Assembly: GCA_005880615.1 (NCBI GenBank)
Contig: VBID01000131.1
Location: 1-33,821, forward strand
DNA from: Chloroflexota bacterium
Lineage (GTDB): Bacteria > Chloroflexota > Dormibacteria > CF-121
DNA: 33,821 bases
Direction: 5' to 3'
Shown: piece by piece, positions 1-33,821 of the stretch
How positions within the stretch are numbered: the stretch's first letter is position 1
Layout: each line of letters opens with the position of its first letter
Translations under genes and position numbers: made by a program
The notes under the pieces: model-generated
What the model saw: the letters and a program-made list of their open reading frames with translations, nothing else
Database searches by the model: none
Told to the model about the DNA's origin: nothing

Positions 1-398
1 CCGCCCGCCGGTTCGGGGAACGCGTACCCGTAGCGGTCGGTCACGGTGGAGGCCGGGATGGTGAGCAGGCTGCTGAAGGGTCCGAACACCAGCGCCACCT
101 TATCCTGCGTGATCAGGTTCTGATAGTTGGTCACCACCTGCTGGGTGCTGCTGGCATCGTCCACGTATTTCATGGTCACCTGGTGCCCGAGCAAGCCGCC
201 CTTGGCGTTGACGTCCTGCGCCCACAGGTCGTAGCCCTGCTGGAGCGCCTTGCCGTCTCCCGAGAAGTCACCCGACAATGAGACCGACACCCCAATGGTG
301 ATGGGCGTTCCGGGGGTGGGCGTCGCCGCGGTGCCTCCCCCGCACGCTGAAAGGACCAGGCCGAAGCCTGCCAGGACTGTGGTCACCGGCTTGCGCAT
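1..398 (-). CDS. Branched-chain amino-acid-type ABC transporter substrate-binding lipoprotein (3' part outside window)
   Basis: Read on the minus strand from ATG at 398, preceded by a GGGAGGGA ribosome binding site. The first residues are a basic start, a hydrophobic stretch and a lipobox (LSAC, Cys about 18), so the protein is predicted to be a lipid-anchored extracellular receptor. A Thr/Pro linker follows, then a start typical of the periplasmic-binding fold I Leu/Ile/Val-binding family: ITIGVSVSLSGDFSGDG, then a helix with QQGYDLWAQDVNAKGGLLG. About 132 residues are present; the family is usually near 400, and the rest lies beyond position 1. It diverges from the LacI-type regulator with 102 bases between, and a LacI-like palindrome lies in that gap, so it probably supplies the substrate of the downstream catabolic genes. 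The ligand cannot be read from this fragment. Confidence 0.88.
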   Translation of the reverse strand, partial: MRKPVTTVLAGFGLVLSACGGGTAATPTPGTPITIGVSVSLSGDFSGDGKALQQGYDLWAQDVNAKGGLLGHQVTMKYVDDASSTQQVVTNYQNLITQDKVALVFGPFSSLLTIPASTVTDRYGYAFPEPAG

Positions 399-442
399 GC
401 TCCCTCCCTGCCTGCTCGACCCAAGCTTGTTCCTTGCGCTGA

Positions 443-454
443 ACAAACGATTGT
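443..454. promoter_or_regulatory. LacI-family operator between divergent genes
   Basis: ACAAACGATTGT is an imperfect palindrome around a central CG, the usual form of a LacI/GalR-family operator. It lies between a weak -35 (TTGCGC, 434-439) and a -10 (TATGTT, 457-462, spacing 17) pointing toward the regulator gene at 501. It shares the core ACAAACG with the site at 1598-1609. Autoregulation and joint control of the divergent binding-protein gene are inferred. Confidence 0.6.
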
Positions 455-500
455 CCTATGTTAAGCGCGGGTCCAAACGGATGTCAATGAGGAGGGCGGT

Positions 501-1556
501 ATGCCGGTCACGCTGAAAGAGCTGGCGGCCCGCGCCCGGGTTCATCCCTCCACCATCTCGCGGGTGGCCAACCACGACCCCAGCCTGCGGATCGCCCCCG
601 CCACCCGGGCCCGGATCGAGGCGCTCCTGCGGGAGACGGAGTACCGGCCCAACGGGATCGCCCGCGGCCTGAAGCTTCGTCAAACCTTCGTGCTGGCCGT
701 GGTGATTCCAGATGTGACCAATCCCTTCTTCGCCGCCCTCTTCCGGGGGGTCGAGGACGGCGCCTCGCCGAGGGGCTATAACGTGCTTCTTTGCAATACC
801 GACGGCAGCCCGGAACGGCAGCGTTCCCATTTGCAGAGCCTGCATGCCCGCCGGGTAGACGGAGTCCTGCTGGCCAGCACCTTCCTGAACGACCCGACAG
901 TCCGGTGGCTGCGCAGCCAGCGGATGCCGTACGTGCTGGTCAACCGGTTTAGCGACGAGGGCCAGGACCCGTTCGTCGGCTCGGACGACGTGCTGGGCGC
1001 CCGGCTTGCCACCCAGCATTTGGTCGAGCTCGGCCATCGCCGCATCGGCCACCTGGCCGGGAAGGCCACCGTGAGCACGGGCGTCCTGCGCCGCCGGGGG
1101 TACGCGGCTGCCCTGGCCGACAGCGGCCTACCGGCGGATCCGCGGCTGGTGTCGGAGTCGGGCTACGCCGAGGAAGGCGGCGCCCAGGCCGCCGAGCGCC
1201 TGCTTTCGTTGCCCGACCCGCCCACGGCGCTGTTTGCCGTGACCGATATGACGGCGGTGGGCGCCTTCGGGGCGGCGCGACGGAGGGGCCTGCGCATCCC
1301 CGACGACGTGGCCATCGTCGGCTACAACGACATCCCCCTTGCCAGCCGGCTGGTGCCTGGCCTGACGACGGTCCACGTGCCGATCCATGAGTTTGGTTCG
1401 GCCGCCGCCAGGCTGCTGCTGGAGCAGATCGAGACCGGCGCCCAGAGCCGTCGGCGGCTGGTCTTCAACCCCGAGCTGGTGGTGCGGGGGTCAACCGTCC
1501 CCGGGGCCGATGCCCCGGCTGGACACCCGTCCATCCCGGCCTTCGCCACCGAATAA
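501..1556 (+). CDS. LacI/GalR-family transcriptional regulator
   Basis: A 351-residue one-domain-plus-HTH repressor of normal family length. Residues 1-50 form the LacI helix-turn-helix (TLKELAARARVHPSTISRVAN), followed by the hinge helix YRPNGIARGLK that contacts the operator minor groove. The remainder is the periplasmic-binding-like effector domain (VIPDVTNPFFAALFRGVED; later DVAIVGYNDIPLASRLVPGLTTVHVP). ATG 501 has an AGGAGGG ribosome site 4 bases upstream. The gene is divergent from the ABC binding protein and lies just ahead of the catabolic operon. Two palindromes with the same core, at 443-454 and 1598-1609, are its likely operators. The inducer is unknown; it is presumably the transported compound or a derivative. 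Confidence 0.95.
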   Translation: MPVTLKELAARARVHPSTISRVANHDPSLRIAPATRARIEALLRETEYRPNGIARGLKLRQTFVLAVVIPDVTNPFFAALFRGVEDGASPRGYNVLLCNTDGSPERQRSHLQSLHARRVDGVLLASTFLNDPTVRWLRSQRMPYVLVNRFSDEGQDPFVGSDDVLGARLATQHLVELGHRRIGHLAGKATVSTGVLRRRGYAAALADSGLPADPRLVSESGYAEEGGAQAAERLLSLPDPPTALFAVTDMTAVGAFGAARRRGLRIPDDVAIVGYNDIPLASRLVPGLTTVHVPIHEFGSAAARLLLEQIETGAQSRRRLVFNPELVVRGSTVPGADAPAGHPSIPAFATE

Positions 1557-1565
1557 AAGGATGCG

Positions 1566-1609
1566 TTGACACCCGAAAATGTCGACTGTTATGGTAGACA
1601 AACGTTTGC
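1566..1609 (+). promoter_or_regulatory. Promoter and LacI-type operator of the catabolic operon
   Basis: A consensus -35 TTGACA (1566-1571) and a -10 TATGGT (1590-1595) are separated by 18 bases. The palindrome ACAAACGTTTGC (1598-1609, with a perfect 10-base core CAAACGTTTG) covers the expected transcription start. A repressor bound there would block initiation. It matches the palindrome at 443-454 in its core ACAAACG. The expected 5' leader of about 65 bases contains the GC-rich hairpin at 1622-1642. Confidence 0.72.
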
Positions 1610-1621
1610 GCTTCTTGTTCC

Positions 1622-1642
1622 CCCTCCCCCGTGCGGGGAGGG
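1622..1642. repeat. GC-rich hairpin repeat, single copy
   Basis: CCCTCCCC and GGGGAGGG form an 8-bp perfect stem around a 5-base loop (CGTGC). The same stem recurs three times at 7851-7981. It lies in the predicted 5' leader of the catabolic operon. No run of T follows it, so it is not an obvious intrinsic terminator. Confidence 0.6.
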
Positions 1643-1666
1643 CAGGGAGGGGGTCGTGGCATTCGG

Positions 1667-2623
1667 ATGAGCGCGATAACGGCTGATCGCCAGACGGTCG
1701 GCTGGATCGGCACGGGCCGGATGGGGTCGGTCCTGGCGCACCGGCTGTTGAGTCACGGTTGCGACCTCACCGTCTACAACCGCACCCGGGCCAAGGCCGA
1801 GCCGCTTGCCAAGCTCGGCGCACGTATCGTCGACCACCCGGCAGAGCTGGCCGACCGCGACATCGTCATTACCTCAGTAGCCGGCTCACAAGATTTCGTG
1901 GAGGTCATGACCGGGCCCCACGGGCTGCTCGTCAATGGCCGGCGGGTGCCCTCGCTGGTGATCGACTCGTCGACGGTCTCGATGGATGTCTCCAGCGAGA
2001 TCCGGGCGAAGGCTGCCAGCCTGGGGGCGGCGCTGCTGGCCGCTCCGGTGAGCGGCAACCCGAAGGTTGCCCGCGCCGGCAAGCTCAGTCTGGCCGTCTC
2101 GGGACCGAAAGAGGCCTATGACCGGGCCCTCCCCTATCTCCAGATGTTGGGAAAGAGCGTGACCTACGTGGGCGAGGGCGAGGCGGCCCGCCTGGTCAAG
2201 ATCTGCCACAACCTGGTGCTCGGCGTGGTCACCCAGATTCTGGCCGAGACCACGGTGCTCGCCCAACGGGGTGGCATCGCCCGCTCGGCGTACCTGGAAT
2301 TCATCAATGACAGCGTGATGGGGTCGACCTTCAGCCGCTACAAGACGCCGGCCTTCGTCAACCTCGATTTCACACCGACCTTCACTGGTCACCTCTTGCG
2401 CAAGGATTTCGAGCTCGGCCTGGAGGCTGCCCGGCAGCTGCACGTGCCCCTCCCGGTGTCCGGGCTCGTCCACCAGATCGTCGTCACCCTGATCGGCAAC
2501 GGCCTGGGCGACGTCGATTTTGCGGCCCTGCTGGAGCTGGAAGCCCGCGGGGCGAACCTGTCCTTAGTCCCCGAAGGGCGGACCATTTCGGATGGACTCG
2601 AGGCGTCCGATGCCGGGGCGTAA
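1667..2623 (+). CDS. NAD(P)-dependent beta-hydroxyacid dehydrogenase (3-hydroxyisobutyrate / tartronate-semialdehyde reductase family)
   Basis: A 318-residue soluble oxidoreductase that interconverts a beta-hydroxy acid and its semialdehyde. The N-terminal Rossmann fold shows GTGRMG (about residues 15-20). The substrate signature follows as DSSTVS and APVSGNPKVARAGKLSLAVSG, then the catalytic Lys in VKICHN and the conserved KDFELGLEAA near the end of the all-helical domain. I chose ATG 1667 because the reading frame upstream of it (back to 1631) only encodes the GC-rich hairpin. It is the first gene of the LacI-controlled operon, and its frame runs 32 bases into the next gene. The exact substrate is not readable. 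The nearby aldehyde dehydrogenase suggests the product aldehyde is oxidised further. Confidence 0.9.
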   Translation: MSAITADRQTVGWIGTGRMGSVLAHRLLSHGCDLTVYNRTRAKAEPLAKLGARIVDHPAELADRDIVITSVAGSQDFVEVMTGPHGLLVNGRRVPSLVIDSSTVSMDVSSEIRAKAASLGAALLAAPVSGNPKVARAGKLSLAVSGPKEAYDRALPYLQMLGKSVTYVGEGEAARLVKICHNLVLGVVTQILAETTVLAQRGGIARSAYLEFINDSVMGSTFSRYKTPAFVNLDFTPTFTGHLLRKDFELGLEAARQLHVPLPVSGLVHQIVVTLIGNGLGDVDFAALLELEARGANLSLVPEGRTISDGLEASDAGA

Positions 2624-3872
2624 GCCCGAGTTCACGGTCACGTCGGTGCCGGCCCCCGGCCGGATGAACGTCGACTGGGAAGAACGGGTCGATTTCCGGC
2701 GGCTGCACGAGTACCGCCTTGGCCGCGCCCGTCGCGCCATCACGGAGGCCGGGCTGGGTGGCGTGCTCGTCTTCGACATGAACAACATCCGGTATCTCAC
2801 CAGCACCACCATCGGCGAGTGGGCTCGCGACAAGGTGGCCCGCTTCGCCCTCCTCACCCCCACCGGCGACCCGATCCTGTGGGACTTCGGCTCGGCGGCC
2901 AAGGCCCACCGGCTGCACGCCCCCTGGCTGAAACCCGAGAACTCGCGCGCCGGCATGACCGGCCTGCGTGGATCGGTCGCGCCCGAGGCGGGCCTCTCCG
3001 ACGACGTGGCCCGGACTGTCAAAGAGCTGATGCGAGAGGCCGGCGTGGCCGGCGAGTCGCTGGGAGTGGACATCGCCGAGCTGCCCATGATCTTCGCCCT
3101 GCAGGCCTGCGGCATCAAAGTGGTCGATGGCCAGCAGGCCATGCTGGACGCGCGCCAGATCAAGTCGAGGGACGAGATCGTGCTCCTCAGCATGTCGGCA
3201 GCGTTGGTTGATGGTGTCTACCAGACCATCTATGAGGCCCTGAAGCCGGGCATCCGGGAGAATGAGATTGTCGCCCTCGCCAACAAGCAGCTCTACGACA
3301 TGGGGTCCGATGACGTGGAAGCCATCAACGCGGTGTCCGGGGAGCGATGCAACCCGCACCCGCACGTCTTCTCCGATCGCTTGATCCGGCCCGGTGACCA
3401 GGCCTTCTTCGACATCATCCAGTCCTACAACGGCTACCGCACCTGTTACTACCGCACCTTCAATGTCGGTCGCGCCACCCAGAGTCAGCGAGACGCCTAC
3501 AAGAAGGCCCGCGAGTGGATCGACGCCGGCATCGACGTGGTCAAGCCGGGCCTGACCACGGACCTCATCGCCAAGGCCTGGCCGAAGGCGCAGGATTTCG
3601 GCTTCGACAGCGAGATGGAGGCCTTCGGCCTGCAGTTCGGCCACGGTCTGGGGCTGGCCCTGCACGAGCGGCCGATCATCAGTCGGCTCAACTCGCTCCA
3701 GTTCCCCGTAGAGCTGAAAGAAGGGATGGTGTTCGCGCTGGAGACGTATTGCCCGGCGGACGATGGCCATTCCGCCGCCCGCATCGAGGAGGAAGTCGTG
3801 GTGACGGCGACGGGTCACGAGGTGATCACCCTCTTCCCCGCCGAAGAGCTCGTCATCGCGAACGCCTATTGA
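2592..3872 (+). CDS. M24-fold (pita-bread) hydrolase, aminopeptidase P / DddP / creatinase-like, with altered metal site
   Basis: A 426-residue protein with a creatinase-type N-terminal domain (EYRLGRARRAI, VFDMNNIRYLTS, LWDFGSAA) and a C-terminal M24 domain. The expected five metal ligands are D, D, H, E, E. Here D274 (FFDII), H351 (FGHGLGL), E384 (FALETY) and E399 (RIEEEVVV) are present, but the second Asp is Cys285 (GYRTCYYRTF). The second conserved His (LHERP, 358) is kept. Some members of this fold (creatinase, DMSP lyase DddP, ectoine hydrolase) are not peptidases, and the N-terminal part resembles what I recall of DddP. In this operon a small-molecule C-N or ester cleavage is more likely than a peptidase role. 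The start is uncertain: ATG 2592 overlaps the upstream gene, while ATG 2610 has a GAGG closer by. Confidence 0.82.
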   Translation: MDSRRPMPGRKPEFTVTSVPAPGRMNVDWEERVDFRRLHEYRLGRARRAITEAGLGGVLVFDMNNIRYLTSTTIGEWARDKVARFALLTPTGDPILWDFGSAAKAHRLHAPWLKPENSRAGMTGLRGSVAPEAGLSDDVARTVKELMREAGVAGESLGVDIAELPMIFALQACGIKVVDGQQAMLDARQIKSRDEIVLLSMSAALVDGVYQTIYEALKPGIRENEIVALANKQLYDMGSDDVEAINAVSGERCNPHPHVFSDRLIRPGDQAFFDIIQSYNGYRTCYYRTFNVGRATQSQRDAYKKAREWIDAGIDVVKPGLTTDLIAKAWPKAQDFGFDSEMEAFGLQFGHGLGLALHERPIISRLNSLQFPVELKEGMVFALETYCPADDGHSAARIEEEVVVTATGHEVITLFPAEELVIANAY

Positions 3873-4882
3873 GCACCAGGGTCGAGAAGCCTAGGTCGGC
3901 CGAGGTCGACCGCGCGATCCGCCTGCGCCTGTATCAGCTGATGGTCGAGCTGCGCGACTTCGAGCAGCGCGCCTACGAGCTCTTCCTCGAGAACCTGGTG
4001 CGCGGCACCAGCCACCTGGCGCTCGGCCAGGAGGCGATCGCCGCCGGCTACGCGGTGGCCATGCGCGCCGACGACTACACCTTCTGTACCTACCGCGGCC
4101 ACGGGCACACGCTCGCCCGCGGCGCGTCGATGGCCGCTGCCATGGCGGAGCTGCTCGGCCGCGGCAACGGCATGCTCCACGGCAAGGGAGGATCGATGCA
4201 TCTGACCGACGTCTCGCATGGAGCGATGGGATCCTATGCGATCGTCGGCGCCCACCTGCCCATTGCGGCGGGGGCCGCCTGGTCAGCGCAGGCCCGCAAG
4301 TCCGGCCAGGTCGCCGTCTGCTTCTTCGGCGACGGCACGACCAACATCGGCGCCTTCCACGAAGCGCTCAACCTGGCGGTGGTCTGGAAGCTGCCGGTGG
4401 TCTTCGTTTGTGAGAACAATCAATACATGGAGTACACGCCCATTCGATCGGTCACGGCCGTGGAGCACCCGGCCGCAGACCGCGCCTCGGCCTATGGGCT
4501 GGAGCCAATCCTGGTGGATGGCAACGATGCCGACGTGATGTATGGGACGGCGCTGCGGACGATTGGCAAGGCCCGCGACGGCGGCGGCCCGTCACTGGTG
4601 GAAGCCGTCACCTACCGCCACGGCGGGCACTCGCGCGCCGACCCGGCCACGTACCGGCCGGAGGCCGAGGTGCGCGAGTGGCTGAGCCGCGACCCGGTCA
4701 AGCGCTATCGGGAGCGGCTGCTGGCGGCTGGTGTCGGCGAGGCGGAGCTGAGCGAGATCGACGCCCGCGCCCAGCAGAAGGTCGACGCGGCGACCGAGGA
4801 GGCGCGCCAGGGCGCCCCCGCGCGGGTCGATGAGATCGAACGCCAGGTGTGGAGCGACGGAGGGTCCGCATGGCGGAACTGA
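3869..4882 (+). CDS. 2-oxoacid dehydrogenase E1 component, alpha subunit (PdhA/AcoA type)
   Basis: About 337 residues. Thiamine-diphosphate-binding half of a heterotetrameric E1 (pyruvate, acetoin or branched-chain 2-oxoacid dehydrogenase). The TPP/Mg motif is clear: GDGTTN at 154-159 and ENNQY 26 residues later. Other family signatures are LALGQEAIAAG, TYRGHGHTLARG, GGSMHL and VEAVTYRHGGHSRADP. No ATG or GTG lies far enough upstream to keep the conserved LYQLMVELRDFEQRAYELFL helix, so I take TTG at 3869, which overlaps the previous stop codon (TTGA) and suggests translational coupling. The beta subunit follows directly. No E2 acyltransferase or E3 is in the window, so the partner subunits must be encoded elsewhere. 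Confidence 0.9.
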   Translation: MSTRVEKPRSAEVDRAIRLRLYQLMVELRDFEQRAYELFLENLVRGTSHLALGQEAIAAGYAVAMRADDYTFCTYRGHGHTLARGASMAAAMAELLGRGNGMLHGKGGSMHLTDVSHGAMGSYAIVGAHLPIAAGAAWSAQARKSGQVAVCFFGDGTTNIGAFHEALNLAVVWKLPVVFVCENNQYMEYTPIRSVTAVEHPAADRASAYGLEPILVDGNDADVMYGTALRTIGKARDGGGPSLVEAVTYRHGGHSRADPATYRPEAEVREWLSRDPVKRYRERLLAAGVGEAELSEIDARAQQKVDAATEEARQGAPARVDEIERQVWSDGGSAWRN

Positions 4883-5844
4883 GCTTCCGCGAGGCGATCG
4901 CGGCCGGCATCGCCCAGGAGATGGAGCGCGACCCGCTCGTCTACTTTATCGGCGAGGACGTGGGCGCGGCCGGCGGCGTCTTCAAGGCGACGGTTGGGCT
5001 CTTCGAACGGTTCGGTCCGGAGCGCGTGCGCGACACGCCGATCTCAGAGCAGGCGATCATCGGAGCCGCCATGGGCGCTGCCATGACCGGGCTTCGCCCG
5101 GTGGCCGAGATCATGTTTTCCGACTTCCTGGCCACCTGCTGGGACATGGTGGCCAACCAGGTGGCCAAGACGCGCTACATGACGGATGGGCAGGTCTCGC
5201 TCCCGCTCGTGATCCGGACCGCCAATGGAGGCGGCACCCGGTTCGGAGCCCAGCACTCGCAATCGCTGGAGAACTGGGCGATGGCGGTGCCGGGCCTGAA
5301 AGTGGTGGCCCCCTCGACGCCGGCCGATGCCAAAGGCCTGCTGGCCGCCGCCATCCGGGACCCGGACCCGGTGCTCGTCTTCGAACAGAAGTCGCTCTAC
5401 GGGATCAAGGGGGAGGTGCCCGACGGCGAGCATGTCGATCAGCTGGGGACGGCGGCCGTCCGCCGGACGGGCCAGGACTGCACCATTGTGGCCCTGGCCG
5501 CCATGGTGCCCAAGGCGCTGGCCGCGGCCCAGCAGCTGGAGAGCCTCGGCATTGACGCCAGCGTGATCGATGTCCGCTCCCTCGTCCCCCTGGACACCCG
5601 CACTATCCTTGGAGATGTGCGACGCACGGGCTGGCTGTTCACCGTGGAAGAAAACCCCCGCCTCTGCGGTTGGGGGGCCGAGATCGCCTCGATCGTGGCC
5701 GATGAGTGTTTTGATGACCTCGACGGACCCATCGTGCGGATCACCACCCCGCACATCCCGCTGCCGGCCGCCGACGTGCTCGAGGACATGGCCATGCCGT
5801 CGGTCGACCGGATCGTCGAGACCGTGAAAGGAGGGATGCGATGA
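4870..5844 (+). CDS. 2-oxoacid dehydrogenase E1 component, beta subunit (PdhB/AcoB type)
   Basis: A 324-residue partner of the preceding alpha subunit. It shows the N-terminal transketolase pyrimidine-binding domain (LSFREAIAAGIAQEM, IGEDVG, the catalytic Glu in DTPISEQAIIGAAMGAAMTGLRPV, then GGGTRFGAQHSQSLENW). The C-terminal transketolase domain follows (LDTRTILGDVRRTGWLFTVEENP). ATG 4870 has GGAGGG five bases upstream and overlaps the alpha gene by 13 bases. The next gene starts in the ATGA overlap at 5841. Pyruvate, acetoin and branched-chain members cannot be separated by reading alone. Confidence 0.92.
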   Translation: MAELSFREAIAAGIAQEMERDPLVYFIGEDVGAAGGVFKATVGLFERFGPERVRDTPISEQAIIGAAMGAAMTGLRPVAEIMFSDFLATCWDMVANQVAKTRYMTDGQVSLPLVIRTANGGGTRFGAQHSQSLENWAMAVPGLKVVAPSTPADAKGLLAAAIRDPDPVLVFEQKSLYGIKGEVPDGEHVDQLGTAAVRRTGQDCTIVALAAMVPKALAAAQQLESLGIDASVIDVRSLVPLDTRTILGDVRRTGWLFTVEENPRLCGWGAEIASIVADECFDDLDGPIVRITTPHIPLPAADVLEDMAMPSVDRIVETVKGGMR

Positions 5845-7298
5845 CCCCCGTCAGCGAGTTGATCGCGGTTCGGCACACCGACCTCTACATCGACGGCGAG
5901 TGGCGGCCCGCCTCCGATGGCCAGCGGATCGAGGTCCAGGATCCCGCCTCTGGCGAGGTGATCACGACCGTGGCCAGTGCCTCGGTGAAGGACGCCCTGG
6001 ATGCGGTGCAGGCCGCCCACCAGGCGCTGCGGCAGTGGGCCAGCCGGGCTCCGCGCGAGCGGGCCGAGATCCTGCGCCGGGCCTTCGACCTGGTGCTCAA
6101 AGAAAAGGAAAAGCTGGCCGAGCTGATGACCCGGGAGAACGGCAAGACCCTGACCGAGTCCCGGGGCGAGGTCGCCTACGCAGCGGAGTTCTTCCGCTGG
6201 TTCTCCGAGGAGGCCGTGCGCAACATCGGGTCGGTTTCCATTTCGCCCAGTGGCGCCAATCGCATCCTGGTTGAGCACCAGCCCATCGGGGTGTCAGTCC
6301 TGGTGACTCCCTGGAACTTCCCGGCCGCCATGGCCACCCGCAAGATCGGTCCCGCCCTGGCCGCCGGCTGTACCATCGTCCTGAAGCCTGCCTCGGAGAC
6401 GCCGCTGAGCGCCCTGGCCGTCACCGGCCTGCTGGAGCAGGCGGGCGTGCCCAAGGGCGTCGTGAACGTCATCCCATCGAAACGCTCGTCGGAAGTGGTG
6501 AAGGCCATGCTCAAGGACCCGCGCGTCCGTAAGCTCTCCTTCACCGGCTCCACCGAGGTGGGCCGTCTCCTGCTGGCCCAGGCGGCCGAGCACGTGATCA
6601 GCTGTTCCATGGAACTGGGCGGGAATGCGCCATTCCTGGTCCTGGCCGACGCTGATCTGGACGCCGCCCTGGAAGGCGCCCTGGTCGCCAAGATGCGCAA
6701 CAACGGCCAATCCTGCATCGCCGCCAACCGCTTCTACGTGGATGCCAAGGTGGCCGAGCAGTTCGCCGGCGCGCTGGCCAAAGCCATGGGTGACATGCCG
6801 GTCGGACCGGGTCTCGACCAGAACACCAGGGTTGGCCCGGTCATCAATGAGGCGGCCCGCCACAAGATGTCCGGCCTGGTGGACGAGGCTCAGAAGGACG
6901 GAGCTCGGGTGCTCACGGGGGGCAAGGCGCCGTCCCGGCCCGGCTACTTCTATCTGCCCACGGTCCTCACGGACGTCCCGCCGGACGAGCAAATCCTGAA
7001 CGAGGAGATCTTCGGCCCAGTGGCGCCCATCGTCCCCTTCCGCGATATCACCGAGGCCATCGAGTTCGCCAACCGCACGGACCGCGGCCTGGCCTCCTAT
7101 GTCTTCACCCGAGACCTGGCCACCGGCCTGGCCGTGGCCGAAGCCATCGAGGCCGGGATGGTAGGAGTCAATCGCGGCTTCATCTCCGACCCGGCTGCCC
7201 CCTTCGGCGGGGTGAAACAGAGCGGGCTGGGTCGCGAAGGCGCCCACGACGGCCTGCTGGAGTTTCTGGAAACCAAGTACATCGCGACCACCTGGTAG
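5841..7298 (+). CDS. NAD(P)-dependent aldehyde dehydrogenase, succinate-semialdehyde dehydrogenase-like
   Basis: A 485-residue full-length ALDH-superfamily enzyme. It has the cofactor-binding motifs VTPWNFP and FTGSTEVG, the general base Glu258 in MELGGNAPF, and the catalytic Cys292 in NNGQSCIAANRF (34 residues later, the normal spacing). Near the end are EEIFGPVAPI and PFGGVKQSGLGREG. The look is closest to GabD-type succinate-semialdehyde or related short-chain semialdehyde dehydrogenases, and the exact substrate is inferred only. It is the last gene of the operon, fused by an ATGA overlap to the E1 beta gene. It may oxidise a semialdehyde made by the hydroxyacid dehydrogenase at 1667. Confidence 0.93.
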   Translation: MTPVSELIAVRHTDLYIDGEWRPASDGQRIEVQDPASGEVITTVASASVKDALDAVQAAHQALRQWASRAPRERAEILRRAFDLVLKEKEKLAELMTRENGKTLTESRGEVAYAAEFFRWFSEEAVRNIGSVSISPSGANRILVEHQPIGVSVLVTPWNFPAAMATRKIGPALAAGCTIVLKPASETPLSALAVTGLLEQAGVPKGVVNVIPSKRSSEVVKAMLKDPRVRKLSFTGSTEVGRLLLAQAAEHVISCSMELGGNAPFLVLADADLDAALEGALVAKMRNNGQSCIAANRFYVDAKVAEQFAGALAKAMGDMPVGPGLDQNTRVGPVINEAARHKMSGLVDEAQKDGARVLTGGKAPSRPGYFYLPTVLTDVPPDEQILNEEIFGPVAPIVPFRDITEAIEFANRTDRGLASYVFTRDLATGLAVAEAIEAGMVGVNRGFISDPAAPFGGVKQSGLGREGAHDGLLEFLETKYIATTW

Positions 7299-7300
7299 CT

Positions 7301-7318
7301 CCCCTCCCATGGGAGGGG
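7301..7318. repeat. Perfect GC-rich palindrome after the aldehyde dehydrogenase
   Basis: CCCCTCCCATGGGAGGGG is an 18-base perfect palindrome starting two bases after the stop codon at 7298. It resembles the CCCTCCCC/GGGGAGGG repeat family at 1622 and 7851-7981. It could act as a transcript-end hairpin, but no T-run follows. Confidence 0.5.
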
Positions 7319-7330
7319 CAGAAACCGCAG

Positions 7331-7336
7331 TATCAT
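7331..7336 (+). promoter_or_regulatory. -10 box of the Fur-family gene; likely leaderless start
   Basis: TATCAT lies 6 bases upstream of the ATG at 7343, so transcription would begin at or beside the start codon. No ribosome site is visible. The surrounding AGTATCA equals one half of the palindrome at 8041-8055, so a weak autoregulatory half-site is possible. No good -35 is seen. Confidence 0.45.
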
Positions 7337-7342
7337 CTGTAC

Positions 7343-7792
7343 ATGGTTGAGACTGCGTTTGGATCGGCGCTGCAGCGGTCGGGGCTGCGCCTGACCCCGC
7401 AGCGAATGGCCATCGCCGAGGCCTTGGCGGGGGCGTCGAAGGAGGTGTCGGCGCAGGAGCTGTATGATCGCGTCCGCCGCCGCCATCCCTACATCGGCCG
7501 GGCCACCGTGTTCCGGTCTCTCGACACCCTGGTGGGGGGCGGCCTCGCCCAGCGGCTAGAGCGCCCTGGGCACGTGTCGGCCTACGTGTGGTGCGAGCCG
7601 GGCCATCACCACCATTTGATCTGCACCACCTGCCGGACCGTCGAAGAGCTCGACGAGGAGGCCGTCGCCCCGCTGGCCCAGACGATCGTCCGCACCCGCG
7701 GCTTCCGGGTCGATCACGCGACCCTCGACTTCTACGGCCAGTGTCGTGCCTGCTCGCGCGCGGCCAGCCGGGAAAAGACCGCCGCCCACTGA
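7343..7792 (+). CDS. Fur-family metalloregulator (probably Zur)
   Basis: A 149-residue ferric/zinc uptake regulator. The N-terminal winged helix contains LRLTPQRMAIAEAL, the recognition region HPYIGRATVFRSLDTLVGGGLAQRLE and a short wing. The C-terminal dimerisation/metal domain has the His cluster GHHHHLIC followed by CTTC and a second CxxC (CRAC) near the end, forming the structural zinc site. The next operon encodes a zinc/manganese-type ABC importer with a Fur-like box on its promoter, so a zinc-sensing Zur role is favoured over iron. That assignment is inferred from the neighbourhood. The start is probably leaderless, given the -10 box only 6 bases upstream. Confidence 0.9.
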   Translation: MVETAFGSALQRSGLRLTPQRMAIAEALAGASKEVSAQELYDRVRRRHPYIGRATVFRSLDTLVGGGLAQRLERPGHVSAYVWCEPGHHHHLICTTCRTVEELDEEAVAPLAQTIVRTRGFRVDHATLDFYGQCRACSRAASREKTAAH

Positions 7793-7820
7793 GCCCGAAT
7801 TTCGATCCCCGATTCGTTCC

Positions 7821-7981
7821 GAGCCAGGTTGACCGAGACCCCCTCCCCTACCCTCCCCGCAAGGCGGAGGGAGAATCCGAAGTTTCGAGCCGGGTTGACC
7901 GAGACCCCCCCTGCCCCTCCCCGCAAGGGGAGGGAGAAGCGGAAGAGACTACGAACCCGACCCTCCCCGTGAGGCGGAGGG
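7821..7981. repeat. Tandem/dispersed GC-rich hairpin repeats between regulator and metal transporter
   Basis: Three hairpins lie in the 281-base gap between 7792 and 8074. Each has a CCCTCCCC arm (7851, 7915, 7961), a four-base loop of the GNRA type (GCAA, GCAA, GTGA) and a GGGGAGGG or GGCGGAGGG arm. The first two sit in a 66-base direct repeat beginning GAGCC(A/G)GGTTGACCGAGACC at 7821 and 7887. A degraded fourth unit may follow near 7991-8014. No open reading frame of interest lies here. This looks like a REP-type or mini-transposon-derived intergenic repeat, not a CRISPR. Confidence 0.65.
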
Positions 7982-8027
7982 AGATCGTACCCGTTTGCCG
8001 TAAGCCGGAGGGACGTTGTATCCTGGC

Positions 8028-8056
8028 TTGCCGTTTTTGTTGATACTCGGTATCAT
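8028..8056 (+). promoter_or_regulatory. znu promoter with Zur/Fur-like box
   Basis: TTGCCG (8028-8033) and TATCAT (8051-8056) form a -35/-10 pair with a 17-base spacer. TGATACTCGGTATCA (8041-8055) is a 15-base palindrome with arms TGATAC/GTATCA that covers the spacer end and the -10. This matches the size and 7-1-7 layout of Fur-family operators. Repression by the adjacent Fur-family protein when metal is plentiful is inferred. Confidence 0.7.
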
Positions 8057-8073
8057 TTGAGCCGAAGGGTCAT

Positions 8074-8994
8074 ATGGTATTGAGTCCCGCACGACGGTCC
8101 GGGCTGGCTTCGATGACGGTGGTCGCGGCGCTGCTGGTCGCCGGGTGCGGCTCGAGCGGCACGGCTTCTTCGTCGCACACGCTCCAGGTGGTTGCCGGAC
8201 AGAATTTCTGGGGCAGCATCGCCGCCCAGCTGGGCGGCACCCACGTTTCGGTGACCAGCATCGTCACCAACCCCAACGCGGATCCCCACGACTACGAGAG
8301 CAGCACCAAGGACGCCCGGGCCTTTGCCACGGCCGATTACGTGATCCTCAACGGCGCCGGCTACGACGATTGGGCTAGCAAGCTCTTATCCGCGAACCCG
8401 AACCCCAGCCGCAAGGTCTTCACAGTGGCGGATCCCCTGAACAAGAAGGCGGGCGACAATCCGCACTTCTGGTACAACCCCGACTGGGTCGAGCAGGTCG
8501 CCGACAAGATCACGGCTGATTTCCAGGCGATCGATTCGGCCGACGCCAGTTACTTCAGTCAGCAGCGGGCCGCCTTCCGCACCGCGCTTCAGCCGTACCA
8601 CGACCGGATCGCCAAGATTCGCGCGGCATTTTCCGGGGTCCCTGTCGGCTCAACCGAGAGCATCTTCGAGTACCTGGCCACGGCGCTCGGGCTGAACCTG
8701 ATCTCGCCGCCGGAGTTCATGAAGGCTGTGGCGGAAGGCAACGATCCGCCGGCCCAGACCGTCGCCGAGTTCCACGACCTGATCGCCGGCAAGAAGATCA
8801 AGGTGCTCGTCCACAACGTCCAAACGTCGACCAACATCACCGAGGAGTTGAAGCGCCAAGCCACCAATAACGGGATCCCGGTGGTGGGTGTCTCGGAGAC
8901 CCTGCAGCCGGTCGACGCGACCTACCAGGAGTGGCAGAACGCTCAGCTTCTCACGCTGCAGAATGCGCTGAACGCGCAGGCCCTGACACACTAG
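8074..8994 (+). CDS. znuA: Zinc/manganese ABC transporter substrate-binding lipoprotein (ZnuA-like)
   Basis: A 306-residue metal receptor of the cluster A-I family. It has a twin-basic signal peptide, lipobox LVAGC (Cys25), then a Ser/Gly linker. The first metal histidine is H72 (NADPHDYES) and the second is H131 (NPHFWYNP). At the place of the usual third His there is Glu195 (VGSTESIFEYLATALGL), and the final carboxylate region reads VHNVQTSTNITEEL. The site therefore departs from the classic three-His ZnuA pattern. Start ATG 8074 has GAAGGG four bases upstream. The ATPase and permease follow at once, making a complete importer. Zinc is the most likely cargo, but manganese cannot be excluded. 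Confidence 0.88.
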   Translation: MVLSPARRSGLASMTVVAALLVAGCGSSGTASSSHTLQVVAGQNFWGSIAAQLGGTHVSVTSIVTNPNADPHDYESSTKDARAFATADYVILNGAGYDDWASKLLSANPNPSRKVFTVADPLNKKAGDNPHFWYNPDWVEQVADKITADFQAIDSADASYFSQQRAAFRTALQPYHDRIAKIRAAFSGVPVGSTESIFEYLATALGLNLISPPEFMKAVAEGNDPPAQTVAEFHDLIAGKKIKVLVHNVQTSTNITEELKRQATNNGIPVVGVSETLQPVDATYQEWQNAQLLTLQNALNAQALTH

Positions 8995-9002
8995 GCACTG
9001 CG

Positions 9003-9812
9003 ATGCCGCCCCCACCCGCCGGCAGTCCCGTGATTGTGGCGGACCGCTTGGCTGCCGCCTACGGCAACCGGCTGATCTGGCAGGACGCCAGCTTCACGGT
9101 TGCGGCTGGCGAATTTGTCGCGGTGCTGGGCCCCAACGGGAGCGGGAAATCCACGCTTCTGCGGTTGTTGCTGGGCCTTCTGGTACCAGCCGCGGGCAGT
9201 CTTCAGGTTCTTGGCAAACGTCCGCACGCGGGCAATGCCGACATCGGCTACGTCCCCCAGCGGCGAAACATCGACCGCGACCTGCCGGTCCGAGGTCGGG
9301 ACTTCGTGCATCTGGGCATCGACGGCAGCCGGTGGGGTGTCGCGGTGGGCAATACCGCCAGCAACAATCAGCGGGTCGACGAGGCGATCACGACCGTGGA
9401 GGCGCTGGCCTACGCCGATCGTCCCATCGGGCGGCTCTCAGGCGGGGAGCAACAGCGCTTGCTGCTGGCCCAGGCGCTGGCTGGCCGGCCGCGGATGCTG
9501 CTCCTCGACGAACCGCTCGCCAGCCTCGACCTCCGCAACCAGGTCGTCATCGCAGAACTGGTCGCGGAACTGGCGCGAGCAAGCCACCTCACCGTCCTGC
9601 TCATCGCCCACGACATCAACCCGCTGCTGCCCATCGTCGATCGCGTACTGTACGTGGCCCACGGCGGTGTGGCCATCGGCAAGCCGGCGGAAGTGATCAC
9701 CACCGAGCAGTTGAGCCGGCTCTACAGTGCCCCGATCGAGGTGCTCCACGACAGTCACGGTCACATGTTCGTGGTGGGCCTGGAGGCGGAAAGCGCGCAT
9801 CACGATGCCTGA
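9003..9812 (+). CDS. znuC: Metal ABC transporter ATP-binding protein (ZnuC-like)
   Basis: A 269-residue ABC ATPase that powers metal import. Walker A is GPNGSGKST, the Q-loop is YVPQRR, the signature is LSGGEQQR, Walker B is MLLLDEPLASLD and the H-loop is IAHDINP. The YVPQRRNIDRDLPVRGRDFV stretch is typical of the zinc/manganese subfamily. ATG 9003 begins 8 bases after the binding-protein stop. The 3' end overlaps the permease by 8 bases, so the three genes form one transcript. Residues from about 110 to 125 (DGSRWGVAVGNTASNN) form a small insertion relative to short homologues. Confidence 0.92.
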   Translation: MPPPPAGSPVIVADRLAAAYGNRLIWQDASFTVAAGEFVAVLGPNGSGKSTLLRLLLGLLVPAAGSLQVLGKRPHAGNADIGYVPQRRNIDRDLPVRGRDFVHLGIDGSRWGVAVGNTASNNQRVDEAITTVEALAYADRPIGRLSGGEQQRLLLAQALAGRPRMLLLDEPLASLDLRNQVVIAELVAELARASHLTVLLIAHDINPLLPIVDRVLYVAHGGVAIGKPAEVITTEQLSRLYSAPIEVLHDSHGHMFVVGLEAESAHHDA

Positions 9813-10698
9813 TCTCTCTCTGACGGCAGCGCCGTACTTCGGCTGGGACGTGGTGCGCGACCTGCAGGAGCTCTTTCGCTACCCCTTCATGCAGCACGCC
9901 TTCGAAGCCGGAACGATCGTCGCCCTATCGGCCGGCGTGATTGGCTACTTCGTGGTCTTGCGCGGTCTCTCCTTCGCCGCCCACGCGCTCTCACACATCG
10001 GATTCGCCGGTGCGACGGGCGCCGTCGTCCTGGGCGCCACGCCGATCGTCGGATTGCTGGTCTTCACCATGTCAGCGGGCGCGGTCATGGGCGCCCTCGG
10101 CCAGCGACTCCGCGGCCGCGATGTGACGATCGGCCTGGTGATGGCCTGGTCGCTCGGCCTTGGCCTGCTGTTTACCTATCTGTACCAGGGGTCGGCCCAA
10201 CTGGCGATCGGCATCCTGTTCGGCCAGATCTTCGGCATCACCAGCCAGGACGTCGCGGTGACCTTTGTCGCCGGATCCGTGACCGTGCTGCTGGTGGTCG
10301 CCGTCTACCGTCCGCTGCTGTTTGCCACCCTCGATGAGGAGGTTGCGGAAGCAAAGGGTGTGCCCGTTCGCAGTCTGTCCATCGCTTTCATGGTCATCCT
10401 GGCGGTCGCCGTTTCGGAGGCGGTCCAGGTCGTCGGGGTGCTGTTGATCTTTGCGCTGATCGTCGCGCCGGCCGCCATCGCCGAACGATTCACAACCCGG
10501 CCCAGCCGTGGGGTCGTGCTCGCCGCGATCTTGGCCGTGCTCTTCACGTGGGCCGGCCTGACCGTCGCCTACTACATCCCCTACCCCGTCGGGTTCTTCA
10601 TCACCTCCTTCGCCTTCGGCGCCTACCTCCTGGCCCGCCTGCTATCGCATGGACTGGGAAGGAGAACGGGGCAGACGGCCGCGGCCAATGCTGCCTAG
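9805..10698 (+). CDS. znuB: Metal ABC transporter permease (ZnuB-like)
   Basis: A 297-residue polytopic membrane protein of the ABC-3 family. It contains about eight hydrophobic segments, starting with FEAGTIVALSAGVIGYFVVLRG and the conserved LSFAAHALSHIGFAGATGA. The coupling-helix region LLFATLDEEVAEAKGVPV and the final TM run VVGVLLIFALIVAPAAIAERF are both typical. ATG 9805 overlaps the ATPase stop by 8 bases and keeps the family-length N terminus. It completes the binding protein-ATPase-permease set under the Fur-like box. Confidence 0.92.
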   Translation: MPDLSLTAAPYFGWDVVRDLQELFRYPFMQHAFEAGTIVALSAGVIGYFVVLRGLSFAAHALSHIGFAGATGAVVLGATPIVGLLVFTMSAGAVMGALGQRLRGRDVTIGLVMAWSLGLGLLFTYLYQGSAQLAIGILFGQIFGITSQDVAVTFVAGSVTVLLVVAVYRPLLFATLDEEVAEAKGVPVRSLSIAFMVILAVAVSEAVQVVGVLLIFALIVAPAAIAERFTTRPSRGVVLAAILAVLFTWAGLTVAYYIPYPVGFFITSFAFGAYLLARLLSHGLGRRTGQTAAANAA

Positions 10699-10840
10699 GT
10701 GTGATTCCCAGGCGACGCCGAGGAAGGGCGAGGCTGGCCTAAGCCCGGATTCCGTCTAGGCCCTCCGCTGGTTCCCCCGCTGGGTGCCGGGCGAGCTCGG
10801 GGTTACAAGGAAGGTCCGGGGGTCTCGTTGTATTCAAGGC

Positions 10841-12385
10841 ATGAGGGCCCGAGGGCTGGGCATCTTCGTCCGGATCGCGGCCGGCTACGCCCTGGTCCTG
10901 GTCGTGTTGTTCGTCATGACCGGGATCCTCTACGGCCGCATCACCCAGCTGGCCGCCCAGACGGAGGAAATCGCCTCCGTGGACCAGCCGGCGTTTCGGT
11001 CGGTGGCGGACCTGTCCACCCAGGTCTATGCCGCGGAGCAATCGGCCACCCGCTTCCTGGCCGCAGCGCCGGGACCGGGGCGCAGCAAGTGGCTCAATCC
11101 CTATTACACCGCCCGGGCAGCGATGGACCTCGATCTGACCCGCCTCGCAGAGTGGGCGGCCCAGCCGACCCATGGCGATATTCGATCAACGCTCCACGAC
11201 CTGGAGGCGCGTCTGCAGGCCCGGTGGGCCACGCTCGATACCGAGATCGCGGCCGCTGGTGCCGGTCAGCCCCTGGCTGATGTCACGGACAACTCGGTCG
11301 CGATCGCGACCATCGAGAGCGCCACCGACCGGTTCCGCGCTGTTCTTGGGGAGCACGTCAAAGGGGACGCGGTCGAAGCGGCGGCGGTGGCCCAGCAGAC
11401 GCTGACGCTGATCCTCGGCTTGTTTGTCATTGCCATCCTGATCACGGTCATCGCCGGTTTTCTGATCGCGCGGAGCATCGCCCACCCGCTGGCTGGGCTC
11501 ACGGCCGCCGCCAACCGGATCGCGGCCGGAGAGATGATCGACCCACCCGTCGTGCAGCGACGGGACGAGATCGGCGTGCTCTCGACCGCGCTGACCCGGA
11601 TGGTTAGGAGCCTGCGCGGCCTGGCCGAAAAGGAGCGAGGCTTGCGGGTCGACCTGGCCGAGTACCAGCGGGTCCAGGGCGAGCTCAAGCGCTCCAATGC
11701 GGAGCTTGAGCAGTTCGCCTACGTGGCCTCCCACGACTTGCAAGAACCGCTGCGGATGGTCGGCAGCTACACCGGTCTCCTCAAGCGCCGGTATCAGGGA
11801 AAACTGGACAGCGAGGCCGATGAGTTTATTGCCTATGCCATGGGTGGCGTCACCCGGATGCAGGCCCTGATCAACGACTTGCTCACCTACTCGCGAGCCG
11901 GGCGTGGCGACCGCCCGCTTGAGGAAACAGACTCAGGACAGGCGCTGGCGCGCGCCCTCGATAGCCTGCAGACGACGATCGCCGGTAAGCAGGCGGTGAT
12001 CTCGCATGGGGCGATGCCGGTGGTCTGCGCCAACATCATTCAGCTGACCCAGCTCTTCCAGAACCTGATCGGCAATGCCCTGAAGTTCTGCAAGGACCGG
12101 CGCCCGGAGATTCGCGTCGGCACCGAGCGCCAGGGCCCGGACTGGGTCTTCTCGGTGTTGGACAACGGCATCGGCATCGACCCGCAGTATCGGGAGCGGA
12201 TCTTCCAGATCTTCCAGCGTCTCCACAAACGCGAGGAATATGAGGGCACCGGGATCGGATTGGCCATCTGCAAGAAGATCGTCGAACAGCAGGGTGGGCG
12301 GATCTGGGTAGAATCGGAACCCGGAAAGGGGTCCACGTTCAAATTCACGCTTCCCGCGATTGAAGCGCAACAGTTGGCCGCATGA
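10841..12385 (+). CDS. Membrane sensor histidine kinase, HAMP plus Cph1-type kinase core
   Basis: A 514-residue kinase from ATG 10841 (an upstream ATG at 10784 would add 19 poorly conserved residues). TM1 lies at about 8-30, an extracytoplasmic helical sensor at 31-185, TM2 at 187-210 and HAMP at about 211-265, followed by a coiled coil. The phosphoacceptor His is near 298 in [12 protein letters not shown], the phytochrome/Cph1-like H-box. The HATPase shows [10 protein letters not shown] (N box), DNGIGID (G1) and [18 protein letters not shown] (G2). The stop overlaps the following receiver gene (ATGA), so the kinase and Rcp1-type receiver are almost certainly a pair. The input is unknown; the extracytoplasmic region resembles four-helix-bundle sensors. 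Confidence 0.92.
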
Positions 12386-12819
12386 AGGCGATTGGAGAGC
12401 CGGTGGATATCCTCCTCGTCGAGGACAATCCCGGTGACGCGCGGCTCATGAAGGAGGCGTTGGCGGAGGCCAAGATCCGCAACCGGCTGCATGTCATGGC
12501 CGACGGCGCCGAGGCACTCGCCTACCTCCGCCGACAGGACCCATTCGCCGGCGCCGTACGGCCCGATCTGATCTTGCTCGATCTCAACTTGCCCGGTAAG
12601 GACGGCCGCCAGGTCCTGGCGGAGATCAAGCGAGACGAGGATCTCCGGCGGATTCCCGTTGTCATCCTGACCACCTCCCATGCCGAGGCCGATATCGCCC
12701 GCGCGTACGACCTGCACGCCAACGCCTACGTCACCAAGCCACTGGATATCGACCAGTTCATCGCGGTGGTCAAGTCCATCGAGGATTTCTGGCTAACGAT
12801 TGTGAAGCTGCCGAAATGA
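12382..12819 (+). CDS. Single-domain response regulator, Rcp1 type
   Basis: A 145-residue receiver with no output domain. Acidic pocket VEDNPGD, phospho-acceptor Asp67 ([11 protein letters not shown]), Thr in ILTTSH and Lys in VTKPLD are all present. The Rcp1-like form (longer alpha4 with [18 protein letters not shown] and the tail [13 protein letters not shown]) is the usual partner of Cph1-type kinases. It overlaps the kinase by four bases and is followed 7 bases later by a REC-GGDEF protein. It may pass phosphate onward to, or compete with, that receiver. Confidence 0.94.
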
Positions 12820-12826
12820 GCCCGCC

Positions 12827-13717
12827 ATGATCGAGCCAGTTGTCCGCGTGCTGCTGATCGAGGACAATCCCGGCGACGCCAGGATCATCAAGGAGGCGCT
12901 GGCCGAGTCGACCGCCACCCGCTTCCAGATTGAAGTCGTCCAGACCCTGGCGGACGGACTGGTCCGGCTGGCGGAGCAAGACGTCGATGCCGCCCTGATC
13001 GACCTCTCGTTGCCCGATTCGGTGGGCCTGGAAACGTTCCATCGCGCTCGCGCCGGCGCTGAAGGCATCCCAATCATCGTCCTGACCGGCTTAGACGATG
13101 ACACGGTGGCGTCCGCGGCGGTGAACGCGGGAGCCCAGGACTTCATCAGTAAGAACCGGGTTCAACCCGACAGTCTGGCCCGCGCCATCCGCTACGCCAT
13201 CGAGCGAGAGCGGATGCTGCAGCAGGTCCGTCAGATGGCGGTCCTCGACGCGCTGACCGGCCTGAACAACCGGCGGGGCTTCGTCCTGGTGTGCCAGCAT
13301 CTCTGCCAACTGGCCAACCGAAACGGCCGGCGGCTCGGCCTCCTCTTCCTCGACCTCGATGGTCTGAAGCAGATCAATGACGGATATGGACACGGGGAAG
13401 GCGACCGCGCGCTGGTTGACATGGCGAAAATCCTGGAGCGCACCTTCCGCAAAGCGGACGTGCTGGGACGCCTGGGGGGAGACGAATTCGTCGTGCTCCT
13501 GGCCGAGGGGAGCACGGACGGGGCCGGGCGCGCGCTCGACCGGCTGCGGGCCAATGTGGACGCCTTCAACCAGGAAGCCGCCCGGCGCTATCGCCTTTCG
13601 GTCAGCGTGGGCCTGAGCTGGTACGACCCGGCCACGCCGGCTCCAGTCGACGCCCTGATCGAACAGGCGGACCGCGCGATGTATGTGGAAAAGCTGGCCA
13701 AGAAGAAAGCCGCTTAG
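12827..13717 (+). CDS. Response regulator with GGDEF domain (diguanylate cyclase)
   Basis: A 296-residue protein: receiver (about 6-125, Asp59 in LIDLSLP, Lys in ISKNRV) followed by GGDEF (about 135-290). The active-site loop is intact as GGDEF (217-221), and RKAD at 208-211 gives a canonical RxxD inhibitory site for c-di-GMP feedback. The substrate region LTGLNNRRGF and DLDGLKQINDGYGHGEGD are complete, so it should make c-di-GMP when phosphorylated. It sits in one operon with the membrane kinase and the single receiver, forming a kinase-to-c-di-GMP pathway. No EAL or PilZ protein is in the window. Confidence 0.94.
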   Translation: MIEPVVRVLLIEDNPGDARIIKEALAESTATRFQIEVVQTLADGLVRLAEQDVDAALIDLSLPDSVGLETFHRARAGAEGIPIIVLTGLDDDTVASAAVNAGAQDFISKNRVQPDSLARAIRYAIERERMLQQVRQMAVLDALTGLNNRRGFVLVCQHLCQLANRNGRRLGLLFLDLDGLKQINDGYGHGEGDRALVDMAKILERTFRKADVLGRLGGDEFVVLLAEGSTDGAGRALDRLRANVDAFNQEAARRYRLSVSVGLSWYDPATPAPVDALIEQADRAMYVEKLAKKKAA

Positions 13718-13769
13718 CCTTAGCCGGCTCGTTCGGGCATCGAGTGCGACCCGGCGCCTCTCCCCTGCT

Positions 13770-14429
13770 CTATCGGCGTTCGAGCGCCAGCCGGACGCCA
13801 AGTGCCAGCAGGACCGCGCCGGTGGCGCGTTCCATCCAGCGCTGGACCCGGCTTCCCACCAGCCTTCGGCGGGCACGGCTGACCACGATGCCGTAGGCGA
13901 CCAGCCAGCCGACCACCATCACTTCATAGGCGAGCATCATCAGGACCAGCCGCGACGTCATGTCCCCGGGGGTGACGAACTGCGGGAGGATGGTCACAAA
14001 GAAGGCGCCGGCCTTGGGATTGAGCAGGTTGTTGAGAATTCCCTGGCCGATCACGCCTCGGTCACCGACCGCCGGGGCTGCCCGCGACGAGCGGGTCTTA
14101 TCTGATCCGCCGCGTGAAGCGCCGAGGATGGTGCGCAGGCCCAGATAGATCAGGTACCCAGCACCGGCGAGCTTGAGCACGGTGAACGCGGTGGCCGACC
14201 GCTCCAGAAGGAGGCCGACGCCCAGCGCCGCCGCCACCGCCCACGCCAGGCTGCCGACGCCCACGCCGAGAGCCGTCAGCGACGCCGCTCGGGCTCCGGA
14301 TCGGAGGGCGTTGCGGATCACCAGGGCGGTGTCGGGTCCCGGCGTGACGATCAGGACTGCCGAAACGGCGAGCCAGGCGCCAAACCGTGCATCCACCTTC
14401 GCTGCCTCGCCTTGAGCGTAGCGTGCCAA
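13770..14429 (-). CDS. LysE-family exporter (amino acid / homoserine lactone efflux type)
   Basis: A 219-residue, roughly six-segment inner-membrane exporter of the LysE/RhtB family. The signature LIVTPGPDTALVIRNALRSGARAASLTALGVGVG is clear, as are GAGYLIYLGLRTI and the later NNLLNPKAGAFFVTILPQFV. It is convergent with the diguanylate cyclase and divergent from the exporter operon at 14531. The ATG at 14429 gives an 11-residue hydrophilic lead; a GTG 33 bases further in is a plausible alternative. The substrate is not predictable from sequence. Confidence 0.92.
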   Translation of the reverse strand: MARYAQGEAAKVDARFGAWLAVSAVLIVTPGPDTALVIRNALRSGARAASLTALGVGVGSLAWAVAAALGVGLLLERSATAFTVLKLAGAGYLIYLGLRTILGASRGGSDKTRSSRAAPAVGDRGVIGQGILNNLLNPKAGAFFVTILPQFVTPGDMTSRLVLMMLAYEVMVVGWLVAYGIVVSRARRRLVGSRVQRWMERATGAVLLALGVRLALERR

Positions 14430-14530
14430 GGCTTAGCGAGTCCTTACCAGCCTCACATCGCCCTCTCATGGAGGGGGGTGACAATCGGGCCACGCTCGGT
14501 CAAGCCGAGGTGGTGAAGGAGGCCCAGGCG

Positions 14531-16216
14531 ATGCGCCAGACGATCATCAAGTCGCTTCCGCGCCCGGTGCCGCGGCCGCTGCTGACCGGTACTCGGGCCT
14601 GGGTCATCGCGCTCGGTCTGCTCGCCCTAGTGTTACTGGCCCTCATCGGCCGGGACACCATCCTGGCCAAGCCGGCCGCGGCGCCGCTGCGGCTGGCCAC
14701 GGTGGGCCGCGGCACCGTGAGGGCGCAGGTGAGCGGCACCGGGTCGCTGGTTCCCGCCGGCCAGGAAAACGTGAACTTCCGCGTGGCAGGTCAGCTCACG
14801 GAAATCGATGTCAAGGTCGGCGACCACGTGACCACCGGTCAGGTCCTCGCCCGCCTCGACGCGAGCAGCCAGCAGGCCTCCCTGAGCCAGGCGCAGGCGA
14901 CGATGGCCTCCGCGCAGGCCAGCTTGCAGGCTGCCGTGACGCCGCTCACATCTGCGCAGGTGGCGCAACTCCAGCACGCGCTGGCGGCCGCCCAGCAGAA
15001 CTACAGCGATACGGTCAATTCCGTCGGATGGCAAAACCAGATGGATGCCACCACGGTGCAGACCGACCAGCAGAACTACACAGACACCGGCGCATCGGTG
15101 AACGCGCAGAACCAGGTGGACGCCACCGCGGTGCAGAACGACAGCCAGCAGCTGAGCGCCGACCAGGCCAAGTTCACCACGGATGGGTGCACCAGTGGAT
15201 CGACGGCGGGGCCCTGCCTTACCGATCAGTCCGCCATCACCCGCGATCAGGCACAGCTGGCGTCCGACGTCAGCCGCCAGCACCTGGACGAGCTCAGCGG
15301 GCAGGCCCGCATCAACCAGGCTGCCGCCCAGGTCACGGCCGCCCAGCAGCGCCTGGCGTCTGACCAGGCCAGCGGGCAGGCTCGCATCAACCAGGCGGCC
15401 GCTCAGGTGACCTCGGCGCAGGACAACCTCACCGTACAGACCCAGGCCCGGCCCAACACCATCGCGTCCGCGCGGGCGCAGGTGGCGTCGGCGCAGGCTC
15501 AGGTGCAGGCGGCGCAGCAGGCGCTGAGCGAGACCACGCTCACCGCCCCCACCGGCGGTGTGGTCGCCAGCATCAACGGCCAGGTCGGTGAGACCGCGCC
15601 CTCCGGCGGCGGCGCCACCGCCCAGGCCCCCGGCAGCACCGCGCCACAGCCCTCCACGGGGACGAGCTCGGCCGCCAGCGGAGCCTTCATGGTCCTGACG
15701 GACACGAGTAGTTTCCAGGCGGTCATCCCATTCGCCGAGACAGATGGCGCGCGGCTTCAGCCCGACCAGGAGGCCTCGCTTACCTTCGATGCCGTGCCCG
15801 GGCTGACTATCAGCGGCCATCTGCTGCGGGTCGGGCCGAATGCCACCGTGGCTTCCAGCGTGGTCACCTACTACGCGAGCTTCGTCCTCAACCATCTGGA
15901 CCCCCGGCTCAAGACAGGCATGACCGCCAACGTCACGGTGACGGTTGCGCAAGCCAGCAACGTCCTGGTGGTTCCCAACGCCGCGATCCAGATGGTCAAC
16001 GGGACTCCCACAGTCACCGTCTACGCCGGTGGCCAGCAGGTGTCGACCGAAGTCGAGCCCGGACTGGCGGGCGATACCACCACCGAGATCAAGGCAGGGC
16101 TGAAGGAGGGTGACCGGGTGGTCCTTCCGACGCTGCGCCTGTCCGGGACGCCGCGGTCGGGCAGCGGCCGATCCGGCGGCGGTGGTGGGATCCCGGTCTT
16201 CCGGGCAGGCGGATGA
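14531..16216 (+). CDS. Periplasmic-adaptor (HlyD/YknX/MacA-like) subunit of an ABC exporter
   Basis: About 561 residues. One N-terminal TM segment (about 23-42) anchors it. A lipoyl/barrel-sandwich half follows ([26 protein letters not shown]), then an unusually long Gln/Ala-rich coiled-coil hairpin. The second lipoyl half ([20 protein letters not shown]) and a beta-barrel/membrane-proximal domain complete it ([33 protein letters not shown]). The start at 14531 has GAAGGAGG 8 bases upstream; an upstream in-frame ATG at 14387 would overlap the divergent lysE gene. The coiled coil holds duplicated segments, for example two copies of [13 protein letters not shown]. ATPase and permease follow with ATGA/GTGA overlaps. 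No TolC-like partner is seen, in line with a monoderm Ykn-type pump. Confidence 0.92.
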
Positions 16217-16917
16217 TCCGCCTGGAGAGGCTAACCAAGCTTTATCACATGGGCGACCTGGAGGTGCCTGCCCTGCGCGGGATCGATCTGGAGGTGGGAG
16301 ACGGCGAGTTCATCGCCATCATGGGCCCCTCCGGCTCGGGCAAGAGCACGCTGATGAACCTGATCGGCTGCCTGGACCAGCCCACCGCCGGCCGCTACAT
16401 CCTGGACGACGTCGACGTGTCCGGGCTCACCGAGGATGAGCTGGCCTGGATTCGCAATCGCAAGATCGGATTCGTGTTCCAGTCCTTCAACTTGATCCCC
16501 CGCGCCACGGCCCTCCACAACGTGGAGATGCCGCTCATTTACGCGGGCGAGAACCAGAAGCGGCGGGATAAGGCGCTGGCCGCCCTGGCCTCGGTCGGCC
16601 TGCAGGAGCGGGCGCAGCACATGCCCTCTGAGCTTTCGGGTGGGCAGCAACAGCGGGTTGCCATCGCCCGCGCTCTGGTTACCGACCCGTCGATCCTGCT
16701 GGCGGACGAGCCGACCGGCAACCTGGACAGTGAATCGAGCCTGGAGATCATGCGGCTGCTTGCCGAGTTGAACCAGCAAGGACGCACCATCGTGCTGATC
16801 ACCCACGAGCCAGACATCGCTCGCTTCGCCCACCGGATCGTGCGGCTACGGGACGGGCTGGTGGTCAGCGATCAGCCACAGGCGATCGCCGCTGGCGCCA
16901 CGGAGACGGCACCGTGA
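16213..16917 (+). CDS. MacB/LolD-type ABC exporter ATPase (YknY-like)
   Basis: A 234-residue ATPase. Walker [11 protein letters not shown]-loop [22 protein letters not shown], signature LSGGQQQR, Walker [13 protein letters not shown] and H-loop ITHEPDIA are all present. The VFQSFNL and DEPTGNLD motifs mark the MacB/LolD/FtsE subfamily that works with FtsX-like permeases. It overlaps the adaptor by ATGA and the permease by GTGA, so the three are translated together. The likely role is export of a peptide, antibiotic or lipoprotein-type substrate, with no way to choose between them. Confidence 0.95.
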
Positions 16918-18146
16918 CCATCCTGGAAGCCCTGCGCCTGGCCATGGGCGGCGTGGTCGCCAACCGTCTCCGGTCCGGGTTGACCATGCTCGGCATCCTG
17001 ATCGGGGTGGCCGCCGTCATCCTGCTGGTCGGCGTGGGGAATGGCGCGTCGGCGGCGGTGCAGCAGCAGATCGAGGCCCTGGGCTCGAACCTCCTCATCA
17101 TCTTCCCGGCCAACGCCAAATCCGGCGGAATCCAGCAAGGGTTCGGCACCGCCTCGACACTCACCATGGATGATGTCCGGGCCCTGGCCGACCGGCAGGC
17201 GGCCCCCGACGTGGCCGCAGCCATCCCCAGCGCCAGCGGCCGGCTCCAGGTCACGTTCGGCAACCAGAACTGGAACACCAGCCTGACCGGCACCACTCAG
17301 GACTTCCCATCCGTCCGCAACTACCAGGTGGCCAGCGGCCAGTTCTTCACCGGCGCGGACGTGGGCGCGGCCAGCAAGGTGGCCGTGATCGGACAAACGG
17401 TGGTCGACAGCCTCTTCAACGGCGCCGACCCCATCGGCCAGGTGATCAAGCTCAACCGGCAGAGCTTCCGGGTAATCGGCGTCTTCGCCAGCAAGGGCGG
17501 CTCCGGCTTCAACAATCAGGACGACGTGGTGGTGACCCCGATCACCACCGCCTGGAACTACTTGCTGGGAGGTCGAGGCCGGAACGTGCAGCAGATCTAC
17601 GTGGCGGCTCGCAGCGCCCAGTCCACGCAGGTGGCCTCCGATGAAGTCACCCAGATCTTGCTGGACCGGCACCACATCTCGGACCCCGCCCAAGCGGACT
17701 TCCAGATCCTGAGCCAGCAAGACATCCTGAGCAGCGCTTCGCAGACCACCGGCATCCTCACCCTGATGCTGGGCGCCATCGCCGGCATCTCCCTGGTGGT
17801 CGGCGGCATCGGGATCATGAACATCATGCTGGTCACCGTCACCGAACGGACGCGCGAGATCGGCATCAGGAAGGCGATCGGGGCTCGGCGGCGTGACATC
17901 TTGACCCAGTTCTTGATCGAGTCGATGTTCCTGGCCGGCGTCGGCGGCGCGCTGGGCATCCTGGTCGGCATCCTGGCCGGCCGCGGGCTGCCCGCCCTGG
18001 TCTCTGCTCTCCCCGCGCCCCTGATCTCCCTGCCTTCGGTGCTGATGGCCTTCGGCATCTCCGTCGGCATTGGCCTCTTCTTCGGCATCTACCCGGCGAA
18101 CCGGGCCGCCCGGCTGCATCCCATCGAAGCGCTTCGCTACGAGTAG
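16914..18146 (+). CDS. MacB-type ABC exporter permease (YknZ-like, FtsX domain)
   Basis: A 410-residue permease starting at GTG 16914. TM1 ([20 protein letters not shown]) is followed by a large extracytoplasmic MacB-PCD domain (about 50-280). Three C-terminal TM segments belong to the FtsX domain, with [34 protein letters not shown] as the coupling signature and [18 protein letters not shown] as the conserved end. Length and order are normal for a stand-alone MacB permease. It forms a mechanotransmitting exporter with the ATPase and adaptor just upstream. Confidence 0.95.
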
Positions 18147-18171
18147 TCCCCCACCCAGGAGGTCGTTATTC

Positions 18172-18663
18172 ATGATCAAACTGCCCATCGCTGCGCTGAT
18201 CGCCGCCGTTGCCCTGTTGGGAGGGTTTTACGGCGGCTACAAGACCGGCCAGGGAGGCGGCTCGTCCTCCGGCACCGCCTTCGCCCAGACCGCCGGCAAT
18301 GCCGGGCGATCGGGGGCCGGCATCACGTTCGCCTGCCCGAGCCCCGGCGCCAGTTCGAGCACCAGCGCGAGTCCGAGCCCCGGCGCCCGCGCCATTCGCC
18401 GCGGCACAACCGGCGTGATCAGCTCACTGACCACCAGCTCGTTCACAGTCCACGACGCTCGCTGCAACACGGACACGAAGGTGACCTTCGACCAGAGCGT
18501 TATCGTCCGCAAGACCGTCGACGGCCAGGCGAGCGACCTGCAGGAGAACCAGTCGGTCGCGGTGCAGGGCCAGCGGCAAGCCGACGGCAGCGTCAAGGCC
18601 AACACCATCACCATCGTCCCCGCCAACGGGGGTTTCGGGGGAGCGGCCGGCGCCGGCGGCTGA
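18172..18663 (+). CDS. Secreted or membrane-anchored DUF5666-like protein
   Basis: A 163-residue protein from ATG 18172, which has a perfect AGGAGGT 8 bases upstream. An N-terminal hydrophobic segment (about 6-22, LIAAVALLGGFYGGYKTG) is a signal anchor. A Gly/Ser/Pro-rich linker follows, then a small beta domain (GVISSLTTSSFTVHD, TKVTFDQSVIVRKTVDGQASDLQENQSVAVQGQRQADGSVKANTI) that resembles the OB-like DUF5666 family. It lies 25 bases after the exporter permease and is probably co-transcribed. It may be a cargo or an accessory factor of the pump; no function is established from sequence. Confidence 0.78.
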   Translation: MIKLPIAALIAAVALLGGFYGGYKTGQGGGSSSGTAFAQTAGNAGRSGAGITFACPSPGASSSTSASPSPGARAIRRGTTGVISSLTTSSFTVHDARCNTDTKVTFDQSVIVRKTVDGQASDLQENQSVAVQGQRQADGSVKANTITIVPANGGFGGAAGAGG

Positions 18664-18690
18664 GCTGAGCGCGCGGCCGGGCTGAAGCGC

Positions 18691-18870
18691 ATGGACCGGC
18701 TGGCCTGGGGACTCCTGGCGATGGTGCTGGTCCTGGCCGGCCTATACCTGCCCGGGCACCTGTCGGTGGGGTGGGCCAGCTACCTGCTGCTCGGCGTGGG
18801 TGTCGGCATTGGCTGCGCCCTCGCCGGCAGCCTGCTGCGCGATGCCCTCACCGGAAACCGCCAGCCGTGA
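18691..18870 (+). CDS. Small two-segment membrane protein (59 residues)
   Basis: An ATG at 18691, 28 bases after the DUF5666-like gene, opens 59 codons. The product has two hydrophobic stretches (LLAMVLVLAGLYL and YLLLGVGVGIGCALAGSLL) joined by a short loop, then a basic tail. Codon use matches its neighbours (third positions mostly G or C). No strong ribosome site precedes it; GCTGAAG is the nearest purine run. I do not recognise a family. It is a plausible last gene of the exporter operon. Confidence 0.5.
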   Translation: MDRLAWGLLAMVLVLAGLYLPGHLSVGWASYLLLGVGVGIGCALAGSLLRDALTGNRQP

Positions 18871-18888
18871 GATCGGTACGTTCGACAG

Positions 18889-19533
18889 TCACTGCGACGT
18901 AACCTCATCAGGAATTGCCTGGTCGACCCGATTCCAGGCGCGCCGTTGGTGACGGTAGAAGCTGGCGCCCACCACCAAGGCCGCTCCGCCACCGATGGCC
19001 ACAGCGATCAGTGCCGGCGGTTTCACCCACCGCGCGACGGCAATGGCCACGAAGGCCCCGGCCACCACCGAGTTGACCATCGCCACCATCGCGGCCGCCG
19101 TCAGGAACTGCTGCCACCACCGCCGAAAGAGGCCCATGGCGCGCAACCCTGCCCGGTCGCTGTAGACGTCGCGGAAGTAGTCGGCGCGAGACGGGTTGAT
19201 TTCGCCGTAGAGCCGCCGGATCCGGCCGATGGCGCGCGCGTAGATGGTGTCTTCAACCCCCGATTGCAGCAGCCGGCCGTAGGTGACCAGGCCGAGGAAG
19301 AAGACGACCGGTAGGATCGCCAGGGCGAAGACCGTACCGAGGTTCGCCACCTGCCCCGCCAAGGCCAGCGCCACCACCGCGCTGGACACAGTCGTCATAT
19401 AGAGACTGGAGCGACCGGCGCTTTCCGAGATGGTGGCCGAGCGGCCACTCTGTAACGCAAAATGCTCGGTCGTAAGCGCTTGCATGAACTCGCCTCGGCG
19501 GCGTGCCTCCTGATCATCGACGTCCATTGCCAC
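18889..19533 (-). CDS. Uncharacterised membrane protein with four hydrophobic segments
   Basis: A 214-residue protein not assigned to a named family. The N terminus is hydrophilic with the pattern ALTTEHFALQSGRSATISESAGRSSLYMT, then a TM pair (about 47-88, separated by a short turn). A soluble stretch follows (about 90-140, RIRRLYGEINPSRADYFRDVYSD), then a second TM pair (about 145-195) and a basic tail. The TEHF-LQ-R-A-E-GR pattern looks like one I have seen in hypothetical proteins of high-GC bacteria, but I cannot name a function. It is convergent with the exporter operon and lies 35 bases downstream of the LigD-type gene on the same strand. Confidence 0.75.
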   Translation of the reverse strand: MAMDVDDQEARRRGEFMQALTTEHFALQSGRSATISESAGRSSLYMTTVSSAVVALALAGQVANLGTVFALAILPVVFFLGLVTYGRLLQSGVEDTIYARAIGRIRRLYGEINPSRADYFRDVYSDRAGLRAMGLFRRWWQQFLTAAAMVAMVNSVVAGAFVAIAVARWVKPPALIAVAIGGGAALVVGASFYRHQRRAWNRVDQAIPDEVTSQ

Positions 19534-19568
19534 TGCCTATCCCTCCCTCGTCTTGCGGTCGCTGTCGG

Positions 19569-21017
19569 TTAACCCGATGACCCATTTCCCGGCTGTGTCG
19601 TGGTCGTCTTTGTCTTCGCGACTCGCCTGGGCCGCTCCAGGCTGCCCGACCGGTCCGGACCCTGGTACGCCTGCCAGGGGTCGTAGTCCACCTCCAGCGC
19701 CTCCTGCACCGGGCGGTCGCCCTCGGGCACGTTGCGCAGGTTGACCCGGATGCGGGTCCAGGTGGTATTCCGTCCCCGCATCGAATCCACCATCACGTCG
19801 GGCGGGGTCAGGTAAGACCAGATGTCTGTATGCCTGGCCCGCCAGCGCTCCAGACCCTGCCGGGCTTCCGCTTCGGTCGCTGCCCGGGCGATCTCGATCA
19901 GCGGCTGCGTCGTGCGCCGCCGTCCGGTCGGTCCGGCCGTCTTCCCCGGCGCCGGCGGGGGGACCACCCCTTCCCGAACCGGTGGGCCGGCCATTCGCCG
20001 CTTGGACGGCTGGACCCGGGGCGGCTCCCCTTCTTGCTTGACGAAATGGGGGGGCCAGGGCGCGTCGCCGAAGCCGGCCGCTTCATGCTCCGCGGAGAGC
20101 GCGAGCAGCGGTTCCAAAGAGCCGACGGCATCGTCGATCCCGGCGGATGGGTCGCCCATCCGGGCAAACCGCTCAGGGACGGTCACGATGGTGAAGGCTT
20201 CCGGCTGGCACGAAGGGACCTCCTCCCATGACAGCGGCGTCGACACGCGTGCGTCTGGAGTGGGGCGGATGGAATACGAGGAGGCGACCGTGCGGTCCTT
20301 GGCATTCTGGTTGTAGTCGAGGAACACGCCGTGCCGCTCCTCTTTCCACCACCGGCTGGTGGCGATGGTGGGTGCTCGCCGCTCCACCTCGCGGGCCAGC
20401 GCCAGTGCCGCTCGGCGGACCTCACCGAAGGTCCAGCGCGGCTCGATCCGACAATAGACATGGATGCCGCGCGAGCCGGACGTCTTGGGCCACCCCAAAA
20501 GCCCGAAATCGTCGAGCACCGTTCTGGTGACCATGGCGACGTCCCGAATCTGTCCCCAGGGCACCCCGGGCAGCGGATCGAGGTCGATTCTGAGCTCGTC
20601 GGGATGGTCGAGGTCGCCGGCGCGCACGGGATGGGGGTTCAGGTCGATGCACCCCAGATTGATCACCCAGAGCAGCTGGGCGGCATCGCGGACCACGACT
20701 TCTTCGGCGGTGCGCCCGGACGGGAAGCTGAGCACCGCCGTTTCGATCCACTCGGGCCGCGCCGTGGGCGCCCGCTTCTGGAAAAAGAACTCGCCGGCGG
20801 CGCCATTCACGAAGCGTTTGAGCGCCATCGGGCGGCCGGCCACCCCGCGCACGGCGCCCTCGGAGACCGCCAGGTAATACCGAACCAGGTCCGATTTGGT
20901 GTGACCCGTGCTGGGGAAGAAGACCTTGTCCGGGTTGGTGACCGTCACTTCCCGACCGGCAACCGCCACCACCTCGTCTTTTAAGGGCATGCCGATACGA
21001 TACGGCGTGCGGGCCAC
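19569..21017 (-). CDS. LigD-type polymerase/primase domain protein with C-terminal extension (no ligase)
   Basis: A 482-residue protein. Residues about 20-300 are a LigD POL (archaeo-eukaryotic primase-like) domain: VTNPDKVFFPSTGHTKSDLVRYYLAV, the metal pair D145 and D147 (RIDLDP), SGSRGIHVYCRI near 180, and the third carboxylate D234 (FLDYNQNAKDRT). These residues predict nucleotidyl transfer in non-homologous end joining or gap filling. Residues about 300-480 are a basic linker plus a domain (RATEAEARQGLERWRARH, VDSMRGRNTTWTRIRVNLRNVPE, LEVDYDPWQAY) that is neither the LigD nuclease nor ligase. No Ku or ligase gene is in the window. Its 5' end abuts ilvA (shared base 21017); ATG 20990 is an alternative start. 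Confidence 0.88.
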   Translation of the reverse strand: MARTPYRIGMPLKDEVVAVAGREVTVTNPDKVFFPSTGHTKSDLVRYYLAVSEGAVRGVAGRPMALKRFVNGAAGEFFFQKRAPTARPEWIETAVLSFPSGRTAEEVVVRDAAQLLWVINLGCIDLNPHPVRAGDLDHPDELRIDLDPLPGVPWGQIRDVAMVTRTVLDDFGLLGWPKTSGSRGIHVYCRIEPRWTFGEVRRAALALAREVERRAPTIATSRWWKEERHGVFLDYNQNAKDRTVASSYSIRPTPDARVSTPLSWEEVPSCQPEAFTIVTVPERFARMGDPSAGIDDAVGSLEPLLALSAEHEAAGFGDAPWPPHFVKQEGEPPRVQPSKRRMAGPPVREGVVPPPAPGKTAGPTGRRRTTQPLIEIARAATEAEARQGLERWRARHTDIWSYLTPPDVMVDSMRGRNTTWTRIRVNLRNVPEGDRPVQEALEVDYDPWQAYQGPDRSGSLERPRRVAKTKTTTTQPGNGSSG

Positions 21018-22282
21018 TAGATTAGATGGTCGTATAGCAACTCGCCGCTCTTGATGAGGCGGCAGTTGAGCTCGATCTCCTTCATGCGCTGCAGCAACGG
21101 CTCCAGGTCGGCGCTCTGCTTCAGCTCGATCCCGACCAGCGCCGCTCCTCGCTCCTTATTGGTCTTCTTGATGTACTCGAAGCGCACGATGTCGTCGGTC
21201 GGCCCCAGCGCCTGATCGACGAACTGGCGCAGCTGCCCGGGCTTCTGGGCGAACTCGATGATGAAGTAGTGCTTGCGGCCTTGCGACACGAGGCTGCGCT
21301 CCATGATCTCGGGGTAGCGAAGGATGTCGTTGTTGCCTCCGCTCAGGACGCAGACCACGGTCTTCCCTGTGATCTGCCCGGCGACCTGGGGCAGGGCCGA
21401 GACGGAGAGCGCCCCCGCCGGCTCGGCGATGATCCCTTCGTTCTGGTAGAGGTCGATCACCATCGTGCACACGTCGCCCTCCGGGACGACGGCTACCCGC
21501 TCCACATGCTGCCGGCAAATCTGGAAGGGGAGATCGCCAACCCGCTTCACCGCCACACCGTCGACGAAGGTGTCGATCTCGTCGAGGACCACCACGTGGC
21601 CAGCCCGGAGTGACTCGGCCATGGATGGGCATCCCGCCGGCTCCGCGCCGATGACCGCAATCGCCGGATTCTGGTGCTTGAGAAATGTCGCGACCCCCGA
21701 GATCAAACCCCCGCCACCGATGGCCGTCACGACCACGTCCACCTCTCCGGCGAGCTCCTCGTAAATTTCCTTCGCAACCGTGCCCTGCCCGGCGATGGTC
21801 AGCGGATCATCGAACGGATGCACAAAGACCGCCTGCCGTTGCCGGCCGTGCTGCTGGGCGGCGGCCGCCGCCTCGTCGTAGGAGGTTCCCACCAACCGAA
21901 TCTCGACCGCGGTGCCACCGAACTGCTTGACCCGATCGATCTTCTGGAGCGGGGTGATGGCGGGCATGAAGATGGTCCCCCTGATTCCCAGGTCCGAACA
22001 GGCGAAGGCCACCCCCTGGGCGTGGTTCCCGGCACTGGCGCAGACCACGCCTCGCTGCTGATCGTCAGGCGAGAGGGAGGCGATCTTGTTGTAGGCTCCC
22101 CGGATCTTGAACGAGCGAACCTCCTGGAGGTCCTCCCGCTTGATCAGGACCTTCGCCCCGTAGGTCCGCGAAAGCCGCTTCGAGACCTGCAGCGGCGTCC
22201 GGGCGATGATGCCGTCCAGCCGCCTGGCTGCCTCCTCAATCCGAACCGGAAGATCTCCCGGAACCGCGTTCACCGCCAGCAT
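21017..22282 (-). CDS. ilvA: Threonine ammonia-lyase (threonine deaminase)
   Basis: A 421-residue PLP enzyme that converts threonine to 2-oxobutyrate, the committed step to isoleucine. The PLP Lys lies in RSFKIRGAYNKI, the SAGNHAQGVA loop binds the substrate carboxylate, and IGGGGLISG is the phosphate-binding glycine loop. A C-terminal ACT-like domain (HYFIIEFAQKPGQLRQFVDQAL; ELNCRLIKSGELLYDHLI) points to the biosynthetic, shorter form similar in size to Bacillus IlvA. I chose ATG 22282 because AGAAGGAGG lies just upstream. The 138 bases ahead hold a leader peptide and terminator, so expression is probably attenuated by isoleucine/threonine supply. Confidence 0.95.
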   Translation of the reverse strand: MLAVNAVPGDLPVRIEEAARRLDGIIARTPLQVSKRLSRTYGAKVLIKREDLQEVRSFKIRGAYNKIASLSPDDQQRGVVCASAGNHAQGVAFACSDLGIRGTIFMPAITPLQKIDRVKQFGGTAVEIRLVGTSYDEAAAAAQQHGRQRQAVFVHPFDDPLTIAGQGTVAKEIYEELAGEVDVVVTAIGGGGLISGVATFLKHQNPAIAVIGAEPAGCPSMAESLRAGHVVVLDEIDTFVDGVAVKRVGDLPFQICRQHVERVAVVPEGDVCTMVIDLYQNEGIIAEPAGALSVSALPQVAGQITGKTVVCVLSGGNNDILRYPEIMERSLVSQGRKHYFIIEFAQKPGQLRQFVDQALGPTDDIVRFEYIKKTNKERGAALVGIELKQSADLEPLLQRMKEIELNCRLIKSGELLYDHLI

Positions 22283-22320
22283 GGTGCCTCCTTCTCTGAG
22301 GGAGCTACCTGCGCTTTCAC

Positions 22321-22344
22321 AAAAAAGACCGCCTCCGGGCGGTC
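22321..22344 (-). terminator. Intrinsic terminator in the ilvA leader (attenuator)
   Basis: Reading the minus strand, GACCGCC-CGGA-GGCGGTC forms a perfect 7-bp stem with a four-base loop, followed directly by TTTTTT. This is a textbook rho-independent terminator placed 38 bases upstream of the ilvA start codon and downstream of a short leader peptide. Its position before the gene indicates premature termination control. Confidence 0.9.
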
Positions 22345-22347
22345 GAC

Positions 22348-22374
22348 GCACGCAGATGGCCAGCCTCTGCGTGC
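22348..22374 (-). promoter_or_regulatory. Leader hairpin next to the leader-peptide stop codon
   Basis: GCACGCAGA and TCTGCGTGC form a perfect 9-bp stem with a 9-base loop. The 5' arm begins immediately after the leader peptide's TAG, so a ribosome at the stop codon would cover it. The 3' arm lies 3 bases from the terminator stem. This is the expected place for a pause or anti-antiterminator structure. I could not identify a convincing antiterminator pairing by eye. Confidence 0.75.
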
Positions 22375-22422
22375 CTACGTAATCCCAATGATCGACGCGC
22401 CGGCGCGGGTGGCGGTGACCAT
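22375..22422 (-). CDS. ilvA leader peptide (15 residues, Ile/Thr-rich)
   Basis: ATG at 22422 to TAG at 22375 encodes MVTATRAGASIIGIT. The last five codons hold three Ile and one Thr, the end product and substrate of the pathway begun by ilvA, as expected for a ribosome-stalling leader. The -10 box TATAAT ends only 9 bases before the ATG, so the transcript probably starts at or next to the start codon (leaderless). It is followed by the hairpin at 22348-22374 and the terminator at 22321-22344. Confidence 0.82.
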   Translation of the reverse strand: MVTATRAGASIIGIT

Positions 22423-22431
22423 TACCAGCGA

Positions 22432-22458
22432 ATTATAGCCGGACAGGGCGGGTGTCAG
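22432..22458 (-). promoter_or_regulatory. ilvA promoter
   Basis: On the minus strand TATAAT (22437-22432) is a perfect -10. CTGACA (22458-22453) matches five of six -35 bases but sits only 15 bases away, so spacing is short. The start would fall at about 22422-22425, at the leader-peptide ATG. Confidence 0.7.
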
Positions 22459-22550
22459 GATCGGACGGTGGTACGATGGCCGGAAGGAGGAGGTGACTGG
22501 GCGGGCCAACCCTCTGGCGCGCGACTTGAGGGGGACGGCCGGCACCTCGT

Positions 22551-23153
22551 ATGAACCCGCGGCGCTTCGATGGAGCGGCCTTTGACGTCGTGGCGCTGGC
22601 GGCCTCCGCGGGGGGCGTGACTGCCCTCAGCCTGCTGGTTTCCAAGCTTCGCCCCGACTTCCCGGCGGCCGTCGTGCTCGTCCAGCATCTTGACCCGCGC
22701 CACCGCAGCCTGATGGCGGACATCCTGAGCCGTCGCACGACCCTTCGAGTGGTCCAGGCTCATGAGGGTGACCAGCTCAGTCAAGGGACCATCTACATTG
22801 CGCCGCCCGATCGGCACCTGCTGGTCAACCCGGACGGGACGCTCTCGCTGTCGCAATCAGAACTGGTCCATTTCCTGCGGCCCTCGGCCGACCTGCTCTT
22901 TGAGTCCGTGGCGGCCAGCTATCGAGACCGCGCGATTGCCGTGGTCCTGACCGGTACTGGCAGCGATGGATCGATGGGCATCAAGGCCATCAAGAAGATG
23001 GGGGGGACGGTGATCGTGCAGGACGAGCAGTCGTCGGAATTCTTCGGCATGCCGAGCGCGGCGATCTTGACCGGGGATACCGATTTCGTCCTTCCCCTGG
23101 ACGAGATTCCGGCGGCATTGGAAACACTGGTGATCCGAGGCATGGTCGCGTGA
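22551..23153 (+). CDS. cheB: CheB methylesterase catalytic domain, no receiver
   Basis: A 200-residue glutamate methylesterase/deamidase domain. The catalytic triad is visible: Ser19 (ALAASAGG), His46 (LVQHLDPRHRS) and Asp in LTGTGSDGSMG near 140. The IYIAPPDRHL and GGTVIVQDEQSSEFFGMPSAAI motifs are typical. Normal CheB carries a receiver domain; this one starts directly with the catalytic fold, as in large CheB-CheR-PAS fusions. The ATG has no strong ribosome site. Its stop overlaps cheR (GTGA). The absence of receptors and CheA nearby suggests it acts on a non-chemotaxis substrate. Confidence 0.92.
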   Translation: MNPRRFDGAAFDVVALAASAGGVTALSLLVSKLRPDFPAAVVLVQHLDPRHRSLMADILSRRTTLRVVQAHEGDQLSQGTIYIAPPDRHLLVNPDGTLSLSQSELVHFLRPSADLLFESVAASYRDRAIAVVLTGTGSDGSMGIKAIKKMGGTVIVQDEQSSEFFGMPSAAILTGDTDFVLPLDEIPAALETLVIRGMVA

Positions 23154-25027
23154 CGACGGTCATACGCGACGAGGCTTTCGAGACGTTGCTGCTTTTCCTC
23201 CGGGAGTCGCGCGGCTTCGACTTCACCGGCTACAAGCGCTCGACCTTGCTGCGCCGGGTCAAGCACCGGATGGACCAGGTCGGAATCTCCAGCTTCCCCG
23301 AGTACCACGAGCACCTCCAGCAGCACCCGGAGGAGTTCTCTTCCCTCTTCAACACCATCCTGATCAATGTCACCAGCTTTTTCCGGGATGCCGAGGCCTG
23401 GGAATACGTCTCCTCTGACATACTGCCCCGGATGACCGCGGCCAAGGGCGCGCACGAACCCATCCGCGCATGGAGCGCCGGCTGCGCCAGCGGCGAGGAG
23501 GCGTACACCCTCGCCATGGTGCTGGTCGAGGCATTGGGGATGAGCCAGTTCCGGGAGCGGGTCAAAGTCTACGCCACGGACGTCGATGAGGATGCGCTCC
23601 GCAAGGCGCGCCAGGGCTCCTTTGTGGAAAAGGACCTCGAAGACGTGCCGGCCGGCTTGCGCGAGAAGTATTTCGAGACGAACGGAGGCCGCTACCTGTT
23701 CCGGGGCGACCTGCGCCGGACGGTCATCTTCGGCCGCCATGACCTGCTGCAGGACGCGCCCATCTCCCGAATCGACCTCCTCGTGTGCCGCAACACTCTG
23801 ATGTATTTCGAAGCCGACACCCAGGGCAGGATCCTGACCCGGCTGCACTATGCCCTGGACGACCGGGGCTTCCTGTTCGTGGGCAAGGCCGAGATGCTCC
23901 GCAGCCGGGACTCCATCTTTGCGCCGCTTGACCTGAAGTACCGTGTGTTCACCAAGGTCGGCAGGCCGAGCATGCCAGAGCGGACGCCGCCGGACACCAT
24001 CGACATTCCAGCCCTCCCCAATCCGCAGGTACGCCTGCGGGAGAGCGCGTTCGATACCGCCCTGGTGGCCCAGATCGTCGTCGATCCCGGCGGCTACCTC
24101 CTGCTGGCCAACGCCAGCGCCCGGCAGCTGTTCGGCCTGGTGGCGGCCGACATCGGCCGGCCAATCCAGGATCTGGAGGTCTCCTACCGGCCGCTCGAGC
24201 TTCGCTCCCGCCTGGACCAGGTGCTGCGCGAGCGCCAGCCCCTGGAGGCCCGCCAGGTAGAGCGCCACCTCGCGTCGGGTGCGACCCAGGTCCTGGACGT
24301 CACGGTCACTCCGCTCCTCGACCCTGCGGGCGACCTCCTGGGTGCCAGCGTGGCGTTCACGGATGTCTCGAACTACAACGCGATCCATGCCCAGCTGGAG
24401 CGGTCCAAGCAGGAGCTAGAGACCGCGTCCGAGGAGCTGCAATCGACGAATGAGGAGCTGGAAACGACCAACGAGGAGCTGCAGTCCACGGTGGAGGAGC
24501 TGGAAACCACCAATGAGGAGCTCCAGTCCAGCAACGAAGAGCTGGAGACCATGAACGAAGAACTGGAATCCACCAATACCCAGCTGCAGGCCATCAATGC
24601 CGAGCTTCAGCAGCGCAGCCTCCAACTTGATCAGCTGAACATTTTTATGGAGTCGATCCTCGCCGGCCTCCGGTCGGGCGTGGTGGTGGTGGGTACGGAC
24701 CTGCGGATCCAGCTCTGGAACCAGCGAGCGGAGGACCTCTGGGGCGTCCGCGGGGAGGAAGTACTCGGTCAATCCCTGCTGACGCTGGACATTGGGCTGC
24801 CGGTGGCGGACCTGGCGCTGCCCATCCGCGATTGCCTCGCCGGAAAGGACGGGGGCTTGCGCGAAGTTGTCCTGGACGCTACCAACCGGCGCGGGAAGAG
24901 CATCCGGTGCAAGGTGATGTGTACGCCCTTGATGGGTCAGTCGGGACCACCCGAAGGCGCCATCCTGCTGATGGAAGACGCCACGGTGCCGAGTCTTGTC
25001 CGTCCCGGCGCAGACGGGTCGCCTTGA
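23150..25027 (+). CDS. cheR: CheR methyltransferase with PAS domains and a long heptad coiled coil
   Basis: A 625-residue protein starting at GTG 23150. CheR N-terminal helical domain (about 5-75), then the SAM-binding domain (AWSAGCASGEEAYTLAMVL; VYATDVDEDAL; LLVCRNTLMYF) to about 275. A PAS-like domain follows at about 295-405, then a coiled coil (about 415-500) of NEELQS/NEELET heptads and a second PAS (about 505-610). In known relatives this order is CheB-CheR-PAS-coil-PAS-histidine kinase in one chain. Here CheB is a separate gene and the kinase is absent: the protein ends just after PAS 2. It should methylate Glu residues of an unknown partner in response to a PAS signal. Confidence 0.92.
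   Translation: MTTVIRDEAFETLLLFLRESRGFDFTGYKRSTLLRRVKHRMDQVGISSFPEYHEHLQQHPEEFSSLFNTILINVTSFFRDAEAWEYVSSDILPRMTAAKGAHEPIRAWSAGCASGEEAYTLAMVLVEALGMSQFRERVKVYATDVDEDALRKARQGSFVEKDLEDVPAGLREKYFETNGGRYLFRGDLRRTVIFGRHDLLQDAPISRIDLLVCRNTLMYFEADTQGRILTRLHYALDDRGFLFVGKAEMLRSRDSIFAPLDLKYRVFTKVGRPSMPERTPPDTIDIPALPNPQVRLRESAFDTALVAQIVVDPGGYLLLANASARQLFGLVAADIGRPIQDLEVSYRPLELRSRLDQVLRERQPLEARQVERHLASGATQVLDVTVTPLLDPAGDLLGASVAFTDVSNYNAIHAQLERSKQELETASEELQSTNEELETTNEELQSTVEELETTNEELQSSNEELETMNEELESTNTQLQAINAELQQRSLQLDQLNIFMESILAGLRSGVVVVGTDLRIQLWNQRAEDLWGVRGEEVLGQSLLTLDIGLPVADLALPIRDCLAGKDGGLREVVLDATNRRGKSIRCKVMCTPLMGQSGPPEGAILLMEDATVPSLVRPGADGSP
24431..24577 (+). repeat. Seven 21-base in-frame units (heptad coiled coil)
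   Basis: Seven consecutive 21-base units beginning GAGGAGCTG or GAAGAACTG encode seven-residue blocks such as EELQSTN and EELETTN inside the CheR-PAS protein. The period of one heptad marks a continuous signalling coiled coil. Protein-level selection explains the repeat; it is not a separate element. Confidence 0.85.
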
Positions 25028-25081
25028 CAACTCGCCGTTCGTGGCGTTTCGGTGGTAAGGTAGCCTCAGGCGAGGCTAGCA

Positions 25082-25642
25082 ATGGCTGATCTGGACCGCA
25101 TGCTGGCGCCGAGTCCCCTCCTGATCGAGGGTGAGCCACTGGACAGTCCGTATGCCGAAGATGCTCAGCAATGGGTAGGCATCTACTCCGAGCTGGTGTC
25201 CTTCACGGGTCGCTCGCTCGCCCGTCAGCAACCTCAGCCGTACCCCTCAGCGGAGCCCGAATGGCTGAAAGCTGGCGACGAGGCGCAGCTTCGGTCCCAC
25301 CTGGAACGCTTGCTCTCCCGCCTCGAATTCTGGCGGCGGCGAGTCCACGACCTGGCCGGTCTCGAGCTTGATCTTGACAGCCGGACGATCTCCTGCCAGG
25401 GCAGGACCGCCCCACTCACCCGGCGCGAGGCGCAGCTGTTTAGCTTCCTGGCCGAGCACCCGGGCAAGTTCTTCTCCGCCTCGCAGCTGATCCAGCGCGC
25501 CTGGCATTCGCCCGAGCTGTCTGAAGAGGAACTGCGCACCTATATCGTGCGCTTGCGGCGGTGCATTCGCGGGCTGGGCGCGCCGTGTGACCTGGTCAAT
25601 CAAGCTCGCCAGGGATACGCCCTGCGTTTTAAGGCCGCCTGA
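25082..25642 (+). CDS. PhoB/OmpR-type winged-helix DNA-binding protein lacking a receiver
   Basis: A 186-residue protein. The C-terminal half (about 95-185) is a Trans_reg_C winged helix: LELDLDSRTISCQGRTAPLTRREAQLFSFLAEHPGKFFSASQLIQRAW, then the recognition helix ELRTYIVRLRRCIRGLG and a wing ending QGYALRF. The first 90 residues are not a receiver. They contain an acidic start, WVGIYSELVSFTGRSLARQQ, and a helical stretch LRSHLERLLSRLEFWRRRVHDLAG that could be a coiled-coil dimer. It follows the CheR-PAS gene by 54 bases and overlaps the next gene (TGATG). It may be the transcriptional output of this cluster, controlled by protein contact and not by phosphorylation. Confidence 0.88.
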   Translation: MADLDRMLAPSPLLIEGEPLDSPYAEDAQQWVGIYSELVSFTGRSLARQQPQPYPSAEPEWLKAGDEAQLRSHLERLLSRLEFWRRRVHDLAGLELDLDSRTISCQGRTAPLTRREAQLFSFLAEHPGKFFSASQLIQRAWHSPELSEEELRTYIVRLRRCIRGLGAPCDLVNQARQGYALRFKAA

Positions 25643-26088
25643 TGAAAAAGGCTCATAGCCGGGGGCCCGCACCCATCGAAGCCGTGGCTCCTCGTATGGG
25701 CCGCATCGTGCCGCTGCGGGCGCCCCCAGCCGGCCCCTCCGCCCGAAGCCTCCAGCCGACCGTGCTCCGGTTGCGCAGCCAGGTGGCGCTCATCCAGGGG
25801 TACGCCGGCCTGCTGGACTCGCTCTCCCCCGTTATGCAGGCCCGGATCTTTATGGCGATCATGAAAACGTCTGAGGAACTCGTCCAATTGCTCGAGCCGT
25901 ACCGCACGGCCGCCGCCGATGCGAAACCAAGCCTCCACGATTACCGCAGCACCCGAATGCGGACGCATCAACTCCTGGCTGAGTACCGTCTCCTGTTGAC
26001 GCAACTGAAGCGAGAGGTCGCCGGACAGCGCTCCCTCGGGGACGCCCTCACCGGCACCGGCGGCCCTCACCCGTCCGCCCCCCGCTGA
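25642..26088 (+). CDS. Small protein resembling a histidine-kinase dimerisation domain without the His
   Basis: A 148-residue protein. The core about 40-90 reads LRLRSQVALIQGYAGLLDSLSPVMQARIFMAIMKTSEELVQLLEPY. That layout is like a HisKA H-box helix (SHELRSPLxxIxGYAELL) and second helix (SSExLxxLLxxY). The position of the phospho-His is Leu, so it could not be phosphorylated in the usual way. There is no ATPase domain. It starts inside the previous stop (TGATG), which shows translational coupling to the winged-helix protein and suggests a protein partner. The remaining helices (about 100-135) are unassigned. Family assignment is from pattern only. Confidence 0.6.
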   Translation: MKKAHSRGPAPIEAVAPRMGRIVPLRAPPAGPSARSLQPTVLRLRSQVALIQGYAGLLDSLSPVMQARIFMAIMKTSEELVQLLEPYRTAAADAKPSLHDYRSTRMRTHQLLAEYRLLLTQLKREVAGQRSLGDALTGTGGPHPSAPR

Positions 26089-26201
26089 TACCGAAGAAGC
26101 CGGTTCGCCGGTCGCGCAAGCCAGCCGCCGCGCGCGGACCAGAGCCATCTGAGAGCGGCGTCGATCTGGAAACGCCGGCCGTCGCGACCCTGGTTGCCCG
26201 C

Positions 26202-27065
26202 GTGAGGCAGCAGGGCGGCGTGGTCCTGGCTGCCTATCGCGATCCCTTTGCCGGCCAGCCGCTGGTGCTGGCTTCGCTCCCTTTGCGCCGGGTCGTGGCG
26301 ACGCCCTTCCAGCGCGATCTTTCCAGGACTCACGCCGATCGGTTGGCGGCCGCCATCGGCGCGGCCGGCGTCTTCCTCGATCCGGTGATCGCGGTCCCCG
26401 CCAAGGACGGATTCTGGTCGCCCAACGGGCGCCATCGGCTGGAGGCCGCTCGCAAGCTTGGCTTGCGCACGGTCACCGCCCTCCTGGTTCCGGACGAGAG
26501 ACTGGCCTATCGGATCCTGGCGCTGAACACCGAGAAGGCCCACAACTTGCGGGACCGCAGCCTGGAGGTCATCCGCATGGCCCGCCAGTTGGCGAAGGAG
26601 CAGCCGCGGACGAAGGAGGACGCGCACGCAGTGACCTTCGAGTCGCCAATCTTCCTCACGCTGGGCTGTGCCTACGCGGAACGCTCCCGCTTCGCCGGCT
26701 CCTCGTACCAGCCGATGCTGCGCAAGGTCGATCGGTTCCTGGACCGAGCCCTCCCGGCCGCCCTGCGCCAGCGCGAGCAATGGGCGGTGCGCCTGATGGA
26801 CATCGATGATCGCGTGGCGGCCCACGTGAAGACCATGCAGGGGATGGGCATGAAGAGCCCGTATCTCCGGGCCGTGGTGGTGGCCCGCATCAATCCGGTG
26901 CGCTGGGTCCCGCCCAGCCGGAAGAAGGACGCCGCGCCCCCCATGTCGATGGCCGAGGCGCTGACCAAGATGGCCGCCAACGTTCGCAAGTTCGATCCGA
27001 AATCGGTCAGGCCTGGCGATCTGGCGCTGGTCGCCGCCCTCTCCCCCGCCGCCGCGGAAGACTGA
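26202..27065 (+). CDS. ParB-like (ParB/Srx fold) domain protein
   Basis: At least 287 residues from GTG 26202. The N-terminal part is a ParB/sulfiredoxin-like fold: PLRRVVATPFQRDLSRTHADRLAAAIGAAGVFLDPVIAVP, then the box II-like PNGRHRLEAARKLGLRTVTALLVP. A mostly helical C-terminal region follows with EKAHNLRDRSLEVIRMA, then about 120 residues that I do not recognise. The start is doubtful. GTG 26202 has no ribosome site, and the frame is open upstream to about 26085 with a basic, plausible segment (IPKKPVRRSRKPAAA). A CTG at 26085 overlapping the previous stop (CTGA) is possible. Role unknown; DNA or NTP binding is suggested by the fold. Confidence 0.75.
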   Translation: MRQQGGVVLAAYRDPFAGQPLVLASLPLRRVVATPFQRDLSRTHADRLAAAIGAAGVFLDPVIAVPAKDGFWSPNGRHRLEAARKLGLRTVTALLVPDERLAYRILALNTEKAHNLRDRSLEVIRMARQLAKEQPRTKEDAHAVTFESPIFLTLGCAYAERSRFAGSSYQPMLRKVDRFLDRALPAALRQREQWAVRLMDIDDRVAAHVKTMQGMGMKSPYLRAVVVARINPVRWVPPSRKKDAAPPMSMAEALTKMAANVRKFDPKSVRPGDLALVAALSPAAAED

Positions 27066-27106
27066 AGCCGGATTCGCCCCCGCAACTGGAGACCCGGCCA
27101 GCCCTC

Positions 27107-27155
27107 TTGACAGCCCTCCCCACCCGCTGTATTATTCCACATAGTTAATTAGCTA
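27107..27155 (+). promoter_or_regulatory. Promoter and ArsR-type operator
   Basis: TTGACA (27107-27112) and TATTAT (27130-27135) have the ideal 17-base spacing. TAGTTAATTAGCTA (27142-27155) is a palindrome matching its reverse complement at 12 of 14 bases and covers the expected start site. It is the only AT-rich stretch nearby. Autorepression by the ArsR protein encoded at 27167 is inferred. Confidence 0.78.
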
Positions 27156-27166
27156 GGTAGAAAACT

Positions 27167-27520
27167 ATGGCAACTGATCACCTGAGCGTCACGTTTGCAG
27201 CCCTCGCCGATCCCACCCGGCGAGCGATCCTGGCTCGTCTTGCCCAGGGCGAGGCATCGGTCACGGAACTGGCCAAGCCGTTCGACCTAAGCCTCCCCGG
27301 CGTCTCCAAACATCTGAAAGTGCTGCAGCGCGCCGGCCTGATCAGGCAGAGCCGCAACGCGCAGTGGCGGCCCTGCCGCCTCGACGGAACCCGTCTCAAG
27401 GACGCGGCGGATTGGGTGGGGGACTACCGGCGCTTCTGGGACGAAAGCTTCGAGCGCCTCGACGACGTTCTGCAGGATCTCATCCAGGAGGAGAAGAAAA
27501 ATGACCGAGAAGGGAGCTAG
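27167..27520 (+). CDS. ArsR-family (SdpR-like) transcriptional repressor
   Basis: A 117-residue winged-helix regulator: FAALADPTRRAILARLAQGEASVTELAKPFDLSLPGVSKHLKVLQRAGLI is a complete ArsR HTH, followed by the wing and a C-terminal helix (FWDESFERLDDVLQDLI). There is no metal-binding CxC motif, so it is not an arsenic/cadmium sensor. This type is normally encoded with an AHSA1 protein, as here: the next gene begins 20 bases before its stop. The AT-rich palindrome at 27142-27155 overlaps its promoter, so self-repression is likely. The ligand is unknown. Confidence 0.93.
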   Translation: MATDHLSVTFAALADPTRRAILARLAQGEASVTELAKPFDLSLPGVSKHLKVLQRAGLIRQSRNAQWRPCRLDGTRLKDAADWVGDYRRFWDESFERLDDVLQDLIQEEKKNDREGS

Positions 27521-28007
27521 GACCATGCCCAAGACCGAGTACGTGATTGAACCCGGAAAGCAGGAGATCATCTCAACGACCATCCTCGACGCGCCGCGCG
27601 AGCTGGTGTTCAAGGCGTACACCGACCCGAAGCTGTTCGCACAGTGGTGGGGTCCCCGGCGCTACGAGGTCCAGATCGACAAGTTCGACTCACGGCGCGG
27701 CGGCGAGTGGAGGGTGATTCACCGTGGAGCCGATGGAAGCGAGTTTGGATTCCGCGGCGTCAACCACGACGTCGTTGCGCCGGAGCGGATCTGCGCCACG
27801 TTTGAGTACGAAGGCGTGCCCGGACACGTCGCCCTGCAGACGGCAACATTCGAAGCACTGGGCAACAAGACCAGACTGGTCGCCCACCAGGTGTTCCAGT
27901 CGGTGCTGGACCGCGACGGCATGGTCGCCTCTGGAATGCAAGAGGGCGCCGACGAATCGATGGACCGGCTGGCCGAGCTGCTCGAAACGATGAAGTCCAG
28001 CAAGTGA
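27501..28007 (+). CDS. AHSA1/START-like (SRPBCC) domain protein
   Basis: A 168-residue hydrophobic-pocket protein of the activator-of-Hsp90 ATPase 1 homologue (AHSA1) family. Signatures are TTILDAPRELVFKAYTDPKLFAQWWGPRRYEV, RRGGEWRVIHRGADGSEFGFRG and the final helix MQEGADESMDRLAELLETM. It is translationally coupled to the ArsR repressor (20-base overlap; AGGAGGAG lies 7-8 bases upstream of ATG 27501, while ATG 27525 has its own AAGGGAG). ArsR-AHSA1 pairs are common and probably sense or bind a small hydrophobic ligand. No catalytic function is visible. Confidence 0.92.
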   Translation: MTEKGARTMPKTEYVIEPGKQEIISTTILDAPRELVFKAYTDPKLFAQWWGPRRYEVQIDKFDSRRGGEWRVIHRGADGSEFGFRGVNHDVVAPERICATFEYEGVPGHVALQTATFEALGNKTRLVAHQVFQSVLDRDGMVASGMQEGADESMDRLAELLETMKSSK

Positions 28008-28028
28008 AGCATGACGTCGACGCGGACA

Positions 28029-28055
28029 TCGCGGCTGCGCCCTTGAGGCGCAGCC
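28029..28055. terminator. Hairpin between convergent genes
   Basis: GCGGCTGCGCC and GGCGCAGCCGC form a perfect 11-bp stem with a five-base loop (CTTGA). It lies 21 bases after the AHSA1 stop and 25 bases from the end of the minus-strand GNAT gene. There is no long T-run on either side, so it is a probable bidirectional transcript-end hairpin and not a strong intrinsic terminator. Confidence 0.6.
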
Positions 28056-28080
28056 GCTTCCCACTAGCTTGGCGCAGAAA

Positions 28081-28656
28081 TCAGGAGTTGAGGGCCGCCC
28101 GGAACTGGTCGCGGTCGAGGCGATCGAGCGGCTGCGGCTCGCCCGGCCCGTTGGTGGATGCGGTCAGGGATCGCTGCCACCAGCCCACGTCATGCCAGGC
28201 TCCGAGCTTCCACCCCACCCGCCGATACACGCCCACCGGGACGAAGCCCAACGCCTGGTGCAGGCCGACACTGGCTGGATTGGGGAGCGTGATCCCGGCG
28301 CACGCTTCCCGATATCCCTGGATCGCCAGCACCGTCAGGAGCGCCGTGTACAGGGATCGACCGACGCCGCGGCGCCGCCAGTCGGAGTGGATATAGGCCG
28401 AGACCTCGACGCTCCACCGATAGGCCGGCCGACTTCGAAACGGACCCGCGTAGGCGTATCCGGTGAGCTGGCCCTGATCCTCAACTACCAGCCAGGGATG
28501 GGTCGGCATGGTCCGAGCGATCCGGCGGGCCATTTCCTCAGCGGTCGGGGGCTCGACCTCGAACGAGATCGCGCTGCTCCCCACCATCGGCGCGTAGATA
28601 GCCTGGAGCTCAGCGGCATCCCGTGGCTCGGCGAGGCGGACGCGTATCACGACCAC
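28081..28656 (-). CDS. GNAT acetyltransferase, phosphinothricin N-acetyltransferase-like
   Basis: A 191-residue acetyl-CoA-dependent N-acetyltransferase. The N terminus (RLAEPRDAAELQAIYAPMVGSSAISFEVEPPTAEEMARRI) and the central VSAYIHSDWRRRGVGRSLYTALL (acetyl-CoA pyrophosphate loop RRRGVG) are typical of the Pat/Bar/MnaT group. LHQALGFVPVGVYRRVGWKLGAWHDVGWWQRSL is the group's C-terminal signature. Members acetylate phosphinothricin, methionine sulfoximine or related amino-acid analogues, so detoxification is likely. The last 20 residues (NGPGEPQPLDRLDRDQF) extend beyond the domain. It is divergent from the P-loop kinase with 38 bases between. Confidence 0.92.
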   Translation of the reverse strand: MVVIRVRLAEPRDAAELQAIYAPMVGSSAISFEVEPPTAEEMARRIARTMPTHPWLVVEDQGQLTGYAYAGPFRSRPAYRWSVEVSAYIHSDWRRRGVGRSLYTALLTVLAIQGYREACAGITLPNPASVGLHQALGFVPVGVYRRVGWKLGAWHDVGWWQRSLTASTNGPGEPQPLDRLDRDQFRAALNS

Positions 28657-28694
28657 CAGTTTCGCTGGTCAGCCCGTCATGGGATCATCCATCC

Positions 28695-29267
28695 ATGGCT
28701 GACCCGGTCCTTACGGCTCGGCGCGCGATCAGCGTGCCAGCGGATGCCCTGGTCCTCCTTGTCGGGGCGGCCGGATCGGGGAAGTCGACCTTCGCCAGGC
28801 GGCACTTCCCGGACGAGGCGAGCGTTTCTTCGGACCGTTTCCGAGGGCTGCTCACCGGAAACGAGGCGGACCAGCGAGTCAGCCAGGCGGCGTTCGAGCT
28901 CCTCCACCAGGCGATCGGAAGCCGTCTCGAGGCCGGTCTCCTGACCGTGGTCGATGCGACCAACCTCGACCTCCTCAGCCGGGCCACGCCCCTCGACCGC
29001 GCTCGGCGTTCCCGGCGGCCGGCCCTGGCCATCGTCTTCGCCCTGCCGGCCGAGGTCTGCCTGCGCCGGAACCGGACACGGCCGCGCGTCGTCCGTCCGG
29101 CCGTGGTGAGACGGCAGTCTGCAAGCCTCCGTCACATTCGGACCGACCTGGAGGGCGAAGGCTATGCCGCCATCCACATCTTTGGCTCGGAGTCCGACAT
29201 CCAGAGCGCGGTCGTCCTGCTGACTCCGGCCTCCGAATTGTCTGAGCCAGCGCGCCCACCCGCCTAG
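28695..29267 (+). CDS. P-loop polynucleotide-kinase-like ATPase (AAA_33 type)
   Basis: About 190 residues from ATG 28695. Walker A is VGAAGSGKSTFARRHF; SSDRFRGLL, the central VDATNLDLLSRATPLDRARR and a later lid-like RNRTRPRVV match the kinase domain of bacterial Pnkp and related phosphotransferases. In Pnkp this domain phosphorylates RNA or DNA 5'-OH ends; here there is no phosphatase or ligase domain, and no Hen1 neighbour. A substrate (nucleic acid end or small molecule) cannot be assigned. ATG 28623 is an alternative start but would encode a non-conserved lead. Confidence 0.82.
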   Translation: MADPVLTARRAISVPADALVLLVGAAGSGKSTFARRHFPDEASVSSDRFRGLLTGNEADQRVSQAAFELLHQAIGSRLEAGLLTVVDATNLDLLSRATPLDRARRSRRPALAIVFALPAEVCLRRNRTRPRVVRPAVVRRQSASLRHIRTDLEGEGYAAIHIFGSESDIQSAVVLLTPASELSEPARPPA

Positions 29268-29302
29268 CCCGAGCACACAGGCATCCTCGTGCTACGGTCC
29301 AC

Positions 29303-29629
29303 GTGGTGCTCTGGCTCTATCGCTGGTTCTTCAATCCCCTGCTGGTGTGGCTGCTGCGCTCGCCTCTGCACTGGCTGGCCGGTGCACGGGTCATGCTCAT
29401 CGCCTATACAGGTCGCCGAACCGGGCACCGTATCACGATTCCGGTCTCGTACCGGAAATCCGGTTCTGAAATCAGCGTGACGGTTGGCCAATACTCGCAG
29501 AAACAATGGTGGAGGAATCTGACCACCGAGTCGCCGGTTGAGCTGCAGCTTCGCGGACGTCGTGTTGGGGCGGTAGCCCGTGCGGTCGAGGACGGCGATG
29601 CTGTGCGCGTTCTAATAAGGCTGACCTAA
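29303..29629 (+). CDS. DUF385 / deazaflavin (F420)-dependent nitroreductase-family protein, short form
   Basis: A 108-residue protein starting at GTG 29303 (GTG 29306 is next). The pattern AYTGRRTGHRITIPVSYRKSGSEISVTVGQYSQKQWWRNLTTESPVELQLRGRRVGA is that of the DUF385/Ddn split beta-barrel family that binds F420 or flavin. The end (AVEDGDAVRVLIRLT) stops where family members usually continue for 20-40 residues, so it may be C-terminally shortened. No clear ribosome site precedes it. Activity cannot be judged; F420 use is inferred from the family. Confidence 0.75.
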   Translation: MVLWLYRWFFNPLLVWLLRSPLHWLAGARVMLIAYTGRRTGHRITIPVSYRKSGSEISVTVGQYSQKQWWRNLTTESPVELQLRGRRVGAVARAVEDGDAVRVLIRLT

Positions 29630-29748
29630 CCAGGAGGGTCGCGGCAGCCTCGCGCTCAGGCGCTGTCCCGTCCACCTTTCTACGAACCGCACCCGGTCGC
29701 GGCGGCCGCTCCAGGCTGGTCCCCAGGCACGCGACCCGGCAACCCAGG

Positions 29749-30333
29749 TCAAAGACCCTGTTGCGCCGGGGGCACCCACCATCGCACGGTCAATTGGGGC
29801 CGAAGCAATGGGCAGGTAAACCGGGTGGCCGCCGGCGATGCTCCGGTGATGCCGGTGGCGACCCCAAGCCTTCGGGCCAGGTTGTCCTGCGCCTGCTGTT
29901 GCTCGTACAGGTCATTCCCGAGTTCATCCGTGAGGTTTGGAAATCCGGCTGGCCGTGCGGCTCGGGCCAGGATCCCGGCAATCTCCTGGACTTCCTCGTC
30001 GCCGGCCAGGACCTGGTGGACCTCCGGTCGCAACGCTTCCGCGACGGGCATGGCCGCCAGAGCGCGGTCGAAGGCCCGGACGGAGGCGAGCATTCTCTGG
30101 AAGCTAGCCCGGTACTGCGCGTCGGTGCGGTCGGCGACCAGCTCCCGGTCGAGTGCCCGCAGCTGCCGGCGCAGCGCAGCGTCGATTGAGGCGTACCGCT
30201 CCGATACCGGACGCGAATCGTTCGAGGCCAGGCGAGTGGTTTCAACTGCTGAGCTCGCGGGCGGATGGCCGCCAGAGAGCGACACGGCGGCCAGACTGAC
30301 GGCGCCGAGCAGCACCAGTGTTCCCCGCGCCAC
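29749..30333 (-). CDS. Exported helical protein of unknown function
   Basis: A 194-residue protein with a signal peptide (TLVLLGAVSLAAVSLSGG, residues about 4-22) and no lipobox Cys. The mature part is mostly helical: YASIDAALRRQLRALDRELVADRTDAQYRASFQRMLASVRAFDRALAAM, then EVHQVLAGDEEVQEIAGILARAARPAG and NDLYEQQQAQDNLARRLG. No family is recognised. It is divergent from the metallophosphatase, with 134 bases between, and convergent with the DUF385 gene. Codon third positions are G/C rich, like neighbouring genes. Confidence 0.65.
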   Translation of the reverse strand: MARGTLVLLGAVSLAAVSLSGGHPPASSAVETTRLASNDSRPVSERYASIDAALRRQLRALDRELVADRTDAQYRASFQRMLASVRAFDRALAAMPVAEALRPEVHQVLAGDEEVQEIAGILARAARPAGFPNLTDELGNDLYEQQQAQDNLARRLGVATGITGASPAATRFTCPLLRPQLTVRWWVPPAQQGL

Positions 30334-30467
30334 TCAATCCCCCTCTCTACGTTCAACGGTCGCCGGGAGCGAACCTCACATACTCCGTTACATATCTCGA
30401 CGGCCTCGTGGCCGATCCGTTGAGGATCTCGTAGCATTTCGACCGCACACTGTCGCCGGGAGGCGCG

Positions 30468-31916
30468 ATGAACGCGTTTGCAGGGGGAACGCGACGTACC
30501 CGGCTACTGGTGGCCGCAGTCTGCGCCGTGGCGGCCATCGTGCTCATCGGGCCCGCCACCTCGGGACTGTTATCGAGGCCGGTCCAGGCGGCCAGCCCAC
30601 AGCTCATCATCGGCGTCATCGGCGACTACGGGATCTGCCATTACGACCCTTGCAGCACCACCGACGAGCAGGCGGTGGCCGATCTGGTCCACAGCTGGAA
30701 CCCGAACCTGATCTGGACCGTTGGAGACAACAGCTACATCACCGGCACCACGGCCGAGGTCCAGGGCGATGCCAGCGGGCCGTCGGACTCATTACCCTAC
30801 CTGAGCGACATCACCGTGCCGGGGCACACCAAGTTCTGGCAGATTGCGGGGAACCATGACTGGGATAGCGGCACGTACGCTCCCAGCGCTGCCTTCTTCG
30901 GCCACCCCAATCACTACGTCGCCCACTTCGGGAGTGGGCTCATCGACCTGTTCGCGCTCGACATGAACGATAACCCTGATGGAACCAGCAGCACGTCGGC
31001 GCAGGCCCAGCAGTACTACGCCGATCTCGCGGCCAGTACAGCGATCTGGAAAGTTGCTGCAGACCATGAGCCGCCATACAGCTCGGGAACCGTGCACGGA
31101 TCATCCGACTACACCCGGTGGATGGTCCAGCCGCAGACCGACCTCTACCTTTCTGGACACGACCACGAGTTCGAACACCTCATCGAGGGGGGCCAGCACT
31201 TCGTGGTCGATGGGGCGGGGGGGAATCAGCTCTATTCGCTGGGCAGCCCCATCGCCGGCAGCGTCTGGGGTGACGCCAGCCATTTCGGCGCGGTGCGGAT
31301 CACGGTAACGCCGACGACACTGAGGGTCGACTTCGTCGCGGTTGGGGGGTCGGTGCTCCATTCGTTCCAGCTTTCAAAGGGATCCCCAACGCCCACGCCG
31401 ACACCGGGGCCGACGCCAACGCCTGCCCCAACCTCGACACCTGCCCCAACCCCGACACCTGCCCCAACCCCGACACCTGCGCCAACTCCGACACCCACAC
31501 CAACCCCGACGCCCACGCCCACCCCGACACCCATGCCTACCCCGACAGCGACGGCATCGCCGGTGGGCACGCCGACTCCAACGCCGACTACCGGGCCAAC
31601 GCCCACGCCCACCCCGCTCCCGATTTCCACGCCGACACCACCGCCGCCGTCGCCCCCGACTTCAACCCCGCACTCGACCGCGACGCCCCCGCCGGTTGCC
31701 ACCCATCCACCGACGCCCCGGGCCACGACCAGGCCAAACACGAGTAGCCGGCCGCAAGCTCTGGCTACCGCGAAACCGACGCCACCGCCAGCCCCAACGC
31801 CAGGCCCGACGGGTGCGCCCGCGCCGGCAGACGGCCCGAGCTTGCCGCTCATGGGCGGTGTGGCATTCACGGTGATCGCGATGCTCTACTGGATCCTGCG
31901 GCGGCTCGCCCTCTGA
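30468..31916 (+). CDS. Secreted metallophosphatase with Pro/Thr-rich stalk and C-terminal membrane anchor
   Basis: A 482-residue calcineurin-like phosphoesterase. Signal peptide at about 10-42. Metal-site motifs are in order: GDYG (D53), GDN (86-88), GNHD (128-131), a His in DHEPPYSSG near 200 and GHDH (230-233). The arrangement is like purple acid phosphatase/MPPE proteins. From about residue 305 a long Thr/Pro repeat (TPTP, PAPTPTP) forms a rigid stalk. The tail reads LPLMGG (459-464), a hydrophobic helix and RRLAL, like a sortase signal with Met in place of Thr of LPxTG. ATG 30468 has GGGAGG 4 bases upstream. Phosphomonoester hydrolysis outside the cell is inferred. Confidence 0.85.
   Translation: MNAFAGGTRRTRLLVAAVCAVAAIVLIGPATSGLLSRPVQAASPQLIIGVIGDYGICHYDPCSTTDEQAVADLVHSWNPNLIWTVGDNSYITGTTAEVQGDASGPSDSLPYLSDITVPGHTKFWQIAGNHDWDSGTYAPSAAFFGHPNHYVAHFGSGLIDLFALDMNDNPDGTSSTSAQAQQYYADLAASTAIWKVAADHEPPYSSGTVHGSSDYTRWMVQPQTDLYLSGHDHEFEHLIEGGQHFVVDGAGGNQLYSLGSPIAGSVWGDASHFGAVRITVTPTTLRVDFVAVGGSVLHSFQLSKGSPTPTPTPGPTPTPAPTSTPAPTPTPAPTPTPAPTPTPTPTPTPTPTPTPMPTPTATASPVGTPTPTPTTGPTPTPTPLPISTPTPPPPSPPTSTPHSTATPPPVATHPPTPRATTRPNTSSRPQALATAKPTPPPAPTPGPTGAPAPADGPSLPLMGGVAFTVIAMLYWILRRLAL
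31384..31620 (+). repeat. Low-complexity Pro/Thr codon repeat
   Basis: About 240 bases of CCNAC(N) units, with several copies of the 18-base motif encoding PAPTPT/PTPAPT, lie inside the phosphatase gene. They encode the Pro/Thr stalk. The periodicity is protein-driven and could vary in copy number. Confidence 0.8.
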
Positions 31917-32159
31917 GCCGGGTCGGCTGGCGACGGGCGCAGCGCCCCAAATCGTTCGGCGTGAGCGTCAGCGACCGTGATACCGTCCCACCGATCGCCA
32001 ATTACGTCGGGAATTCCGGACTAGGGAAATTGTCTTCGAAGGTCGAAGCGGGCCCGCGCCGTTAGGATGCCTTCCCGGAGCTCCAGTGAGCTCTCCGCGC
32101 ACAGCGGCTCCGGCCGAACCACCAATAGCTCGGTCGCGGCCTCGGTCGACCGCTGATCC

Positions 32160-32452
32160 GATCGCCTGCGGATAACAATGAGCCGCCCATTCGGGCACCC
32201 CCACCCCGACTTACGAGCGGGACCGAGAGGCCCGCGCGGTCGAGCAGGCTTGGCGATCGCGGCCCGGTAGCCGCTGGCGCAAATCGTCCAGAGCTCGGTG
32301 TCTTTCGGCAGCGCAGCGAGTTCCTGCGCCAGGTCGCCAGCGAAGACATGAAGACTCTTCTCTGGGACGTGGCTTTGATCCCACTCGCGACGCTGGCGGA
32401 CATCCAGGATCTTCAGTGGCTGCGCCGAGAGGCAGGACGGGCAGAGAGACAT
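32160..32452 (-). pseudogene. Rhodanese domain remnant with two frameshifts
   Basis: From ATG 32452 the minus strand encodes SAQPLKILDVRQRREWDQSHVPEKSLHVFAGDLAQELA and the active-site loop ICASGYRAAIA, the C-terminal rhodanese of MBL-rhodanese proteins. At about 32250 the frame is lost (GCCAAGC; removal of one A restores SLLDRAGLSVPLVSRGG). A second shift at the C5 run 32198-32202 is needed to reach GVPEWAAHCYP in the third frame. The N-terminal MBL domain is missing: the chrA gene ends 48 bases upstream. It is either a decayed gene or two single-base assembly errors in a truncated gene. The usual family ending is partly recognisable. Confidence 0.78.
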
Positions 32453-32499
32453 CGTCTTCCGCCACCGGGTAACTCTTGACCGGGCGGCGGCGCCAGGAG

Positions 32500-33678
32500 C
32501 TAGTGATGGATCGCAAAACCCGCGCTCGCCGCGAGCAGCACCAGCAAGGGCTCCTTGACCTTGAACCGCAACAGAAGGCCCAGGCTGACCACGGCGATGG
32601 CCGCTGTGGCAGCATCCCGCACCGCCTGTTGGGTGAGCACGATAGTGGCGCCCCCAATGGCGCCGGCCGCCGCGGCGGTGGCGCCTTTGACGAAGGCCTG
32701 GATCTGGGCGTTGCGCCGGTGTCGGATAAACCACCGCCCGGGAATCACCACTCCGGCGTAGATCGGGGTGAAGATGCCAACGCTGGCGATCACGGCACCG
32801 AGCAGGCCGGCCACGAGGTAGCCGATGAAGGCGGCCGTAATGACCACCGGTCCGGGCGTGATCAGCCCGACGGCGACGGCGTCGAGGAATTGACTGGGGC
32901 TCAGCCAGTGATGCTGGTTGACCACCCCTTCACGCAGGAATGGCACGATGGCCAGCCCGCTTCCGAAGATGAAGGCGCCGGCCTTGAGGAAAAACAGGAA
33001 CAGATCTCGCAGGGTATTGGGTGACGCCGCCCCGGCAGCCAGGCCGGGCGCCAGGAGGGGCAGGCTGAATGATGCGAGCTTTGGCCGTCGGAGGAAGGGG
33101 GGCGGAGCATCCCAGACGACCATCAGGAGGCCGGCAGCGATGAAGAGCAGGGCGATCTCGGCCCCGGTGGCCGCCGTAATGACGAGGATGATGGCCGAGA
33201 TTGCCCACAACCGGAGATCGCTTTTGTTAGTCAGACGCGCGAGCTTGACGGCGGCGATGGCGATGATGGCCATGATGGCCGGGGCGATTCCATAGAAGAC
33301 CGCCTGCACCCAGGGCAAGCCCTGGTAGCGGACGTAGACGAAGCCGAGACCGACAACGATCAGGAAGGACGGCAGCACGAACGCCGCAGCGACCGCCAGT
33401 GCACCCAGGGCACCGCGCTGCAGGAAACCCACCCACATCGCGACCTGCGCGGCCAGCGGCCCCGGCATCGTCTGCCCAAGGGCGACCCCGTTCAGGAAAT
33501 CCTCTCGGTCGAGCCACCGGCGGCGTTCCACCAGGTCTCGCTGCATGTAGCCGACGGTAGCGATGGGACCGCCAAACCCGAAGGCCCCCAGAGAGAGGAA
33601 GTAGCCCAGGAATCGTCTGAAGCGAACTTTCTCAGGCGGCGCCGAATTGGCCTGGTCCACGGGCGCCTTCTTTGTCAT
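32500..33678 (-). CDS. chrA: ChrA-family chromate/anion transporter
   Basis: A 392-residue polytopic membrane protein with two homologous CHR halves. Half 1 opens with RFLGYFLSLGAFGFGGPIATVGYMQRDLVERRRWLDREDFLNGVALGQTMPGPLAAQVAMWVGF. Half 2 has LFLFFLKAGAFIFGSGLAIVPFLREGVV and WLSPSQFLDAVAVGLITPGPVVITAAFIGYLVAG. The repeated FGxG and PGP motifs are diagnostic. It is annotated as chromate efflux in most genomes, but sulfate-like anion transport is also possible. A rhodanese remnant lies just downstream. The 143 bases upstream (33679-33821) show no gene or clear promoter. Confidence 0.93.
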   Translation of the reverse strand: MTKKAPVDQANSAPPEKVRFRRFLGYFLSLGAFGFGGPIATVGYMQRDLVERRRWLDREDFLNGVALGQTMPGPLAAQVAMWVGFLQRGALGALAVAAAFVLPSFLIVVGLGFVYVRYQGLPWVQAVFYGIAPAIMAIIAIAAVKLARLTNKSDLRLWAISAIILVITAATGAEIALLFIAAGLLMVVWDAPPPFLRRPKLASFSLPLLAPGLAAGAASPNTLRDLFLFFLKAGAFIFGSGLAIVPFLREGVVNQHHWLSPSQFLDAVAVGLITPGPVVITAAFIGYLVAGLLGAVIASVGIFTPIYAGVVIPGRWFIRHRRNAQIQAFVKGATAAAAGAIGGATIVLTQQAVRDAATAAIAVVSLGLLLRFKVKEPLLVLLAASAGFAIHH

Positions 33679-33821
33679 CGGGATTGATCAGTCCACGCCA
33701 CCCCACTCGATACGTCCCTCAGAGGATAACCGCGTGGCACGACACGGCTAAGGGGTTCGCCCGGTATCGACCACACGAGAAACCGTCCGCCGTCGTTCAC
33801 TGAGGTTCGTCGGCGTTCGCG

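Follow-up and report, generated by a model that had tools for sequence, protein, structure and literature searches.

Gene layout and products of the locus

The window, i.e. the whole 33,821-nucleotide stretch of DNA from a soil Chloroflexota bacterium that was analyzed (contig VBID01000131.1), contains five open reading frames (ORFs), all of them on the + strand, between positions 22551 and 27065. The first-pass annotation had described them as tightly packed co-directional genes, with one overlap between cheB and cheR and another between the genes of a winged-helix protein (wH) and of a small helical protein. An ORF check found all five genes and both overlaps (4 nt and 1 nt, respectively, the start of the small-protein gene overlapping the stop of the wH gene). 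Because the other intergenic gaps are 54 bp (cheR to wH) and 113 bp (small-protein gene to a ParB-like gene), tight packing is true of the first four genes and weaker for the fifth.

The cheB gene (22551..23153, + strand) encodes a protein of 200 aa that contains only the CheB methylesterase domain (PF01339, E 3.4e-63, residues 14-190) and no receiver domain. Its catalytic triad consists of S19, H46, and D139; the His and Asp are invariant in 63 homologues, and the Ser is kept in all 60 homologues that have a residue at that position. The cheR gene (23150..25027, + strand, GTG start) encodes a 625-aa protein, CheR-PAS, in which Pfam recognized CheR_N, CheR (PF01739, E 1e-51), and two PAS domains, and no HisKA/HATPase kinase module after the second PAS. 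The SAM-motif residues are conserved in 81 homologues, and the catalytic residues of both enzymes are intact.

The wH gene (25082..25642, + strand) encodes an OmpR/PhoB-type winged helix whose C-terminal domain matched PF00486 (Trans_reg_C; E 1.8e-11, 44 bits), with no Response_reg match in Pfam, in agreement with its earlier designation as receiver-less. The AF2 model (pLDDT 85) comprised a helical hairpin (H25-48/H60-92) and the winged helix, and Foldseek matched it to the DNA-binding domains of SaeR, PhoB, and VicR, with E values down to 5e-6; a viral-structure search with the same model returned nothing informative except OmpR-like domains. Both the fold and the sequence of the DNA-binding domain are thus shared with OmpR/PhoB response regulators, whereas the receiver is replaced by the N-terminal hairpin (residues 25-92), which argues that wH has no phosphorylation input. 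A 7-bp inverted repeat read from the sequence just 5' of the wH ATG (TAGCCTC-n4-GAGGCTA, 25061..25078, assigned to no strand) is a possible operator or promoter element, and wH may therefore have its own promoter. Shared upstream boxes, which had been considered as a wH operator, look like -10 promoter elements.

The small helical protein (25642..26088, + strand) had no Pfam match and may resemble a histidine-kinase DHp hairpin without the phospho-acceptor His, the corresponding position being I/L/K/R or another residue in 15 of 15 relatives. Its AF2 model showed three helices (pLDDT 69). The label "DHp-like" is weaker than had been claimed, since it rests on sub-threshold similarity to HisKA: one of the 15 relatives matched HisKA (E 0.0014), a profile comparison by hhalign with HisKA domains gave a P value of 3e-4 and a probability of 39%, and Foldseek returned HK853 with a probability of 0.97 but an E value of 0.43, with nothing below E 0.1 in the fold search. 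Nor does a single conserved small protein recur throughout: the f1-type and f3-type versions were considered as one family, but their homology was not demonstrable (hhalign probability 0.4%). The fifth gene (26202..27065, + strand) likewise had no Pfam match, and its designation as ParB-like was also less secure than proposed, as it depends on weak matches to Noc (E 0.037) and to a ParB chain (E 0.044).

A four-gene module in genomes lacking chemoreceptors

Five-gene co-conservation, as the first-pass annotation had it, held for four genes. The CheB, CheR-PAS, wH, and small-protein genes adjoin in 35 of the 41 CheR-PAS-carrying genomes of the class, a count that includes 14 loci fetched only after the adjacency pattern had been noticed, of which 11 show it. 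The set is adjacent in all 15 same-family genomes, where the small-protein homologues lie directly 3' of the wH gene, and in 20 further genomes of the class. Four gene orders occur, one of them small-wH-cheB-cheR with all four genes co-directional (G002 and L037), and adjacency therefore survives rearrangement. The ParB-like gene was rejected as a fifth component; it is 86% identical in relatives, yet located elsewhere in all of them. The four ORFs are, then, a real module, and the fifth lies outside it. Some genomes carry part of the set: wH occurs without the small protein in G100, and G003 lacks CheB/CheR but still has wH and the small protein, which indicates that this pair can work without methylation. 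Several wH paralogues are also present elsewhere in the genomes.

No MCP domain (PF00015) and no CheW domain (PF01584) were detected in the whole assembly, which is 90.5% complete, and the positive controls were matched. The absence of the CheW domain implies that neither CheA nor CheW is present. The genome has a single CheB and a single CheR. Likewise, MCP and CheW domains were absent from 26 of the 27 CheR-PAS genomes checked (G000 included), the exception being G040, where MCP, CheW, and CheB genes form a cluster of their own on a different contig. These data support the earlier proposal of a receptor-free signaling module in which enzymes of carboxyl methylation are combined with a DNA-binding protein.

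The coil between the PAS domains of CheR-PAS

The two PAS domains of CheR-PAS are joined by a coil (residues 428-476; 24431..24577, + strand) that is a run of [N/V]-E-E-L-[E/Q]-[S/T]-[S/T] heptads or, with the variant residue included, seven copies of E-E-L-[EQ]-[ST]-[STM]-[N/V], and that motif and conservation mark as a candidate methyl-accepting segment. Glu pairs occupy heptad positions b and c, as in the methylation helices of MCPs, where the sites are Glx pairs methylated at position c and followed by small residues (PMC6829392). The pattern EExx[AST][AST] occurs six times in a 7-residue register (starting at 428, 435, 442, 449, 456, and 470), the expected number being 0.2 in shuffled sequences, none of which reached six (0 of 2000). 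The residues at f and g are A, S, or T in nearly all 81 homologues, except for one M position. The strict 10-position MCP site consensus of Alexander and Zhulin, [ASTG][ASTG]xx[EQ][EQ]xx[ASTG][ASTG] (PMC6391922, PMC6829392), found no match in the coil, where position e is E/Q and not A/S/T/G.

Among the 81 homologues, which were fetched partly by the coil-adjacent pattern E[TQ]A[YS]EELQ and are thus biased toward conserved coils (columns 432-476 lie outside the pattern), 82% of the coil columns are invariant versus 35% of those of the CheR catalytic domain, and the mean frequency of the majority residue is 0.967 in the coil versus 0.746 in CheR and about 0.62 in the PAS domains. The exposed positions b, c, e, and f (0.98-0.99) are as conserved as the core, and the helix directly after the coil (residues 481-500) is as variable as PAS. 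Conserved residues are encoded by a different codon in 58% of the cases in the coil versus 61-62% elsewhere; this normal codon divergence indicates selection on the protein and rules out that the conservation stems from recent tandem copying. At the protein level, this array of Glu-pair heptads is, therefore, much more strongly constrained than the enzyme itself. In kinase-fused homologues, which are distant, the Glu residues at b and c stay (0.81 and 0.84), whereas core position a drops to 0.58. Of 61 genomes, 27 have the coil, and it is confined to CheR-PAS ORFs except for one weak match (37%, G025).

A comparable conserved motif is absent from CheB, wH, and the small protein. The first-pass annotation had suggested that wH or the small protein might be the methylated partner; neither has a conserved Glx pair, which speaks against this suggestion. 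The coil inside CheR-PAS, which that annotation had missed, is the best candidate methylation substrate.

A putative methylation switch and its alternatives

The closest counterparts are the CheB-CheR-PAS (hybrid) histidine kinases, such as those of Azospirillum, Sinorhizobium, and Spirosoma, in which CheB lies beside or is fused to CheR and, as here, an E-E-L heptad coil connects the PAS domains that come after CheR; the hybrid-kinase domains of Azospirillum are listed as including CheB and MeTRC (PMC4618731), and the papers found show no function for these kinases. In contrast to them, the protein described here lacks the kinase module, its coil is near-invariant within its own subgroup, and the output slot is occupied by a receiver-less wH and a small helical protein. 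Stand-alone CheB and two-PAS CheR proteins of Nostocales, Pseudonocardia, Actinoplanes, and other Chloroflexota are 52-62% identical to CheR-PAS over the whole protein and have the same coil, with cheB usually just upstream, as here; for homologues in culturable bacteria such as Nostoc and Pseudonocardia the identity is 53-57%. The next gene at those loci, where it could be named, often encodes a PAS-HisKA kinase, or else a REC-winged-helix regulator (L163) or a STAS-ATPase protein (L194), and the wH/small-protein pair was not found there. The module would be expected to share its enzyme chemistry with chemotaxis adaptation on MCPs, and its Glx pairs likewise occupy b and c, A/S/T following at f and g. 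It differs in having no MCP, CheA, or CheW, a receiver-less CheB, and a candidate acceptor that lies within the methyltransferase polypeptide and misses the strict consensus at e.

We tentatively propose, at somewhat less than even confidence, a receptor-free and CheA-free carboxyl-methylation switch in which CheR-PAS and CheB act on the coil, with wH and the small protein as output. CheR-PAS would dimerize and sense a cytosolic signal through its PAS domains, and the CheR domain would methylate Glu residues at heptad c, the position used in MCPs, in the coil of the same subunit or of its partner, from which CheB would take off the methyl groups. The stored signal would be the methylation state, through the changed charge and packing of the coil. 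The output might then be relayed through protein contact and not through phosphate, wH with its hairpin and the translationally coupled His-less small protein perhaps linking the state of the coil to DNA binding. We infer both the methylation of the coil and its link to the wH protein.

The MCP substrate of CheR is an antiparallel four-helix bundle, whereas the inter-PAS coil is parallel, and this counts against the coil as substrate. Signal-transmitting coils between PAS domains and between PAS and kinase domains are well known, and the coil might be merely such an S-helix-like element, with CheR and CheB modifying another protein (wH, the small protein, or one outside the module). This reading agrees with the failure of the strict MCP consensus, but a plain coil would not be expected to conserve its exposed positions like its core, the helix that follows varies like PAS, and the lack of conserved Glx pairs in wH and the small protein leaves no evident acceptor there, so that we regard it as rather improbable. 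Another arrangement, that of two separate units in which an unlinked histidine kinase is the partner of CheB/CheR-PAS and wH and the small protein form an independent regulator, would fit G003, the wH paralogues, the cyanobacterial relatives, which seem to work with a linked histidine kinase, and the PAS histidine kinase often found directly after CheR-PAS in other phyla. Adjacency in 35 of 41 genomes and in four orders, including the co-directional one of G002 and L037, makes it unlikely.

The adaptation of chemoreceptors is the usual role of CheB and CheR, and the first-pass annotation had considered that they might act on distant ones. MCP and CheW domains are lacking from this assembly, as from 26 of the 27 genomes checked, which excludes such targets in them, and CheB has no receiver; adaptation of receptors encoded elsewhere has, accordingly, almost no likelihood. 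It is also very improbable that the CheR domain has lost its protein methyltransferase activity, CheR-PAS being a structural or ligand-binding sensor and CheB a general amidase/esterase. The papers found demonstrate no substrate for these enzymes, but the conserved SAM-binding residues and CheB triad argue for activity.

CheB-CheR-PAS proteins are found in several bacterial phyla, the papers found name no substrate for them, and a search of the available literature for work on the coil or on the function of CheR-PAS retrieved no relevant paper. A near-invariant Glu-pair coil within the methyltransferase offers a concrete and testable candidate, and genomes lacking any chemoreceptor take away the usual alternative target. 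It is possible, albeit doubtful, that the switch is self-contained, i.e. a methyltransferase with its own methyl-accepting helix between PAS sensors and no chemoreceptor, CheA, or CheW, which in this clade would drive transcription without phosphate through a receiver-less wH and its His-less DHp-like partner. Should the proposed switch exist, the reversible methylation of glutamate would serve as a signaling currency beyond chemotaxis, tied here to transcription rather than to motility, and the same built-in acceptor would extend to the CheR-PAS proteins that are widespread in Cyanobacteria, Actinomycetota, and other phyla.

Gene set around CheR-PAS

The five ORFs at 22551-27065 all lie on the plus strand, and Pfam domains were assigned to the first three, which encode CheB alone, CheR_N-CheR-PAS-PAS (CheR-PAS) and a C-terminal OmpR-type winged helix. 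Neither of the other two, for a small helical protein and a ParB-like protein, had a match in the Pfam search. The overlaps stated in the first-pass annotation measure 4 nt for cheB and cheR-PAS and 1 nt for the winged-helix gene and the small, DHp-like gene; gaps of 54 and 113 bp separate cheR from the winged-helix gene and the small gene from the ParB-like gene, respectively. At 27167-28007, an ArsR-type regulator gene overlaps an AHSA1-domain protein gene, a common pair.

Neighbourhood mapping revealed that the winged-helix and small genes adjoin CheB/CheR in every one of the 15 same-family genomes that have CheR-PAS, the window's own counted. The order is cheB-cheR-winged helix-small in the window and small-winged helix-cheB-cheR, all co-directional, in one relative (G002, locus L037); in the majority of the remaining same-family genomes the cheB-cheR pair is divergent from winged helix-small, and in family f3 the two pairs are convergent. 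Fourteen more CheR-PAS loci of the class were fetched only once the adjacency pattern had been seen, and 11 of them had the convergent order with the winged helix-small pair (the L209 contig stops after the small gene), one (L218, genome G100) had a downstream, co-directional winged-helix gene and lacked the small gene, one (L217) had neither gene beside CheR-PAS, and one (L220) was cut by the contig end. Of the five genes proposed earlier as a candidate system, four were found to be co-conserved, the pair standing beside CheB/CheR-PAS in 35 of the 41 CheR-PAS genomes of the class. The gene set is divided between contigs, in a compatible arrangement, in genome G053, a PAS histidine kinase replaces the pair in G033, neither CheB nor the small protein was found in G009 and G014, and G003 (95% complete) has the winged-helix and small proteins and lacks CheB/CheR.

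Fifteen of 17 same-family relatives encode the ParB-like protein at 79-88% identity, and because its gene is never near CheB/CheR in them, it was rejected as a module component. This single-copy protein (26202-27065), without Pfam match, is far more conserved than its neighbours.

Many relatives carry a second, divergent CheB (~200-330 aa; L025, L026, L027, L030, L032-L035), which shares about 40% identity with the first and lies beyond CheR-PAS, the window genome having one CheB only; in some cyanobacteria (L125, L137, L140) CheR-PAS has two CheB genes ahead of it. After the module in genus g4 come genes for a Mur-ligase protein, cyanophycin synthetase and an S51 (cyanophycinase-like) peptidase (L032 5894-11370; equivalent places in other same-genus loci), which are absent beside the window module.

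The winged-helix protein shows an OmpR-type fold after an N-terminal helical hairpin. Several genomes of the class additionally encode this hairpin on its own, in ORFs of ~100 aa (L037 4664-4957; L033 9136-9444; L035 7523-7825; L087 12561-12869), whose products are possible competitors or partners of the winged-helix regulators. The small protein of the window's family (f1) resembles a DHp hairpin, at a similarity below usual thresholds, and another residue takes the place of the His in 15 of 15 cases; Foldseek returned no significant match for it, and homology between the f1 and f3 small proteins was not demonstrable. Nearly all of the loci L023-L036 share, in the divergent cheB/winged-helix intergenic region, a conserved GCGTAGTATC directly ahead of the winged-helix start and a conserved CCATGCTAC closer to cheB; both resemble the -10 elements of near-leaderless promoters that point in opposite directions.

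The inter-PAS coil

Residues 428-476 of CheR-PAS, between the two PAS domains, form seven heptads (EELQSTN EELETTN EELQSTV EELETTN EELQSSN EELETMN EELESTN), with N/V at position a, E at b and c, L at d and S/T at f and g. The motif EExx[AST][AST] occurs six times, vs 0.2 expected in shuffles, and none of 2000 shuffles reached six. Methylation sites of MCPs are Glx pairs methylated at heptad position c, with small residues around (PMC6829392, PMC6391922); the coil fails the full ten-position MCP consensus because position e is E/Q.

Among 81 sequences (the window plus homologues from Cyanobacteria, Actinomycetota, Chloroflexota and others, fetched with two patterns, one of them just before the coil, a selection bias), coil columns 432-476 had a mean majority frequency of 0.967 with 82% invariant, the CheR catalytic domain 0.746 with 35%, the PAS domains ~0.62 with 12-17%, and the helix immediately after the coil 0.67 with 5%. 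A plain coiled coil should be most variable at the exposed positions b, c, e and f; these stood at 0.98-0.99. Conserved coil residues were encoded by a different codon in 58% of cases, those elsewhere in 61-62%, and this similar divergence indicates that the constraint acts on the protein. The Glu residues at b and c persist (0.81 and 0.84) in distant relatives fused to a kinase, in which position a falls to 0.58. When the coil was queried against 61 genomes, the matches were the CheR-PAS ORFs of 27 genomes and one weak 37% match in G025. The winged-helix or DHp-like protein had been put forward as a possible methyl-accepting partner, a proposal disfavoured by the lack of a conserved Glx-pair motif in either, as in CheB.

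Chemoreceptors and related architectures

The window's assembly (3.59 Mb, 90.5% complete), whose close relatives are Chloroflexi MAGs from soil, contains one CheB and one CheR and neither an MCP signalling domain nor a CheW domain, in line with the earlier description of signalling genes without receptors or CheA. MCP and CheW domains were found in the same eight of the 61 genomes, and only one of these, G040, is among the 27 with CheR-PAS, its MCP/CheW/CheB cluster being separate from CheR-PAS (contig C79); therefore, CheR-PAS occurs where chemoreceptors are absent. G003 (contigs C7 and C12), which lacks CheB, is the sole f1 genome with MCP and CheW-domain genes, and it keeps the winged-helix and small genes.

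The CheB-CheR-PAS architecture is already known in annotation and appears in a kinase survey (PMC4618731); a literature search covering sources other than subscription papers found no functional study of it and no mention of the coil. A gene that follows CheR-PAS often encodes a PAS-HisKA kinase in cyanobacteria and some Chloroflexota; CheR-PAS is followed by a REC-winged-helix regulator in Candidatus Aquidulcis (L163), a STAS-ATPase protein in an Actinoplanes, and an unrelated gene in other Nostocales.

Proposed mechanism

Most likely, CheR-PAS would methylate its own or a partner's coil on PAS input, CheB would remove the methylation, and a protein partner would read the methylation state; this half of the mechanism is based on the strong conservation of the coil sequence. 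In the window's clade the output slot is occupied by the receiver-less winged helix plus the small helical protein, a gene neighbourhood that is the only basis of the second half and suggests that the output there is phosphate-independent.
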